Below are positions 1 through 64,000 of a stretch of DNA of 64,000 nt, piece after piece. How positions within the stretch are numbered: position 1 is the first letter of the stretch; each line of letters opens with the position of its first letter. The DNA is from an uncultured Anaerolineae bacterium. Lineage in GTDB: Bacteria; Chloroflexota; Anaerolineae; J036; Brachytrichaceae. A model generated the notes under the pieces. It was given only the letters and a program-made list of their open reading frames with translations, was not told the DNA's origin and ran no database searches. The position numbers and the translations under genes were made by a program. Location: contig CALHLE010000025.1 in NCBI GenBank assembly GCA_938034415.1, forward strand, positions 51,152 to 115,151, in the 5' to 3' direction.

Positions 1-3000
1 AGTGACGAGCGCATCATCGAAGCGACAGGCGTTTGCAGCGCAATTGTTGGCGAAGAACCCCACCGAGCCAGGCGGGCGCGGCGTGGTGTCAACGATGTCG
101 AAGTAGAGCTGGCCATCCACATAGGCGCGGATGCGCGCGCCGTTGGGAACGTTCTCCACTTGCGCTTCCAAGTGATACCAGCGGTTGGTCTGCGGCGTAA
201 AGGCAGCAGTGCTCAGCGTGGCGAACCCGCCGGCGAACTCCTGAAGCTCTAGCTGTGTGCCGCCGTCGGATTGGCGCAGGCGCAGCAGATAGTAGTTGCC
301 CGACGTGTAGCGGAACACCAGGCCACGGCTGGAGGTCGCGTCGGTGGCAAGCGACATCCCGCTGAAACTGAACTCGTCGGCGGTCAGGCCGCTGCGCACC
401 AGCACGGCGTTGTTCACAGCGCCACCCGTCCACTGCGCGACGCCGTTCAGGTTGTTCCACGCGCCGGCCGCCGCCGTCCAACCTGAAGGCGGCGAGGACG
501 AGGCGCGGTTAAAGTCATCGGCCATTAGCGTGCCGCCGCAGCCGTATGGCGTGAGGTAGGTTTTGCCCAGGTGCAACAGCGGCTCCAGCACGTCCACGCG
601 CGCCGTGTCGCTGAGCACGGACGTCTGACCGTCATCCACGAACGATAACGTGAGCGTGTTGGTGAGCGACGCGCCGTCGAAGGCCTGCGCGGCGTTCTGG
701 ATCACTGCCGTCACCACGCCTTGAATCTGCACCGAGCCGGTGAGCGTGCCTAAGCTCCATACGATTGGACCGCTAGCGTAAAGCGCCGGCGCGCTGGTGG
801 GCGCGACGTCGAAGGTGGCTGTTGGCCCGCCCTGCCCGCCGTCCAAGTCCACCGTGTAGGCCAACCGAGCGCCGATGTAGCCCAGGCCCGCCGGCAACGT
901 ATCGGTGAGCCGCACCTGCTCGAAGAAGTTATCCGCGTCGCTGGTGAAGCCGGTGAAGGTAAACACCACTAGGCTGCCAATAGTGCCGGTCTGCGCGTCC
1001 GGCCCCTTGTCGAACACGTCGCCCAGCGAAACAAAGGCAGCGCCCGTGCTGCTAGACGTGGTGCATCCGGCCTCGCAGCGCGCCGTCGCCGTCACCACAT
1101 TGCGGTTCACGCCGGTGCTGGTGACTACCGCGCTCACCAGCGCGGTGAAGACGGCGTTGGGAGCCAGCGCGCCAATCGTCCAGGTGAGGGTGTTGCCGGA
1201 GACGTTTGCGCCGTTGGTGCCGGTGAGGCTGACGAAGGCGCTGCCGGCCACGTCGGTCAGCACCACGTCGTAGGCGACGCCAGGGCCGGTGTTGGTCAGG
1301 TAAACCGTCCAGGTCACGGTTTGGCCGGCTGCGGCCAGTTGAGTCGTGGGGCGCTTGGCCACAACCAGGTTCGGCGCTTGCGCGCTGATGTTGAGCGTCG
1401 TCGTCGCGCTGTAGGGGCCGCTAGCCGGGCAGTCCGGCGCGTCGTCATCGTAGCTCAACGTAGCGGTGAACGGCCCGCCGGCGACCGCACAAGCGCCGCT
1501 CGTGTTGGCGTTGCGCACTTGCAGCGTGATCGTGGTCGCGCCGCTGGGCAGCGCCGCCCAGGTGTAAACCACGCTGCTGCCCAGGTCAACCACGCCGGAG
1601 GGCGGCGCGCTGGCCGACAGGGTGCTGCTGAAGACGTAGCCGCTGGGCAGCGTATTGGTAAGCACAACGTTATAGGCCGGTGGTCCATCGTTATAGAGCG
1701 TCACCGTGATCGCGCCGCCGCACACGTTCAGCGCGGCAGGGGCGATCTCCGCCTGGATTCCCGGCTCGTCGTACACCGGCCGTGTGCGCACGCGCACCTG
1801 CTGCGCCGGCAAAGTCAACCGGCAGCCGTCCGGACAGCCCCAGCTCAGCGAGGCCACGTTGAACGTGTCGGTGATCGCGCAGCCGTCGGGCTGGCTCACC
1901 ACGGCCGTCACGGTGAACACAGCCGTGTTGCCGGGGTTGAGCAGCGGCAGCGACCAGGTGATTGTGCCGCCCAGCGGCCCGGGCGCAGGGCCGCTATAGC
2001 CCGGCGTGGCCGATTGGAACACCAAGTTAGCAGACAGCGCGTCGGTAATGACCAGCAGTTGAGCCGGCGCGGCGCTTGCCGCGTTGGCGACCGTGATGGT
2101 GAACACCACTACTTCGCCCGGCTCGGCATACAGATACACGTTCGAGGGCGAGGTGCGGCTCAGGTTTTGGCCGATCTTGGCCAGCGAGAGGTCAGCCCGC
2201 TTTACCCCAAGCACATACGACGAGCTGGCCGTGGTGTATGGCGCGCCGCACACGTCGCGGTAGCCGGTCTGGATGCCCAGCGCGCCTCCCGCGAAGCCAC
2301 AACTGGCGCGGACATCGTAGCGCAGGTACACCGTGTCTTTCGGGCGCAGGCGCGCCAGCCAGGCGCCCAGGGGTGCCGTGCTCGTCGGCCCCCAGCTCAA
2401 GTTCTGGCCGCCGATCGTCGGGTCGGGGCCGGGCTGCCAGCTCAGCGTGTCGGTGCTGATTTGCGTGCTGCCGGGGACGTAGAACAAGCCGACGGGCAGC
2501 GTCTGGGTGACCGTGGCCGAGTACACGCTGAGTAGGCCGGCGTTGCGCACCGTCGCCGTCACCGTGCGCGTGAAACACGTTTCAATCGGCGAGAAGGTCT
2601 GGTTGGTATTCAACAGCACCGTCGGCGGCAGCTCCACCACTGAAGTCACCGGCCCGCCGGAGAGGCAAACTTGGCCCAGGCAGCCCTGCGCGCCGAAGAG
2701 GCGGTTGGTGAGGTCGGTGCAGCTCACAATCTCGGCGACGTAGCGAATGGTCAGCGTCTCTTGCGGTTGAATCACCGGCACTTCCCACGTCACCAGGTTG
2801 GTGCTGGTGATCAGGTTGATGCCGGCGGGGCTGCCGAGCGATGAGGTAATCGTGGAGGTCACGAAGCTCAAGCCGCTGCCCAGCAGGTCGGTGAGCACGA
2901 CGCCGTGGGCCGGCCCGGCGCCGGTGTTCTTGGCGATCAGCGTCCACGTCACCACGTCGCCGGTGGCGTAGATCGTCTCCGGGAATTTGGTCAGCAACGG

Positions 3001-5634
3001 CAGCGGCGCGAGGCGCGGGGGCGTCGCCAGCGCGCCGCCAGTGTTGCAACGCTCGAAGTAGGTGTCATTATTGGTGCATAGGCTCTCGTAGTGCAACGTG
3101 GCGGAGAACGGCGCCGGCGCGCTGCCGCAGCGCAACTGCACCCGCAGTTGCACCGTCGCGGTGACCGCGTTGGTGAACGCATCCGAGTAGAACCAGCGGT
3201 AACCGAGGCTATCGGTCTGCGTGAACGCGGGCGTCGCGCCGCTGAAGCCAAGCACATCCAGCACTGCGTAGGTGCTCGTCGGCACGACGATCGCCGCGTC
3301 GTAGCCCGGCAGGCTCGACGCGCGTTGCGCGGTGAGCGTCACCGTGTAAACGCCGCACGAACTCACGTTAGGCGGCAGGCCGCTCAGGTTGAGCGTCATT
3401 CGCGGCGCTTCGGTTTGCATCAGCGCGCCCTCCGCGATCACGTCGCCGCCGGCGCACACGCCGTTGCCGCTCGTGCCCAGGTTCAGATAAGACCAGTCGT
3501 ACCACTCGGCGTCGCTGCATGAGTTAGCCTCCAGCGATGCAGTGGTGTAGCTGATGATGAGCGTTGCGCCGGCGACGTTCGGGTTGCAGGGCGGGTTGAT
3601 GTCGGTGATCACCAATTGGCCGCCGATCACCGCCGAGGAGAAGCTCGCTGCGCAGGCGGTGACCCCATCGCTCGCCCACACTTGCGCCGTGCCGGAGACG
3701 TATGCCTGGTTGACCAACGTCTCGGTGAAAATCAGGCCGCCCCAGGTGGGCGTGACGACGAAGCTGCCGGCGAAGGTGTAGATGTTGGTATGGGTGAAGG
3801 CCGGGCTGCTGCACACTGGCGCCGGTGATGAGACCAACTTCGCGCTCTGCGCGCCGGCGTCATTGCACTGGATATAAGTGGTTGATTGGGCCGTGGCCGT
3901 CTGCTGGCAGTTCCGGCAATCCCGCGCGGTCGCCGTGACGATGTTGGTGAACGCCGAGCCGCAGGCGGCGCAGCTCGCCGCGTTCGTCGGCACAACGAAC
4001 ACCGGCGTCAGCACAGCGCTGCCGCCCAGCGTCCAGCTAATGTAGGTTGCGCCGCCCAGGGTGAAGGTGACGCCGCCCCCGGCGTCCAGCACGATGGCGC
4101 CGGCCGGCACTTGGTCGGTGACGACGATCGCGCCAGAGATGCCGTTAGCGTTCACAGTGATTGTGGTGGTGATCGCCTGGCCGCGATACACGTCGGTCGG
4201 CGCGTCCTTGCTCACGCTCAACTGGCCGGGGATGTTGACCAACTGCCACGCGGCAACCTGTGGCGCTTCGGCGTAGAGGAAGTTGCAAGCGTCGCGGTAG
4301 TTGATGTCGAAGTTAAAGCTCCCGCCTGCGGGCGTTGCGCAGGCGTTGCTCGGCAGGGTGAGCGTAAAGACCAGGTTGAACGTCTGACCGGGGGGAATGG
4401 GCGGCACCTGGAACGCGCCGCCCGCATACGTCGCCGGCGACGCGACGCCGACGCTGAAGGGGGACAGGTTCACCGGCAGGGTGACGCTATACGCTGTCCC
4501 GTCGCCGATGTTGGTGATGGGCACGGTGAACACCGAGCTGCCGCCGCAGTAGTTCACGTCGAAGCTCGGCAGGCTGTACTCAAGGTCGGGGAAGCGCGGC
4601 AGCAGATCAATCGCCGCTTTGGCCGTCTGGGGCGTCAGACAGGTCTGGCCGGGACAGCCCCACGCGGCGACGACGCTGTTCTCCAGCCCGCTGCACGCCA
4701 CAACTTGCGCTGCGACGGTGAACGAGGCGGTCTGCCCGACCGGGATGGAAACGTAGCTCGTTGAGGTCAGCCCACTGACGAACTGCAACCCCGGCCCCAG
4801 CGTGTCGGTGACCGCCACGTTGTATACCGTGCCATAGCCGGTGTTCTCCACATACACCGTCCACGTCACCACGTCGCCGATGGACGCCGGCGCAATGGAC
4901 GGCTCTTTGCGCACTGTGATCGCGCCAGGGTTGATGACATACTCGGCCAGCTTCACGATGGGTGGGTAAGCGTCTTGCGTGAGCGTGACGACCGCCTGGC
5001 CGGACACGGCGCTGCATGTCGCCGTGAAGACCGCCGCGCGGGTGATCACCTCGTTCGGCTGCACGCTGCCGACATTGAAGACCTGGGGGCTGCTGGTGAA
5101 TCCGCCCGGCAGCGTCACCGTTAGCAACACGCCGGTCGTGGTGACGGCGTCGCTGGCCGCCACAACCGTCACCGTCAACGGCTCGCACAGGCTAATCGCC
5201 GGCGGGTCAATGGTGACCGTGATTTGATTGGGGTAGATAGTTTGATGCGACTCGCCGCCACCTAAAGGCCCGAAGCGCGCCCCTGCATCATCGCTTGGCG
5301 ACGATTTGCCCAGCGCAAACCACGTCGGGAGAACGCCCTGCTGCGCCGGAAGGTTGGACGCGCCATTGACCACAGTTGCGGGTTGACCTGACGCTTCCTC
5401 GGTTAGTTCAAGCCAGCCATCCGACGCAAACCAGCTCGGCAGTAGGTCTGTGGTCGGCGCTTCAGTTGCTGAAGGGTTATCAAACCAGGCGGGCAACGCC
5501 CGCGTCAGTGATGCGTCCGGCGCACGCACCGGTGTAGCGCCCTCGACCCGTGGCGGCGAAACCACGCCCAACGATGCGGTCAAGAGGGCGAACAGCGTCA
5601 TCATGCGCGCTGCTATGCGAAGCTTCAACATCAT
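1..5634 (-). CDS. Giant secreted DUF11-repeat surface protein, 3' end outside window
   Basis: The minus frame starting at ATG 5634 has no stop for 1878 codons and runs off the left edge. GGAG lies 9 bases upstream of the start. The N-terminus (MMLKLRIAARMMTLFALL) is a likely signal peptide. Next come about 100 residues of low-complexity linker, then many roughly 120-150-residue Ig-like modules of DUF11 type, recognisable by recurring phrases such as GDVVTWTVYVENTG, VTDTLGPGL and VVTWEVPVIQP. The modules contain paired cysteines. The last visible part (DDFNRASSSPPSGW to RFDDALV, about residues 1700-1878) resembles a LamG-like jelly-roll domain. Such proteins are usually cell-surface or S-layer-associated. 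It is the third gene of a probable operon with the redoxin lipoprotein (79-base gap) and the sigma factor. The C-terminal anchor cannot be seen, and the function beyond surface structure or adhesion is unknown. Confidence 0.85.
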   Translation of the reverse strand, partial: MMLKLRIAARMMTLFALLTASLGVVSPPRVEGATPVRAPDASLTRALPAWFDNPSATEAPTTDLLPSWFASDGWLELTEEASGQPATVVNGASNLPAQQGVLPTWFALGKSSPSDDAGARFGPLGGGESHQTIYPNQITVTIDPPAISLCEPLTVTVVAASDAVTTTGVLLTVTLPGGFTSSPQVFNVGSVQPNEVITRAAVFTATCSAVSGQAVVTLTQDAYPPIVKLAEYVINPGAITVRKEPSIAPASIGDVVTWTVYVENTGYGTVYNVAVTDTLGPGLQFVSGLTSTSYVSIPVGQTASFTVAAQVVACSGLENSVVAAWGCPGQTCLTPQTAKAAIDLLPRFPDLEYSLPSFDVNYCGGSSVFTVPITNIGDGTAYSVTLPVNLSPFSVGVASPATYAGGAFQVPPIPPGQTFNLVFTLTLPSNACATPAGGSFNFDINYRDACNFLYAEAPQVAAWQLVNIPGQLSVSKDAPTDVYRGQAITTTITVNANGISGAIVVTDQVPAGAIVLDAGGGVTFTLGGATYISWTLGGSAVLTPVFVVPTNAASCAACGSAFTNIVTATARDCRNCQQTATAQSTTYIQCNDAGAQSAKLVSSPAPVCSSPAFTHTNIYTFAGSFVVTPTWGGLIFTETLVNQAYVSGTAQVWASDGVTACAASFSSAVIGGQLVITDINPPCNPNVAGATLIISYTTASLEANSCSDAEWYDWSYLNLGTSGNGVCAGGDVIAEGALMQTEAPRMTLNLSGLPPNVSSCGVYTVTLTAQRASSLPGYDAAIVVPTSTYAVLDVLGFSGATPAFTQTDSLGYRWFYSDAFTNAVTATVQLRVQLRCGSAPAPFSATLHYESLCTNNDTYFERCNTGGALATPPRLAPLPLLTKFPETIYATGDVVTWTLIAKNTGAGPAHGVVLTDLLGSGLSFVTSTITSSLGSPAGINLITSTNLVTWEVPVIQPQETLTIRYVAEIVSCTDLTNRLFGAQGCLGQVCLSGGPVTSVVELPPTVLLNTNQTFSPIETCFTRTVTATVRNAGLLSVYSATVTQTLPVGLFYVPGSTQISTDTLSWQPGPDPTIGGQNLSWGPTSTAPLGAWLARLRPKDTVYLRYDVRASCGFAGGALGIQTGYRDVCGAPYTTASSSYVLGVKRADLSLAKIGQNLSRTSPSNVYLYAEPGEVVVFTITVANAASAAPAQLLVITDALSANLVFQSATPGYSGPAPGPLGGTITWSLPLLNPGNTAVFTVTAVVSQPDGCAITDTFNVASLSWGCPDGCRLTLPAQQVRVRTRPVYDEPGIQAEIAPAALNVCGGAITVTLYNDGPPAYNVVLTNTLPSGYVFSSTLSASAPPSGVVDLGSSVVYTWAALPSGATTITLQVRNANTSGACAVAGGPFTATLSYDDDAPDCPASGPYSATTTLNISAQAPNLVVAKRPTTQLAAAGQTVTWTVYLTNTGPGVAYDVVLTDVAGSAFVSLTGTNGANVSGNTLTWTIGALAPNAVFTALVSAVVTSTGVNRNVVTATARCEAGCTTSSSTGAAFVSLGDVFDKGPDAQTGTIGSLVVFTFTGFTSDADNFFEQVRLTDTLPAGLGYIGARLAYTVDLDGGQGGPTATFDVAPTSAPALYASGPIVWSLGTLTGSVQIQGVVTAVIQNAAQAFDGASLTNTLTLSFVDDGQTSVLSDTARVDVLEPLLHLGKTYLTPYGCGGTLMADDFNRASSSPPSGWTAAAGAWNNLNGVAQWTGGAVNNAVLVRSGLTADEFSFSGMSLATDATSSRGLVFRYTSGNYYLLRLRQSDGGTQLELQEFAGGFATLSTAAFTPQTNRWYHLEAQVENVPNGARIRAYVDGQLYFDIVDTTPRPPGSVGFFANNCAANACRFDDALVT

Positions 5635-5713
5635 AGTTGCATTCTCCGAAGATGATGGTTCCGGCCACTCGCCGGCGCAATGAGCAGCAGCACGATCGCC
5701 GTCAAGCGACGCC

Positions 5714-7336
5714 TCAGGACATGCGGCTCAAAATATCTGATGGTGTGGGATAGTCGTTCGCGTCTCTACCGATGTGAGACCAAATGATTCGCCCTCTCTT
5801 GTCTATGATAAACACCGCCGGCGCCGCCAGGTTGTCGCCCAGGCGGTTGAACACGCCAAACGCCTCGCTCACGGCATGCGACTCGTCGGCGAGGACCGGA
5901 AACTCAAGCCGGCCGAGTTCCCGCACCACACTTGCCTGTGTGACGCCCTGCACGGCGATGGCCAACACTTCAGCGCCGCGCGCACGGAAGCGATGATACT
6001 CCGCCTGCATCGCGCGGAGCTGTTGCTGACATGACCCGCAGCCGGCGCTGCGATAGAACAGCAGCACGACCGGCTGGCGCCCGAGATAGTCGCGCAGCGA
6101 CACCAGGCGGCCATCCTCGCGCGGCAGGGTGAAATCGGGTGCCGGCCGTTCGGCAGGCAGCGGGTCGGCCAGGAGCGGCGCGACGTAGTCGGCGAGCTGA
6201 TCGGCGTTGAGCACGCCGACGTGCCGCGCGCGCATGCCGCCGGCCGCGTCTATGAAGATTGTCGTCGGGATGCCAACTACGCCATACATGCGGCTGACGG
6301 CGCCGTCGGCGTCGCGCAGCAACGGATAGTCCATGCCGTTGGCCTCAGCAAAGGCGCGCGCCGTGGCCGCGTCTTCGCGCAAGTTCACCCCAACGACAAC
6401 GACGCCGCGTTCGCGATAGCGCTGCGCGAAGCCGCCGAAATCGCGCGCCTCGGCGCGACAAGCCGGACACCACGATGCCCAGAAGTTCAACACAACCGCC
6501 TGGCCGCGCAATTGGCTCAGGCGGACGGGCTGGCCGTCCAGGTCGAGCAGGGTGAAATCCGGGGCCGGATTTTCGGGAGGCACCGCAGGAACCGGCGCGG
6601 AGGCGCGCCCATCCGCTGATGGCGGCGCAAGCGCCGGCGTTGGGCGAGCCGTTGCTTCAACTTGCGGAACGAGCACCAGCGGCCTGGCTGGCGGCATTGG
6701 CGGCGCAGCCGCCAAGACTGAGGGCGTGGGCGGAGCGCTAAAGCTGGCGTAAAGCCCGACTTTGGCGCGCCGGCGTCGTTCGGCCATCCACTGCTGGGCG
6801 TCGGCTTCCGACCCAAACCGCGCCAGATAAGCCTCGACGACGAGCAAGCGGCGGATCGCATCAAGGGCGTCGCTCTGCGACACCCCCTCCCGCGCCAGGG
6901 CGGCGTTAAGCGCCGCCTCATCCTTATTCCAGCGGCGCAACAATGCGCGCAGGCGCTCGGCGGCCTGATCCGGCGTGGCCGCGAGACCGGCCACCCGCGC
7001 TTCGCGCAGGGCAAGGCGCTCGTTGACCAGGCGCTGGAGCGATGCCTCGGGCGTCGGCGCGGATTGGCCGGCCAGCACGCTCATGACGCGGTCGAGCGCT
7101 AGCGCCCGCTGCCACTCCTCGCGGGTGACCACTTCGCCGTCCACTTCCGCCACGACGATTTGAGTTGTTGAGGTAGGCCCGGAGGAAGAAGGAAGCCAGC
7201 CGGCTCGCGGCGAAGTCGTCGGCGCTGCGCACCCGGCGAGCATGAGCGCAAGCCCCACACACCAGACATGGCGCGCGCGATCCAAGCGAAATCCTCTGCT
7301 GACCCACACTGCTACATCATTCAAGTCCAGCGGCAT
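5714..7336 (-). CDS. Lipoprotein fusing SurA-like N-domain, TlpA thioredoxin and peroxiredoxin-like domain
   Basis: 540 residues. A signal sequence ends in the lipobox LAGC (Cys about 36), so the protein is probably lipid-anchored outside the membrane. Residues about 55-200 (VAEVDGEVVTREEW, LVNERLALREARVAG) resemble the helical N-terminal region of SurA/PrsA-type chaperones, without a visible PPIase domain. After a Pro/Ala linker, residues about 245-390 form a TlpA/ResA-like thioredoxin domain with active site WCPAC. Residues about 395-540 form a second AhpC/TSA-like redoxin domain with a CGSC motif (FYRSAGCGSC). The family role is thiol-disulphide exchange on exported proteins. The gene lies 16 bases after the sigma factor and 79 before the cysteine-containing DUF11 protein, so that protein could be its client (inference). 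The start is uncertain, because the Shine-Dalgarno is weak. Confidence 0.85.
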   Translation of the reverse strand: MPLDLNDVAVWVSRGFRLDRARHVWCVGLALMLAGCAAPTTSPRAGWLPSSSGPTSTTQIVVAEVDGEVVTREEWQRALALDRVMSVLAGQSAPTPEASLQRLVNERLALREARVAGLAATPDQAAERLRALLRRWNKDEAALNAALAREGVSQSDALDAIRRLLVVEAYLARFGSEADAQQWMAERRRRAKVGLYASFSAPPTPSVLAAAPPMPPARPLVLVPQVEATARPTPALAPPSADGRASAPVPAVPPENPAPDFTLLDLDGQPVRLSQLRGQAVVLNFWASWCPACRAEARDFGGFAQRYRERGVVVVGVNLREDAATARAFAEANGMDYPLLRDADGAVSRMYGVVGIPTTIFIDAAGGMRARHVGVLNADQLADYVAPLLADPLPAERPAPDFTLPREDGRLVSLRDYLGRQPVVLLFYRSAGCGSCQQQLRAMQAEYHRFRARGAEVLAIAVQGVTQASVVRELGRLEFPVLADESHAVSEAFGVFNRLGDNLAAPAVFIIDKRGRIIWSHIGRDANDYPTPSDILSRMS

Positions 7337-7352
7337 CCCCGCAGCGCGCGGT

Positions 7353-8132
7353 TTATCCGCGAAAGAGATGCTCCAACTCCTGACGCAACAGACCCGCCCG
7401 CACGTCGTTAGTCAGCTTGCGATCCAACCGTCGAACGATGTTGCGCCGGATTTGCCTAACCTCGCCCTCGTCCACGAAAAGATCGGGATGACGCGCATAG
7501 ATTTGAGGAGGCTCCAGCCCTTCTTCCCACATCTCCTTGGCCACAATGCGTTCGCGCTCGCCTTCGATGATCTGACCGAGTAATTCCCACAAGTCGCTCA
7601 AGATCGCCGCGTTCTCGACAGTTGCTTCGACAGAGGTGCTATCCGGCGTTTCCCGATCAAGCTCGTCAAGTCCCATCATGTCGTCATGTTCGCCATCTAC
7701 TGCCGAATCATTCGCCTCTGCCCAGTGCCACAACGCATCCTTTCGGCTTCGCCGCAGCTCATCTTCAATGGCAGACCATGTGCAACGTTTCAAATACTGC
7801 ATGTAATCAGCGACGGTTTTGAAACGCCCTGCGCTGGCGTGACGCTCGCCGTATTGCCACAGGCGTGAAAAGGCCTGATTAGCGAAGTAGTCTGCGTCCT
7901 CGCCGGTGACGCGAAAGTGAGGATGGATGTGCACCCATCGTAGCACCTGCGGGTAATGTATCTTGTAAAGGGCATCCCAGGCTTCCTGGTTGCGCTCGAC
8001 GAGGGCCAGCCTGAGAAGCTCCAGACAGGGCTGTTCATCGCGCGAGCGATCGTCCCTGCGAAAGTCGCTGGCTTGCGCGCTACACAGCTCGGCGAGCTGC
8101 TGAATCGCGCTCGATTCGTGCGTGGTGTTCAC
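7353..8132 (-). CDS. ECF-like RNA polymerase sigma factor
   Basis: 259 residues from a GTG start at 8132, with AGGAAGG about 9 bases upstream. Residues about 45-115 resemble sigma-70 region 2 (LYKIHYPQVLRWV, then DADYFANQAFSRLWQ, then YLKRCTWSAIEDELRR). The C-terminal part (ERERIVAKEMWEEGLEPPQI, then VRQIRRNIVRRLDRK) resembles a region 4 helix-turn-helix. It is separated from region 2 by an acidic linker (residues about 150-175). The length exceeds the usual 170-200 residues of ECF factors. It is the first gene of the block with the redoxin lipoprotein and the DUF11 protein, so it may direct their expression; no anti-sigma factor is adjacent. A sigma-like regulator of another type is the alternative. 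Confidence 0.7.
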   Translation of the reverse strand: MNTTHESSAIQQLAELCSAQASDFRRDDRSRDEQPCLELLRLALVERNQEAWDALYKIHYPQVLRWVHIHPHFRVTGEDADYFANQAFSRLWQYGERHASAGRFKTVADYMQYLKRCTWSAIEDELRRSRKDALWHWAEANDSAVDGEHDDMMGLDELDRETPDSTSVEATVENAAILSDLWELLGQIIEGERERIVAKEMWEEGLEPPQIYARHPDLFVDEGEVRQIRRNIVRRLDRKLTNDVRAGLLRQELEHLFRG

Positions 8133-8641
8133 AGCCCTGACCTTCCTGAACCTCTCGCCGGAGCGCCCATGGTCGGCGTATTTGCTGCGCTCTGTGCGCG
8201 AGCGCTCGGCAACCTAACTAACGGCCATTATCACGGCCATATCATAGTCCCCCGCATGTCATCGCGCAAACGTGCAATCTGGGCAAATGTGCGCGTGTGA
8301 ACGGGGACACATACCTCGGCCGAAGACCGCCTCCTCAAACACTACGTGAACTCTAAGCGTCTCCTAGCGCCTATCGTCACGCCTACTGAACCGCGGATGG
8401 CCATCAAACGTAGTGCCTAGGGGTGAAGGCAGCGCCCTCACTTACACAGTCCTCGTACATCGTTTTGTCAAGAGAGTTGAAACCCAACTGTGATGAGATG
8501 TGAAGTCCATTCGGTGAGTTTAGTCAATTGACACCAATAGTAATCCAAATGCAAAGCAGCAGTGAACCGGCTCGATAGACTCGCTGTTCTTATCACTGAA
8601 ACATTTTAGGAAGATTTAGACTCATGGTTGATTTGTCGAGC
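8133..8641. other. Divergent intergenic region
   Basis: About 500 bases separate the sigma factor from the small membrane gene. The half beyond about 8450 is visibly more AT-rich than the surroundings. A TTGACA hexamer occurs at 8528-8533, but no good -10 follows at the right distance. The short plus-strand frame ending at 8300 is an antisense shadow of the sigma gene. No RNA gene or repeat was recognised. Confidence 0.5.
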
Positions 8642-8669
8642 TTGCGAACTTTCAACATTGTTGTATAGT
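8642..8669 (+). promoter_or_regulatory. Sigma-70-type promoter of the STAND locus
   Basis: TTGCGA (8642-8647), a 16-base spacer and TATAGT (8664-8669). The predicted start of transcription is near 8676, giving a leader of about 16 bases that carries GAGGA upstream of ATG 8692. Seen in sequence; activity is inferred. Confidence 0.5.
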
Positions 8670-8691
8670 ACAGTGCCAGAGGATTATTCAC

Positions 8692-9045
8692 ATGGATACC
8701 ACAAGCGCAATCTTAATTGTCGCCATCATTCTCGTCGTAGTGCTCATCGGCTACGTCGTTTGGCGCAACCCTAAAGTGAAGACATCAGTCGGCCTTGGGC
8801 CGATCAAAATCAATCTCGACACAGAGCGCGCGAACGAGCCGTCATCGGGACAACGACGAGATGAAAACATCTCACACGATGCTGATGCGCAGCCTACGGC
8901 CAGTCTATCGCTGGGAAACATCCACAGGTCGCAAGTGGTTAATGAAGGGGCAGGTGGCCGCGCAGAGATGAGAGCCGGCGATGTCTCACACTCGACCATC
9001 ATCAACACAACCGGCAAGGCCAAACGTAGACGAGGAGAAGAATAG
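8692..9045 (+). CDS. Small single-pass membrane protein next to STAND NTPase
   Basis: 117 residues, not recognised as a named family. Residues about 4-24 (SAILIVAIILVVVLIGYVVW) form one membrane helix, followed by a charged cytoplasmic tail. The C-terminal half (residues about 75-108) contains a gapped pattern, GNIHRSQVVNEG then AGDVSHSTIINTTG. A related pattern recurs near the N-terminus of the neighbouring STAND protein (GSHIRNVAGDYTEI). The AGAGGA ribosome site is well placed. The gene ends 6 bases before the STAND start, so the two are probably co-translated. It may be a membrane partner or effector of the NTPase (inference). Confidence 0.75.
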   Translation: MDTTSAILIVAIILVVVLIGYVVWRNPKVKTSVGLGPIKINLDTERANEPSSGQRRDENISHDADAQPTASLSLGNIHRSQVVNEGAGGRAEMRAGDVSHSTIINTTGKAKRRRGEE

Positions 9046-9051
9046 CAACAT

Positions 9052-11826
9052 ATGCAACAGCAGCAACCTTTAGAGCTCATAAGCCGATTGATGGCTCCCT
9101 TGCTTGGCGGAGCGTCTTCTCTGTGTAAGAGAAAGTCGCGCGCTGGAGCTGCCTCGGCCGCGCCACCGAGTCCCGCGCAGACAAGCGCATCCCAGTTTAG
9201 CGCGGAAGACATCCTTGGTTCGCACATCCGCAACGTGGCCGGCGACTACACCGAGATCGCGGTCAAAAACATATTTCCTACATGGAAGACGCCTTCCGCT
9301 AATCCAATCAATCGAGTCACGCTGCCACCGCGCAGGCAATTCGTGGGACGAGAAGATTTACTCGCGCGCTTAGAGGAACGCCTGAAACGCGCTGATGGCG
9401 TGAACGTCATCTGTCTCACCGGCGCAGCCGGAGTCGGCAAGAGCGCGCTTGCGCTGGAGGCAGCTTATCGGTTCGGCGACCTCTTCCCGGATGGCTGCTA
9501 TTGGGTAGACCTGCGGGGCAACAACTTGATAGAGGCACTGCGCGAACTGTTGAGCGCGCTAGGTATAGCGCGCGCCGAGGAACTGAGGGAAGACGCGCTT
9601 ACTCTGGCCGAAATTGCGCGCGGCCAATTGGCAGGCAAGCGCACCTTGTTGATCCTAGATAACGCCGAAGGCGTCGTGCGACATCACCGCCAGCATGTGC
9701 TCGCCATGTGCCCTGCGACGCCGGCGAAGACCATCATCACCAGCCGCATCATCATAGACGTGGACGACCTGCGCGTGGACGCGCTGAGCGACGGCGACGC
9801 GCTAAAGCTGCTGGAAGCTAAAGGCATCTCCGTTGCCGACCAATATGACGACGCGCTCAGGCTGGTCAGGCGACTCGGCAATCTGGCGCTCGCCATCACC
9901 ATCGTCGCGCGGCGCATGCGCATTACCCAGCCGGCGCAGTCGTGCGCCGACAGCTTGCGAGAGATAGACGAGAGCGCCAGCCTGATGGACGCGCTCAGAC
10001 TCCCCCTGAGCGATACACCGGATGACAGCCTGGCTGCGGCGTTTGCCCTCTCGTATGAGTTGCTCGACGCGCCACTACGGATGACCTTCCATGCATTGAG
10101 CCTGTGCGCGCCTTCGGGGGCTTCCATCCAAGGCATTGCGCGCATGTGCGATATCACCGAGCCTGTCGCATGCGACAGGCTGCGAGCGCTGGCTATGTTC
10201 TCGCTGGCCGAGTTCGACGGCAAGCGCGCGCAGCTACACCCTCTGCTCAGAGACTGGGCGCACACCCTTCCGTTCGAGCGCGACGCGCTGATCACACGAC
10301 ATGCGGCGCACTTCGGCCTGGCGATCGGCAGCCGCTATCAACAGGCGCTCAACAGCGAGCAGGACCCACTTCCCGCGCTCATCCAGATCGATGCCGAGTT
10401 GGCTAACGTCCAGCTTGCCCAGGAACGCGCGCTTTCGCCAAACTTCCCGGCGCCGGAGCTGGCTGTAGAGATCACGGATTGCCTTGTGCTCTACTGGCGC
10501 CAGCGCCACATCCATCCCCAGCAGCTCCTGCAGTGGATCAACCGGGCTTGCCGTCTGGCGGCGCAAACGCAACAGCGGAGTCATTGGGCCAACCTGCTGC
10601 AGGCGGCCGGCGACGTGCAGGTGTTCTACGACCGACACGACGAAGCGCTGAAATCTTACCAACAGGCGCTCGACTTGTTCATCGAGCTGGACGACCGCCT
10701 AGGGCAGGCCAACACGCTCAAGGCCATCGGCGACGTGCACATGTTCTGTGACCAACACGACGCAGCGGAGCGCTGCTACGAGCGGGCGCTCGACTTGTTC
10801 ATCGCCACCGGCGATCGGCTGGGCCAGGCCAATTCGCTCAAAGCCATCGGGGATCTAAGCACTGCGCGCGCTCAGCATGATGCGGCGCTGGATTCCTACG
10901 CGCGCGCGCTCGACTTGTTCACGGCCATCGGCGATCGGCTGGGCCAAGCCAACACGCTCAAGGCCATCGGTGACGTGCAGGCCTTCCGCAAGGAGAGTGA
11001 CGCCGCCATGCGGGCGTACGATCAAGCGTTGAGGCTGTTCTCCGCCGCAGATTCAGCACTGGGTCAAGCCGGTGTGCTTAAAGCTATCGGTGATGTGCTT
11101 GCCTTCCAAGACCGGCGAGACGCAGCCCGGCAGTCGTATGAACGCGCGCTTGAACTGTTTACCGCTGCGGAGTCAAAGCTGGGCCAGGCCAACACGCTCA
11201 GGGCGCTCGGAGACATCTCAGCACCTCACCACCATGAGCACGACGAGTACAACGAGAGCGCGGCTGCGCTGGCATGGTATCAACGCGCGCTTGAGTTGTT
11301 CAACGAGATCGGCGACCGGCTGGGTCAGGCCAACACACTCAAGGTTATCGGTGATGCGCACGCCCAGCGCGGAGAGAGTGACGCCGCGCTGCGGTCCTAC
11401 GAACAAGCGCTGGAGCTATATGCCGCAACCAACTCACAACTGGGACAGGCGTACACTTTGCTAGCAATCGGAGATGTGCAAGTGGCATTAGGGCAAGAGG
11501 CCCAAGCGCTCAAGCTGTATGAGCAAGCGCTGACGCTCTTTACTCTAGCAGGATCCGCGCTTGGACAGGCCAACGCTTACGCGGCCCTCGGTCGCGTCAG
11601 CGGCAAGCGCGCCCACTTCGAGAAGGCCATTCGGCTATACGCCGGCATCCACGATTTATACAGCCTCGCCCGGTGCAAGTTCTACTACGCGCTTAGGATG
11701 ATGGATCACGACAGCGACATCGCCCTGGAACTGCTCACAGACGCCAAGTCGCTGTGGAGTCAGATCAACTTCGAGGAAGGCATAGCGGCGGTGGACGATT
11801 TGTTGAGCCAGCTCACGGTCAGATAG
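9052..11826 (+). CDS. STAND NTPase with NB-ARC module and TPR array
   Basis: 924 residues. Residues 1-90 are low complexity with a short GSHIRNVAGDYTEI element. The NB-ARC-type NTPase follows: Walker A GAAGVGKS (124-131), Walker B LLILDNAE (about 199-206) and sensor TIITSR (about 227-232). A winged-helix-like region (about 330-400) comes next. Residues about 510-865 hold about nine TPR units of 40 residues with the consensus LGQANTLKAIGDV then ALxxYxQALxLF. STAND proteins are ATP switches that oligomerise on sensing a ligand through their repeats; they act in regulation, cell suicide or phage defence. No catalytic effector domain is visible, so output must come from a partner, perhaps the small membrane protein encoded just upstream. 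GAGGAGAAG precedes the ATG. Confidence 0.9.
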   Translation: MQQQQPLELISRLMAPLLGGASSLCKRKSRAGAASAAPPSPAQTSASQFSAEDILGSHIRNVAGDYTEIAVKNIFPTWKTPSANPINRVTLPPRRQFVGREDLLARLEERLKRADGVNVICLTGAAGVGKSALALEAAYRFGDLFPDGCYWVDLRGNNLIEALRELLSALGIARAEELREDALTLAEIARGQLAGKRTLLILDNAEGVVRHHRQHVLAMCPATPAKTIITSRIIIDVDDLRVDALSDGDALKLLEAKGISVADQYDDALRLVRRLGNLALAITIVARRMRITQPAQSCADSLREIDESASLMDALRLPLSDTPDDSLAAAFALSYELLDAPLRMTFHALSLCAPSGASIQGIARMCDITEPVACDRLRALAMFSLAEFDGKRAQLHPLLRDWAHTLPFERDALITRHAAHFGLAIGSRYQQALNSEQDPLPALIQIDAELANVQLAQERALSPNFPAPELAVEITDCLVLYWRQRHIHPQQLLQWINRACRLAAQTQQRSHWANLLQAAGDVQVFYDRHDEALKSYQQALDLFIELDDRLGQANTLKAIGDVHMFCDQHDAAERCYERALDLFIATGDRLGQANSLKAIGDLSTARAQHDAALDSYARALDLFTAIGDRLGQANTLKAIGDVQAFRKESDAAMRAYDQALRLFSAADSALGQAGVLKAIGDVLAFQDRRDAARQSYERALELFTAAESKLGQANTLRALGDISAPHHHEHDEYNESAAALAWYQRALELFNEIGDRLGQANTLKVIGDAHAQRGESDAALRSYEQALELYAATNSQLGQAYTLLAIGDVQVALGQEAQALKLYEQALTLFTLAGSALGQANAYAALGRVSGKRAHFEKAIRLYAGIHDLYSLARCKFYYALRMMDHDSDIALELLTDAKSLWSQINFEEGIAAVDDLLSQLTVR
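10573..11620 (+). repeat. 120-bp tandem repeats encoding TPR units
   Basis: Units of 120 bases recur within the STAND gene, recognisable by phrases such as gggccaggccaacacgctca and gcgctcgacttgttc. One unit near 11220-11300 is lengthened by 21 bases (an HHEHDEY insertion). Several neighbouring units are nearly identical in DNA as well as protein, which suggests recent expansion or exchange. Confidence 0.85.
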
Positions 11827-12194
11827 ACTGCCGCCATACGTCTCTACTCCAGGTTCTCCTCGGTCGTCTGTGACGACTGCTTATCGGCGCGCTGAAACAA
11901 ACCCGATTTGCGGTAATTTGATATCTGGCGGTCCGGTTCTGTTTCATCCTTCTCAATGCCGCAGTCAGTTTTGGGCAAGAAAATCCTCCATGGCCCACGA
12001 AAAGATTTCTTCCGCCCTCCATCGTCTTGAGAGCCAGTCTGCTGCGAGGACTCCTGTGTCAAGCAATACTCCTTCTGCGCATTGAGCTGTAGGTCAGACT
12101 GTCTCAGGCGAATGTGCCGGTGCTGCGCAGTATAGCAACAACACTGTGACCGTGACGTTGACAGGTTGACAGGTGGGTCACGTCGTCGCCGCAT
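11827..12194. other. Intergenic region without recognised gene
   Basis: Between the STAND gene and the ABC transporter. The only sizeable frame (minus strand, 144 codons, 11844-12278) has unlikely composition and overlaps the next gene, so it is not accepted. No terminator with a U tract was found. The right end holds a tandem repeat and a promoter, listed separately. Confidence 0.5.
12157..12172. repeat. Tandem GTTGACAG direct repeat upstream of ABC operon
   Basis: Two perfect head-to-tail copies of GTTGACAG, ending 22 bases before the -35 hexamer of the transporter promoter. The placement suits an activator site or a duplicated -35 element. The same octamer TTGACAGG recurs in the inverted repeat at 44134-44161. 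Confidence 0.4.
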
Positions 12195-12223
12195 TTGACC
12201 ACAGCGCGCCTTTTCGCTAGACT
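12195..12223 (+). promoter_or_regulatory. Promoter of THI5-type ABC operon
   Basis: TTGACC (12195-12200), a 17-base spacer and TAGACT (12218-12223). The expected transcript start near 12230 is only about 3 bases before the GTG start codon at 12233. With no Shine-Dalgarno visible, the message may be leaderless. Confidence 0.5.
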
Positions 12224-12232
12224 TACGGGCCA

Positions 12233-13051
12233 GTGGATGTTGCATTTTCGCCTGCACGGCCGGCCCGCCGCGTCGCACCTGCCCTCGCCGTCATCCTGAT
12301 CATCCTGACGCTTGCCATTGCCTGGGAGCTGATCAAGCTGATTTTCAATCTCGACAAGCGCACGCTGCCGCATTTGTGGGAAATCGCCGAGGCGTTCGCG
12401 CAGCCTTCGCGTCGCAACGGGCCACCGTTGATCGGCGTGTTGGTCGAGGCGGCGCTCTATACCTTGCGCGGCGCGCTGCTGGGGTTCTTCATCGGCGCGG
12501 CGCTGGGCTTTGTGCTCGGCACGCTCTTCGCGCATTCGCCGCTCCTTGAACGCAGCCTGGTGCCTTACGTCGTCGCTTCGCAGACCGTGCCCATCTTAGC
12601 CATCGCCCCGATGGTGGTGATCTGGCTGCGCGGGTCGTGGTGGTCGGTGCCGGTCATCGCCGCGTATCTCACTTTCTTTCCAGTCACGATCAACACCCTG
12701 CGCGGCATGCGCTCGCCCGACCCGCGCGCCGTCGAGCTGATGGGGTCGTATGCCGCCTCGACCTGGCAGACGTTGTGGAAGTTGCGCTTTCCATCGGCGC
12801 TGCCGGCGATCTTCACAGCGCTCAAGATCGCCGCGACGGCCAGCGTGGTGGGCGCGATCATCGCTGAGCTGCCCTCGGGCATCCAGAAGGGGCTGGGCGG
12901 CGCGATCTTGAACTTCAACCAGTACTACATCACCGGCCCGGAGCGCCTGTGGGCAGCCATCTTCATGGCCGCCCTCGTCGGCATCCTGTTGTTCGTGGCC
13001 ACGTCGGTCGTCGAGCGCATCGTGTTGAGAAACATCGTGCGCGGCGCTTAG
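12233..13051 (+). CDS. ABC transporter permease (SsuC/ThiX/RibX-like)
   Basis: 272 residues from a GTG start. There are about six membrane helices and the coupling-loop region typical of this family (SQTVPILAIAPMVVIW, then LMGSYAASTWQTLWKLRFP with an EAA-like loop). It forms the membrane channel with the second permease at 13879, fed by the THI5-like lipoprotein and driven by the ATPase. The gene is first in a run of at least eight plus-strand genes. The family includes sulfonate, pyrimidine-precursor and riboflavin importers. Substrate is not readable from the sequence; the neighbouring dihydropyrimidinase suggests a pyrimidine- or hydantoin-like compound. Confidence 0.85.
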   Translation: MDVAFSPARPARRVAPALAVILIILTLAIAWELIKLIFNLDKRTLPHLWEIAEAFAQPSRRNGPPLIGVLVEAALYTLRGALLGFFIGAALGFVLGTLFAHSPLLERSLVPYVVASQTVPILAIAPMVVIWLRGSWWSVPVIAAYLTFFPVTINTLRGMRSPDPRAVELMGSYAASTWQTLWKLRFPSALPAIFTALKIAATASVVGAIIAELPSGIQKGLGGAILNFNQYYITGPERLWAAIFMAALVGILLFVATSVVERIVLRNIVRGA

Positions 13052-13096
13052 CGCCGGGTTGGTGAACTGGTCAATCGGTAACGGGTAACTGCTGCC

Positions 13097-13882
13097 ATGC
13101 AATCGGTCGTCTCACTCAAGAACGTCAACAAGATCTTCGGATCGGCCGGCCGGCCGACCACCGTCGCGCTCAAAGACATCAACCTGGAGATCGGCCGGCG
13201 CGAATTCATCTCGCTCATCGGCCCCTCCGGCTGCGGCAAGTCCACCTTGCTGCGCGCGATCGGCGACTTGATCGAAGTCACGAGCGGCGAACTGCTGGTC
13301 AACGACAAGCCGGCGCGCCAGGCGCGCCTCAACCGCGAATACGGGATGGTCTTTCAGGCGCCGGTATTGTTCGAGTGGCGCACTGTGTTGAAAAACGTTG
13401 AGCTGCCCCTGGAGATCATGGGGGTGCCCAAAGCTGAGCGAACGCAGCGCGGGCGGGCGATGCTCAAACTGGTCGAGCTACAGAACTTCGAACGCCACTA
13501 CCCCTGGCAGTTGTCCGGCGGCATGCAGCAGCGCGTGGCGATTGCCCGCGCGCTCGCCTTCCGGCCGGAGTTGCTGCTGATGGACGAGCCGTTTGGCGCG
13601 CTGGACGAGATCACCCGCGAACGCATGAACGCCGAACTGCTGCGCATCTGGCAGGAAACGCAGACGACGGTGGTGTTCGTCACCCACTCGATCCCGGAAG
13701 CGGTATTCCTCTCCACCCGCGTGGTGGTGATGAGCGCTCGTCCGGGGCGCATCAGCGACATCATTCCGATTGACCTACCCTACCCGCGCAACATCGAGAC
13801 GCGCGAACACCCGCGCTTCTTCGAGCTGGTCACGACCGTGCGCGAGGCGCTGCGCAAGGGCGAGGAGATGAGGGAGACATGA
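13097..13882 (+). CDS. ABC transporter ATP-binding protein (SsuB/TauB-like)
   Basis: 261 residues, a complete nucleotide-binding subunit. Walker A is GPSGCGKST (about residues 42-50), the signature is LSGGMQQRVAIARAL, Walker B and D-loop are LLMDEPFGALDE, and the switch histidine is in VFVTHSIPEA. It powers the import system with permeases on both sides. The stop overlaps the ATG of the next permease (ATGA at 13879-13882), indicating translational coupling. Confidence 0.93.
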   Translation: MQSVVSLKNVNKIFGSAGRPTTVALKDINLEIGRREFISLIGPSGCGKSTLLRAIGDLIEVTSGELLVNDKPARQARLNREYGMVFQAPVLFEWRTVLKNVELPLEIMGVPKAERTQRGRAMLKLVELQNFERHYPWQLSGGMQQRVAIARALAFRPELLLMDEPFGALDEITRERMNAELLRIWQETQTTVVFVTHSIPEAVFLSTRVVVMSARPGRISDIIPIDLPYPRNIETREHPRFFELVTTVREALRKGEEMRET

Positions 13883-14658
13883 TGGCCGGCGCTTCGCGAT
13901 TCCAGCGCTACGCGCCTCCCCTCATCGTCTTCTTTGCCGTGATCGTGCTGTGGGAGGTGCTGGTGGACCTGCTGAACGTGCAACGCTTCCTGCTGCCGGC
14001 GCCGAGCGTCATCGCGGAGGCGTTCTTCCGCACGTTCTCGACCATCATGAGCAGCGCGGCCTACACGATTCGCAGCGCCGTGATCGGCTTCCTGATCGGC
14101 GCGGGCGCCGGCATCCTCGTCGCGTTGACCACAGCGCGCTGGACGACCGTGCGCGAAGGGCTGATGCCGTTCGCCATTGCGCTGAACTCGGTGCCGATCA
14201 TCGCCTTCGCGCCGATCATGAACAATTGGTTCGGCAGCACCAACCCGATGTCCAAGATCATGATCGTGGCGGTCATCACCTTCTTCCCGATGATGATCAA
14301 CATGGTGCGCGGCTTGACGCTGGTCGAGCCGGCCAAGATCGAGCTGATGCGCTCGTATGCCACTGCGCCGCTCGAGGTGCTGACCAAGGTGCGCATCCCA
14401 AACTCGCTGCCCTACCTGTTCAACGCGCTGAAGGTCTGCAGCACGCTGGCGCTGATCGGCGCCATCGTGGGCGAATACTTCGGCGGCCCGCGCGAATCGC
14501 TGGGGGTATACATCCTTCAAGAGGCGCAGTTGTTTCGTTTTGACAATGCGTGGGCAGCGATTATCATCAGCGCGCTATTGGGCATCGCGTTCTACCTGAT
14601 TATCCTTGCCGCGGAGAAGGTCGCGATTCCCTGGCACGCCTCAGCAGAGAGAGAATGA
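13879..14658 (+). CDS. Second ABC transporter permease (SsuC/TauC-like)
   Basis: 259 residues with about six membrane helices. It carries the family phrase LNSVPIIAFAPIMNNWFG and the EAA-like loop LMRSYATAPLEVLTKVRIP. Its divergence from the permease at 12233 suggests that the importer uses a heterodimeric channel, which occurs in some THI5-type systems, rather than two copies of one subunit. It is coupled to the ATPase by the ATGA overlap and ends 25 bases before the binding-protein start. Confidence 0.9.
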   Translation: MMAGASRFQRYAPPLIVFFAVIVLWEVLVDLLNVQRFLLPAPSVIAEAFFRTFSTIMSSAAYTIRSAVIGFLIGAGAGILVALTTARWTTVREGLMPFAIALNSVPIIAFAPIMNNWFGSTNPMSKIMIVAVITFFPMMINMVRGLTLVEPAKIELMRSYATAPLEVLTKVRIPNSLPYLFNALKVCSTLALIGAIVGEYFGGPRESLGVYILQEAQLFRFDNAWAAIIISALLGIAFYLIILAAEKVAIPWHASAERE

Positions 14659-14683
14659 ATTTCAAGAGGAGGAAAGAGAACAG

Positions 14684-15835
14684 ATGAACCCGACGATCAA
14701 AGCACTCTCATTCGCAATGCTGGCCCCCCTCATCCTGGCGGCGTGCGCTGCGCCGGCTGCCCCCGCTGCGCCAGCCGCGCCGGCCGCCCCCGAAGCGCCT
14801 GCTGCCCCGGCGGCTCCTGCTGCGCCCGCTGCGCTCACGCCCGTGCGCGTCGTCTTGCAGTGGGTGCCGCAGTCGCAATTCGCCGGCTACTACGCCGCCA
14901 AGGACAAAGGGTTCTACGCTGCAGAGGGGCTGGACGTGACCATCATCCCCGGCGGGCCGGACATCGCGCCTGCGCAAGTCGTCGCCTCCGACGGCGCAGA
15001 GTTCGGCGTGGCCTGGTTGCCCGGCCGCATGTTGGCCGCGCGCGAGGCCGGCGCCGACCTGGTCAACATCGCCCAGATCTTCCAACGCAGCGGCACGCTG
15101 ATGGTCTCTTTTAAGGATAAGAACATCACCAAGGTTGAGGACTTCAAGGGCAAGAACATCGGCTCGTGGTTGCTGGGCAACGAGCCGGAGTTGTTCGCCG
15201 CCATGCGCAAGGCCGGCCTCGACCCGGAGAAGGAGAAGATCATCAAGCAGAACTTCGACATGAGCCAACTGCTCAACGGCGAAGTGGATGTGGCCCAGGC
15301 GATGATCTACAACGAGTATGCCCAGGTGTTGGAGACCAAGAACCCGGCCACCGGCGAACTCTACAAGCCCGAGGACCTGAACGTGATCGACTTCAACGAG
15401 GTGGGCACCGCCATGTTGCAAGATGGCATCATGGCGCGCGAGTCGTGGCTGAAGCAGCCGGGCAACGAGGACATCGCCGTTAAATTCTTGCGCGCCACCT
15501 TCAAAGGCTGGATTTTCTGCCGCGATAGCTTCGACGAGTGCGTGGAGATCGTGCTGAATAACGGCACCGCACTGGGCGAGAGCCATATGCGCTGGCAGCT
15601 CAACGAGATCAACGCGCTGATCTGGCCTTCCCCCAAAGGCATCGGCCAGATGGACGAAGCGCTCTACAAGCAGACGGTGGAGATCGCCAAGACCTACGGC
15701 ATCCTGAAGCAAGACCCCGACGCCGGCGCTTACCGCACCGACCTGGCCCAGAAAGCGCTGGAAGGGCTTGAGGGCGACGTCAAGGGCGAAGGCTTCACTA
15801 AGATCACCGTCGAGCTCAAAGAGGGCGGCAACTAG
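14684..15835 (+). CDS. THI5/NMT1-family substrate-binding lipoprotein
   Basis: 383 residues from the ATG at 14684, preceded by an excellent AGAGGAGGAAAG; an in-frame upstream start at 14606 would overlap the permease and lacks a ribosome site. The signal peptide ends at lipobox LILAAC (Cys 21). An Ala-Ala-Pro repeat linker follows, then an NMT1-type binding fold (VRVVLQWVPQSQFAGYYAAK, GFYAAEGLDVTIIPGG, FKGKNIGSW). Relatives bind thiamin-pyrimidine precursors (ThiY), riboflavin (RibY), formylaminopyrimidines or sulfonates. The downstream dihydropyrimidinase makes a pyrimidine-like ligand the best guess. A strong hairpin follows the gene, as is common after highly expressed binding-protein genes. 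Confidence 0.9.
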   Translation: MNPTIKALSFAMLAPLILAACAAPAAPAAPAAPAAPEAPAAPAAPAAPAALTPVRVVLQWVPQSQFAGYYAAKDKGFYAAEGLDVTIIPGGPDIAPAQVVASDGAEFGVAWLPGRMLAAREAGADLVNIAQIFQRSGTLMVSFKDKNITKVEDFKGKNIGSWLLGNEPELFAAMRKAGLDPEKEKIIKQNFDMSQLLNGEVDVAQAMIYNEYAQVLETKNPATGELYKPEDLNVIDFNEVGTAMLQDGIMARESWLKQPGNEDIAVKFLRATFKGWIFCRDSFDECVEIVLNNGTALGESHMRWQLNEINALIWPSPKGIGQMDEALYKQTVEIAKTYGILKQDPDAGAYRTDLAQKALEGLEGDVKGEGFTKITVELKEGGN

Positions 15836-15852
15836 CCGGTCATCCCAAGCCT

Positions 15853-15902
15853 AAGGATCAGGGGAAGGCGAGTTGCCGTTGCGATGCCTTCCCCCGATCC
15901 TT
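15853..15902 (+). terminator. Hairpin after binding-protein gene
   Basis: Arms AAGGATCAGGGGAAGGC (15853-15869) and GCCTTCCCCCGATCCTT (15886-15902) pair over 16 of 17 positions around a 16-base loop. There is no U tract, so partial termination or 3'-end protection of the transporter mRNA is more likely than full termination. The hairpin also argues against the GTG/ATG-like starts of the next gene at 15884, inside the right arm. Confidence 0.6.
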
Positions 15903-15922
15903 GGAATGTGACAGAGAACGCT

Positions 15923-17017
15923 ATGGCTAAGATGGATTTTGGCATTACCTTCAAAAGCGACCTCGATGTCCGCCGGGAGGTCAAGATCGCCATGCAGGCC
16001 GAAGCTGCCGGCTTCGGCTATGTGTGGAGCTTCGACAGCCACGTGCTGTGGCAGGCGGTCTTCCCGCGCTTTGCCCTGTGGGCGTGGAACACCAAGAAGG
16101 TGCACATCGGCACGCTGGTCACTAACCCGGTGGTGCGCGACGTGACCGTGTGCGCCAGCGATTTCGCCACGCTACAGCGCATCAGCAAGGGCCGCATGGA
16201 GATGGGCATCGGGCGCGGCGACAGCTCGCGCCGCCGCCTGGGCAAGAAGCCCACGACGATGGCTAACCTGGAAGAGTTCGTGGACCAGTTCCGCAAACTC
16301 ACCGCCGGCGAACACATCGACTACGACGGCGTGGATACGTATCTGAGCTGGGCCGACGGCGGCGTGCCGCCGGTCTGGGTGGCTGGCTACGGGCCAATCG
16401 CCCTGCGTTCAGCCGGGCGCATCGCCGACGGCGTCGTCCTTCAGTTCGCCGACCCCTATCTCATCAAGTGGTGCTTACAGTTCGTGAAGGAAGGCGCGGA
16501 AGAGGCCGGACGCGACTATTCCCAGATCAAGATCATGGCCTGCGCGCCGGTTTGGATTTCGAGCGACCTAGCGGTAGCGCGTGAGCGCGTGCGCTGGTTC
16601 CCCGCCCTGGTGTCTAACCACGTAGTGGACTTGCTCAAGCGCTATCCCAAGGAAGAGTTGCCCAAAGAGCTCTACGCCTACGTCGAGGATCGCCCCGGCT
16701 ACGACTACCTGCATCACGCCGAGGTGGGCAGCAGCAACGCCCAGTTCGTCAGCGATGAGATCACCGACCGTTACTGCGTCGTCGGCTCGATCAAAGACCA
16801 CATCGCCAAGATCGAAGAGCTGCAGTCGCTAGGCGTACATCAGTTCAACATCTACCTGATGTGCGGCGACGAGGAGAAACAGGTCGCCGCCTATGGGCGC
16901 TACGTCATTCCGCACTTCAACGGGAAGCGACGCACAGTGGTGGCTGCCAAGGCCTTGGCCAACGGCAAAGCGCGCAAGGCTCCGGCCAAGACCAAGGCTG
17001 CGCCCAAAAAGCGCTGA
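15923..17017 (+). CDS. LLM-class flavin/F420-dependent oxidoreductase
   Basis: 364 residues from ATG 15923 (MAKMDFGITFKSDLD). It is a TIM-barrel luciferase-like monooxygenase-fold enzyme: EAAGFGYVWSFDSH near the N-terminus, RISKGRMEMGIGRGD, PPVWVAGYGP and GRIADGVVLQF are family signatures. The family uses FMN or F420 for hydride transfer or oxygenation. The C-terminus is an unusual Lys/Ala-rich tail (about 25 residues, ending AAPKKR). Its position between the transporter and dihydropyrimidinase-like gene suggests it reduces or oxidises the imported ring compound before hydrolysis. It resembles the LLM subgroup annotated near dihydropyrimidinases in other genomes (recollection, not checked). 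It is not clearly RutA. Confidence 0.8.
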   Translation: MAKMDFGITFKSDLDVRREVKIAMQAEAAGFGYVWSFDSHVLWQAVFPRFALWAWNTKKVHIGTLVTNPVVRDVTVCASDFATLQRISKGRMEMGIGRGDSSRRRLGKKPTTMANLEEFVDQFRKLTAGEHIDYDGVDTYLSWADGGVPPVWVAGYGPIALRSAGRIADGVVLQFADPYLIKWCLQFVKEGAEEAGRDYSQIKIMACAPVWISSDLAVARERVRWFPALVSNHVVDLLKRYPKEELPKELYAYVEDRPGYDYLHHAEVGSSNAQFVSDEITDRYCVVGSIKDHIAKIEELQSLGVHQFNIYLMCGDEEKQVAAYGRYVIPHFNGKRRTVVAAKALANGKARKAPAKTKAAPKKR

Positions 17018-17068
17018 TCGCCGCACACCGAACGCAAGCCGGTCCTCCGGCTGACCGAGGAGAGAAGC

Positions 17069-18454
17069 ATGGCTCTACTGATCAAAAATGGCACCATCGT
17101 CACGGCCGGCGAACAGATGCAGGCCGACATCTACTGTGAAGGCGAGCAGATCAGCCGTATCGGGAAGCACCTCGACGCCGCGCCGGACGCGACGGTCATT
17201 GACGCGACCGGCAAATACGTCTTCCCCGGCTTCATTGACCCGCACGTGCACGTGTATCTGCCCTTCATGGGCACGTTCGCCAAAGACGACTACGTCAGCG
17301 CCAGCAAAGCGGCGCTCATCGGCGGCACCACCACCCTGATCGAGATGGTCTGCCAGGCGCGCAATGGCCGGCCGCTGGCCGATGGCTTCGAGTTCTGGAT
17401 GAGCCAAGCCGTCGGCAAAAGCGCGTGCGACTTCACCTTCCATCAAGCGGTGACTCGCTACGACGCGCAAGCCGAAGCCGAGCTGACCGAGATCGTGAAA
17501 GCCGGCGTCGCCAGCTTCAAGGTCTTTCTAGCCTATAAGGGCGCCTTCGGCATCACCGACGAAGAGCTGTATCACACGCTGCGGCTGGCCAAAAAGCTCG
17601 GCGTCATCGTAACGGCACACTGCGAGAACGCCGACCTCGTGCTGGAGCTGCAAAAGCAACTGTTGAGCGAAGGCAAAACCGGGCCGGAATATCACTACTG
17701 GAGCCGTCCGCCGCGCGTAGAAGCCGAAGGGGTGCATCACCTGCTGTCGTTCGCCGAGATGACCGGTGCGCACACTTACATCGTGCACACCAGTTGCGAA
17801 GAGGCGCTGCAGGAGGCGATGGCCGCCAAGGCGCGCGGCCTGAACGTCTGGGTGGAGACGCTGATCCAGTATCTCCTGCTGGACAAGAGCTACGCCGAAC
17901 TGCCCAACTTCGAGGGCGCGAAATACGTCATGTCGCCCCCGCTGCGCGATAAGAAAAATCAAGACGTGTTCTGGAACGCGCTCCGGCAGCGCTTCGTCTC
18001 GACGGTTGCCACCGACCATGCGCCCTTCGACTTCAAGGGACAGAAGGAGATGGGGCGCGATGACTTCACCAAGATCCCCAACGGCATCCCCTCGCTGGAA
18101 GACCGCGTGAATCTGCTCTACACCTACGGCGTGACAACCGGCCGGCTGGACCTGAACACGTTTGTAGACTGCGCCAGCACGCAGGCGGCCAAGCTGTTCG
18201 GCCTGTTCCCGCGCAAAGGGACGATCGCCGTGGGCAGCGACGCCGACCTGGTGGTGTACGACCCGAACTATCGCGGCGTGATCTCGGCCAAGACACACCA
18301 CATCAACCTGGACTACAACGCGTTCGAAGGATGGGAGATCAAAGGCCGGCCTAGCGTGGTCACCGTGCGCGGCGAGGTGGCCGTGCGCGATGGCGAGTTC
18401 GTCGGCACAATAGGGCGCGGCCAATTCTTGAAGCGCGAACCAACGCACTTCTGA
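17069..18454 (+). CDS. Dihydropyrimidinase / D-hydantoinase-like amidohydrolase
   Basis: 461 residues with GAGGAGAG before the ATG. The cyclic amidohydrolase signature is complete: metal ligands HVH after GFIDP (about 59-61), the candidate carboxylated lysine in SFKVFLAYKG, HCEN, HTS and TDHAPF. Members hydrolyse dihydrouracil, dihydrothymine, hydantoins or allantoin to N-carbamoyl acids. Residues alone do not decide between these; FKGQKEMGRDDFTKIPNG is close to the dihydropyrimidinase type. No beta-ureidopropionase is present in the window, so the pathway is incomplete here. A small hairpin (AGCCGG/CCGGCT, 17037-17052) sits just upstream. Confidence 0.88.
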   Translation: MALLIKNGTIVTAGEQMQADIYCEGEQISRIGKHLDAAPDATVIDATGKYVFPGFIDPHVHVYLPFMGTFAKDDYVSASKAALIGGTTTLIEMVCQARNGRPLADGFEFWMSQAVGKSACDFTFHQAVTRYDAQAEAELTEIVKAGVASFKVFLAYKGAFGITDEELYHTLRLAKKLGVIVTAHCENADLVLELQKQLLSEGKTGPEYHYWSRPPRVEAEGVHHLLSFAEMTGAHTYIVHTSCEEALQEAMAAKARGLNVWVETLIQYLLLDKSYAELPNFEGAKYVMSPPLRDKKNQDVFWNALRQRFVSTVATDHAPFDFKGQKEMGRDDFTKIPNGIPSLEDRVNLLYTYGVTTGRLDLNTFVDCASTQAAKLFGLFPRKGTIAVGSDADLVVYDPNYRGVISAKTHHINLDYNAFEGWEIKGRPSVVTVRGEVAVRDGEFVGTIGRGQFLKREPTHF

Positions 18455-18463
18455 TCCTCCCAA

Positions 18464-18490
18464 GTGGGCAAAGGCAATGCCTTTGCCCAC
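18464..18490. terminator. Perfect inverted repeat between hydantoinase and RraA-like genes
   Basis: GTGGGCAAAGG (18464-18474) pairs with CCTTTGCCCAC (18480-18490) around a 5-base loop; the palindrome is essentially perfect to its centre. It starts 10 bases after the hydantoinase stop and lacks a U run. It could be a weak terminator, an mRNA-processing point or a dimeric regulator site. Confidence 0.5.
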
Positions 18491-18560
18491 CTAGGTGGCG
18501 ACTTCGCCCACCCGGCCCTCCTCGCTTGCCCGCCGCTTGAACGGCGCTATAGTGCCGGAT

Positions 18561-19298
18561 ATGATTCAGACACCGGACATCGTCCGTCCCCCCAAAGAAC
18601 TCATCGAAGGGCTGCGCCATATCGGCTGCGCCACAGCCGCCGGCGAGTTGTATCGTCTGGGCATCCGCGACGCGCATATCCGCGGCCCGGTTTCGTGGAA
18701 CAAGGGCAAGAGCGTCGTCGGCCCCGCGCTCACGTTGCAGATGATGCCCAAACGGGAAGACCTTTACGGCGAGAGCGAATATAGCAACGTCGAGGCGCAA
18801 CTTCACCGCCACGTGCTATACCATACCCAGCCGGGCGACATCGTCGTAGTGGATGCGCGCGGCGACATGGGCAGCGGCGTCTTCGGCGAGATGATGCTGA
18901 CCTATTTCAAGGGCCGCGGCGGCGCCGGCGTGGTCATTGATGGTTGCATCCGCGATTACCCCCGCGTCAAAAACCTGGATTTGCCCATGTGGCTGCGCGG
19001 CGTCACGCCCAACTTTCACACGCAGACCAACCTGATGCCCTTCGCCGTCAACGTGCCAATCGCCATGAACAATGTGCTGGTCATGCCCGGCGACATCATC
19101 ATCGCCGACGACGACGGCGTGGTGGTGGTGCCCATCAAGCTGGCGCCGGAGCTATTGAAGAAGGCCAGCGAGCACGCTGAATGGGAGGACTTCACCCGCA
19201 TGAAGCTGGCCGAGGGCGGCGATTTGCGCAAATACTATCCGCTGCGCGAAGACGCCCGCGAGGAATACGAAGCCTGGCGCCGTGCGCAGGGCCGGTGA
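18561..19298 (+). CDS. RraA / HMG-aldolase-fold family protein
   Basis: 245 residues from ATG 18561. The RraA-like fold is recognised by GDIVVVDARGD, GVFGEMM, GAGVVIDGCIRDYPRV and GDIIIADDDGVVVVP. Despite the name regulator of RNase activity, most members outside enterobacteria are divalent-metal aldolases or decarboxylases of 4-hydroxy-4-methyl-2-oxoglutarate or oxaloacetate type. The conserved DG...RD pair is present. The C-terminal 40 residues are long and charged. The context (hydantoinase, LLM oxidoreductase) favours a catabolic lyase. An in-frame upstream start at 18495 overlaps the spacer and is less likely. Confidence 0.8.
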   Translation: MIQTPDIVRPPKELIEGLRHIGCATAAGELYRLGIRDAHIRGPVSWNKGKSVVGPALTLQMMPKREDLYGESEYSNVEAQLHRHVLYHTQPGDIVVVDARGDMGSGVFGEMMLTYFKGRGGAGVVIDGCIRDYPRVKNLDLPMWLRGVTPNFHTQTNLMPFAVNVPIAMNNVLVMPGDIIIADDDGVVVVPIKLAPELLKKASEHAEWEDFTRMKLAEGGDLRKYYPLREDAREEYEAWRRAQGR

Positions 19299-19301
19299 AG
19301 C

Positions 19302-19751
19302 ATGACCGACAACACAGTGTTGTTCGTCTGCACCGGCAACTACTACCGCAGCCGCTACGCCGAGCTGTATTTCAATGCGACCGCGCCGGCGCGTTTGGGC
19401 TGGCGCGCCGCTTCGCGCGGGTTCGCTCCCAACCCGCTCAACCCCGGACCGATCGCCGTGAGCGTAATCCAACGCGCGCAAGAGCGCGGGCTGCCCTTAC
19501 CTGCCGACCTATCCTACCCGCGCCGCCTGACCGAAGCCGACCTTCTCTCAGCGCAGCGCATCATCGCGCTGGATGAGGAAGAGCATCGCAGCTATGTCGA
19601 GCGCTACTTCCCCGCGTGGCGGCACTGTATCACTTACTGGCGCGTGCATGATCTTCACCTCATGCCGGCGGCCGAGGCATTCGCGCTGATTGAGCGCCAT
19701 GTGGACGCGCTGATGCGAGAGCTGACCACTGCCGCGCCGGTGCAGCCCTAG
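19302..19751 (+). CDS. Low-molecular-weight phosphatase-like protein
   Basis: 149 residues, 3 bases after the RraA-like gene. The N-terminus VLFVCTGNYYRSRYAE carries the CX5R phosphate loop of LMW protein-tyrosine phosphatases and arsenate reductases. The usual serine after the arginine is retained (CTGNYYRS). The general-acid region near the C-terminus reads WRVHDLHLM, so the canonical DP motif is altered to DL. It could be a tyrosine phosphatase or a related hydrolase; a link to the catabolic cluster is only by position. Confidence 0.7.
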   Translation: MTDNTVLFVCTGNYYRSRYAELYFNATAPARLGWRAASRGFAPNPLNPGPIAVSVIQRAQERGLPLPADLSYPRRLTEADLLSAQRIIALDEEEHRSYVERYFPAWRHCITYWRVHDLHLMPAAEAFALIERHVDALMRELTTAAPVQP

Positions 19752-19845
19752 CGCAACGATTGACCGTGACACCGATCACCTTTCACCTTCAACGTCCCAC
19801 GCATCGCGCCGCACAAGCGCGCTTGATAGCGATGTGGACGAATGC

Positions 19846-19882
19846 CTGAGTAGGACGAAGACATTGCCTCCGTCCTACTCAG
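19846..19882 (+). terminator. Terminator-like hairpin
   Basis: CTGAGTAGGACG (19846-19857) and CGTCCTACTCAG (19871-19882) form a perfect 12-bp stem with a 13-base loop. There is no clear U tract. Its position between the phosphatase-like gene and the mmsA promoter suggests the end of the upstream operon. Confidence 0.6.
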
Positions 19883-19911
19883 AATCTTCCAGTTCCATCT
19901 ATGCTTGAACT

Positions 19912-19917
19912 TATAAT
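19912..19917 (+). promoter_or_regulatory. -10 element upstream of mmsA
   Basis: A perfect TATAAT about 43 bases before the ATG, without a convincing -35. A strong AGGAGAAAGGA ribosome site lies between it and the gene. Confidence 0.45.
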
Positions 19918-19959
19918 CACCTTAAAGCTAAGAAGCCCACATCTCAGGAGAAAGGAAAC

Positions 19960-21438
19960 ATGTCAACCAACAGTCGCCTGCTCAACTATGTAAACGGCCA
20001 ATGGATGGAATCCAGCGCCAGCGCCTTCCTCGATGTGAAGAACCCAGCCACCGCCCAAGTGATGGCGCAGGTGCCCCTCTCGCCCAAGCAAGAAGTGGAC
20101 ATGGCTGCCGAAGCTGGCGTCAAGGCGTTCAAAGATTGGCGCCGCACGCCGGCCGTTGAGCGGGTGCAACATCTTTACAAATTCAAGCGCTTGCTAGAAG
20201 AGCACCGCGATGAGCTTTCGCGCCTAATTACCAACGAATGCGGCAAGACCTACGCCGAAAGCCAGGCCGAGATGCAGCGCGCCATCGAGAACGTCGAGGT
20301 CGCTTGTGGCATTCCTAGCTTGATGCAAGGCTTTAACAACGAAGACATCGCGCGCGGCATTGACGAGCATTGCTTCCGCCAGCCGCTGGGCGTCGTGGCC
20401 GCCATTACGCCCTTCAACTTCCCGGGCATGGTGCCGTTGTGGTTCTTGCCCTACGCCGTCGCCACCGGCAACTGCTTCATCCTCAAGCCCAGCGAAAAGG
20501 TGCCGATGACGATTCAGCGCATCTTCCAATTGCTGGAGCAGTCCGGCTTCCCGCCCGGCGTGGTGCAGTTGGTGAACGGCGCCAAAGAAGCCGTGGACGC
20601 CATCCTCGATCATCCCCAGATTCGCGCGGTGAGCTTTGTGGGCAGCACGCCGGTGGCCCGCTATATCTACGAGCGCGCCGCGCGCGCCGGCAAGCGTGTG
20701 CAAGCGCAGGGCGGCGCCAAGAACCCGGTCGTCATCATGCCGGACGCGGACATGGACATGACCACGCGCATCGTGGCCGACTCGGCTTTCGGCTGCGCCG
20801 GCCAGCGCTGTCTGGCCGCCTCGGTCGGCATCACCGTGGGCGAAGCGCGCAACATCTTCGTGGAGCAACTAGCCGACGCAGCCGCCTCGCGCAAAGTGGG
20901 CTATGGCTTGGACGAAGGCGTGGAGATGGGGCCGGTCATCTCGGCGGAGAGCAAGGCGCGCATCGAGAAGCTGATCGCGCTCGGCGAGCAGGAAGGCGCG
21001 CAGGTGCTGGTGGACGGGCGCAATAAGAAGGTGAAAGGCTACGAAGACGGCAACTTCGTCTTCCCCACCATCCTCGACCACGTGCCGCCCAAGAGCGAGA
21101 TCGCCCGCACCGAGATCTTCGGCCCGGTGTTTAGCCTGATGCACGCTGAGAGCATCGAGGAGGCGATCGCGCTGGTCAACGACCGCAGCTACGGCAACAT
21201 GGCCTGTATCTTCACCAGCAGCGGCGCGGCAGCGCGCCAGTTCCGCTACGAGGTGAACACCGGCAACGTCGGCATCAACGTCGGCGTGGCCGCGCCGATG
21301 GCTTTCTTCCCCTTCAGCGGTTGGCGTGAGAGCTTCTTCGGCGATCTGCATGCTCAGGGCATGCACGGCGTCGAGTTCTACACCGAGACCAAAGTCGTCG
21401 TCGAACGCTGGCCCAAAGAGTGGAGTCGGAAGTTCTAG
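19960..21438 (+). CDS. mmsA: CoA-acylating (methyl)malonate-semialdehyde dehydrogenase
   Basis: 492 residues, full length for the family. It converts malonate or methylmalonate semialdehyde with CoA and NAD to acetyl- or propionyl-CoA and CO2. Diagnostic features are the catalytic cysteine in [20 protein letters not shown], and QGGAKNP replacing the ELGGK glutamate of ordinary aldehyde dehydrogenases, the hallmark of the CoA-acylating class. [19 protein letters not shown] is also typical. It can end valine/inositol catabolism or the beta-alanine branch of pyrimidine breakdown, which fits the preceding dihydropyrimidinase. Confidence 0.93.
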
Positions 21439-21597
21439 CCCGACGCGAATTTAGAACGACTTCATCAAGGAGAAACCGACGCCGAGCTGGTGGATACGAC
21501 GACAGGGCGAACTAAACGGCGCGCGCCGCGGGCTGGGGCCTGTTCAGCGCGGCGATATTGCGTGCGTCTAGGCAACCAGCCCTCGCGTTGAGTCGAA

Positions 21598-22257
21598 TCA
21601 CATGCAGCGCATGACGAACTTGAACAACCCGCACGTCCAAATCACGCTGCTGGCGACGGCGATGCAGACGAGCCAATCGCCAGGGGACAACGCACCGGTA
21701 CAGATCACGTTAGCCGAACCTAACGTCTCTACGCCAGCCAGCTTGCGGATGACGGCATTGCGCCGAGCCATGCGCTGCATGCCAAGCGCCAGCACAATGG
21801 TGAGGACGGTGGCTAGTCCCTCCAGCACGGCAGCCACCGCCAGCGACACGCCGACGATCCGCACATCCACAACCGCCTTCACTGTGGTCACCCGCTGCGT
21901 GAGAAAGACCGCAGCGATGATGACGACGGCGATGAGGATCACGGCAGCGCCGAGCGCCCGGCCAACGCGTTCGATCTCGGTTTGCAGCGGCGTCGCAGCG
22001 TCCTCGGTGCGTTGAAGCAGGCCGGCGATCTTGCCCATCTCGGTCTGCTTGCCCGTCGCAGTGACGACCGTGGCGACTAACCTGCGCCAGGCCGGCGGCG
22101 ACGCCAATTCATTCCAGCCATATTGGCGCAGACGCGCCGACGCCTCGGCAGTGGTCAAACCAAGCGCCGGATCGGCGCCTAGGCGCACCAGCGCGACCTC
22201 CAGCGATTCCCGATACGCCGGCAACTGAGAAGGGGATTGCGTGCCCGACAAGGACAT
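21598..22257 (-). pseudogene. Twice-deleted cation P-type ATPase relic
   Basis: An open frame of 219 codons keeps only pieces of a roughly 900-residue Ca2+-type P-ATPase. Residues 15-60 are the cation-ATPase N domain (GLTTAEASARLRQYGWNEL). The text then jumps to the end of the actuator region (VVTATGKQTEMGKIAGLLQ), M3-M4 and the approach to the phosphorylation site (LAGVETLGSANVICT). The DKTGT motif, the P and N domains and most later helices are missing; it resumes in a final membrane helix (DWLVCIAVASSVIW). Both deletions kept the frame. It cannot pump, and PEGL in M4 has become LEGL. Confidence 0.85.
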
Positions 22258-22267
22258 CGCTCAAAGG

Positions 22268-23269
22268 CTAGCCAGGACGCAACACATTTTCATTCATGCG
22301 GCCGGCCTCGAAGTCGCTCAGGTTGCGGATGGTCGTCTCGGCGATCTGCGCTAACGCTTCGTGGGTGAAGAACGCCTGATGACCGGTGATCAGCACGTTG
22401 GGGAAGGTCATCAACCGGGCGAACACGTCATCGGTGATGATCTGGTCAGAGCGATCGCGGAAGAACAAGTTGTCCTCTTCCTCATACACATCGAGGCCGA
22501 CAGCGCCGACGTGGCCGGATTTGAGCGCCTCGATCAACGCCTCGGCATCTACCAATGCCCCCCGACTGGTGTTGATCAAGATTGCGCCGGGCTTCATCTT
22601 GGCCAGCGCCTCAGCATTGATGAGGTGGTAAGTCTCGGGCAAGAGCGGCGTATGCAAGCTGACAACGTCCGACTGCGCGAGCAGCTCGTCCAGCCGGCAG
22701 TAACGCATGCCGAGCTGGACGCATTCGGGGTTCGGCGCAACATCGCAGCCAAGCAACGTGACGCCAAAGCCGGCCATGATGCGGGCAAACACCGCGCCGA
22801 TGCGCCCTGTGCCGATCACGCCGATGGTTTTGCCGTGGATGTCGCGGCCCTGCAAGCCGTCGAGCAGAAAGTTGCCCTCGCGCGTGCGGTTATAGGCGCG
22901 ATGGATTTTGCGGTTGACAGCCAGCAACAACGCGACGGCAAACTCGGCTACGGCGTAGGGCGAATAGTGCGCTACGCGCATCACGGTGATGCCGCAGCGC
23001 GCCGCAGCGTTCAAATCCACGTGGTTGAAGCCGGTGCTGCGCAGGGCCAGCAGCCGGACGCCGCCGCGCGCTAGGCGCTCCAACACCGGCGCAGAAGCAT
23101 CGTCATTGACGAAGATGCTGACTGCGCGAAAGCCGTCGGCCAACGCGGCCGTCTGCTCGTTCAACTGCGACTCCACAAAGATCAGCTCATGGCGCGCACC
23201 GCTCGCCTGATTTGCGGCCTGCAGCGTTTCATGGTCGTATTTCTTCGCATCGAAGATGATCGTTTTCAT
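22268..23269 (-). CDS. ldhA: D-2-hydroxyacid dehydrogenase (D-lactate dehydrogenase type)
   Basis: 333 residues, normal length. The Rossmann motif is GVIGTGRIG (about 150), and the catalytic triad is visible as Arg in NTSRGALVD, Glu in DVYEEEDN and His in GHQAFFTHEAL. LdhA-type features include LRSTGFNHVDL and DNLFFRDRS. It reduces pyruvate to D-lactate with NADH. It stands alone, 10 bases before the P-ATPase relic. Confidence 0.88.
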   Translation of the reverse strand: MKTIIFDAKKYDHETLQAANQASGARHELIFVESQLNEQTAALADGFRAVSIFVNDDASAPVLERLARGGVRLLALRSTGFNHVDLNAAARCGITVMRVAHYSPYAVAEFAVALLLAVNRKIHRAYNRTREGNFLLDGLQGRDIHGKTIGVIGTGRIGAVFARIMAGFGVTLLGCDVAPNPECVQLGMRYCRLDELLAQSDVVSLHTPLLPETYHLINAEALAKMKPGAILINTSRGALVDAEALIEALKSGHVGAVGLDVYEEEDNLFFRDRSDQIITDDVFARLMTFPNVLITGHQAFFTHEALAQIAETTIRNLSDFEAGRMNENVLRPG

Positions 23270-23304
23270 GCGCGCGGGATTGTAGCTGCTTGAGGGCGAA
23301 TCAC

Positions 23305-24378
23305 CTATGCGTCGCCTCCGCGCAGTCCGGCAAGCTGCTCAAGCGCGCGCCGCGCGACCTGGGGCGATAACGCTGAGCCGGGCTGAATCGCTTGCTGAAC
23401 CAGCTCCGCGAGGGCAGCATTTACCGGCGTGGGCACGCCGAGCGTGCGTCCGATTTCGGCAACTGCGCCGTTCAACACATTGACCTCAGACCGACCGGAG
23501 CGAGTCGCCACGTCATAGTAGAGCGACGGAAGTTTGTTGCCGCGTCCCTGGGCTACCCGACGCGCGAGCAACGCCTGCAAGGCCGAATCCGGCAGCAGCC
23601 TGAGGGCAAGCGCCAGGAAGCGCGCCGGGTGCCCCGGCAAATTGACCGCTGCGATGGGCGGCGTGTGCGCTGCCATCACCGCCAGCGCCTCGCGCAACAT
23701 GCGCATCTCCAGCGCAAAGAGCCGACGGTCGTTGTAGATCTCGGCCACCGACGCGCTCAACAGTGCGCTGGTCGCATTGCCCATGATGTTGAGCAACAGC
23801 TTCGACCACTTCATCGCGCGCCAGTCGGCGTAGGTCTTCAGGCTGAGCAGCGGCGAGCGCGACAGCGCATGCGCAATTGGCTGCCACGACTGATCCGCCG
23901 AGAGCGCTGCCAAGCCGACGCCCCCGCCCAGACGCTCCAGGCGCACTGCAGCCGGCCCTTCGACTGCGATCGGGCTGGTCAACGTCGCAGCAAGCACGCG
24001 CCGTTCACCGAAGACTGCCGCTAGCTTCTCTTCGTTCCCCACCCCGTTCTGAAAGGCGACGAACAGCGCGCCGGATAGCTTATCCGCGCAGCCACGCAAC
24101 TCGTCAATGGCCCGATCAAGCCCATGCGCCTTCACGCACAACAACACGGCGTCATACCCTAGCGGGGAGCGCTGTAGCGCCTCGGCCAGGCCGGTCGCCA
24201 CATCCACATCGCGCAAGCGCCAGGTTTCCCCACCGGGCAGCGTGACGTGAATGCCCCGCGCGCAGACCGACTGCGCAAACGCCAGACGGCCCACAAACGT
24301 GACCGCCTGGCGCGCCATGACCAGATTGGCCCCGATCCACGCGCCCACGGCGCCGGCGCCTAAGATCAAAAACCGCAT
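23305..24378 (-). CDS. 2-dehydropantoate 2-reductase family protein
   Basis: 357 residues, some 50 longer than typical PanE. N-terminal GAGAVGAWIGANL binds NADP. The family phrases FQNGVGNEEKL, MKWSKLLLNIMGN (catalytic lysine region) and GRSEVNVLNGAV are all present. PanE/ApbA enzymes make pantoate for CoA, but many paralogues reduce other 2-keto acids. No other pantothenate gene is near, so panE is not assigned. It starts one base after the glycosyltransferase stop, suggesting one transcript. Confidence 0.8.
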   Translation of the reverse strand: MRFLILGAGAVGAWIGANLVMARQAVTFVGRLAFAQSVCARGIHVTLPGGETWRLRDVDVATGLAEALQRSPLGYDAVLLCVKAHGLDRAIDELRGCADKLSGALFVAFQNGVGNEEKLAAVFGERRVLAATLTSPIAVEGPAAVRLERLGGGVGLAALSADQSWQPIAHALSRSPLLSLKTYADWRAMKWSKLLLNIMGNATSALLSASVAEIYNDRRLFALEMRMLREALAVMAAHTPPIAAVNLPGHPARFLALALRLLPDSALQALLARRVAQGRGNKLPSLYYDVATRSGRSEVNVLNGAVAEIGRTLGVPTPVNAALAELVQQAIQPGSALSPQVARRALEQLAGLRGGDA

Positions 24379-24379
24379 C

Positions 24380-26350
24380 TCACTCGATCTTCAGCGTCAC
24401 GTGATCGGATGTCGGCCGGCCCGATCCATCCAGCAACATGACGTTCCGCAACTGCGGGTAGAGATATGCGCCCATGCGCAGCGTGTAGGGCTTCGCCGGC
24501 GCGCCGGCAGGCACGGGAATGGCAAAATGATGCAACAAGATGTCGCCGACTCGCCAGTTCGATGGATGGATGCCGCCGCCGTCGAGCGCGGCGAACTTTT
24601 GGTCGCCATGATACAGATGGTTGAACCAGTGATAGTCCACGCCCTGCGCCGCCTCGCGAAAGACGCGCAAATAGTAGTCTAACAGCAGCGCATCGCCGCC
24701 GGCGGCGACGCGATAGCCCAGCATGCCCACGCCATTCTCCCACTGCGCCGGATGTTCGACCAGAGAACCCAGTCGCGCGCGGTTGACGCGAACGTAGATA
24801 TAGCCGTCTTCGCTGCCGGCGCGCAGCGGGACGGTCTGCGCAACGGCAGCGGCATCGGCATGTTGCATTAAGCGCTCGAACGCGCCACGCGCGGCCGGCG
24901 TAATAACATACTGCGCCGCGTCTTCGCGCAGGATCAATCCGGCGTTCGCGTCGGCGAAGCGGTGCGGCAGGTCGGCAAGCAACACGTCCATCACCGTCGC
25001 CGGCTCGTTGACGCTGGGGTCGCCGCCCGGCGCAACGACGATGACATCGCGCGCTTCGCCGGCGCGGATGGCGTCGCGCGCGCGCTGCGTCACGTCGAGC
25101 GCGCTGCGCAACGGCGGCCCGTAGCCGCCCGCGCCGGTGTCGTAGCGTTGGATGAACTGCGTAAAGCGCAGCGTGGTGAAGAGCTGCCAGCCGAGGATGA
25201 GCGCGATGGCCGACGCAGCGACGGCGGCCGGGGCGGGGAATGCGGCGGTGGCGTCAGCAGCGTCACGCCATGGGAGGCGTAGGCGAATGGCAGCGTCCAG
25301 CCCTAACGCCATCACGACAAAAGAGATGGGATAGAACGCCGTGAAGTAGTGGAGCTGCAGCGGACGAGAGGCGCGAATTTGCAACGCGACGGGCAAAACC
25401 AGCCACGTTAGCAGCACGGCAATAGTTGCGGTGGGATAGACCGCCGGCCGGCGCATGAGCAACAGGATCAGCGCAACCCCGCCGACGACCAGCAGCGCTA
25501 TCTGCATCCCGTCGATCCACGCCAGCGCCGCCGGCGTTTGGTCGCGCCAGATAGGAAACGCACCGCCGGTCAGGTCACTCAGGTGCGTCCCGCCGCTGAG
25601 CCACAGCGTGAAGCGCAGCGCGTCGAGCGACACCGCTGCCGGGTCGGACGCCGCGCCGAGCAAACCGCGCGTGTTGCGAAAGGCTTGGCCGGCGTCGAAG
25701 CCGAGGTAAACGCTGGCTAGCGCAACCAGCGGCAACGCCCCAACCACGCACGGCGCCGGCCGCAGCGTCGCGCGACCGATCAGCAACGCCACAAGCGCGA
25801 CCGGAACAAGGTAAAGCGCAGCCAGGTGTGAGCCGACGCTGAGCGCCAATCCCCAGCCGGCGATCGCCCATCCCCAGGGATTGCGCTTCTGAACGGCTTC
25901 GAGCAGCCCGAACAGCAACAAAGTGGAGAACAGCGGCATCGGCGCCAGCCAAGTGCGGCGGGCGAACTGCACTGCCCATGGCGCAACGGCGAACAGCAGA
26001 CAGGCGAAGAACCCCGCGCGCGCGTCGAAGAAGCGCCGAATCACCCACCAGCACAGGGCAATCGCCGCCACGTCGAGCAAGGCGCGATAAGCGGCGATGA
26101 CCATGAAATCCCGCGTGAACAAGTAGGGCAAGGCGAGCAGATACAAATAGACCGGCGGGTGGTTAGCCACGCTGCCGCTGAACGGCGCGACCGGCAACCA
26201 GTTGCCCTGCGCAATGCTCAACGCCAGTTGCGGCGCAGAAGCCTCGTCGAAGCGCACATCTATCAGGTCGAGGCGATGCAGTCGCAGGAATGTCGCCAGC
26301 GCCATCACCAGACCGAAGGCGAGCCATTCAGCATGTCGAGGAGTTCTCAT
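24380..26350 (-). CDS. GT39-like (ArnT/PMT fold) membrane glycosyltransferase
   Basis: 656 residues. About ten membrane helices fill the first 400 residues. The first extracytoplasmic loop has the GT-C acidic motif DVRFDEA (about 32-38). A soluble domain follows (about 420-656). Such enzymes move sugars from polyprenyl-phosphate carriers to proteins or lipids outside the membrane. The gene lies between PanE-like and PBP1C-like genes on the minus strand, consistent with envelope biogenesis. Substrate unknown. Confidence 0.82.
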   Translation of the reverse strand: MRTPRHAEWLAFGLVMALATFLRLHRLDLIDVRFDEASAPQLALSIAQGNWLPVAPFSGSVANHPPVYLYLLALPYLFTRDFMVIAAYRALLDVAAIALCWWVIRRFFDARAGFFACLLFAVAPWAVQFARRTWLAPMPLFSTLLLFGLLEAVQKRNPWGWAIAGWGLALSVGSHLAALYLVPVALVALLIGRATLRPAPCVVGALPLVALASVYLGFDAGQAFRNTRGLLGAASDPAAVSLDALRFTLWLSGGTHLSDLTGGAFPIWRDQTPAALAWIDGMQIALLVVGGVALILLLMRRPAVYPTATIAVLLTWLVLPVALQIRASRPLQLHYFTAFYPISFVVMALGLDAAIRLRLPWRDAADATAAFPAPAAVAASAIALILGWQLFTTLRFTQFIQRYDTGAGGYGPPLRSALDVTQRARDAIRAGEARDVIVVAPGGDPSVNEPATVMDVLLADLPHRFADANAGLILREDAAQYVITPAARGAFERLMQHADAAAVAQTVPLRAGSEDGYIYVRVNRARLGSLVEHPAQWENGVGMLGYRVAAGGDALLLDYYLRVFREAAQGVDYHWFNHLYHGDQKFAALDGGGIHPSNWRVGDILLHHFAIPVPAGAPAKPYTLRMGAYLYPQLRNVMLLDGSGRPTSDHVTLKIE

Positions 26351-26395
26351 AGTCGTCGGTCGCCGGTCGTTGGTTGCCGGCCGCCGCCGGCCTCA

Positions 26396-28891
26396 TCATG
26401 GCAGCACGGTGATATGTACCGGTTCGCTCTCGATGACGCGGCCATCGCGTAAGCGCGCCCGCGCCACCAGGGTGTGCCGGCCGACGGTGAGCTGCCAGAA
26501 GGCGCGATACGGCGCGCGGTCGAATTGGGCGAGCACCTCGCCGGTCGCCAACGCCACATCCACGCTCACCACATCGGATGCATCCACGCGCACCTCCAAC
26601 GGCACGCGCTGCACCGAGGGCGGCAGCTCCTTCGCCACACGATAGATTGTGCCGGGGTCGGGGCGCAGGACGGCGACGGGTTGATGAGGAACGACTGACG
26701 CGCGAGGGGCGGCATCGGCGACGGAGTCGAGCACGGGCCAGCCCTGCGCGCGCGCCCAATCGCGCAGCGGGGCCGGCAGGTCAAGCGCCAAGCGCTGGAC
26801 GATGCGCTCGCGCGGCGTATCGGGCGAAGCCGGCTGTCCGGTCAGCCCATCTACGAGGATGCGGCGATGCCAGGTGTCCGGCTGCGTCGGCTGCGTGCCC
26901 TCCAGAAACCATTCCATGCGCGTCTGGGGACAATCGGGCGAAGGCAGCATGCCGGATAACGCGCACACCTCGACGCGCACCAGGCCGGGCGGGCGCTCGA
27001 ACCAGCGCACCGGCAGGGCACGATGGGCGATCTCCATGAAGTCGTGCCAGATCGGGCCGGCGCCGGTCACGCCGCTGATGCGTTGCATCGGTTGGCCATC
27101 GGCGTTGCCCACCCACACCCCGGCCACAATCTGCGGCGTGTAGCCCACCGTCCAATTGTCGCGGAAGTCGGTCGTCGTGCCGGTTTTCACCGCCGCCGGG
27201 CGCGATAGCTTCAGCACACTCGACTCGCCGAAGGCCGGCGCGCGCGCCGCGTTGTCGGCCAGGATGTCGCCGATCAGCCAAGCCACGCGCGCGTCGAGGG
27301 CGGATCTACCTGCGACTTGCGCTGGGCGCTTGAAGAGCGACCGGCCATCTGCCGTAGTGACTGCAATGACGGCGTAAGGGTCCACATATCGGCCTTCGTT
27401 GGCGAATGCGCCATAGGCGGCAACCAGCTCAAGCAGCCGCACTTCACCGCCGCCGAGCGTGAGCGCCAGGCCGTAGCGGTCGAGGTCTTTGAGAGAGCGA
27501 ATGCCCATCGCGTGGGCCTGGTCGAGCATGGCGGCAATGCCGACGCGCTGCAGCACGCTCACCGCGGCGGTGTTATTCGAGGTAGCCAATGCCTGCCGCG
27601 CGCTGATCGGGCCATAATGACGGCGGTCGTAGTTCACCGGCACGTAGGGCAACCCTTCGCGCGTGGGGAAGGCGGTGCGCACGTCGTAGATCGGCGTGGC
27701 CGCCGTCAGCGCGCCTCGGGCGAACGCCGCAGCGTAGGTGATCGGCTTGATGGCGCTGCCAGGCTGGCGCAGCGCAACGGCGGCATTCACCGCGCCGCTG
27801 ATGCGGGCGTCGAAGTAGTTCGGGCTGCCCACCATGGCCAGGATTTCGCCGGTGCGCGGATCGAGCGCCACCAGCGCAGCATTGTTGGCGTTGTGACCAA
27901 GGCCGGGCCGATCCGCAAGGTTCTCCAGGCGGCGCAGGTGTGCGCGTATGATGTCCTGCGCCGCGTCGTTCAGCGCTAGGTCGAGCGTGGTCGTCACCAC
28001 CAAGCCGCCGCGCACAACGGCGTCCGTGCCGAACTCGCGCTCCAGCCAATGGCGCACATAGGCCACGAAGTGCGGCGCGCGGATGTCGAACGGCGCCGGC
28101 GCGTAGGACAAGCGCGCTTGCTTTGCCGCCAGCGCTTCATCTTCGCCGATCATGCCGTGCTTCACCATCAGGTCGAGCACGATCAACTGGCGGCGCTTAG
28201 CCAACGCCGGGTCGTTGAACGGATCATAGGCGACCGGCGACTGCGGCAATCCGGCCAGCAGCGCACATTCGGCCAGGTCGAGTTCACTCACCGACTTGCC
28301 GAAATAGGCGCGCGCTGCCGCTTCGACGCCATAGGCCAAGTTGCCGTAGTAGGTCTGGTTGAGGTAGAGCGCCAGCACCTCATCCTTCGAGTAACGCTGC
28401 GTGATCTGCCAGGCCAGCAGCGACTCGCGCAGCTTGCGCAGCAGCGTGCGTTGACTGCGCTCATCGGGGTCGAGCAGCAACATGCGGGCGAGCTGCTGCG
28501 TGATCGTGCTGCCGCCGGCCAGCGCCTCACCGCCTTGCAGGTTGATCCACAACGCGCGGAGGACGCCGACGAGATCCACGCCGGCGTGAGCGTAGAAGCC
28601 GGCGTCCTCGACGGCGATCGTCGCTTGGCGCAGGCGCAGGGGGATGCGTTCGAGCGAGATCGGCGTATGGCGCCCGCCGCTCAGGCTGCGTGGGTCGAAG
28701 ATCTCGTAGAGCAGTCGGCCGTGGCGATCGAGGATGCGCGTGCTGGGCGTCTGCGCGCGCCGATAGAGCTGATTGACGTCCGGCAACGTGAACCACAAGG
28801 CGGCCAACGCGAACAGCGGCGCGGTGGCCGTGATTGCCCCGCAAACAATCAGGGCGCGCCGTGGTCCAAAGCGGCGTAGCATGGCGCACAT
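26396..28891 (-). CDS. Class A penicillin-binding protein, PBP1C-like
   Basis: 831 residues from ATG 28891 (or 28882); longer frames upstream overlap the divergent glycosyltransferase. One membrane anchor (about 10-35). Glycosyltransferase domain: AVEDAGFYAHAGVD and GGSTITQQLAR. Transpeptidase domain: SxxK in GSAIKPITYA, SNN in ATSNNTAAV, and KTGTTTDFRDN. The C-terminal about 130 residues form an Ig-like extension of PBP1C type (PTPL-like start, VPLEVRVDASDVVSVDVAL). It polymerises and cross-links peptidoglycan. It is divergent from the next gene with only about 25 bases between starts. Confidence 0.88.
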   Translation of the reverse strand: MCAMLRRFGPRRALIVCGAITATAPLFALAALWFTLPDVNQLYRRAQTPSTRILDRHGRLLYEIFDPRSLSGGRHTPISLERIPLRLRQATIAVEDAGFYAHAGVDLVGVLRALWINLQGGEALAGGSTITQQLARMLLLDPDERSQRTLLRKLRESLLAWQITQRYSKDEVLALYLNQTYYGNLAYGVEAAARAYFGKSVSELDLAECALLAGLPQSPVAYDPFNDPALAKRRQLIVLDLMVKHGMIGEDEALAAKQARLSYAPAPFDIRAPHFVAYVRHWLEREFGTDAVVRGGLVVTTTLDLALNDAAQDIIRAHLRRLENLADRPGLGHNANNAALVALDPRTGEILAMVGSPNYFDARISGAVNAAVALRQPGSAIKPITYAAAFARGALTAATPIYDVRTAFPTREGLPYVPVNYDRRHYGPISARQALATSNNTAAVSVLQRVGIAAMLDQAHAMGIRSLKDLDRYGLALTLGGGEVRLLELVAAYGAFANEGRYVDPYAVIAVTTADGRSLFKRPAQVAGRSALDARVAWLIGDILADNAARAPAFGESSVLKLSRPAAVKTGTTTDFRDNWTVGYTPQIVAGVWVGNADGQPMQRISGVTGAGPIWHDFMEIAHRALPVRWFERPPGLVRVEVCALSGMLPSPDCPQTRMEWFLEGTQPTQPDTWHRRILVDGLTGQPASPDTPRERIVQRLALDLPAPLRDWARAQGWPVLDSVADAAPRASVVPHQPVAVLRPDPGTIYRVAKELPPSVQRVPLEVRVDASDVVSVDVALATGEVLAQFDRAPYRAFWQLTVGRHTLVARARLRDGRVIESEPVHITVLP

Positions 28892-28916
28892 GCTAGCACG
28901 ATAATTGAGCGGCCGA

Positions 28917-30113
28917 ATGAATATCGTCCACCTGGCTCCTTTCGCCTTCTCGCCGAAGGCCACCGTGAGCGCGCGCATCCTGCCGATGGCCGCCGCGCTC
29001 GCCCAGCGCGGGCATGCGGTGACCGTGCTTATCCCGCCCTACGACAATCCGGCCGACGACGGCAAGTGCTGGGAGCGCGATGGAGTTCGGGTGGAGAACG
29101 TGTCGGGAACAGGGGGGCAGAGGTCAGGGGTTGGGTTGTATGTTCGCCTTGCGCGCCGGCTTGCCAACCGCGCCCGCGCGCTTAATCCAGATGTCGTTCA
29201 CGTCTTCAAGCCGGTCGGCGTCGCTGCGCTGGCCATGTGGCTGCTCACATTCCAACCGTCAACCCGAAAACCACGGCTGATTCTCGACAACGACGACTGG
29301 GAAGGGCGCGGCGGCTGGCTGGATGTCAACCCTTATCCGCCTGCGCAGAAGCTATTCATGCAGTGGCAAGAGCGCTGGGCGTTGCGCGCCGCGTCACACG
29401 TCACTTGCGCCAGCGAAGTCTTGGTCGAGCGCACGCGGCAGTTCCGAGCGGCGCGCAGGCGCTCTGCAGACGACATCCATTTCTTGCCGAACGGGCCGGA
29501 CGAGGCCATGCGCGTGCAGGTCGCTCAGGCGCAGTCCCGGCGCGAGGCGCTGCGCGCGCAGTTCGGCTGGCGTCAGCCCATCGCTATCTACGCCGGCACC
29601 ATCCCGCTCAACCACGACCTGGACATCGCGGTCCGCGCGCTTCAGCGCCTGCCCGACGCGCGCTGGGTCATCATCGCGACGGGCGACGGCATCGCCTCGC
29701 TCCGGCGAGCCATCGCATCCGCCGGCATAGCCGATCGCGTCGAGTGGCACGACTTCATACCGCACGCCCAACTCGTAGAGCGACTGGTCGCCGCCGATAT
29801 AGCCATCTACCCTTACCGCGACACGAACATCAATCGCGCCAAGTGCAGCGGCAAGGTGATGGACTACATGGCCTGCGGCAAGCCGATGGTGGTGAGCGAC
29901 GTGGGGATGAACCGCGTGTATGTCGCGCACGAGCGATCCGGCCTGCTCACTCCGCCGGGCGACGCCGACGCGTTCTATGCGGCGATGAAGCGGTTGCTGG
30001 ACGAACCGGCGTTCGCCGAACAGCTTGGTCACGCGGCGCAGCAGCGCCTCTGGACGCAGTTCGGCTGGACAGAACGCATCGGCGCGCTGGAGCGCATCTA
30101 CGCCGCAGCCTGA
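28917..30113 (+). CDS. GT4-family glycosyltransferase
   Basis: 398 residues from ATG 28917 (a TTG 12 bases upstream is less likely). GT-B fold: N-terminal MNIVHLAPFAFSP, then in the C-terminal half IYAGTIPLNHDLDIAVRALQ, VEWHDFIPHAQLVERLVAADI, and a sugar-nucleotide site KVMDYMACGKPMVVSDVG with HERSGLLTPPGDADAF. It probably adds a sugar to an envelope polysaccharide or glycolipid. GATAAT at 28900-28905 may be its -10. Confidence 0.85.
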   Translation: MNIVHLAPFAFSPKATVSARILPMAAALAQRGHAVTVLIPPYDNPADDGKCWERDGVRVENVSGTGGQRSGVGLYVRLARRLANRARALNPDVVHVFKPVGVAALAMWLLTFQPSTRKPRLILDNDDWEGRGGWLDVNPYPPAQKLFMQWQERWALRAASHVTCASEVLVERTRQFRAARRRSADDIHFLPNGPDEAMRVQVAQAQSRREALRAQFGWRQPIAIYAGTIPLNHDLDIAVRALQRLPDARWVIIATGDGIASLRRAIASAGIADRVEWHDFIPHAQLVERLVAADIAIYPYRDTNINRAKCSGKVMDYMACGKPMVVSDVGMNRVYVAHERSGLLTPPGDADAFYAAMKRLLDEPAFAEQLGHAAQQRLWTQFGWTERIGALERIYAAA

Positions 30114-30146
30114 TGCGCTCACAACGCCCAAACGCGCACAAGTGAA

Positions 30147-30404
30147 CCCTGCTCGTCGGATCGCGCTGCCATCATCGGGGCAAGGTTACGGACGAAGTGG
30201 CCGAGATTGCCGCGGCGCGAGATGGCCCGCCTGCGGCGTAGCTGCCGCCGCGTGATCTGGTTAAATCCGCTCCTGGGCGGGGCAAATTACCAGCCGCTGG
30301 CGCGCGGCATGGAAGCCGCCCTACCCTACATTGACGACTTCTTGCCGGTGCACAACCTGGCCTCGCTGGAAGACTTGGCCGACCGGCTGGCCCGGTTGAA
30401 GTGA
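30147..30404 (+). pseudogene. C-terminal relic of a CoxE-like VWA protein
   Basis: Only the last about 60 codons of a CoxE-family VWA protein survive: REMARLRRSCRRVIWLNPLL then YQPLARGMEAALPYIDDF and LPVHNLASLEDLADRL, a distinctive C-terminal signature. The VWA fold and MIDAS motif upstream are absent; bases before about 30205 are in frame but do not match the family. CoxE helps mature CO-dehydrogenase-type molybdenum enzymes, and a molybdenum hydroxylase without such accessory genes lies 20 kb away. The left boundary is approximate. Confidence 0.65.
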
Positions 30405-30469
30405 CCGGGCGCGCTCCAAAGCGCAAAACCTTTGCAACTGTCGTTTTGACACCGCGCTCACTTGACACA

Positions 30470-31135
30470 ATGCGCGAGCGCATCCAACCCTATCGCGCCA
30501 TGCAGTCCGGAGAACTCGCCTGGCCGGAGCTGCGCGCGCAGGCGCAGGCCGGCAAAGTCGTCGTCTTCCCCACCGGCTCGTTGGAGCAGCACGGGCATCA
30601 TCTGCCGCTGCTGACCGATAGCCTGATTGGCGGCGAGATCGCCCGGCGAGTGGAAGCCGAGCTGAGGGACGAAGCGCTCTTCCTGCCGATGCTGTGGGTT
30701 GGCGCGTCGCACCATCATCTGCCCTTCGCCACCGTCAGCCTGAGCGCGCCGCTCTACGCAGAAGTGCTGAAGGAGATGTTGACATGCGTCATCGCTGCCG
30801 GCTTCCAGCGCATCTTCATGCTCAACGCGCACGGCGGCAACGGAGCGCCGGCGACGCTGGCCATCCAGCAACTGCAACTCCAACGCTACAAGGAGCATCC
30901 CGACCTGTTCATCGCTTTTTCGAGCTGGTTCGGCGGGATCGCCCGCGAGCCGATTGCGCAGATCGAAGCGCTGCAACAGAAATTTGTGACGCACGCCTGC
31001 GAGCTGGAAACCAGCGCTGTGCTGCGCATCCGGCCGACGCTGGTGCACATGGACCTGGCGCGCGGCGCGCATTACACCTACCCGTTAGCTATAAGACGCG
31101 CCTCAGCCGTTGAACATCGCCCCAGCCCGGGTTAA
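30470..31135 (+). CDS. Creatininase-family amidohydrolase, C-terminus shortened
   Basis: 221 residues from ATG 30470. The metal site is intact: SLEQHG (Glu, His), LTDS (Asp), NAHGGN (His) and ELETS (Glu). The family hydrolyses creatinine, formamides or lactam-like amides, and includes MftE and FAPy deformylase relatives. Compared with the usual 240-260 residues, the protein ends about 40 residues after the ETS motif in a sequence (AIRRASAVEHRPSPG) that does not look like the family, so the last strand or helix may have been replaced by a frameshift. It directly follows the CoxE relic, in an apparently decaying stretch. Confidence 0.75.
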   Translation: MRERIQPYRAMQSGELAWPELRAQAQAGKVVVFPTGSLEQHGHHLPLLTDSLIGGEIARRVEAELRDEALFLPMLWVGASHHHLPFATVSLSAPLYAEVLKEMLTCVIAAGFQRIFMLNAHGGNGAPATLAIQQLQLQRYKEHPDLFIAFSSWFGGIAREPIAQIEALQQKFVTHACELETSAVLRIRPTLVHMDLARGAHYTYPLAIRRASAVEHRPSPG

Positions 31136-31144
31136 ACTCGGCCC

Positions 31145-31840
31145 GTGTTCAGCCGACAGATGCTCGATAGATTCCGCGCGCGATTGCGCGCTGGTGGGCA
31201 GCCGGCCTGGAGCGCGTTCGGCGGCGCTGCCGGCGCGGCTGTTTACCCATCCGGCCCACACCCTGACGCCCGCGCTGCGAGTTCAACACAGCGCGGGCTA
31301 CTGATGGCGATCGCCGACGCCGGCGGCGAGCTGCCGGTCAGCCAGAGCCTGATGGAGCAGATCATCAAGGCCTACGAAGAAGTCCCGCCCGACGTAGATC
31401 GGCTCATCGCCCTGCGCGCCACGCTCGACAAAGCGAACCGCGCGCTCCAGCGCCACTCGCAGAGCAGCGAAGCGCCGGCGCGCGCGCCGATAGTGATCGC
31501 TGCCGTGGTCGGCAATCAGTGGTATGGTATAGGCAGTGGCGCGATTCGCTGCTACTGCATTCAGGCCAGCGGTCGCATTGATGCCATCCGCATGGAACCC
31601 ACTGCCCAGCGCAAGCTGGAGCCGGAGGATAGCTTACTGATCTGCACGTCGTCGGTGAGCGAAAAGCTCGATGAATATGACATTGCGCTGACCGTGTACT
31701 CGCGCAACCCGCCGGGTGCCGTCCAACGCTTATTGGCGATGGCCAAGGAGAAAGGCGCGCAGGGCGCCCTGGGCGCAATCGTCTTCGGCGCGCAGCGCTC
31801 GTTCGTGACAAGCATCCTCGGCAGATCGTCCAGAAGATGA
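31145..31840 (+). CDS. PP2C-like pseudophosphatase, first gene of signalling module
   Basis: 231 residues, GTG start at 31145 (alternative ATG 31160). The C-terminal half follows the second half of PP2C phosphatases: VVGNQWYGIGSGAIRCYCI matches the GD/SR strand, LEPEDSLLICTSSVSEKL matches LxPGDxLLLCSDGL, and a closing VQRLLAMAKEKG...GAIVFG matches the last helix-strand. The metal-binding aspartates are missing (GDSR reads GSGAIR, SDG reads TSS, and the N-terminal DGMGG is absent). It is therefore probably non-catalytic. It overlaps the next gene (ATGA), and the true PP2C lies two genes on. The assignment is by pattern only. Confidence 0.6.
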   Translation: MFSRQMLDRFRARLRAGGQPAWSAFGGAAGAAVYPSGPHPDARAASSTQRGLLMAIADAGGELPVSQSLMEQIIKAYEEVPPDVDRLIALRATLDKANRALQRHSQSSEAPARAPIVIAAVVGNQWYGIGSGAIRCYCIQASGRIDAIRMEPTAQRKLEPEDSLLICTSSVSEKLDEYDIALTVYSRNPPGAVQRLLAMAKEKGAQGALGAIVFGAQRSFVTSILGRSSRR

Positions 31841-32235
31841 CCACCTCTTTCTCGCTGTGCGACGTTGCGACCACTTGCGCCGACGCAGCGCTGGTGGGAA
31901 TCGGCGGCCTGGCCGGCCTGCTGAGCTTGCTCTCGCGCCGCCGCGCGCCCTCAGCCTATCTGGTGATCGGCGGCAAGCGCTTCCCGTTGAGCGAACCGAT
32001 TCGCCTGGGTCGCGCGTCGTGGTACCGTATCACCGGCAAGTCGGTAGCCGATCTGGCCGAGAACCACGCTGAGATCTTTCGCGCGGCAAATGGCATGTGG
32101 GAGGTGCGTCTGCTCGAAGGCGAACACATGTTTGTGGATGGCCGGCGCTCGCGCCACAATCGCCTGCGCTCCGGCGCGACTATCTCGCTGGGCAAGTCGC
32201 AGCAAGTCGTCTTCCAATTCATGTTGCAAAATTGA
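31837..32235 (+). CDS. Membrane-anchored degenerate FHA-domain protein
   Basis: 132 residues. A short N-terminal hydrophobic helix (about 15-33) is followed by an FHA-like sandwich: YLVIGGKRFPLSEPIRLGR, then ENHAEIFRAANGMWEVRLL, and MFVDGRRSRHNRLRSGATISLG. The Gly-Arg of the FHA core is kept, but the SxxH motif reads ENHAE and the Asn-Gly motif reads VDG, so phosphothreonine binding may be weakened. It starts inside the stop of the previous gene (ATGA) and precedes the pseudokinase-PP2C gene by 17 bases. Confidence 0.65.
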   Translation: MTTSFSLCDVATTCADAALVGIGGLAGLLSLLSRRRAPSAYLVIGGKRFPLSEPIRLGRASWYRITGKSVADLAENHAEIFRAANGMWEVRLLEGEHMFVDGRRSRHNRLRSGATISLGKSQQVVFQFMLQN

Positions 32236-32252
32236 CGAGCAGTGCGTCCCAG

Positions 32253-33776
32253 ATGACTCTTTCGACCTCCACGCTCTCCACGGCCTCCGATCCGCTGCCG
32301 GTCGGCGAATATGTGACCGACGCAGCGCGCAACGCGTCCTATGTCATTACCGCGTTCGACGAAAGGTCGCAGGCCAACAGCCGATTGCGCACCTACGAGG
32401 CCATTTCCTCCGACGGCTCGGCGCGCTTTCTGTTGCACGAAGGGCTAGCGCCGCTTGACCTCGCCGGCGCCATCACGCTGAGCGAACAACTCCAACAAAA
32501 ACCGACGCCTCACGTGGCGCGCCTGTTGCCGATGTTTGAGATGGGTTGGTTCGACCGCGTCGTGCGCTACTATGTGCCCGAAGTTGTCGCGCCCGATCTG
32601 ATGAGCGTCGCCTGGCTCAATCAACAGTCGAAGCGGCAGTGGGAGGCGTGGTTTGAGCAACTGGTAGAGGGGCTAGACGCGCTGCATCAGTGCGGCGTAG
32701 CGCTCGGCCTGGCCAATGAAGATGTAGTGATGCACCATATCGGCGTGAATGCCGACGGCGCGCACTGGCGAAACCTCGGCACACTCGTCTTGTTAGAAGA
32801 CAACCCCGACGCCGCTTATGCCGACGTGCGCGCGCTGTGTGCGGCGCTCGCGCACACCCGGCTGGTCGAGGCACGATCGCATGTGCGCTATGCCCTGCGC
32901 CGGGCAACCGACCCGCACGAGCAGATCAGCGCAGCAGTGCTGCTGGGCGGGTTGCGACGCGCCAAAGCCGACGCCGCCCACCACGGGGACGGCCTGGAAG
33001 CCGAACTCGGCTACGCGACGAGCACCGGCATGGTGCGCGCCGAAAACGAGGATAGCGTATGCGCCATCGAGATCACGCCCGGCCCGTCGAGCGACGGCAC
33101 CCCCCGGCGCAAGCCCGTCCTACTGGCCGTCGCCGACGGCATGGGCGGCGTGGAAGCCGGCGAAGTCGCCAGCGAGATCGCTATCCGCACCCTGGTGGAG
33201 GCAGCACAGCAGTTGTTCGCCTCCGGCGAAAAACGCTCGCCCGCCGAGATCAACTCCTGGGTGCTGCACACCGTCAAGGACATCAATGACCGGATCGTCG
33301 CCGAAGGCAGTCGCCGCGGGAATCAGATGGGCTCCACACTCGCCTTCGCCCTGGTAGTGGACGACAAGGCCTACTTGGGCAACGTCGGCGACAGCCGCAT
33401 CTATCTGTGGCGCTCGCAAGAGGACGGCCCACTCGTCCGCCTCTCGAAGGATCATTCACTCGTCCAGTCGCTGATAGATGCCGGCGTGCTGCGCGATGAA
33501 GACCGCTATGCGCATCCAGAACGCAGCCTAATCTACCGGTCGCTGGGCGACCCCAAGACCGGCATATCCGACGCGTACGAGCCGGTGCGCCTGCAGCCGG
33601 GCGATTGGCTGATGGTGTGCTCTGATGGCCTGTGGGAGATGGTACGCGATGCAGCGATGCGAGATGTGTTAGCCTTCTCTGCGAATGCACAAATCGCTTG
33701 CGACCGCCTCGTAGATTTGGCCAATGCCAATGGGGGCGAAGATAATATCGCCGTTGCGATCGGTAGATTCTTATGA
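32253..33776 (+). CDS. Pseudokinase-PP2C fusion protein
   Basis: 507 residues from ATG 32253; an in-frame start at 32097 overlaps the FHA gene and is rejected. Residues 1-235 have kinase-like topology (VGEYVTDAARNASYVITAFDE, RLLPMFEMGWFDRVVRYYVPE, WFEQLVEGLDALHQCGVALGL). The catalytic loop is GLANEDV instead of HRD, and no DFG is present, so it should be inactive. Residues about 245-505 are a complete PP2C Ser/Thr phosphatase: RAENEDS, VADGMGG, GNVGDSRIYL, CSDGLWEMV and GGEDNIAVA. It would remove phosphate placed by the two kinases downstream, with the pseudokinase part as regulator (inference). Confidence 0.85.
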   Translation: MTLSTSTLSTASDPLPVGEYVTDAARNASYVITAFDERSQANSRLRTYEAISSDGSARFLLHEGLAPLDLAGAITLSEQLQQKPTPHVARLLPMFEMGWFDRVVRYYVPEVVAPDLMSVAWLNQQSKRQWEAWFEQLVEGLDALHQCGVALGLANEDVVMHHIGVNADGAHWRNLGTLVLLEDNPDAAYADVRALCAALAHTRLVEARSHVRYALRRATDPHEQISAAVLLGGLRRAKADAAHHGDGLEAELGYATSTGMVRAENEDSVCAIEITPGPSSDGTPRRKPVLLAVADGMGGVEAGEVASEIAIRTLVEAAQQLFASGEKRSPAEINSWVLHTVKDINDRIVAEGSRRGNQMGSTLAFALVVDDKAYLGNVGDSRIYLWRSQEDGPLVRLSKDHSLVQSLIDAGVLRDEDRYAHPERSLIYRSLGDPKTGISDAYEPVRLQPGDWLMVCSDGLWEMVRDAAMRDVLAFSANAQIACDRLVDLANANGGEDNIAVAIGRFL

Positions 33777-33879
33777 GGAACGCGCTTAGTTACAATTGAG
33801 TCCATCATGCGCGCACACCGTCATGTTCGCGTCGGACTTTGCGCATGACTCGGGCAATCTTTCGATGATTTAGGAGACG

Positions 33880-35832
33880 ATGACACTCAACAAAAAGCAC
33901 ACAGAAATGATCAAACGAACCTGGCAGCGCGCCCGTGTCGTCGCTGCGCTGGTTTCGCTCGTCTCAGGAATCGCGCTCCTTCCATATCCGGCCGCTGCGC
34001 AAACCGGCGGGCCTACGCTCGAGGTGAAGCAGGTGGACAACACGCGCGCGCCCGACTACACGATCACGGCGTCGGTCGTGTGGCCGGACGGCAGCGCTGC
34101 GACCGGGTTGACGGCGCAGAACTTTGCGCTCACCAACCTGGCCGATAACAGCCCGATTCCCATCACCGGCGTCGAATCGGACAACGCGGGCATTGGCGCA
34201 ATGATCGTGGCCGACCTGGCCGGCCTTAACAACACGCGCGACTACAACGTGGTCAACACCGAGAACGTCCGCCGCGTCGCACAGCAATTCATGCAGGCGA
34301 TATCGGCAAACAGCGGCGGCAAAGACTACATCGGCCTGGTGGTCACCACCGGCACGGGCGATAACAAGATCGCTGCGCTCATCCCACCGACTAACGACCT
34401 CGGCGCCATCGCCGCCCAGTTAGAGGCGATTCCGCGACTGCCGGTAGAGCGCACTTCAGCGTTGTTCGATGGCCTCAACCAGGCGCTGAACCTGCTGACG
34501 CGCAACCCAGACGCCGCCGTGCGCGAAGCGCTCGCCCAGCGGCGCAAGATCATCCTGCTGTTCTCCGACGGCGCCGATAACAAGTTCAGCGATGAAGGCA
34601 TCCGAGGGGACATCCTGCGGCGAGCCAACGAAGCCGGCGTCTCCATCTTCGCCGTGCAGGTCAACCAGCGCGGCCCGCGCGAGTTCACAAACATGAGTGC
34701 GCTGGCCGCGCAGACCAACGGTGGCTACGTGCTGCTGGATTCGAGCGTACCACTAGCCCAGGCCGAAGAGCAACTGCGCGCCTTGTACGACCGCATAGAC
34801 TCGCAGCGGTCGCAGTACATCTTGCGCTTCACCAGCGTCAAGCCGGCCGGCGAGCACTCGGCGCGACTGACGGTGAACACCCAACTCGGCAGCGACACAG
34901 CAGAAGTGCGCTTCGCGTCCACGCTCAGGCCGCCCACGGTCAGGCTGATCGCCCCGCCAGAAGGCGAAACCTTCTTCCAGGAGACTGCCGAACCCGCGCC
35001 CCCGATCACGATCATCGCGCAGGTGGACTTTCCCGATGGCCGAGCGCGCGACGTCAGCATCGAGTTCTTCGCCAACGGCGCGTCCATCGGACGGGTAGAC
35101 GCTCCCCCCTACGAGCTGGTCTGGCAACCGCCGAAGGAAGATCGCAGCGTCGTGACCAAGACGCTGCCATATGCCTTCCAAGCCGTCGTCATAGACTCAT
35201 ATCTGGAGACAACGAGCAACAGCCCATCGGTGCGCACCACACTCCAGGTGGCCTCTGTGCCGGCCATCCCCTTTGTGCCCACCGAAGCGCCATCGTTCGA
35301 CCAGTGGCTGCGCCAGAACACCGCCCTGGCCGCTAGCTTGTGCGGCCTAGCGCTCATCACGCTTGGCCTGATCGTGGCGCTCATCATCATGAACCGCCGC
35401 TACAGCGATCAATTCGCTGTGCTTCGCGCGAACATGTCGAAGGGCGTGCAGAGCGGCATCCGCATGGTCACGCAACGGCTGGGCTTGAACCGCCAGCCGA
35501 TCGCCGAACTCAAGGTGGTGTCCGGCCCGATGACCGGCGCCTCGTTGCCGGTCGGGTCGGATACCGTATGGGTCGGCCGCGATCCCTCGCAGTGCGAGGT
35601 CGTGTTGATGAGCGACCCCTACGTATCAAGCCGTCACTTCCAAATCACGCGCGACCCGGCCACGCAACAGTTCTATATCCTCGACGAAGGCACGGCCAAC
35701 GGCACGCGCGTTAACCGCATGCCGCTGCCGATCAAGACGCGCACGCTGCTGCCGGAGGATGCCGAGATCGAAGTAGGCATGACGAAGCTGATCTTTCAAC
35801 AAGGTCGGAGGACGCAACGGTTGAACTCGTGA
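33880..35832 (+). CDS. VWA domain - membrane helix - cytoplasmic FHA receptor-like protein
   Basis: 650 residues. Signal peptide or anchor (about 18-42), then a VWA domain (about 105-310). Its MIDAS is degenerate, with DLAGL in place of DxSxS, although LLFSDGADNKF remains. An Ig-like module follows (about 345-465, with NGASIGRVDAPPYELVWQPP). One helix (LAASLCGLALITLGLIVALI, about 488-510) crosses the membrane. A canonical FHA domain (about 540-645) has VGRDPSQCEVVL, SSRHFQI and NGTRVN. The topology lets an outside ligand be linked to phosphothreonine recognition inside. AGGAGACG precedes the start. Confidence 0.87.
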   Translation: MTLNKKHTEMIKRTWQRARVVAALVSLVSGIALLPYPAAAQTGGPTLEVKQVDNTRAPDYTITASVVWPDGSAATGLTAQNFALTNLADNSPIPITGVESDNAGIGAMIVADLAGLNNTRDYNVVNTENVRRVAQQFMQAISANSGGKDYIGLVVTTGTGDNKIAALIPPTNDLGAIAAQLEAIPRLPVERTSALFDGLNQALNLLTRNPDAAVREALAQRRKIILLFSDGADNKFSDEGIRGDILRRANEAGVSIFAVQVNQRGPREFTNMSALAAQTNGGYVLLDSSVPLAQAEEQLRALYDRIDSQRSQYILRFTSVKPAGEHSARLTVNTQLGSDTAEVRFASTLRPPTVRLIAPPEGETFFQETAEPAPPITIIAQVDFPDGRARDVSIEFFANGASIGRVDAPPYELVWQPPKEDRSVVTKTLPYAFQAVVIDSYLETTSNSPSVRTTLQVASVPAIPFVPTEAPSFDQWLRQNTALAASLCGLALITLGLIVALIIMNRRYSDQFAVLRANMSKGVQSGIRMVTQRLGLNRQPIAELKVVSGPMTGASLPVGSDTVWVGRDPSQCEVVLMSDPYVSSRHFQITRDPATQQFYILDEGTANGTRVNRMPLPIKTRTLLPEDAEIEVGMTKLIFQQGRRTQRLNS

Positions 35833-35875
35833 GCGCCTTCTGGCCAGAGGTTATCGAGTTCGGGAGAACGCAAGG

Positions 35876-36454
35876 ATGATTTGCCCGAATTGTGGCGCAG
35901 CGCAGCCCGAAGGGGCGCACTTTTGCAACCAGTGTGGAACGCGCCTATCCGAGCCGGTGCTTACAGCCATCAACTTGACTTGTGCTCGGTGTGGCCACGT
36001 CAACCCCGCCGGCAGCAAGTTCTGCGGGGAATGCGGCGCGCCGCTTCAAGCGCCCCCGGCGTCACCTCGGCCGCCGGCGCCCGCGCATCGCCCCGGCGAG
36101 ACGCCGGCCGAGCCGGTCGTGAGCACCGCGCTGCGGCTGATCAGCAGCAACGGTACGATCATCCACTTCCCACCGAACCCGACGAATGCCTGGTTGATCG
36201 GCCGCGAAGACCCCGTCAACGACATTCATCCCGATATTGACTTGACACCATACGATCCCGATCGCACGGTGTCGCGGCGACACGCGCGCATCATGCTGAC
36301 GGCCGGCCATCAGCCGACGATCGTCAGCATCACGGCGACGAATTGGACGAGGATCAACGGCACGCGCATCGAAACCGGCCAGCCCGTCCTCTTGTGTCCG
36401 GGGGATCGGATCGAACTCGGCCGGTGTGTCGTCACCTTCGACATGCAAGGCTAA
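35876..36454 (+). CDS. Double zinc-ribbon FHA protein
   Basis: 192 residues, soluble. Two zinc ribbons fill the first 60 residues (CPNCGAAQPEGAHFCNQCG, then CARCGHVNPAGSKFCGECG). After a proline-rich linker, residues about 85-190 form a canonical FHA domain (LIGRED, SRRHARI, INGTRI, GDRIELG). FHA domains bind phosphothreonine, so this is a likely substrate or adaptor of the adjacent kinases. The same ribbon type ends the last protein of the module (39957-41114), suggesting a shared partner. Confidence 0.87.
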   Translation: MICPNCGAAQPEGAHFCNQCGTRLSEPVLTAINLTCARCGHVNPAGSKFCGECGAPLQAPPASPRPPAPAHRPGETPAEPVVSTALRLISSNGTIIHFPPNPTNAWLIGREDPVNDIHPDIDLTPYDPDRTVSRRHARIMLTAGHQPTIVSITATNWTRINGTRIETGQPVLLCPGDRIELGRCVVTFDMQG

Positions 36455-36511
36455 CCCGCGCCCGACACAGGCAAGCGGACGGCCAGCGCGCGCCGGTCAC
36501 ACCCACCCGCC

Positions 36512-37837
36512 ATGCTTATCACCGGCCAACTCGTCAACGGACGCTACCGCATCATCGAGAAGATTGCCGAGGGCGGACAATCCATCGTCTATCTTGCTGC
36601 GGATGAGCGAGCGTTCGGCCATCGCGTGGTGGTGAAAGAGTTCAAAATCGGGATGGGCACGCCGGCATCGCGCGAGGCGGCGATGCACCAATTCGAGGCG
36701 TCGGCGCGCATGCTGGCCCAGCTTCACCACCCCGGCATCATCCAGGTGATCGAGTACGTGCTGAACGGGGACACGCCGCTGTTGATCACCGAATACGCCG
36801 AGGGCGAGACGCTGCAACACCGCTTGCAACTCGAAGCGTTCGGCCTGCCGGAAGAGCAAGTCCTGGACATCGCCGAGCAGTTGTGCGACGTGCTGAGTTA
36901 CCTCCATAACCAGACGCCGCCGGTCATCTACCGCGACCTGACGCCGGGCAACATCATCATCTCGCCAAGCGGCCGGATCAAGCTGATTGACTTTGGCATT
37001 GCCCGCACGGTCAAGGTTGGCAAAACGTCGGACACCGAACCGCTGGGGACGACGGGCTACGCCGCGCCCGAGCAGTACGGCAACCTGCAAACCGGCCCCT
37101 ACAGCGACATCTACTCGCTCGGCGCAACGCTGCTCTACGCGGTGACCGGCTACGACCCCAGCCTAACGCCGTTCATGCTGCCGCGCGCCGACCTCGTCCA
37201 TCCGGATCTGAAGGAAGTAAGCTCGGCGCTGGCAGACGCGATTGAAAAGGCGACGCGCCTGGACATCACCGAGCGCTACCAGTCGGTCGAAGAATTTCGA
37301 CGCGACATTCGGCGCGCCCGCCGCCGCTCACCCGACATCACCATCGGCCGGTCGCCCATTCGCGGCGCATACGTCGGCGCAATCGCCGGGCTCGCCTTCG
37401 TGGTCTTCGTGCTATGCGGCGGCATCAGCCTCATGCTGGCGAGCGCGCTCGGCAGATTGCCCGGCGGCCCGACGGGTGACTATGCGACCGCTATTGTGCC
37501 GCCCGGCAGTGCACAGCCCCCTGCGGCGCTCGGCTTGACCGAAACGACTACGGCCACGGCAACCATCGCACCAACCGAAGCGCCGCCTCTAACGCCGACA
37601 CCCACATCGTCGCCCACACCAACGCCGTCATCTACGCCTACCGCAACGCCGACAAAGGCGCCAACGCCCACGCCATCACCATCACCATCGCCATCGCCTT
37701 TGCCGGCGCCGGGTCTCCCCTCGACGACGACCGGAGTGACCGCAACCTCGCCGACGCCGCAGCTCACGCCGACCCGCCGGCCCGTCTTCGTGGATACGCC
37801 GACGCCACAGCCCACGCCGACAGCAACCGCTGGATGA
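36512..37837 (+). CDS. Membrane-anchored Ser/Thr protein kinase with Pro/Thr tail
   Basis: 441 residues. The kinase domain (about 10-275) has IAEGGQSIVYLA, the ATP-binding Lys in VVVKEF (K42), catalytic loop YRDLTPGNI (D142; Tyr replaces the usual His) and DFGIAR (D160). One membrane helix (about 288-312) is followed by about 130 residues of Thr/Pro-rich wall-spanning sequence and no folded sensor domain. It is a paralogue of the next gene, which keeps a sensor domain. No Shine-Dalgarno is obvious. It lies in the signalling module and probably phosphorylates the FHA proteins or their partners. Confidence 0.9.
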   Translation: MLITGQLVNGRYRIIEKIAEGGQSIVYLAADERAFGHRVVVKEFKIGMGTPASREAAMHQFEASARMLAQLHHPGIIQVIEYVLNGDTPLLITEYAEGETLQHRLQLEAFGLPEEQVLDIAEQLCDVLSYLHNQTPPVIYRDLTPGNIIISPSGRIKLIDFGIARTVKVGKTSDTEPLGTTGYAAPEQYGNLQTGPYSDIYSLGATLLYAVTGYDPSLTPFMLPRADLVHPDLKEVSSALADAIEKATRLDITERYQSVEEFRRDIRRARRRSPDITIGRSPIRGAYVGAIAGLAFVVFVLCGGISLMLASALGRLPGGPTGDYATAIVPPGSAQPPAALGLTETTTATATIAPTEAPPLTPTPTSSPTPTPSSTPTATPTKAPTPTPSPSPSPSPLPAPGLPSTTTGVTATSPTPQLTPTRRPVFVDTPTPQPTPTATAG

Positions 37838-38009
37838 CAGGAGCCGCCGCAACCACAGAAACCCGCACCGCCAGCCCGGTCCGCCGCGATGCTCAGCCCC
37901 GTCGCCCGGACACACAATGCGCCCTCCGGCAGCGAGCACAACGCGCCCCCAACGCCCCCCGGCCGAGCGGTGCTCAGCCGCTTCATTGTGCGACAATTGC
38001 CCAACGGAG

Positions 38010-39938
38010 ATGCTAACTCCAGGAACGATTCTCAACGATCGTTACGAGATCCTCCGCTGGATGGCCGATGGGGGGCAATCAACGATCTATTTGGCTGCGG
38101 ACAAGCGAACGTTCAACCGGCAAGTCGTGGTCAAGGTGTTCAAGCTCGGCATCGGCATGTCTTCCGACGCCGAGGCCGCTCGGCGCCAGTTCGAGACGAC
38201 GGCCCGCATGCTGTCGCAGCTCAGTCACCCCGGCATCGTTCAGGTCATAGACTATTTTGTTAGCGAGGATGACAAGCCCGTCCTCGTCACCGAGTACATC
38301 CAGGGCGAAACGCTGGCCGAACGCATGGTGGGCCAATGGTACGGCCTGCCGGAGGAGCAGGTGCTGGACCTGGCCGACCAACTGTGCGACGTGCTTACCT
38401 ACTTGCACACGCAGTCGCCGCCGGTGATCTATCGCGACCTTACGCCCAGCAATATCATCTTCGCCGCCGGCGACCGGATTAAGCTGATTGACTTCGGCAT
38501 CGCCCGCACGTTCAAGCAGGGCAAAGCCTCGGATACCGAGCCGTTCGGCACGGCGGGCTACGCGCCGCCGGAGCAGCACGGCAAGGGCCAGACCGGCCCC
38601 TACAGCGATATTTACTCGCTGGGTGCCACCTTGCTGTATGCGCTGACCGGCTACGACCCTAGCCTAACCCCGTTTGTGCTGCCGCGCGCCGACCGCGTGC
38701 ACGGCGACTTAAAAGCGGTCAGCCCAGCCGTCGCCGACGCCATCGCCAAAGCGACCCAGGTCGAGATCGGCAAACGCTTTCAGACCGTTGAGGAATTCCG
38801 CAGAGCGCTGCATCGCAAAGGGCTGGCCTCGCTCAGCAAGCGCGCGCGGATTGGCCTGAGCGTCACTGCCATCCTGGTCGGCCTCCTGCTGTGCTCCGGT
38901 ATCGGGCTGATGCTGAGCAGCGCGTTCGGCATCGCGCTGCCCGGTGCGCTGCCCGGCGCGTCGGCGTTGGCCGGCAGCGCGAACACCGACGAACCCGCAA
39001 CCGCACCATCTCCCTCGCCGACCGACACACCTACACCGACGGCCACGCCGGCGCCGACCGACACGGCCACACCCGCGCCGACGCCGCGACCCACGAATAC
39101 ACCCAGGGCTACCCCTACACCGCTTGAGACGTTAGTGGTCGCGCCGCCCACCGTCGGCGAATCAACCGCGACGCCACCGCCGCTAACAGGTGCATCCGCT
39201 CCGACGTCATCGCCCACATCCACGCGCACGCCCACGGCAACACCGCTCGCTACGGCAACACCCAGACCCACACGCACGCCCACGGCAACACCCACGCCGA
39301 CCGCGACGCCGACGCCTAGCCCGACGCCCACGCCGTCGCCGACGGTCGTCATCGTGCTTGCGCCGAGCAAAGGCACGGGCAACCTGCCGCAGCCGCGCAT
39401 TGACGGCATCGCCATTCCCGGCACCTTCCAGCCTGGCCGTCCGTTCGATGTGATCGTCTGGGGCAGCAACGCCGGCGGCGCAACGGCCGAGGCCGGCTCG
39501 ATCACCATTTCCTTCCAGGAAGCCGAGGCGATCGAACTGCTCAACGTGGACAACAACATCGTCAACGTCGAGCCGGACAACTGCATCTTCAACACCGAGT
39601 CCTACGCTCGCGTGATCACGCCCAAGAACCGCTGCAACCAGATGGTGTCCTACATCACCTGCAAACCGTCGCAGGCGCCCATCACCTACCCCGTCGCCGA
39701 GTCGTATTTCCTAAACTGGGAGCCGGGCAAGCAACACTACATCCACGCGCGCGTCACGCCCAGGGATGACACGAAGACCGTGGTCGTGGACATTCGCGTC
39801 GCAATGACCAGCCCGCTGGCGAATGATCGCCCCTGCAACGCGCTCATCGCGCCGAACGAGGCCGAGACCAGCCACCGCGACCAGCAACTCTTCCCAGTGC
39901 GGCGTTACTACGTCATCGTCGCAAGCAATCTGCCGTAG
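38010..39938 (+). CDS. Membrane-anchored Ser/Thr protein kinase with extracellular domain
   Basis: 642 residues from ATG 38010; an upstream in-frame start at 37917 adds a non-kinase segment. The kinase domain matches the preceding paralogue almost residue for residue (VVVKVF K42, YRDLTPSNI D142, DFGIAR D160, TGPYSDIYSLGATLLYALTG). After a membrane helix (about 292-315) comes about 130 residues of Thr/Pro linker, then a globular domain of about 190 residues (PQPRIDGIAIPGTFQPG to YVIVASNLP) with a beta-sandwich look and several cysteines. This is a likely outside sensor of unknown ligand. Confidence 0.9.
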   Translation: MLTPGTILNDRYEILRWMADGGQSTIYLAADKRTFNRQVVVKVFKLGIGMSSDAEAARRQFETTARMLSQLSHPGIVQVIDYFVSEDDKPVLVTEYIQGETLAERMVGQWYGLPEEQVLDLADQLCDVLTYLHTQSPPVIYRDLTPSNIIFAAGDRIKLIDFGIARTFKQGKASDTEPFGTAGYAPPEQHGKGQTGPYSDIYSLGATLLYALTGYDPSLTPFVLPRADRVHGDLKAVSPAVADAIAKATQVEIGKRFQTVEEFRRALHRKGLASLSKRARIGLSVTAILVGLLLCSGIGLMLSSAFGIALPGALPGASALAGSANTDEPATAPSPSPTDTPTPTATPAPTDTATPAPTPRPTNTPRATPTPLETLVVAPPTVGESTATPPPLTGASAPTSSPTSTRTPTATPLATATPRPTRTPTATPTPTATPTPSPTPTPSPTVVIVLAPSKGTGNLPQPRIDGIAIPGTFQPGRPFDVIVWGSNAGGATAEAGSITISFQEAEAIELLNVDNNIVNVEPDNCIFNTESYARVITPKNRCNQMVSYITCKPSQAPITYPVAESYFLNWEPGKQHYIHARVTPRDDTKTVVVDIRVAMTSPLANDRPCNALIAPNEAETSHRDQQLFPVRRYYVIVASNLP

Positions 39939-39956
39939 CAGTTTAAAATCCAAGCT

Positions 39957-41114
39957 GTGGGAGTGATCCGCTTCATCAACAACTTGATCTGCGTGCTGGG
40001 CTGCATCACCGTCGCGCTGGCGATGGCCGTCTTGGTGTGGCTACCCACACGCCCGTTTGCCCGCTTGCAGATCAACCTAACGGCCGATAGTCAGCCGATC
40101 TTCCTGAGCATAACGGGCTACGAGGCGCTGATGATGGCGAACGGCCTGGCGACGATTCCCGCGAAGGCAACGGCGCTCATCGGCGAGCTTCAGAAGCAGG
40201 AAGGCGGCGAGCGGCTGATCGGCCAATACGACGTTGGCGAGCGACAGCAAGGTTACCTGCGCGACCTGGCCGCCCAAACTGAGTCGCTCCCCGGCCTGGT
40301 CATGCTGTTTCAGGTAGCGTTCTTCGTGCTACCGGCGCTGACGCTCTTCATGGCCATCATCGTGGCGCTCAGCCGAGGATACTTCGGCGAGCAGTTGGTC
40401 AAGGGGGTCGCGCTGATCGCGCTCACGTTGCTGGCTTCCGCCGTCACCGCCGGCGCGATGCTCTATCTGAGCGAGCGGCTGGACGCGGTGATCAACGCCT
40501 CGCTAGCGCAGAACGCCGCCGGCTTCCCCGGGCTTGGCGTTTCGGTGAATGACAAGCTGCCCGAGCTGCGCGTGGGGGTGATCAACTTGATTGACACACG
40601 CACGCCGGTGATTGCCAGCGGCGTGGGGTTAATCGGCGCAATCGTCGCCATGCTCGGCGCGACGCTCGCCGCGCGGAAGCCCGGCCTGAACCCGCGCCAA
40701 CTGGCCCAGGCTGCCATGCTCCAGGCGCAGGTGAACGCGAGCGGCGCGCCGATAACGCCCAACCCTTATCTAGCATCGGCTGCCGGTGGGCCGGTTCAGC
40801 CGACGCAACGGTTGAACCCTGAGCCGCTACCGGCTCCCCCGCCGCCGGCTGCTCCTGCGCCGGTAACGCCCTCGCTTGCCCCTTCCCCCCCGCCGGTTAT
40901 GCCTGCGCCGGTAAAGCCTCCACCCCCCGTGGCTGCGCCGCCGCCTGTTACGCCGCAACCACCCCCTTCGAGAGTTTCCCCTCCGCCCGCGGCGCCAGCG
41001 CCGCCGTCGTCGCCCTCGCCCACCCTGCGGCGCGTCTGTCCGATGTGCGGCGCACCGATCCTAGGCACGGAGAAGTTCTGTCGCAGTTGTGGCTCGCGTC
41101 TGCCGCCGGCATAG
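39957..41114 (+). CDS. Four-helix membrane protein with proline-rich linker and C-terminal zinc ribbon
   Basis: 385 residues, GTG start 18 bases after the kinase stop. The N-terminal part has about four membrane helices (about 8-28, 120-142, 152-175, 218-238) with an outside loop between the first two. Residues about 280-360 are almost pure Pro/Ala/Val, and the end is a zinc ribbon (CPMCGAPILGTEKFCRSCG). The ribbon matches the type in the zinc-ribbon FHA protein of the same module. Function unknown; it may be a membrane platform for the phospho-signalling proteins. Confidence 0.75.
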   Translation: MGVIRFINNLICVLGCITVALAMAVLVWLPTRPFARLQINLTADSQPIFLSITGYEALMMANGLATIPAKATALIGELQKQEGGERLIGQYDVGERQQGYLRDLAAQTESLPGLVMLFQVAFFVLPALTLFMAIIVALSRGYFGEQLVKGVALIALTLLASAVTAGAMLYLSERLDAVINASLAQNAAGFPGLGVSVNDKLPELRVGVINLIDTRTPVIASGVGLIGAIVAMLGATLAARKPGLNPRQLAQAAMLQAQVNASGAPITPNPYLASAAGGPVQPTQRLNPEPLPAPPPPAAPAPVTPSLAPSPPPVMPAPVKPPPPVAAPPPVTPQPPPSRVSPPPAAPAPPSSPSPTLRRVCPMCGAPILGTEKFCRSCGSRLPPA

Positions 41115-41115
41115 A

Positions 41116-41142
41116 AAGAGACAGGACCAAGTCCCGTCTCTT
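41116..41142 (+). terminator. Hairpin closing the signalling module
   Basis: Directly after the TAG at 41112-41114, AAGAGACAGGAC (41116-41127) pairs with GTCCCGTCTCTT (41131-41142) with one mismatch and a 3-base loop. There is no U tract, but the position between converging genes fits termination. Confidence 0.6.
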
Positions 41143-41233
41143 CAGGTTATACCCACCTAACCGCCTAGGCGAAGGCTATCTTAACCCGTCAAACGCGCTG
41201 CTTCGGTCGAGTTTTAGGCGCACCCTTGCCAGA

Positions 41234-41749
41234 TTAAGCCGTTGCGCTCGCCATTGCGACCTGCGCAGCCGACGGCCCGACTTCGGCTGGGGCGTCCGGC
41301 ACCGTTTCCGACACATGCGCCGGTTCAGCGGCAGACTTCGGGGCATCATCGCGCACCGGGCGCGCCGGGCGGAACTTGTAGCCATACACCAACATGCCGC
41401 GCTCGCCGTCCTCGCGCAGCACGCGCGTCACCATTTCCACCGGCATGCCAATGTAAACCTCGGCTTCATCTACGTCGGTGAGCTGCGCAGTCACGAGCGG
41501 CCCTTCAGCCAGCCGCACTAGCGCCACGGTATATGGCGCAAACCGCTCGAAGCCCTGCGGCGGGACGTGGATGGTGCTGTATGAATACACTTCCCCCTTC
41601 CCACTGAAAGTGAACGGCGTCCGCGCCTCCTTCGTGCACACAGGGCACACATCGCGCGGCGGGAAGATGGGCTTGCCGCAGTTCGGGCATACCTCACCGG
41701 TCAGACGATAGCGTTGTCCTGTCGTCCTCCAGAATCGTGCCACTTCCAT
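41234..41749 (-). CDS. DUF35 zinc-ribbon/OB-fold acyl-CoA-binding protein
   Basis: 171 residues. An N-terminal helix (FWRTTGQRYRLTG) is followed by a rubredoxin-like zinc ribbon (CPNCGKPIFPPRDVCPVC, about 21-38) and an OB-fold (GKGEVYSYSTIHVPPQGF to VYGYKFRPA). About 40 residues of Ala/Pro tail are extra. In archaea, DUF35 bridges thiolase and HMG-CoA synthase and holds the CoA arm as acetoacetyl-CoA passes between them. It is the third gene of that same trio here, 19 bases after the thiolase. Confidence 0.88.
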   Translation of the reverse strand: MEVARFWRTTGQRYRLTGEVCPNCGKPIFPPRDVCPVCTKEARTPFTFSGKGEVYSYSTIHVPPQGFERFAPYTVALVRLAEGPLVTAQLTDVDEAEVYIGMPVEMVTRVLREDGERGMLVYGYKFRPARPVRDDAPKSAAEPAHVSETVPDAPAEVGPSAAQVAMASATA

Positions 41750-41768
41750 ACTTATTCATCCTCTCTGA

Positions 41769-42926
41769 TTACAGTCTTTCCAGTATCGTTGTCACCACAG
41801 TTGCTCCGCTGCCGCCGATGTTCTGGGCCATACCCAGCCGCGCATTCTTCACCTGATTGGCACCGGCTTCCTCGCGAAGCTGCTCAACCACCTCGACGAT
41901 CTGATACATGCCGGTTGCGCCGACCGGATGGCCGCGCGCCTTCAGCCCACCCATCGTGGTGATCGGAATGCGGCCGTTCAGGCCGATCTCACCCTCCATG
42001 GCCAACCGGACGCCCTGGCCGCGCGGCGCAAAACCAGCCGCCTCCAGCGACAGCGCGCTCATGATGGTGAACGCATCGTGCACCTCAAACAAGTCAATGT
42101 CCGATGGGCCGACGTTCGCCATAGCGTAGGCCTTCTGCGCGCTGATCGCCCCACCTTCTAGGTAGAGCGGATCGCGCCGATCGTGTATGGCCAAGGTGTC
42201 GGTCGCAATGGCCATGGCCCGCACGCGAACCGGCTTGCCGGTGAACTCTTTAGCGATCGCCGTGGGCGCCAGGATCACGCACGCCGCGCCATCCGCGATC
42301 GGCGACGAATCGAGCAGGTTGATCGGGTCAGCGATCGGCTTGGCCGTCGCAAATTGCTCGCGCGTGATCGGCGTGTGGAACATGGCGTAGGGGTTGTTCA
42401 TCGCGTTGGCATGCGCGGTAATAGCGAAGTTGGCGAAGTCCTCCTTCTTGTAGCCATACTCGTGCATATAGCGCCGCATCAACAGCGCGTTGATGCTCAC
42501 GAAGCTCAACCCCTGCAGGGCCTCGTATTCGGCATCTGCTGCGGTCGCCAGGGCGCTCGTCACCGTGTCGCTTTGCTGGTCGGTCATCTTCTCCACGCCG
42601 ACGCAAGCGACGATGTCGTGCAACCCGCTCGCCACCGCCATATAGCCCACACGCAGCGCTGCCGCGCCGCTGCCGCAGGCCGCCTCGACCTTGATGGCCT
42701 CGATGCCGCGCAGTCCGGCGAAGTCGGCGATCAATGCGCCTAGGTGCTCTTGGCCGGTCAACTCACCCGACAGCATGTTGCCAACGTAGAGCGCGTCAAC
42801 CCGCTCGACCCCGCTATCGTTCATCGCCGCGTGAAGCGCCTGGAAGCCTAGCTCGCGCAGGCTCTTGTCCCAGTGCTCGCCCACCGGCGTCTGTCCAATC
42901 CCAATGATTGAAACGTCGCGCATCAC
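41769..42926 (-). CDS. Archaeal/SCP-x-type acetyl-CoA acetyltransferase (thiolase)
   Basis: 385 residues. The acylating cysteine lies in VEAACGSGAAALRVG (about 85-90); the histidines are in FEVHDAFTIM and ARGHPVGATG. The C-terminal second cysteine of classical thiolases is absent (IGGSGATVVTTILERL), as in the SCP-x and archaeal branch. It condenses two acetyl-CoA to acetoacetyl-CoA, which the neighbouring HMG-CoA synthase draws on. Gene order synthase-thiolase-DUF35 is that of archaeal mevalonate operons. Confidence 0.9.
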   Translation of the reverse strand: MMRDVSIIGIGQTPVGEHWDKSLRELGFQALHAAMNDSGVERVDALYVGNMLSGELTGQEHLGALIADFAGLRGIEAIKVEAACGSGAAALRVGYMAVASGLHDIVACVGVEKMTDQQSDTVTSALATAADAEYEALQGLSFVSINALLMRRYMHEYGYKKEDFANFAITAHANAMNNPYAMFHTPITREQFATAKPIADPINLLDSSPIADGAACVILAPTAIAKEFTGKPVRVRAMAIATDTLAIHDRRDPLYLEGGAISAQKAYAMANVGPSDIDLFEVHDAFTIMSALSLEAAGFAPRGQGVRLAMEGEIGLNGRIPITTMGGLKARGHPVGATGMYQIVEVVEQLREEAGANQVKNARLGMAQNIGGSGATVVTTILERL

Positions 42927-42963
42927 ATTCCTCGCTGCCCGGTTCTGGATATCCCAACCAGAG

Positions 42964-44028
42964 CTAATTCAGCTTGTAATTCCCCTTCATCCGTGCATAC
43001 TGCGCGTAATCAATCGGCGTCCGCCGTTGCACGTATTCGCGCGTCGTCCACACATGCTTCGCCGGCGCAGTCTTCTTGACGCGCAGGCAGAACGCATCGC
43101 TGCCCGCGCCGCTGCCGAACGAAGCCAGCAAGATGCGGTCACCCGGCTGCGCGATATCCAGGATGGCCGTCAACCCGATGACCGAAGAACCGGCGTACGT
43201 GTTGCCGATCTCATTGACCAGCAAGCCCGGGCGCAATTGCTCGCGTGTAAAGCCCAACTCCTCGCCCACTTTGAGCGGGAACTTGACGTTGGGCTGATGA
43301 AAGACGGCATACGCGAAATCGCGCGCCGAGAGGTTCATGGCCTGCAACAGCGCCGTGACGGACGAGGTGATGTGATGAAAGTAGGCCGGCTCGCCGGTGA
43401 AGCGCCCGGCATGTTCAGGGAACTTCTCGTATTGCCGCCGCCAGAAGTCAGGCGTGTCGGTGACATAAGAAACCGAGCCCTCGATCTCGACCAGCGCATG
43501 CTCGGCCGGGCCAATGACGAAGGCTGCTCCACCTGCGCCGGCGGTGTATTCCAGCGCATCGCCCGGCCGCCCTTGCGCAGCGTCCATCCCAATCGCCAGC
43601 GCATAGGCCGCCATGCCGCTGCCGACGAAGCCTATCGCTGCCTGGATGGCTTCCGTGCCTGCTTTGCAGGCGAATTGCCAGTCGGCGGCCTGCGTGTAAG
43701 GCGTAGCGCCGATTGCCTCGGCGACTATCGTGCTGGTAGGCTTCACGGCATAAGGATGCGACTCGCTGCCCACCCAGACTGCGCCGAGGTCAGCAGGGCT
43801 GAATCCGGGATCAGCATAACTCGCGCGCGCAATGGCGTTGCGCGCTGCCTCGATGCTCATCGTGGCGACATCTTCATCCAGCCCGGGCACTGCCTTTTCG
43901 TTCACCGGCGGCGCAACATTGCCCCCGGTCCATAGATCTGAAATCGCCTGCCCTGGGAGGCGATACCTCGGCACGTATGCGCCATAACCCGTTATTCCAA
44001 CCGGCTTCACCGGCCTCATCAACGTCAT
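42964..44028 (-). CDS. Archaeal-type hydroxymethylglutaryl-CoA synthase
   Basis: 354 residues from ATG 44028 (a TTG at 44043 is possible). It has the KAS-III-like fold with active-site Cys in FACKAGTEAIQ, His in VFHQPNVKFP and Glu in GSESHPYAVKP, as in archaeal and bacterial-mevalonate HMG-CoA synthases. It makes HMG-CoA from acetoacetyl-CoA and acetyl-CoA, committing carbon to isoprenoids. It is first in the three-gene minus-strand operon. HMG-CoA reductase and later mevalonate genes are not in this window. Confidence 0.92.
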   Translation of the reverse strand: MTLMRPVKPVGITGYGAYVPRYRLPGQAISDLWTGGNVAPPVNEKAVPGLDEDVATMSIEAARNAIARASYADPGFSPADLGAVWVGSESHPYAVKPTSTIVAEAIGATPYTQAADWQFACKAGTEAIQAAIGFVGSGMAAYALAIGMDAAQGRPGDALEYTAGAGGAAFVIGPAEHALVEIEGSVSYVTDTPDFWRRQYEKFPEHAGRFTGEPAYFHHITSSVTALLQAMNLSARDFAYAVFHQPNVKFPLKVGEELGFTREQLRPGLLVNEIGNTYAGSSVIGLTAILDIAQPGDRILLASFGSGAGSDAFCLRVKKTAPAKHVWTTREYVQRRTPIDYAQYARMKGNYKLN

Positions 44029-44133
44029 ATCGCGATTTCCCAAACTTATCCCAAATCCTTTTGGGTTATTTTCGCCCGCTTGGACTCAGGCAAATCGAAC
44101 CTCTACTGCCGACTGACATTCTAGGCGTGCCAT

Positions 44134-44161
44134 CCTGTCAAAAGCAGGCGAGCTTGACAGG
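44134..44161. promoter_or_regulatory. Inverted repeat CCTGTCAA-N12-TTGACAGG
   Basis: Perfect 8-bp arms with a 12-base spacer in the 288-base gap between mutM and the HMG-CoA synthase operon. Each arm holds a TTGACA facing outward, so the site may combine divergent -35 elements with an operator; convincing -10 boxes at correct spacing were not found. TTGACAGG also occurs twice in tandem at 12158-12173. Nothing else was recognised in this gap. Confidence 0.4.
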
Positions 44162-44316
44162 ACCGCCAGACGGATAGATTTTGATAGTGAAATTTAGCAC
44201 AAGCTGAAAGGGCAATTCTTAAGGGAGTATGAGACATAATAGATGCAGGCGATGCCCTACCGCCACGTGCGCATGCCTCGCTCTTGCAGAGTGAGCGACA
44301 CCAGACTGAGCAGGGA

Positions 44317-45147
44317 TTAGCCGGCCAAGGGTTGACAAGCGGGGCAGAAGTGTGTGCTGCGCTGGGTTACGGTGATGCGCCTAATCGGGCTATCGCAAGT
44401 CGGGCAGCGTTGACCGGTTCGGCCATAGACTTTGAAGTTCTCTTGGAATCTGCCGCCGGGATATACCCAGTCGAAGCTGGCGCCGTTGGCCGCGATGCCC
44501 TCTAACAAAACCTGGCGGATTGCCGCATAGAGGCGCAATGCCTCATCCTCGGAGAGAGAATCGGCCGTGCGCAAAGGATGCAGACGGGCAAGGTGCAACG
44601 CTTCGTCGGCATAAATGTTGCCGATGCCGGCGATGAAGGTCTGGTCGAGCAGGAGCGGCTTCAATGTGCCGCGTCGGGTTCGCAGGCGAAGGACGAACTC
44701 CTCAAGCGTTATGGCCAGCGCATCCGGGCCTAGCTTGCCGATCACCTCGGCTGGGTCGTCAACCAGCCAGACGCGACCGAACTTGCGCGCGTCCTCAAAG
44801 CGCAGCGCCAGGTCATCGTCCAACAGCCATACTAAGCGCGCATGCGGGGTGAACGCCGCCGAACACGAGACGACTTCCAGCCGCCCACTCATCCTGAGAT
44901 GAACAAGCAAGCTAAGCCCATCTGCGCCATCGCTGGCGCTGCTCAGGCCGATCAGGAGATACTTGCCGTAGCGTCCGACGGATTGCACGCGAGAACCGGC
45001 GATCCGGCGCGCAAACGTGCGCGGCGTTGGGCTGGCTACCTCGCGCGGCCAGAGCACTTCGGCGGATCGGATGGTGCGACCCACGAGCGGTAGCGCGCCC
45101 TCGCGCAGCATGCGGGCTACGGTCTCGACTTCCGGCAGCTCGGGCAT
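44317..45147 (-). CDS. mutM: Formamidopyrimidine-DNA glycosylase
   Basis: 276 residues. The mature N-terminus PELPEVETVAR gives the catalytic proline and glutamate. The family lysine is in GRYGKYLL (about 58-62). FIAGIGNIYADEALHLARLHP is the helix-two-turn-helix. The C-terminal zinc finger is CPTCDSPI...CPAC. It excises 8-oxoguanine and FaPy from DNA. It starts 18 bases after the GNAT gene stop, probably co-transcribed. Confidence 0.95.
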   Translation of the reverse strand: MPELPEVETVARMLREGALPLVGRTIRSAEVLWPREVASPTPRTFARRIAGSRVQSVGRYGKYLLIGLSSASDGADGLSLLVHLRMSGRLEVVSCSAAFTPHARLVWLLDDDLALRFEDARKFGRVWLVDDPAEVIGKLGPDALAITLEEFVLRLRTRRGTLKPLLLDQTFIAGIGNIYADEALHLARLHPLRTADSLSEDEALRLYAAIRQVLLEGIAANGASFDWVYPGGRFQENFKVYGRTGQRCPTCDSPIRRITVTQRSTHFCPACQPLAG

Positions 45148-45165
45148 CGGGCCAGCGACAGTGCG

Positions 45166-46146
45166 TCAGTCTTCGCGCTCGTCCAGCGCAAGCCGCATGT
45201 GAACGAGCGTGCGCGTGGGGCGAAAGCCGGCAGCCTGCAGCGCCGCATGGGGCGTCTCGTCAATGCGCGCATGCGCGGCATAGATCGGCTTAATCGCGTA
45301 ATCGCCCAGCCGGCGCAGGCCGCTCGCGATCAACTGGACGGCGTCTTCAACGGTTGCGCCGACGTTGGGCAGCACTTCGAGATGGTGATAGCTCCCGTCG
45401 AAGGTCGCGCGCGTCCGCACTGCGCCGATCAACTCCCCGCGCTGGCCTGCGTCCATCACCCGCCATTGCTGCGTATTCCCATTGAGCGAATTGAGCAACG
45501 ACCAGCGCAGGCCCAGGCGATACAGGTTCGCGTCGAACGGCTCTGCAAAGGTAAACGGCTCAGGAACATGTCGCTGCGCCAGCGCCCACACCGCGGCGCG
45601 ATCCGACCATTTGGCCTTGCGCACGCGCCGTGATAGTCCGTCGCTCGGCAGATTGAGTTCCGCCGGGCGCAGATAGTGCGTCACCTCACCCAGCCGACGA
45701 AAGCCGAGTTTTTCGTATAAGTGCAACGCCGGCTGGTTGTTGACGTCGGCCTGTAACGCGATATAGCGCGCGCCGCGCGAGGCCGCATACTGGATGCACG
45801 CCTCGACGACAGCCCGGCCAATGCCCCGGTTGCGATAGGCCGGCTGGGTTGCCACGTTGCCGATGATCCAGGTGTCCCGCCGCGTATAGTTGCGTTGCAC
45901 CGAGGCGTTCGCAATCAGTTGCCCTTCTTCAATCCACACAAAGCCCGTCGCGCCGCCGAGCGCCAGCGCATCCAGCAGGCCGTAGTTGCGCAAGGCGTGG
46001 ATCAGGCGAACGCCATCGTCGCCCATCGCCTCGTCGCAAAAAGAAATTTCAAGCAGGTTGGCGACGGCGCGGCCATCGCGCCATGGATCAATCTGCCGAA
46101 TGTGCGGATCAGCCGGGCTGAATACGGTGCGAACGTCGGCGATCAT
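45166..46146 (-). CDS. Two-domain GNAT acetyltransferase
   Basis: 326 residues from ATG 46146; a longer frame from 46197 overlaps the MFS stop. The first half is a GNAT domain with acetyl-CoA motif ATQPAYRNRGIGRAVV and a typical end ALHLYEKLGFRRLG. The second half has a weaker GNAT-like fold (GELIGAVRTRATFDGSYHHLEVLP) without a clear CoA loop. Substrate unknown. It lies between MFS and mutM on one strand. Confidence 0.8.
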   Translation of the reverse strand: MIADVRTVFSPADPHIRQIDPWRDGRAVANLLEISFCDEAMGDDGVRLIHALRNYGLLDALALGGATGFVWIEEGQLIANASVQRNYTRRDTWIIGNVATQPAYRNRGIGRAVVEACIQYAASRGARYIALQADVNNQPALHLYEKLGFRRLGEVTHYLRPAELNLPSDGLSRRVRKAKWSDRAAVWALAQRHVPEPFTFAEPFDANLYRLGLRWSLLNSLNGNTQQWRVMDAGQRGELIGAVRTRATFDGSYHHLEVLPNVGATVEDAVQLIASGLRRLGDYAIKPIYAAHARIDETPHAALQAAGFRPTRTLVHMRLALDERED

Positions 46147-46169
46147 GCGACCGAATTGTACCCGCGCCG

Positions 46170-47387
46170 TCACATGCGCCCGGCGCGTTCGGCGCAAACT
46201 GCAGCCACGAGCGCCAGCAAACCGGCCAGGAGGAAGACGATCGGCTGAGCCACACCCAGGCTAAGCAAACCCACTCCCAGAAAGGGCGCGACGAAACCGC
46301 GCAGGCCGATGATCGTGGATTGCGCCACAGCATACTCCTGTGTGCGATCAGGCTCAGACAACTCTAGGCAGCCGTTGGTAAAGCCAATGTCTCCGCCGGC
46401 CATCACCAGTCCAATGGCGACGAATGCCGGTAGCAGCATCCACCCTGCTGTGGCAAAAGCGTAGGTCAGCGGCGCGACCGCCTGAACGGCGAACGTAAGC
46501 ATGATGCACCGCAACGCGCCGTAGCGATCTACCACCCACCCCCAAACGAAATAACCGATCAGCCAACTGATGGATTGCACCAGTCCAAACAAACCCAGCT
46601 CGGTGTATGACAACCGCAGGCGATTGATCTGCACATCGGGATATATCGGGCTTGCGGCCAGCGCAGCCAAACCAAAGAGTATCAAGCCAAGCTGATACAT
46701 CATGAAGCGTCGGTTATGAGTCACGGCGCGCATAGCGTCCAGCGCTGAGCTGCGCTTCTGCGCCTCACCTGGCTCAACAACGATGCGCATCTTGATGAAC
46801 ACCAGTGAAGAGACCAGGCCTAGGGCACCGGCCAGCGGGAAGACCACTGGGTAGCCCAACCGGTCAAGGCCCAGGCCGATCAGCGGCGTGGCGACCAGAA
46901 TGGTCAGCGCCATGCCAAAACGCACCAGGGCCATAATCTTGCCGCGCTGGGCAATGGGATAGACGCTTTGCAATATGCGCGTGTAAGCCGGGCCGGGGAC
47001 AATCTCCAACAACCACAACGCCGTTACCCAAGCGAGCAACTCGGGCGCGCCGCCGGCAAAAGCCATCACAATCAGCACAATGCGCCCCAGCGTCCAGCTC
47101 GTCACGGCGAAAGTCTTCGGCGTCAGCTTGCGCAAGAACAACAGGCTGACGCTGCTAAAAATATGGCCGAGGTAGCTCAGGGAGAGATAGATCGAGACCG
47201 TCGCCGGTGAGCCGCCCAGTTTTGTCAACACCGCCGGCATGAACGTCAGCGTGGCCATGAACACGCCATAGGCAACGGCGCTGACGATCTCGATGCGCAT
47301 GTTGTAACGCACATCCTCTTCCAGCGAGCCGACGAGTTGCGTTTCGAGGTATCGCAGCGCAGCGTTCAGTTGAGTGGAGAGCGTCAT
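46170..47387 (-). CDS. Major facilitator superfamily transporter
   Basis: 405 residues from ATG 47387; the longer frame from 47726 runs into the PBP gene and lacks transporter-like sequence. About 12 membrane helices, with the loop-8/9 motif WGWVVDRYGALRC (a GxxxDRxG-like signature). The substrate cannot be read. It is followed closely by the GNAT gene and mutM. Confidence 0.82.
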   Translation of the reverse strand: MTLSTQLNAALRYLETQLVGSLEEDVRYNMRIEIVSAVAYGVFMATLTFMPAVLTKLGGSPATVSIYLSLSYLGHIFSSVSLLFLRKLTPKTFAVTSWTLGRIVLIVMAFAGGAPELLAWVTALWLLEIVPGPAYTRILQSVYPIAQRGKIMALVRFGMALTILVATPLIGLGLDRLGYPVVFPLAGALGLVSSLVFIKMRIVVEPGEAQKRSSALDAMRAVTHNRRFMMYQLGLILFGLAALAASPIYPDVQINRLRLSYTELGLFGLVQSISWLIGYFVWGWVVDRYGALRCIMLTFAVQAVAPLTYAFATAGWMLLPAFVAIGLVMAGGDIGFTNGCLELSEPDRTQEYAVAQSTIIGLRGFVAPFLGVGLLSLGVAQPIVFLLAGLLALVAAVCAERAGRM

Positions 47388-47532
47388 GGATGAGTCCGGG
47401 CCGTTTGTACAACGCGGGTCGCGGATGAGCAACTTGAGGCCAACAGGGGCGCATTTGCCGGAGACAGCAGAACCCAGACGTGCGCAGCCAACTTCGCGCC
47501 ACGAAACGAGAAGGAGCGGGCAAAAGCCGCTG

Positions 47533-50133
47533 CTATGGCCCCACGTCGAAGCGCGCATAGCCGACGAGCGGGCCGTTCGACGTGCTCGCCGTGACGCGGA
47601 TGGTGTAGCGCCCGGCAGGCAAGCCCTCGATGCCCCACTCCGTGAGCTGGCCGTCCACGACGGGCGCGAGGTGCGGCCCACTGATCCACTTCCATTCGCC
47701 GGGGTTTTCGCCCTCGCCGTATTCAACGACGTAATGCTGGAAGCCCGGCGGGTTCACCGTGCCGCGGATCGAGAGCAAGCCACGCATGATCGGCTCACCC
47801 AGGGAGGGATGCGTGATCAGAATGTCGGGGAACTGAGGGACGGAGACCGGAGACTGCAGGTTGTTCAGCAAGTTGGGATCGCCAACCTGCGCGGCGCGTT
47901 CCACGTTCTCATCGGGCGGCGGTGGCAATTGGTCGGCGCTGAAATACTCGATGCGCCGGCGGGGACAATTGGGCGAAGGCGCGCGGCCGCCGTACTCGCA
48001 GATTTCCGCCGCCACCACGCCGGGCGGCGGCGCAAAGCCCAGCGCCGGCCTGCCGGCCAGCGCCTCCTCCATGATCTGCTTCCAGATGGGCGCCGCGCCG
48101 GTGATGCCGCTCACGTTTTGCATCGGGCTATTGTCGCTGTTGCCCACCCACACGCCGACTACCAGATCCGGCGTGTAGCCGACCGTCAGGTTATCGCGGA
48201 AGTCGTTAGTCGTGCCGGTCTTGGCGGCGGCTGGCCGAGATAGCCGCAGCGGGCTGTTCAAGCCGAAGGACTTGGCGCGGGCCGCGTTGTCGCTGAGGAT
48301 GCTGGTAATCAGCCAGGCATGTTCTGGTCGAACAACCTGTTGCCCTTGCATCTGTCGGTAGTCGCGCAGCAGCCGGCCGTCGGCGCTCGTCACACGGGTG
48401 ATGGCGATCGGCAATAGGCGCACGCCACCGTTGGCCAACACCGCATAAGCCGCAGTCAAGTCGAGCAGCCGCGTCTCAGCGCCGCCCAGCGTCACGGCCA
48501 GCCCATAGGCCGGGTTGGGCGGAAAATTCAAGCCGACGCGCTGCGCCATTTCCAGGAAGCCTGGCACGGTGACAAAATTCAACGTTTCGACCGCCGGAAT
48601 GTTCATGCTGCGCGCCAACGCCTCGCGCATGAGCATTGGGCCGTGGAACTTGCCATCGTAGTTGCGCGGCGCATAGACCTGGCCATATTCGTTGGTGAAG
48701 GTGACCGGCCGGTCCCAGTACAACGTCGCTATCGTCCAGCCGCGCTCCAACGCCGCTAAATAGGTGAATGGTTTCACCGCCGACCCCGGCTGGCGCGGCA
48801 TGAGCGCGACGTTGACCTGGCCATCTATCCTGGGGTCGTTGAAGTCGGCGCTGCCAACCATGGCGAGGATCTCGCCGGTCTTTGGCTCGATCACCACGGC
48901 TGCGCCGTTGGTCACATTCCTATCGCGCAGTTGAGCGATTTGCTGGCGGATGGCGTTCTCGGCAATCGCCTGGATGCGCGGGTCGAGCGAGGTGTATACC
49001 CGCAGGCCATCCCGATACAGGCCCTGCGCGCCGTACTCGGCGTCGAGCTGCTGTTTGACAAACTGCATGAAGTGTGGCGCGATAGTCGAGATGTTCGGCA
49101 ACGTAGCAGTAAACGTCCGACGCTCGATCTCGCGTTGCGCCTCATAGATCTGGTCGGGAGTGATGTAGCCAGCCTTCGCCATCAGTCGCAGCACATCGTT
49201 CTGTCGGCGCAGCACACCCGGCTTATTGGTCACCGGATCCCACAGCACCGGCGACTGCGGGATGCCGGCTAGCATCGCCGCTTCGGCCAGATTCAGCGCG
49301 CTCGCCGGCTTGCCGAAGTAGAGCTGCGCCGCCGCTTCGACGCCGTAAGCCTGGTTGCCGTAGTAGTTCTCGTTGAGATAAATCTCCAGAATTTGATCGC
49401 GCGTGTAGCGGCGCGTCAGCTCGTTGGCCAGCACGATCTCGCGAATCTTGCGCTGCGGCGTTCGGGCGCTGCGTTCGGCCGGCGCGAGCAGCAAATTGCG
49501 CGCCACCTGCTGCGTGATGGTGCTGCCGCCGCTGACGAACTCGCGTTCGGTCACGGCGTAATACAGCGCGCGCGCGATGGCGACCGGGTCAAAGCCCACG
49601 CCCTGCGCGTAGCGGTAGAAGTTCGGATCCTCGGTCGCCAGCGTGGCCTGAATCAGGTAAGGGCTGATCTGACTGAGCGGCACGCGCGTGCGTCGGCCGG
49701 CGGTTGGGTCGGTCGGATCGGTCAGCTCCACGACCAGGTTGCCTTCGCGGTCGAAGATCTTCGTGCTGGCAAACGCGCTCTGTGCTGCCGCGAGCCGGCC
49801 GGGGTCGGGAATATCGCGCACGATCAGCAGGTAACCGGTCAGAGCGAGGATGACTATTGCGAAGGACGCGACGAATGTGACCAGCGCGAAGGCGAAGAAG
49901 ACGCGCGCGAGTCGCGCGCCGAGCGATCGCAATTTGGGCCGCGGCGCCGCGGCGCGATCCACCGCGCGCGGGGCGGCGTCGCCGGCCGGCGTAGCGCGGG
50001 TCGTCACCGACTGCGCCATCGCCTGGGATGCGGGGGCCGCGTCGCCCGCCGGCACATAGCCGGCGCGCTGCGAGAGCGGCGTGCTGCGAACCACCCGCTG
50101 CGCCCTGCGATCGGCATCACGTTGCTCGTTCAT
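47533..50133 (-). CDS. Class A penicillin-binding protein (PBP1A-type)
   Basis: 866 residues from ATG 50133. A cytoplasmic region of about 65 residues precedes the membrane helix (FAFALVTFVASFAIVILAL). Glycosyltransferase motifs ATEDPNFYRYAQGVGFD and GGSTITQQVARN and transpeptidase motifs GSAVKPFTYL, SMNIP and KTGTTNDFRDN are intact. After residue about 690 comes a linker and a C-terminal Ig-like module (IRGTVNPPGFQHYVVEYGEG, RYTIRVTAS). It is the second bifunctional peptidoglycan synthase in the window and shares much sequence with the gene at 26396. Confidence 0.92.
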   Translation of the reverse strand: MNEQRDADRRAQRVVRSTPLSQRAGYVPAGDAAPASQAMAQSVTTRATPAGDAAPRAVDRAAAPRPKLRSLGARLARVFFAFALVTFVASFAIVILALTGYLLIVRDIPDPGRLAAAQSAFASTKIFDREGNLVVELTDPTDPTAGRRTRVPLSQISPYLIQATLATEDPNFYRYAQGVGFDPVAIARALYYAVTEREFVSGGSTITQQVARNLLLAPAERSARTPQRKIREIVLANELTRRYTRDQILEIYLNENYYGNQAYGVEAAAQLYFGKPASALNLAEAAMLAGIPQSPVLWDPVTNKPGVLRRQNDVLRLMAKAGYITPDQIYEAQREIERRTFTATLPNISTIAPHFMQFVKQQLDAEYGAQGLYRDGLRVYTSLDPRIQAIAENAIRQQIAQLRDRNVTNGAAVVIEPKTGEILAMVGSADFNDPRIDGQVNVALMPRQPGSAVKPFTYLAALERGWTIATLYWDRPVTFTNEYGQVYAPRNYDGKFHGPMLMREALARSMNIPAVETLNFVTVPGFLEMAQRVGLNFPPNPAYGLAVTLGGAETRLLDLTAAYAVLANGGVRLLPIAITRVTSADGRLLRDYRQMQGQQVVRPEHAWLITSILSDNAARAKSFGLNSPLRLSRPAAAKTGTTNDFRDNLTVGYTPDLVVGVWVGNSDNSPMQNVSGITGAAPIWKQIMEEALAGRPALGFAPPPGVVAAEICEYGGRAPSPNCPRRRIEYFSADQLPPPPDENVERAAQVGDPNLLNNLQSPVSVPQFPDILITHPSLGEPIMRGLLSIRGTVNPPGFQHYVVEYGEGENPGEWKWISGPHLAPVVDGQLTEWGIEGLPAGRYTIRVTASTSNGPLVGYARFDVGP

Positions 50134-50182
50134 CGCTTCAAGAAGACGCAAGGAAGCTTGCGCTTTGTTCCCTGGCCATGGC

Positions 50183-50211
50183 AGTATAGCCAGTCTGTGG
50201 TATAAGCCCAA
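50183..50211 (-). promoter_or_regulatory. Promoter for PBP gene
   Basis: On the minus strand, TTGGGC (50211-50206), a 17-base spacer and TATACT (50188-50183). The expected leader to ATG 50133 is about 43 bases. It overlaps the promoter of the divergent molybdenum-hydroxylase operon, so the two may exclude each other. Confidence 0.45.
50201..50206 (+). promoter_or_regulatory. -10 element of Mo-hydroxylase operon
   Basis: TATAAG eight bases before ATG 50214. Transcription would start at or next to the start codon, and no Shine-Dalgarno is present, so the message may be leaderless. No good -35. Confidence 0.4.
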
Positions 50212-50213
50212 AT

Positions 50214-51092
50214 ATGCAAGCGTTCTCCTACGTTTCCGCGCGCACGCTTTCGGAAGCCGCCGATATCCTGGCCCGCGAGGGCGACCAGGCCAAGTGTCTG
50301 AGCGGCGGCACCGATCTCATCGTCTTCTTGCGCGAGGGCCGGCGCAGCGCAAAAGTCGTGGTAGACGTCAAGGGTATCCCCGAACTTAATCAGCTCAGCT
50401 ACAGCCCCAAAGAGGGGCTGACCATCGGCGCAGCCGTGCCGCTGCATCGGATTTACGACGATGCACAAGTGAATGAACACTATCCGGGACTGATTGACGC
50501 GGCGACGCTGATCGGCGGCATCGCCATTCAGGGTCGCGCGACGTTAGGCGGCAACGTATGCACGGCTTCACCCGCCGGCGATTCCATCCCGATTCTGATC
50601 GCCTATGAGACGACTTGTATCGTCGCCTCGCGCAGCGTCACCAAAGCCATCCCGCTGGAGAAGTTCTTTGTCGGGCCGGGCCGCACGGCGCTGCAGCCAG
50701 GCGAGCTGCTGGTTGCGCTCAAATTGCCGCCGCCCACGCCGAACTCCGGCGCCGCCTATCTGCGCTTCACTCCGCGCAACGAGATGGACATCGCAGTGGC
50801 CAGCGCGGGCGTCGTGGTCGTGCTCGACGAGGACAAGATGCGCTTCGTCGGCGCGCGCATCGCGCTCGGCGCGGTGGCGCCCACGCCGCTGTTCGTGCCG
50901 GAAGCCGGCGCGGCGTTGGCCGGCCAGCCGGTTTCGGACGAGGCGATCGAGGCCGCAGCGCAGGCCGCGCAGGCCGCGGCGCGACCGATTACCGATATGC
51001 GCGGCAGCGCCGAACAGCGCAAGCATCTGTCGTATGTCATGACCAAGCGCGCGTTGCTAAAAGCGATCGAACGCGCGCGCGGCGGCGCCTAA
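50214..51092 (+). CDS. Molybdenum hydroxylase FAD-binding (medium) subunit
   Basis: 292 residues, CoxM/XdhB/HcrB type. FAD-binding phrases are AKCLSGGTDLIVFLREG (about 27-43) and GRATLGGNVCTASPAGDSIP (about 108-127). The C-terminal CO-dehydrogenase flavoprotein domain follows. It passes electrons from the 2Fe-2S subunit to an acceptor. First gene of the FAD-FeS-Mo order typical of xanthine dehydrogenase and aldehyde-oxidase-like enzymes. Confidence 0.92.
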   Translation: MQAFSYVSARTLSEAADILAREGDQAKCLSGGTDLIVFLREGRRSAKVVVDVKGIPELNQLSYSPKEGLTIGAAVPLHRIYDDAQVNEHYPGLIDAATLIGGIAIQGRATLGGNVCTASPAGDSIPILIAYETTCIVASRSVTKAIPLEKFFVGPGRTALQPGELLVALKLPPPTPNSGAAYLRFTPRNEMDIAVASAGVVVVLDEDKMRFVGARIALGAVAPTPLFVPEAGAALAGQPVSDEAIEAAAQAAQAAARPITDMRGSAEQRKHLSYVMTKRALLKAIERARGGA

Positions 51093-51170
51093 TTCGCAAC
51101 GACATGCGCAACCCGCAACCGGAAATTCGGCGATTCGCTTACACTTGACCGGCAACAATCCTACAAAATC

Positions 51171-51662
51171 ATGTCCAACAAAGTTCCAGTGACCGCGACG
51201 ATTAACGACGAGGAGAAGTCGTTCTTGTGCGAGCCGCGCCAGAGCCTGCTCGAGGTGCTGCGCGACGTGCTCAACCTGACCGGCGCCAAGGAGGGTTGCA
51301 ACAACGGCAACTGCGGCGCGTGCGCCGTGATCATGAACGGCGTGCTGGTGAATTCGTGCCTGGTGCTGGGCGTCGAGGCCAACGGCGCGACCATCACGAC
51401 TATCGAGGGCATCACGCCCAAGGAAGGACTGCACCCGCTGCAGCAGAAGTTCCTGGAAGACGCCGCGCTGCAATGCGGCATCTGCACGCCGGGGTTTATC
51501 GTGGCCGCCAAGGCGCTGCTGGACAAGAATCCCAGCCCTACCGAGCATGAGGTGCGCTACTGGCTGGCCGGCAACCTGTGTCGGTGCACCGGCTACGACA
51601 AAATCGTGCGCGCCGTGCTCGACGCGGCAGCGATCATGCGCGCGGAGAAGCAGACGGCGTGA
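51171..51662 (+). CDS. Molybdenum hydroxylase 2Fe-2S (small) subunit
   Basis: 163 residues. The plant-type cluster motif is GCNNGNCGACAV plus a later Cys (SCLVL). The second cluster ligands are CGICTPGF and CRCTGYDKI. It relays electrons from the molybdenum cofactor to FAD. It sits 78 bases after the FAD subunit and 52 before the large subunit. Confidence 0.95.
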   Translation: MSNKVPVTATINDEEKSFLCEPRQSLLEVLRDVLNLTGAKEGCNNGNCGACAVIMNGVLVNSCLVLGVEANGATITTIEGITPKEGLHPLQQKFLEDAALQCGICTPGFIVAAKALLDKNPSPTEHEVRYWLAGNLCRCTGYDKIVRAVLDAAAIMRAEKQTA

Positions 51663-51714
51663 CCCTATGCGCGCGTCCGGCATCGCTCCCTAAAAGGGAA
51701 CGGAGGGTTCAGCA

Positions 51715-54015
51715 ATGACAACAGTTGAAGTGGAAAAGACAGAGGCGAGGACGAACGGCAAGCACTTTAAGGTCATCGGCCAGCGCGTCATCCGGCCAGA
51801 CGGGGTGGACAAGGTGACCGGCCGCGCCCAGTACGGCGCCGACGTGATGCTGCAGGGCTTGCTTTACGGCAAGGTGCTGCGCAGCCCGCACGCGCACGCC
51901 CGCATCCTTTCGATTGACACCAGCGCGGCGGAGAAGCTGCCCGGCGTGAAGGCCGTCATCACCGGCAAAGACCTCAAACCCGGCGAGGACAAGGTAGCCA
52001 AGAGCGGCGAGAGCAGCGTGAACTACAGCTACCTCAGCCAGAACGTCTTGGCGCAGGACAAGGTGCTGTATCACGGCCACCCCGTCGCCGCGGTCGCTGC
52101 AACGAGCATCCACATCGCCGAGGAGGCGCTGGCCCTGATCAAGGTGGAGTACGAGGTGCTGCCGCCGGTGCTGAACGCGCTTGACGCGATGAAGGATGAT
52201 GCGCCCATTCTGCTGCCCAACTTGCGCACCAGAGAACTGGGCGAGGTGGTGAGCGACAAGCCGACCAACGTCGCCAGCCACGAACAGTATGCGCGCGGCG
52301 ACTTGGCCGCCGGCTTCGCCGAGGCCGACGTAATCGTCGAGCGCGAGTTCCACACCAACACCGTGCACCAGGGCTACATCGAGCCGCAGAACGGCACAGC
52401 GCTGTGGAACGCCGACGGCCAGATCACCGTGTGGACTAGCACGCAGGGCGCATGGGATCAGCGCCGCGACCTGAGCGAAATCCTACATGTGCCGCTCTCG
52501 CAGATTCGCGTCATCCCGATGGAGATCGGCGGCGGCTTCGGCGGCAAGTTCCCGGTTTATCTGGAGCCGCTGGCTGCCCTGCTCTCGCTCAAGTCCGGCC
52601 ACCGCCCGGTGAAGATGTGGATGCAGCGGGACGAAGTGTTGAAAGCCACTGGGCCAACCAGCGCTTCGGTCATCCGCGTGAAGATGGGCGCGCGCAAAGA
52701 CGGCAAGATCACCGCTGCGCAGGCCTGGATGGCTTACGAGGCCGGTGCCTTCCCCGGCTCGCCGGTGAGCGCGGGCATGGGCGTGATCTTCGCGCCCTAC
52801 AAGCTCGATAACGTGCAAATTGACGGCTACGACGTGGTGGTGAACAAGCCGGCCGCCAAGGCATACCGCGCGCCGGGCGGCACCAACGCGGCCTTCGCCG
52901 GCGAGACGGTGATAGACGAGCTGGCCGAAAAACTGGGGATGGATCCCATCGAGTTCCGCCGCATCAACGCCGCCAAGGAAGGCGACCGACGCGCCGACGG
53001 TCCGGTCTACGGCCGGATCGGCTTCATCGAGACGCTGGACGCTATCGAGAAGCATCCGCATTACAACGCGCCGCTGCCGGAGCCGAGCGCGCCCTACATG
53101 AAGGTCGGGCGCGGCGTGGCCTGCGGCTTCTGGTACAACTGGGACGGCAAGTCGTCGGCCTCGGCTGTGGTCAACCCAGACGGCACGGTGTCCTACCTGG
53201 AAGGCAGCACCGACATCGGCGGCACGCGCGCCTCGCTGGCAATGATGCTGGCCGAGACGCTCGGCATCCACTACGAAGACGTCAAGCCGATGGTAGGCGA
53301 CACCCAGACGGTGGGCTACAACGATGGTACAGGCGGCAGCCGCACCACCTACGGTTCCGGCATGGCCGCATATCACCTCGGCAAAGAGATCATCAAGGAA
53401 ATGAAGCAGCGCGCCGCAGTGCTGTGGGAAGTGCCGGCGGATGACATTGACGTCGAGGGCGACGTGTATTCCTACGGCGACAAGCGGATCACCTTCAAAG
53501 AGTTGTGCGCGAAGCTGGACGAGACCGGTGGGCCGATGAGCGTGAGCGTGTCGTTGGACACGAAGGGCGCTATTCCCGCGCTGGCCACCCACGTGGTGGA
53601 CGTTGAAGTGGACACCGAGACGGGCAAAGTGAACATCCTGCGCTATACCGCCGCGCAAGATGTAGGGCGAGCCATCCACCCCAGCTACGTCGAGGGCCAG
53701 ATCCACGGCGGCGTGGCGCAGGGCATCGGCTGGGCGCTCAACGAAGAGTATTACTACGATGAAGACGGCCACCTGATGAACGCCAGCCTGCTCGATTACC
53801 GCATGCCGACGGCGCTCGACCTGCCGATGATCGAAGCGGTTATCGTCGAGGTGCCCAACCCCAACCATCCGTTCGGCGTGAAGGGCGTCGGCGAAGTGCC
53901 CATCGTCCCGCCGGCGGCGGCGATCGCCAACGCCATCTATCGGGCCGTCGGCGTGCGCATGACCGTGCTGCCGATGAACCCAAGAAACGTGCTCAAGGCG
54001 CTTGGGAAGATCTGA
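51715..54015 (+). CDS. Molybdenum hydroxylase large (Mo-cofactor) subunit, substrate unknown
   Basis: 766 residues, full-length xanthine dehydrogenase/aldehyde oxidase family. Molybdopterin-contact phrases are GGGFGGKF (about 270), AYRAPGGTNAAFAGE and GTGGSRTTYGSG, and the catalytic base is in KGVGEVPIVPP. The loop carrying the CO-dehydrogenase cysteine (CSFR) is absent, with AYRAPG instead, so it is not CoxL. Candidates are hydroxylases of purines, aldehydes, N-heterocycles or aromatic acyl-CoA. GGAGGG is the ribosome site. No MocA- or CoxD-like maturation gene is adjacent. Confidence 0.92.
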   Translation: MTTVEVEKTEARTNGKHFKVIGQRVIRPDGVDKVTGRAQYGADVMLQGLLYGKVLRSPHAHARILSIDTSAAEKLPGVKAVITGKDLKPGEDKVAKSGESSVNYSYLSQNVLAQDKVLYHGHPVAAVAATSIHIAEEALALIKVEYEVLPPVLNALDAMKDDAPILLPNLRTRELGEVVSDKPTNVASHEQYARGDLAAGFAEADVIVEREFHTNTVHQGYIEPQNGTALWNADGQITVWTSTQGAWDQRRDLSEILHVPLSQIRVIPMEIGGGFGGKFPVYLEPLAALLSLKSGHRPVKMWMQRDEVLKATGPTSASVIRVKMGARKDGKITAAQAWMAYEAGAFPGSPVSAGMGVIFAPYKLDNVQIDGYDVVVNKPAAKAYRAPGGTNAAFAGETVIDELAEKLGMDPIEFRRINAAKEGDRRADGPVYGRIGFIETLDAIEKHPHYNAPLPEPSAPYMKVGRGVACGFWYNWDGKSSASAVVNPDGTVSYLEGSTDIGGTRASLAMMLAETLGIHYEDVKPMVGDTQTVGYNDGTGGSRTTYGSGMAAYHLGKEIIKEMKQRAAVLWEVPADDIDVEGDVYSYGDKRITFKELCAKLDETGGPMSVSVSLDTKGAIPALATHVVDVEVDTETGKVNILRYTAAQDVGRAIHPSYVEGQIHGGVAQGIGWALNEEYYYDEDGHLMNASLLDYRMPTALDLPMIEAVIVEVPNPNHPFGVKGVGEVPIVPPAAAIANAIYRAVGVRMTVLPMNPRNVLKALGKI

Positions 54016-54039
54016 ATCAGAAAGCGGAAACCTGCCTAA

Positions 54040-54108
54040 GGAGGAATTGAGAATTGAGAAGAGATGAACAAGCGCACGCGATTCTCTCTTTTCAATTCTC
54101 AATCCTCC
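54040..54108 (+). promoter_or_regulatory. Long hairpin burying Shine-Dalgarno and start codon
   Basis: Left arm 54040-54064 (starts GGAGGAATTGAG) and right arm 54085-54108 (ends CTCAATCCTCC) form 24 pairs with one bulged A (54046) and one G-U. The loop is 20 bases. The left arm contains the only GGAGGA ribosome site of the next gene and reaches the A of ATG 54064. Translation would require melting or upstream ribosome passage. Alternatively the arms are remnants of a dispersed inverted repeat. Confidence 0.65.
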
Positions 54109-54720
54109 GTTCTCGATTTTGCGGCAGCGCTTGCGCTCCTAATCGGCCATTTCTTGCCTTGGGCAGCGCACGCCGTCGCACCGTTAACCCGCAGCGGCCA
54201 CGACCTGTCTATCTCGACCAACTTCACGCCCGGCGCCGGCATCTTCCTCAACGAGTGGTTCTTGCTTCCGCTGTGGTCGGCTTCTGTGCTCATGGCGCTG
54301 ACAATTCGCAACACCCTCTGGCCACAGCGCGCCTTGGGCGGCGCCTTCGCCCTGCTGATTGCCTCATTGGGACTGCCGGCTTATCCGCACATCCTGACCG
54401 CTTACGCCAACCCCGATTACCGGCTGCAATTCTTCATCACACTGGGCGTCTTTGCGCTGGTCGCCGCAGTACTCTTGACCGGCGCGCTCCCGAAGCGGTT
54501 GCGCGCGGCCTGCTCAATTGCCTGCGCGCTCGCCTCCGCCGTGCCGCTCATCGGTTATTTCGCGGTCAAGCCATCTATCGAAGCGCTTTACCGCAGCCCG
54601 GTCGGCTTAGGAGCGGGATGGTGGCTCACGCTGGCCGGCGTCGTGCTGCTCTTTGGCATCACCGGTGCTAGAATTTTCGCGCGATTCACGCCAAAACGCG
54701 CCATCGGGCCGTCCGAGTAG
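54064..54720 (+). CDS. Multi-pass membrane protein of unknown function
   Basis: 218 residues; not recognised. About five hydrophobic helices (around 18-36, 66-82, 90-108, 118-138, 148-166 and 180-200) and an outside loop with DLSISTNFTPGAGIFL. Residues 8-16 (SLFNSQSSV) are encoded by the right arm of the hairpin over its start, so the true N-terminus could differ. It follows the Mo-hydroxylase large subunit by 48 bases and may be part of its transcript. Confidence 0.65.
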   Translation: MNKRTRFSLFNSQSSVLDFAAALALLIGHFLPWAAHAVAPLTRSGHDLSISTNFTPGAGIFLNEWFLLPLWSASVLMALTIRNTLWPQRALGGAFALLIASLGLPAYPHILTAYANPDYRLQFFITLGVFALVAAVLLTGALPKRLRAACSIACALASAVPLIGYFAVKPSIEALYRSPVGLGAGWWLTLAGVVLLFGITGARIFARFTPKRAIGPSE

Positions 54721-54845
54721 GCCAGCGCCGGTCTCTGCCGATGTCATGGGCTACGATTATCTAAGTCTTTGCCGTCCTCTTCCGCTATCAGGCCAGCCTG
54801 AATGGCGATAGCGCGAGGATGAATCGCCGATGCTTGAGTGACATC

Positions 54846-56372
54846 ATGATGAAGCGACTCTTTGCCCACAAACTCCTCATCGGCTGGATGGTGATTGCAA
54901 TCGGGCTGCTTGCGGCCTGTGGCAATCCCGCTCCCCCGCCTGCGGCGCTGCTCACATCGCCGTCGCCCAACGCGCAGTTCCGGGCCGGAGACGAAATCCG
55001 AATCTCCGGCAGAGTGGTCGGCAGCGCGGTTAAGCAGGTAGATGTTTTCATCAACAACGAGCGATACGCCACCGTAGATCAGGCCATCCGTCCTAACGAG
55101 TTCGAGATTAGCGTGAGCTGGATCGCGCCGTCGGAAATTGTCGGGACAAGCGTCATCCAAATCAAGGGCATCAACGACCAAGGCGAATCCGTCATCGCCT
55201 CGGATGCGGTCTTTATCACCATTCAGGCTCCGCCGCCAACGGCGACGCCCACCGCCGAGCCGACGCCGATCCCAACGGCCACGCCCTCTACGGCCGGGCA
55301 GCCGGCAACGACATCTGCTGCGAATGCACCTTCTGCCCCGGGCGCGCCGGCGGCTGTTGTCAGCGTGCTGCTCAGCCCGCGCCCAGAGAACGATTTTGTC
55401 AACGTTCGTGAATTCCCCGACCTCAACGCTCGGCTCATCGGCCAGATCAACAAAGGCCAAAGCGTGCCTGTGCGCGGCAAGAACGCCGACGGCTCCTGGT
55501 ATCAAATCAACTTTCCATCCGGCGCCGACGGCGCCGGATGGGTATATGCGCCTGTCGTCAGCGTGACCGGCCCAACGGAGACGCTGCCGGTCGTCACGCC
55601 GCGCGCCTCCTCCACATCCGCTGCCGCCTCGCCGATCAATCCGGCCGGCCTGAAGCCGCCGTTCGTCACACTCAAGGCCGGGCAGGAATTCGCCAACGTC
55701 CGCACCGGACCGGACACGGCTTACCAGAAAGTGGGCGAATTAAAGGCGACGGGCATCAATGCCGCTGCCGTAAAGGGCAAGAGCGCCAACGGCCAATGGT
55801 GGCAAATCGCGTTTGACGGCGCGCCAGGGGGCGTAGCCTGGGTGTTTGGTCAATTAGTGGACTTGACCGGTGACGCGGCGACCGTCCCTGTAGCCGCTGC
55901 GCCGCCGCTCACCACCGCTACGCTGGGGAACGCGCCGACGACTGCACCTACGCCATCGCAGCCTCAGCCGACGCCTACTCCGCCCATCCCGGCTTCGGCG
56001 GTGTTGCCCTATAGTCAGAACGTGCGCTTCTCGCCGCGCGACGACATTGGCGACGTGCCGCTCGGCTACCAAGGCCAACCCAAGACGGCAACGCTGGAAT
56101 GGCAAATCAACGGCGCGATAAAGGCTGAACTGGAGATCACCACGCAGCAGGGGCCTGGCATCTTCGAGAACTGCCCGGCCGGCAATCTATCCAGCATCGC
56201 GCCGGGCGACGCCGTGAACAAACGCATGCCGATGCAGTTGCCCAGCGGCACCTTCCAATTCACGATCCCCGACAAGGGTTACTACTTGTTCACGATCTAC
56301 GTTGTCAAGTCGGACGGCACGACGACCACCATCCCCCGGAATGTCATTGTGGACTGCTACAAAACCCAGTGA
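54846..56372 (+). CDS. Lipoprotein with Ig-like and two bacterial SH3 domains
   Basis: 508 residues from ATG 54846. Lipobox LLAAC puts the lipidated Cys at about 25. An Ig-like module (about 34-125; SPSPNAQFRAGDEIRISGRV) is followed by a Thr/Pro linker. Two SH3b domains come next (about 165-230 with VNVREFPDLNARLIGQI, about 255-325 with ANVRTGPDTAYQKVGEL; NVR-GP is the SH3b hallmark). A C-terminal beta domain of about 130 residues with paired Cys is not recognised. Such proteins bind cell wall. It is followed by purN. Confidence 0.82.
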   Translation: MMKRLFAHKLLIGWMVIAIGLLAACGNPAPPPAALLTSPSPNAQFRAGDEIRISGRVVGSAVKQVDVFINNERYATVDQAIRPNEFEISVSWIAPSEIVGTSVIQIKGINDQGESVIASDAVFITIQAPPPTATPTAEPTPIPTATPSTAGQPATTSAANAPSAPGAPAAVVSVLLSPRPENDFVNVREFPDLNARLIGQINKGQSVPVRGKNADGSWYQINFPSGADGAGWVYAPVVSVTGPTETLPVVTPRASSTSAAASPINPAGLKPPFVTLKAGQEFANVRTGPDTAYQKVGELKATGINAAAVKGKSANGQWWQIAFDGAPGGVAWVFGQLVDLTGDAATVPVAAAPPLTTATLGNAPTTAPTPSQPQPTPTPPIPASAVLPYSQNVRFSPRDDIGDVPLGYQGQPKTATLEWQINGAIKAELEITTQQGPGIFENCPAGNLSSIAPGDAVNKRMPMQLPSGTFQFTIPDKGYYLFTIYVVKSDGTTTTIPRNVIVDCYKTQ

Positions 56373-56401
56373 CACCGCACATAGCCGGAAAGAAAAGATC
56401 T

Positions 56402-56992
56402 GTGAAGCGCTTGGTCGTCTTGATCTCAGGCTATGGCAGCAACCTGCAGGCCATCCTCGACGCCTGTCAGCGCGGGGAGTTGCCGGCGCAGGTCGTGGCG
56501 GTCATCAGCAACAAGGCCGATGCATTCGGCCTACAACGGGCGATTGACGCCGGCGTGCCGGCCATCCCGCTGCCGTTTTGCAGGGACCTGCACTTCGACC
56601 GCGCCGGCTACGACGAAGTGCTGGCCGAGGTGATCGAACAATATCAGCCCGACTTGATCATCTGCGCCGGCTGGATGCGCATCCTCAGCCCTCCCTTCGT
56701 GCGGCGCTTTGCCGGCAAGGTCATCAACCTGCACCCTGCGCTGCCCGGCGCCTTCCCCGGGACGCGCAGCATCGAAGCCGCATACCAAGCCTTCCAGCGC
56801 GGCGAGATCCAGCACACTGGAGTGATGGTGCATTACGTGGATGAGGGGGTGGATACTGGGCCGGTGATCGCGACGCGCGAAGTGCCCATCTACCCCACCG
56901 ACACCTTAAAAGACCTGGAAGAACGCATCCACCAAGCAGAGCACGAACTGCTTGTGGCAGCGATCAGAGAGGTAATCGAGAAGCACGGCTAG
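56402..56992 (+). CDS. purN: Phosphoribosylglycinamide formyltransferase
   Basis: 196 residues from GTG 56402, with GGAAAG upstream; a GTG at 56369 overlaps the lipoprotein stop and is less likely. Formyltransferase signatures are RLVVLISGYGSNLQAILDA, ICAGWMRILSPPFV, and the catalytic Asn-His-Asp set in INLHPALPGAFPG and HYVDEGVDTGPVI. It transfers formyl from 10-formyl-THF to GAR in purine synthesis. purH follows after 86 bases. Confidence 0.95.
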   Translation: MKRLVVLISGYGSNLQAILDACQRGELPAQVVAVISNKADAFGLQRAIDAGVPAIPLPFCRDLHFDRAGYDEVLAEVIEQYQPDLIICAGWMRILSPPFVRRFAGKVINLHPALPGAFPGTRSIEAAYQAFQRGEIQHTGVMVHYVDEGVDTGPVIATREVPIYPTDTLKDLEERIHQAEHELLVAAIREVIEKHG

Positions 56993-57063
56993 AGAGCAAG
57001 TAGGACATCCCCTGCAACGCGCAAGTCAGACGGGCGCGGAGGCAATGAGACAAGGGCGGGTCT

Positions 57064-57069
57064 TATAAT
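57064..57069 (+). promoter_or_regulatory. -10 element of purH, probable leaderless start
   Basis: Perfect TATAAT ending 9 bases before ATG 57079, so transcription should start within about 3 bases of the start codon. No Shine-Dalgarno is present, consistent with a leaderless mRNA. Confidence 0.5.
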
Positions 57070-57078
57070 GCGCGCATC

Positions 57079-58617
<1,539 letters not shown>

Positions 58618-58692
58618 ATGCGCACGATGCGCGATTTCTCAACGAGTCAACGGTTGATTGAACGGGCGAAAGCGGGAGTGGGTAGTGGGAAT

Positions 58693-59136
58693 ATGAATCG
58701 CTTGCATTTGCGGTATTTGATCATTTCGTTCATTGCGACGGCAACGGTCGCGATCCTCGTTCAGCTCTTCATCCTCTCTCTGTTGGAGCGGAACAATGCT
58801 GTCCTGGCCGGTGCGGCGCTTTCAGCCGGTTGGTGGGGCAATCTCGCCACTGCCGCCACCGTCGCCATCATGGCAGGTCGGAAAGCCGCAACCGGTTTCA
58901 CCGACCCGCGCATCGGTCGGATACTCGGCGCCGCCGTCGGCCTGTGGGTGGGCGTCGGCGCGATCATGGGGCTGGTGGCCTCCACGCTCGTCCTCGGCGG
59001 CCAGGTGCCGGGGGTGGATGTCCGTCCCGGGTTGATTCTCACCTTCGGGTTGGTCAGCCTCGGCATCAGCCTGATCGCCGCCACAATCGCCGGGCGCGAG
59101 ACGGCGCACCCACCGGAGGCAGAAGAAGAGGCTTGA
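58693..59136 (+). CDS. Small multi-pass membrane protein
   Basis: 147 residues from ATG 58693 (a longer in-frame start at 58618 lacks a ribosome site). Four predicted helices with short loops (YLIISFIATATVAILVQLF; NLATAATVAIMA; LGAAVGLWVGVGAIMGLVAS; LTFGLVSLGISLIAATIAG) and an acidic tail. Family not recognised. Its stop overlaps the ATG of yraN (TGATG at 59134-59138), so the two are coupled. Confidence 0.7.
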   Translation: MNRLHLRYLIISFIATATVAILVQLFILSLLERNNAVLAGAALSAGWWGNLATAATVAIMAGRKAATGFTDPRIGRILGAAVGLWVGVGAIMGLVASTLVLGGQVPGVDVRPGLILTFGLVSLGISLIAATIAGRETAHPPEAEEEA

Positions 59137-59501
59137 TGGCAAAGCGCAGAGACGTCGGCGCTTGGGGCGAGGCCATTGCAGCCAGGCATCTCACCGAGCG
59201 CGGCTACGTCTTGCGCGCGCGCAACTGGCGTCACGACCACGGCGAACTTGACATCGTGGCCGAACGCGGCGATACGATCATCTTCGTCGAAGTGCGCATG
59301 CGGCGCAGCGACGCCTACGGCCGGCCGCAGGAGACCATCTCCCGGCGCAAGCGCGCCAAACTGATTGCCACGGCCCAAGCTTACCTGGACGCGCACGGCC
59401 TTCAAGATGCTCAATGGCAGATTGATGTGATAGCCATCGAGCTAGACCAACACAACGCCGCGCCGCAGCTCGAACACATCGAATGCGCCATAGAAGGCTG
59501 A
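59136..59501 (+). CDS. yraN: YraN/UPF0102 family endonuclease-like protein
   Basis: 121 residues, normal length. Restriction-endonuclease-like fold: RDVGAWGEAIAARHLTERGY, then GELDIVAERGDTIIFVEVRMR (the D-x13-ExK-like core reads GELD...VEVR, Arg in place of Lys), and the final QIDVIAIEL. The cellular role of the family is unsettled, probably DNA repair or processing. Longer frames upstream are out of register with the family. Confidence 0.88.
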   Translation: MAKRRDVGAWGEAIAARHLTERGYVLRARNWRHDHGELDIVAERGDTIIFVEVRMRRSDAYGRPQETISRRKRAKLIATAQAYLDAHGLQDAQWQIDVIAIELDQHNAAPQLEHIECAIEG

Positions 59502-59547
59502 GCGCGCAGCGTCATCCCGCCATAGGTTGCGGCGCGCCGGGCCGCCG

Positions 59548-60030
59548 CTAGGGTAACTCGCTCAGGTCGGGCGGCCGGCGCCAGCGCCGCACTTCGCTGC
59601 CTTGCGCGTCATACAGGATAAACGTAGGCGTGAACTCGAAGCCAACCTCAGCAGCGAACTGACGCGTTCCGGGATTGGCCATGTCGAGCAACAGCACCCA
59701 ACCGTCCTTCCATTCCTCTTCGATCCGGCGCACGGCCGGACGCGCGCTGATGCAGGCGCTTCAGTAGTTAGAGTAAAACTCAACTAGGACGGGCCTGCCC
59801 GCTGTCCGGATCGCCATGCGGATGTCGGCAGCGGTGTCCAACTTCACCGTGGCCGTTTGGGGCACGCGGCTCAGCAGCGCGTAGGCAACGACGCCGAACA
59901 ATACCGCACCCCACGCCACCCAGAAGCTCGGCCTGGCCCGGCGGCGGAGCAAAACCGCGGCCACAATCGCCAGGGCAATTGCTGGCAGCAGGAGAAACGA
60001 ATACTGGTTGAAAACCTGAACGATCGTCAT
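59548..60030 (-). CDS. Membrane-anchored thioredoxin, candidate selenoprotein (UGA in UxxC)
   Basis: 160 codons from ATG 60030, with GGAGG four bases upstream. Two membrane helices (about 8-28 and 35-55) precede a thioredoxin domain: RPVLVEFYSNY, then TGA (59763-59761, codon 90), then SACISARPAVRRIEEEW, and the cis-proline segment FEFTPTFILYD. The TGA stands where thioredoxins have the first cysteine of CxxC, giving UxxC. The frame and homology continue to a TAG at 59550-59548 with no decay. A hairpin sits downstream of the TGA. Sec insertion is inferred; a simple TGC-to-TGA nonsense mutation is the alternative. The gene follows the AcuI-like gene by 16 bases and converges on yraN. Confidence 0.65.
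59724..59740 (-). promoter_or_regulatory. SECIS-like hairpin after in-frame UGA
   Basis: On the mRNA, UCCGGC and GCCGGA pair (six pairs, extendable by one G-U) around the loop CGUGC. The loop begins 27 bases after the UGA. A bacterial SECIS lies shortly after the codon with a G early in its loop, so location and loop are compatible. An alternative fold of the same GC-rich stretch exists, so the element is only suggestive. Confidence 0.35.
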
Positions 60031-60046
60031 CACGCCTCCAACTGAA

Positions 60047-61057
60047 TCAACATGAATCGCCCAAATCCACAACGACCCGCCCACGTACTTTGCCTTGCAA
60101 GATGGCATCAATCATCGGATCAAGCCCGGCGAGCGTGACGGTCTGCGCAATAGCCTCGAATGCCATTGGCGACGGCTTCCACGAGTTTGCCAAGTTGTGC
60201 CACATCTGCAGCCGCAGCGCCATTGGCGTTTCGGCGGAGTCCACGCCTTGCAAGGTGACGCCGCGCAGGATAAACGGATACACGGTGATGTGCAACTCAG
60301 GCGACGCGACGTTGCCGCAGCACACCACGCAGCCGCCGCGCTTCGTCGCCTTGATGGCCGTGGCGAGGATATCCCCGCCGACGGCATCCACTACACCGGC
60401 CCAGCGCTCGTTGAGCAGCGCTTTGCCGCTCGCGTCGCGCAGGTCGTCGCGGGGCAAGACCGCTTGAGCGCCGAGCTGCTTTAGCCAGTCGCCGGCATCG
60501 GCCTTGCCCGTTGCCGCAACAACGCGGTATCCCAGCTTGCTCAAGATGGCCACGGCCCAGCAGCCCACGCCCCCGCTCGCGCCGGTCACCAATACGTCGC
60601 CCTGCTCCGGCGTCAGCGCGTGGCGCTGGAGCTGATGCACGCTCAGCGCAGCCGTCAAGCCCGCCGTGCCCAGCGCCATACTCTCGCGCAAGGTCAGCCC
60701 CTCCGGCTTCCGCACCACCCACGCCGACGGGACGCGGATATACTGGCCAAAGCCGCCCGGCGTGTTCATGCCCAGGTCGTAGCCGGTGACAATGACGGCG
60801 TCACCAGGCCTGAAGTCCGCATCGGCGCTTTCGACGACCTCCCCGGCGGCGTCAATGCCCGGCGTGTGCGGGTAGCGGCGCGTCACCCCCCGGTGGCCCG
60901 TTGCCGAAAGCGCATCTTTGTAGTTCAGCGACGAATAGCGCACGCGAATCAGCATGTCATTCGCCGGCAGATCGGCAAGCTGGCGCGTCCTCACCGACCG
61001 CTCAAACCCACCTTCAGGTCGCTCGCTTACGACAAGCGCCTTGAATCCCCGCTCCAT
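60047..61057 (-). CDS. MDR-family oxidoreductase, AcuI/YhdH-like
   Basis: 336 residues, full length. GroES-like N-half with SSLNYKDALSATGHRGV and PHTPGIDAAGEV; Rossmann half with VLVTGASGGVGCWAVAILSKLGY and GVVDAVGGDILA. The pattern is that of the YhdH/AcuI subgroup, NADPH-dependent acryloyl-CoA or quinone reductases without zinc. A role in detoxifying acryloyl-CoA would fit with MmsA elsewhere in the window, but no direct link is seen. It is co-directional with the thioredoxin gene. Confidence 0.85.
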   Translation of the reverse strand: MERGFKALVVSERPEGGFERSVRTRQLADLPANDMLIRVRYSSLNYKDALSATGHRGVTRRYPHTPGIDAAGEVVESADADFRPGDAVIVTGYDLGMNTPGGFGQYIRVPSAWVVRKPEGLTLRESMALGTAGLTAALSVHQLQRHALTPEQGDVLVTGASGGVGCWAVAILSKLGYRVVAATGKADAGDWLKQLGAQAVLPRDDLRDASGKALLNERWAGVVDAVGGDILATAIKATKRGGCVVCCGNVASPELHITVYPFILRGVTLQGVDSAETPMALRLQMWHNLANSWKPSPMAFEAIAQTVTLAGLDPMIDAILQGKVRGRVVVDLGDSC

Positions 61058-61066
61058 CGCTGCGTT

Positions 61067-61072
61067 ATTGTA
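61067..61072 (-). promoter_or_regulatory. -10 element of AcuI-like gene
   Basis: TACAAT on the minus strand, nine bases before ATG 61057. Again a start of transcription next to the start codon is implied, and no Shine-Dalgarno is visible. Confidence 0.4.
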
Positions 61073-61134
61073 GCCTGCAACGGATAGCCATCCTCAGCGC
61101 CAATCGTTCTTGCAAACAAGTTCCGGCAAACTCT

Positions 61135-61163
61135 TTGACATTTGCCTTGTACTGATTCAAACT
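61135..61163 (+). promoter_or_regulatory. Possible promoter of coiled-coil gene pair
   Basis: Perfect -35 TTGACA (61135-61140); the -10 after 17 bases (CAAACT) is poor. A strong AGGAGG ribosome site precedes ATG 61211. Confidence 0.35.
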
Positions 61164-61210
61164 CGAATCGGTCCTTAGCACAGTTCGCGTGTACCCCCCA
61201 AGGAGGAAAT

Positions 61211-62035
61211 ATGGATTGGTTAATCCCTGTCATCGTTGCGGTCATCGGCATCCTCATTGGCGTTCTCTTTGCCGTTATTCCCTATCGCCGGCGTGTTGCA
61301 GAAGCCGAGAGCCGCATCCGTGACCTAGACGCGAAACTCCAAAGCGCCGAACGGGACTTGAAAGACGCGCGCGGCCAAGTGCAAACGCTCCAAGCCACCA
61401 TCCGCATGACAGAAGCCAGCCTGCTGGACGCTCGTAGCCTAATCGACACACTGGAGGGCAACGTGCAGTCACTTAGTAGCGAGAAGGAAAGCCTAGAGGC
61501 CAACGCGCAGGCGCTGAGGGAACAGAAAGCAGCCCTCGAAACGACCATCCAGGCATTGACGACCGAGAAAGCCGCTTTGCAAGCTCGCTTGAGCGAGCAA
61601 GAAACCAAGTTGGCGCAGGTGCAATCTGAACTCGCCCAGCTTCACGGACAGTACGACGCAATGACAAACCGTGTCGTTGAACTGACCGCTCAGTTGGAGG
61701 GCGCCAACGCTGAAATTGCAACGATCAGGGCCAACTATGAATCGGTCATCGAAGTGCTGGCCAGCAAAGAGAAGGAACTCCAATCGCTCGCGGCCAATCT
61801 ACGCGAGGCACGCCAGAATGAGGCGGTAAGCAACAAGATCAGAGAGGAGCTGGAAGCCCAGCTCGCCCGCACCCGCAACGACGTAGCTGTCGAACTCGCA
61901 CTCTATACCTCAACTCTCATAAAGATGAAGGAGGACGCGCTGGACAAAGCGATGGCCTATATCAGCTTGCTGAAATCTCGTCTGAGTGAAGCCGGACTAC
62001 CGGTACCCGATGAAACACAGTCACAAGGCGCTTAA
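61211..62035 (+). CDS. Membrane-anchored coiled-coil protein
   Basis: 274 residues from ATG 61211 (AGGAGGAAAT upstream; longer frame from 61142 rejected). One membrane helix (LIPVIVAVIGILIGVLFAVI, about 4-23) is followed by about 210 residues of near-continuous heptad coiled coil rich in Glu, Gln, Ala and Leu. A short non-coiled C-terminal region (ALYTSTLIKMKEDALDKAM) ends the protein. Resembles RmuC- or EzrA-like architecture only in outline; no nuclease domain. It is paired with a larger protein of the same design just downstream. Confidence 0.75.
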   Translation: MDWLIPVIVAVIGILIGVLFAVIPYRRRVAEAESRIRDLDAKLQSAERDLKDARGQVQTLQATIRMTEASLLDARSLIDTLEGNVQSLSSEKESLEANAQALREQKAALETTIQALTTEKAALQARLSEQETKLAQVQSELAQLHGQYDAMTNRVVELTAQLEGANAEIATIRANYESVIEVLASKEKELQSLAANLREARQNEAVSNKIREELEAQLARTRNDVAVELALYTSTLIKMKEDALDKAMAYISLLKSRLSEAGLPVPDETQSQGA

Positions 62036-62066
62036 TTTGGCCTTATACATCCAGGAGCAAAGACTT

Positions 62067-64000
62067 ATGGATATCTATATCCTTTTGCTGTTCGCTGTGC
62101 TCATCATCGGTCTTTTCGTGGGCTGGCTCATAGCGCACGGTCAAGCAAGTGGAGTCATCAACGAGCTTGAATCGCGCGTGCGAACAGCGCAGACGGCTGC
62201 AGAGAACGCCAAGCTCGACTTCACGAATGCGCAGTCTGAGCTAATTGTCAAGGACTCACGCATCAATACCCTCAACGCCAACATCGGCATCCTCGAAGAG
62301 AGGTTGCGCCTGGCTGAACGCAGGCGAGAAGAGTTCACGACTACTATCACGCGGCTGCAAGACGAGCTACGCATCGCTAACACAGATCGCTTGGCGTTTG
62401 AAGTCGAGCTGCGCCGGTGCCACACTGAGCTGGTCGAACTGAGGGCGCAGTTGGCCAAGGCGTTAGTCGAAGCGGATGAGCTACGCGCGCGCATCGCAGC
62501 CGAGGAAACCGAACGCGAAATCGCCGCCCTTCGCGCCCAATTCACATCTGAAGCCGCCGGGAGCGAAGGCGCCGAATTCCAGGCTGCGCTGACGACGCCG
62601 CCTGAACTTGAGACTGAGGTGAACGCGGATGAAGCCGAAGTGCAGGGAGAGCCCATCGCCCCAGCAAAACCGCCAGGGGACGCTGAGGTCGCACCCGCTG
62701 CCGATGCAGCGCCGCAGATAGCCACGGCAGAACTCGAAGCGCGCGCCGCGGCAATGCAGAATGAGATTCTCTCCCTGCGCGACGGACTTGCCACACTTAC
62801 CTTTGCCGGAGCAGAACTCGTCGCTGCATATGAGAAGCGTATCAGGGAATACGAAGACCGCTTAGCACGCCCACAGCGCTCCGGAACAATCGAGGAGCAA
62901 GGCATTACCCCGGCCGAAACAGCAGGGGGTGTTGACGACAACGCGTCGGCTGAAGCAGCCCAGGAAGGCGAGCCAAACCTAGCGCTGCCATCGAAACTTG
63001 CCGCGCTCGAAGCCGAACTCGATGCCATCTTCGCCGGCAAGGTCGAATTGGAGGCGCAGCTCCACACGCGCACAACAGAACTGGAGAATCTGCAAAAGAG
63101 ATACGATGCGCTCCGCGCAGACTTGGATGCAGAGATCGCCCACAAAGCCGGATTGACCGCCCAGACCGATGCGGCAGTCGCCGAACTGCGTGACCTGCGC
63201 GCCCGCCTTGCCCGCGCCGAGGCCGACCTCGACGCCCTGCTTGGCCCGGTCGAGATGCCCGCGGGTGAGCCCGCGCCTGACCTCGCCGCCAAGCTCGGCC
63301 TGCTCAGGGCCCGCTTCGCCGACCTCGACCAGATCAGGGCTTCCCTCGCCGCCCAGATCGAAGCCAAAACTGCTGAACTCGACGACCTGCGCGCCCGCCT
63401 TGCCCGCGCCGAGGCCGACCTTGATGTCTGGCTGCACAGCCAGCCCGAAACGCTGGGGGGCGAAGCCCCGGCCGATTTAAGCGCCAAACTCGTATTGGCT
63501 ATGTCCCGCGCCGACAGCCTCAAGCAGGCCAAGGTAGACGCCGAAGCCCGAATCGCTGGCCTGAGCGCACAACTGACCCAGTTACGCGCCGACCTCGAAG
63601 CCAACGCCCAGGCCAGAGCCGAACTCGAAGCCAGGCTGCAGGACAAACAGGCCGAGTTTGCCGAGCTGAGCGATCAGCTCGCCACAGTTCAGGGAGAGCT
63701 AGACGCTGCTAAACAGGCCAAGGACTTGCTAGAGGCGCAGTTGGCGGTGACTAAGGACGCCCTGCAAGCACGTCAGGTCGAATTCGATAAGTTGCAAGAA
63801 CAGTTGACGGCTGTGACCGCCGAGCGCGACGCGCTCAAGTCGGCGGTTGAAGCTAAGTCAACGGCATCCGCTGCGGAGATAAGCGCCGATGAGCGGCTGC
63901 AGCTTGTACGCGAGCGTGTGAAGCGGGGCAAAGAATTGGCGATGAGCGCCGCTATCGAGGCCGGCAGTGCAGTCCAATCCTCGGAATGCCCACAAGACCT
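62067..64000 (+). CDS. Large membrane-anchored coiled-coil protein, 3' end outside window
   Basis: Open from ATG 62067 (AGGAG upstream) to the right edge, at least 644 codons. An N-terminal helix (YILLLFAVLIIGLFVGWLI) is followed by coiled coil (about 30-160), an acidic/Pro spacer (about 165-220) and more coiled coil. Two near-identical segments (ArgAlaArgLeuAlaArgAlaGluAlaAspLeuAsp) are 64 codons apart. Same layout as the preceding gene, 31 bases upstream. Possible roles are envelope scaffold, division or polarity; not assignable. Confidence 0.75.
   Translation, partial: MDIYILLLFAVLIIGLFVGWLIAHGQASGVINELESRVRTAQTAAENAKLDFTNAQSELIVKDSRINTLNANIGILEERLRLAERRREEFTTTITRLQDELRIANTDRLAFEVELRRCHTELVELRAQLAKALVEADELRARIAAEETEREIAALRAQFTSEAAGSEGAEFQAALTTPPELETEVNADEAEVQGEPIAPAKPPGDAEVAPAADAAPQIATAELEARAAAMQNEILSLRDGLATLTFAGAELVAAYEKRIREYEDRLARPQRSGTIEEQGITPAETAGGVDDNASAEAAQEGEPNLALPSKLAALEAELDAIFAGKVELEAQLHTRTTELENLQKRYDALRADLDAEIAHKAGLTAQTDAAVAELRDLRARLARAEADLDALLGPVEMPAGEPAPDLAAKLGLLRARFADLDQIRASLAAQIEAKTAELDDLRARLARAEADLDVWLHSQPETLGGEAPADLSAKLVLAMSRADSLKQAKVDAEARIAGLSAQLTQLRADLEANAQARAELEARLQDKQAEFAELSDQLATVQGELDAAKQAKDLLEAQLAVTKDALQARQVEFDKLQEQLTAVTAERDALKSAVEAKSTASAAEISADERLQLVRERVKRGKELAMSAAIEAGSAVQSSECPQD
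63183..63424 (+). repeat. Two copies of a ~48-bp repeat, 192 bp apart
   Basis: The stretch around cctgcgcgcccgccttgccc occurs at 63183-63231 and 63375-63423 almost unchanged, inside the coiled-coil gene. A 64-codon spacing suggests duplication of a coiled-coil unit. Confidence 0.7.

Follow-up and report, generated by a model that had tools for sequence, protein, structure and literature searches.

ResA, DsbE/CcmG, StoA and the gamma domain of DsbD carry a CxxC motif. Redox motifs containing selenocysteine (Sec, U) are also on record. For example, passages of PMC13188914 describe a Sec-containing thioredoxin of Pfam family PF00085 with a UxxC motif as experimentally verified and list it simply as Trx, and UxxU motifs are known in Prx-like proteins, according to passages of PMC2398784 and PMC9312934. 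Bacterial SECIS elements, as set out in passages of PMC13188914, have a loop of 3-9 nt, an upper stem of 4-16 bp and 16-37 nt between the UGA and the loop, with a G at loop position 1 or 2, usually as G[G/U], and a minimum free energy (MFE) of at most -7.5 kcal/mol. Selenocysteine is mentioned in Chloroflexi papers such as PMC5736913 and PMC7117926. Our literature search, which covered titles, abstract openings and selected passages, returned no selenothioredoxin of Chloroflexota or Anaerolineae among the matches listed, and the word stem chloroflex has no occurrence in the main text of PMC13188914, PMC5029168, PMC12013277, PMC9312934 or PMC2398784.

Here, we describe a gene in a 64,000-nucleotide stretch of DNA (the window) from an uncultured Anaerolineae bacterium. 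The window is part of contig C25 of a 2.83-Mb genome that is 98.5% complete. We predict that UGA codon 90 of this gene is read as selenocysteine, which would make it, almost certainly, a selenoprotein gene.

A thioredoxin gene divided by an in-frame TGA

On the minus strand, the frame runs from the ATG at 60030 through a TGA at 59763-59761 (codon 90) to a TAG ending at 59548. The original prediction had placed the ATG with its GGAGG site, the TGA and the TAG at these positions, and the sequence bears the coordinates out (Table 1). It had also seen thioredoxin sequence on both sides of the TGA. Consistent with this, the read-through product, scored with C standing in for U, matches PF00085 (Thioredoxin) with 34.5 bits against a cut-off of 23.5 over residues 68-143, that is, across codon 90. 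The active-site motif is FYSNY-U-SAC, and TPT occupies residues 134-136, where Pro135 is presumably the cis-proline expected of thioredoxins. Five full-length orthologues from the genus are equal in length to the window's protein.

Table 1. Features of the codon-90 gene, with loci of related or neighbouring groups.
Feature	Position in window, or loci	Strand	Basis or remark
Whole frame, 160 residues	59548..60030	-	sequence, read-through translation, PF00085, genus orthologues
GGAGG, ribosome-binding-site-like, four bases 5' of ATG	60035..60039	-	sequence
Predicted membrane helix 1, residues 11-29	59944..60000	-	AF2 helix; 19-residue hydropathy up to 2.54
Predicted membrane helix 2, residues 34-53, past Arg-rich loop	59872..59931	-	AF2; hydropathy 1.91
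Thioredoxin-fold domain, residues 67-150	59581..59832	-	Pfam; AF2; Foldseek
In-frame TGA, codon 90, predicted selenocysteine opening U-S-A-C	59761..59763	-	sequence; homologous loci
Cys93 codon, second active-site residue	59752..59754	-	invariant in alignments of 9 and 51 rows
Thr134-Pro135	59626..59631	-	P135 invariant in 51 rows
Predicted bacterial SECIS hairpin	59723..59741	-	GUCCGGC-CGUGC-GCCGGAU; apical loop 26 nt past UGA
Zinc-type dehydrogenase/quinone reductase-like ORF, upstream neighbour	60047..61057	-	PF00107 + PF08240; 16 nt from ATG
Exported lipoprotein-like UxxU-type thioredoxin loci with one hairpin	L203, L205-L224		
SNTUSAC/FYAEWUTTC-type loci	L031-L034, L036-L039, L041, L044-L046		
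Loci with PF01676-like neighbour	L080, L081, L086, L091, L098, L101, L107, L111, L112, L116, L117		

The gene had been expected to be mis-annotated, and this is the case in the protein database searched. A search of 5.8 billion proteins, with candidates limited to 0.55-1.75 times the query length, returned 16 matches, all of them stubs of 88-91 aa that cover 54-56% of the query and end at the TGA. Where these stubs are named, they are called, among others, hypothetical protein, drug/metabolite transporter or TRAP-type transport system; one stub (P0002) is listed without a source and could be that of the window itself. No NCBIfam model reached its cut-off in any of the three family members scanned. 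The thioredoxin TrxA equivalog TIGR01068 scored 26.1 bits against a cut-off of 96.8, and the ResA, DsbE, DsbD and StoA models scored 12.5-15.1 bits against cut-offs of 123-359. The gene family had no match among plasmid records.

Conservation of the TGA and exchange with cysteine

Six of the nine genus genomes searched, the window's own counted, have a full-length copy with a single TGA, and the five other copies are 78-86% identical to the window's. A seventh genome, G008 (L028, G008:C3), keeps the TGA in a frame broken by shifts. Its assembly is in 5 contigs, and one frame shift lies within a G-rich run. G005 and G007 gave weak matches only, to other thioredoxins.

Class-wide, a profile match at E <= 1e-10 was obtained in 185 of 396 genomes, shorter thioredoxin relatives included. 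Among the matches listed, outside which the weakest lie, at least 57 are full-length (profile start <= 7, end >= 146); 43 have one TGA and 14 have none. The hairpin counts and the tree described below took 55 of these 57, namely 41 Sec and 14 Cys genes, and G008 was omitted because of its shifts. The two remaining genes, G365:C13 and G230:C12, have the TGA at the same place, with four and six of the six core hairpin pairs, respectively. Both a Cys copy (L086, G365:C22) and a TGA copy (L201, G365:C13) of the two-helix family are present in G365.

The genome_contigs collection (84,980 species) was scanned codon-blind with a pattern whose last position immediately precedes codon 90 and which passes over forms like SPF-U. 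In the best 80 of 109 confirmed matches, codon 90 is TGA at 56 loci, TGC at 20 and TGT at 4, with no other codon, and the second active-site Cys is present in all 80. Seventy-eight of these 80 lie in records titled with Chloroflexota names, and the nearest loci carry the titles Anaerolineae, Candidatus Roseilinea and Caldilineales. Two loci in records titled Actinomycetes (L159, L171) have both the TGA and the hairpin. In G389, a more weakly matching relative contains a TAA as well as its TGA.

These alignments confirm that the TGA stands at the position of the first active-site Cys, as originally proposed, and the recurrence of the TGA in seven of nine genus genomes agrees with the earlier view that a chance nonsense mutation is less likely. 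The pattern that would have spoken against it, unrelated stops with decayed downstream sequence, is absent: all 80 loci have TGA or Cys, and the sequence downstream of the TGA is conserved among homologues without decay. Bacterial selenoprotein genes are recognised by an in-frame UGA that aligns with Cys of homologues and by selC, selA, selB and selD in the same genome; the former is found here (56 TGA, 24 Cys and 0 other in the best 80 of 109), and so is the latter.

A predicted SECIS hairpin behind the TGA

The hairpin GUCCGGC-CGUGC-GCCGGAU is likely a SECIS element, as predicted from its agreement with the bacterial rules given above. It has a 5-nt loop on a 7-bp stem, lies 26 nt from UGA to loop, carries the required G in its loop CGUGC and has an MFE of -11.7 kcal/mol. 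The energy limit of -7.5 kcal/mol is reached by 33 of the 41 Sec genes and one of the 14 Cys genes, the hairpins of eight Sec genes being weaker when folded in isolation. The loop GU, at alignment columns 31-32, is present in all 41 Sec genes aligned and, in the best 80 of 109 loci, in 56/56 Sec genes, yet also in 19/24 Cys genes, so that it is partly fixed by a Val codon. Folded alone, the 76 nt around the window's TGA do not exceed shuffles in stability (z 0.20); lone folding of this copy is uninformative, and the hairpin claim therefore rests on comparison.

Across the 41 Sec genes (39 distinct), 88.1% of the cells of an 8-pair stem are paired, compared to 72.7% in shuffles. With the partner slid, 25-43% of cells are paired, a difference to be expected of a stem drawn from these very sequences. 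Two-sided changes occur in six of the eight pairs, and covariation is 0.508 versus 0.208; further pair types in the Sec set are no more numerous than in shuffles (12 vs 12.0). The 14 Cys genes have 43.8% of cells paired, with no excess over shuffles, and RNAalifold draws six stem pairs for the Sec genes and no pair at all for the Cys genes. At least four of the six core pairs are formed in 41/41 Sec genes versus 6/14 Cys genes and, in the best 80 of 109 loci, in 56/56 Sec versus 6/24 Cys genes. The corresponding rank test gives p 7e-11, and the same test on 52 sequence windows not previously seen gives p 1e-7, both values being too small because the sequences are related. In six genus genomes, 11 of 14 codons just 3' of the TGA are synonymously invariant compared to 37 of 100 overall (p 9e-4, for a segment chosen after the alignment was viewed; longest run p 0.004).

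Selenocysteine machinery and its co-occurrence with the TGA form

All four of selA, selB, selC and selD, for which a search had been proposed, are present in the window's genome, so absence of the machinery is ruled out. The genome has one tRNA-Sec(UCA) of 73.2 bits (ARAGORN and Rfam), SelA (E 2.9e-132), SelB (335 bits, cut-off 242) and SelD (360 bits, cut-off 125). A second RF01852 match above the cut-off (C12:3092) was rejected as a tRNA-Sec, as ARAGORN calls it tRNA-Ser. The SelD gene (L018, G000 contig C30:59258-60193) has one in-frame TGA, in SCAGUAGK, and its product is likely a selenoprotein itself. A second exported-looking thioredoxin gene (L115, G000 contig C6, about 10673-10924) encodes FYAPW-U-GSC, with the TGA at the matching active-site position and a hairpin at the matching place (six of six core pairs). 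Together with the codon-90 gene, these two bring the window's genome to at least three candidate selenoprotein genes.

Among 60 relatives, a convincing SelA was found in 48 (two clipped at contig ends) and not in 12. A TGA-bearing thioredoxin match occurs in 26 of the 48 genomes with SelA versus one of the 12 without (Fisher p 0.0075), in a comparison sorted by hand with the TGA position read for part of the matches; the single exception, G021, has the TGA form without a strong SelA. A tRNA-Sec of at least 60 bits is present in 38/42 TGA-form genomes and 10/14 Cys-form genomes (G365 placed among the latter) and so does not separate the two forms. The four TGA-form genomes in which no strong tRNA-Sec was found (G125, G194, G204 and G320) are drafts 64-90% complete. 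Cys forms thus mostly live in genomes still able to use Sec. The 55-row tree, rooted at its midpoint and with some long branches, needs seven Sec/Cys changes, at least six of them on starred branches. The scattered Cys rows fit an old Sec form that would have been replaced repeatedly by Cys.

UxxU and other exported relatives

A weak match in G045 (L203:1008-1367) has two in-frame TGAs, in TENUAPUQ, and encodes an exported-looking thioredoxin whose LAAC we take to be a lipobox-like motif. Of 98 genomes belonging to the family of G045, 38 have a match at E <= 1e-8. Two TGAs are present in 28 of the 30 matches with E <= 1.4e-19 and one TGA in the other two. Of the 20 loci read, one (G465) is UxxC and the other 19 are UxxU, with a TGA at each active-site position. 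PF00085 Thioredoxin is the best match in all four UxxU relatives tested. The hairpin is present at all 20 loci of the UxxU group, where 5-6 of the 6 core pairs form. The loop begins 26-27 nt past the first UGA and 17-18 nt past the second (in alignment columns), both distances falling inside the 16-37 nt range, and the two UGAs apparently share this one hairpin, as far as sequence can tell. Covariation in this group is thin: two-sided changes occur in three of eight pairs, and a control slid by +2 has higher covariation (0.203 vs 0.174) with fewer cells paired (44% vs 85.6%).

Two further groups of exported-looking thioredoxins, the single-helix SNTUSAC and the lipoprotein FYAEWUTTC types, have a TGA and a hairpin at the same place. 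Of 13 such loci, all but L035, which the motif did not pick up, could be scored, and each of these 12 forms 5-6 of the 6 core pairs.

Structure, location and gene neighbourhood

AF2 run on 51 rows, with Cys replacing Sec, gave N-terminal helices and a thioredoxin domain at a mean pLDDT of 92.8, and Foldseek ranked thioredoxins and the DsbD gamma domain highest. The inter-helix loop has a net charge of +4 in the window's protein, averages +2.6 over 55 homologues and is at least +2 in 51 of the 55. Because this loop is positive and the N-terminus is not, both ends are predicted outside, and the thioredoxin domain likely faces outward from the cytoplasmic membrane. Of the membrane-anchored selenoprotein originally proposed, the Sec reading is strongly supported, and the anchoring is a prediction of AF2 and hydropathy.

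No evident redox partner gene was recognised beside the codon-90 gene within the window, and none in the gene neighbourhoods of 22 loci. In 11 of these 22 relatives, one of the next two ORFs encodes a PF01676-like metalloenzyme, a conserved neighbour; the three tested by Pfam are all PF01676. It was rejected as a functional partner, as it does not explain a thioredoxin.

Decoding of the UGA and proposed role

A TGA that is a true stop, left by a nonsense mutation or marking a pseudogene whose remainder is decaying, would be one base from TGC or TGT, as this one is; database entries end at it, and the G008 copy is frame-shifted. We find this explanation highly improbable, given that the same TGA recurs in seven of nine genus genomes and at 56 of the best 80 of 109 loci, with protein conserved on both sides, that a covarying hairpin accompanies it in Sec genes and that the G008 shifts look, from their sequence, like sequencing error. 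Hardly more credible is a UGA read as another amino acid without selenium, through a code change or plain read-through. Such a reading accounts for the in-frame TGA and nothing more, and it conflicts with the use of UGA as the predicted stop of another gene in the same genome (Trx2) and as the terminator of this very gene in G001, G004 and G006, with the exchange of TGA for Cys alone in the loci read, and with the presence of tRNA-Sec(UCA), SelA, SelB and SelD. A third possibility is that the cell makes two products by design, an 89-residue membrane stub and the Sec form, in a ratio set by selenium supply. SelB decoding of UGA competes with termination, and the stub would contain both helices. 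Yet the Cys homologues (14 of the 55 read) would yield the full protein alone, which indicates that the full domain is what selection keeps, and none of the analyses here points to a role for the stub; we consider a purposeful stub improbable. We therefore favour Sec at codon 90 within a full-length thioredoxin.

In the mechanism we propose for this Sec protein, SelB with GTP and selenocysteyl-tRNA(UCA) would bind the hairpin 3' of the UGA and let the ribosome insert Sec rather than stop, as in the known bacterial pathway. The two helices, judging from hydropathy and the Arg-rich loop, would keep the thioredoxin domain outside, where Sec90 could attack exported proteins at disulfides or otherwise oxidised sulfur and Cys93 would resolve the intermediate. 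Electrons would likely come from cytosolic thioredoxin via the genome's one DsbD/CcdA-type transmembrane protein. With one DsbD_TM match and no VKOR match in the genome, a reductase fed through the membrane by a CcdA-type conduit is the role we favour, less surely than the Sec reading. Alternatively, the protein may act on the outer face as an oxidant, isomerase or peroxide reductase. The candidate electron source lies on another contig (C33) and isomerases share the thioredoxin fold, which keep such a role plausible; the lack of a VKOR match in the genome and the place of a reductase domain, DsbD gamma, among Foldseek's top matches make it somewhat doubtful, and we retain the CcdA-fed reductase as our working proposal.

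Significance and comparison with known systems

The codon-90 gene belongs to what appears to be a widespread, mostly-Sec family of tethered thioredoxins in the class Anaerolineae (Chloroflexota). Annotation halves this family, and the redox biology of a large environmental class of bacteria is under-read as a result. A tethered Sec thioredoxin would also give the Sec machinery of Anaerolineae a client, and in some members of the class few clients are annotated. For example, in Anaerolinea thermophila UNI-1 a Sec elongation factor is reported but no dehydrogenase annotated as containing Sec, according to passages of PMC4959059. With at least six Sec/Cys switches in a single tree, and a hairpin that most Cys forms have lost, the family could provide a natural test bench for SECIS evolution, and the UxxU relatives raise the question of whether one SECIS serves two UGAs. 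We regard it as an evenly balanced matter whether outer-face thiol redox in Anaerolineae runs on selenium, through a clan of tethered and lipoprotein thioredoxins that share one SECIS design, always positioned the same way behind the active-site UGA. The clan's most extreme branch would be UxxU, with one hairpin decoding two UGAs nine bases apart and diselenide thioredoxins as the products.

Each of the closest known systems shares part of this design. The extracytoplasmic thioredoxins fed by CcdA (ResA, DsbE/CcmG and StoA) and DsbD gamma have in common with the window's protein the thioredoxin fold and the predicted outer-face location, and the genome's DsbD_TM protein is a further likeness; the two-helix anchor and the missed NCBIfam cut-offs set our protein apart. 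The metagenome selenoproteins in passages of PMC1088965, which are thiol-disulfide isomerase-like, DsbA-like and Prx-like, have UxxC and a bacterial SECIS as ours does, but are listed there under other families. The UxxU Prx-like proteins in passages of PMC2398784 and PMC9312934 resemble the exported UxxU relatives in placing two Sec in one redox motif; they belong to or near other families (pfam00578, or near pfam04592), whereas the relatives described here match PF00085 (4/4). The Sec thioredoxin catalogued in passages of PMC13188914 shares PF00085, the UxxC motif and a bacterial SECIS immediately 3' of the UGA. Unlike that entry, the window's protein has two N-terminal helices and an NCBIfam thioredoxin score below the cut-off, and its two-helix family comes almost entirely from Chloroflexota records (78 of the best 80 of 109 loci). 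Single members of the family may already be listed in earlier work. UxxC thioredoxin selenoproteins are thus already known, and what is new is a tethered, mostly-Sec lineage of them without an NCBIfam model.
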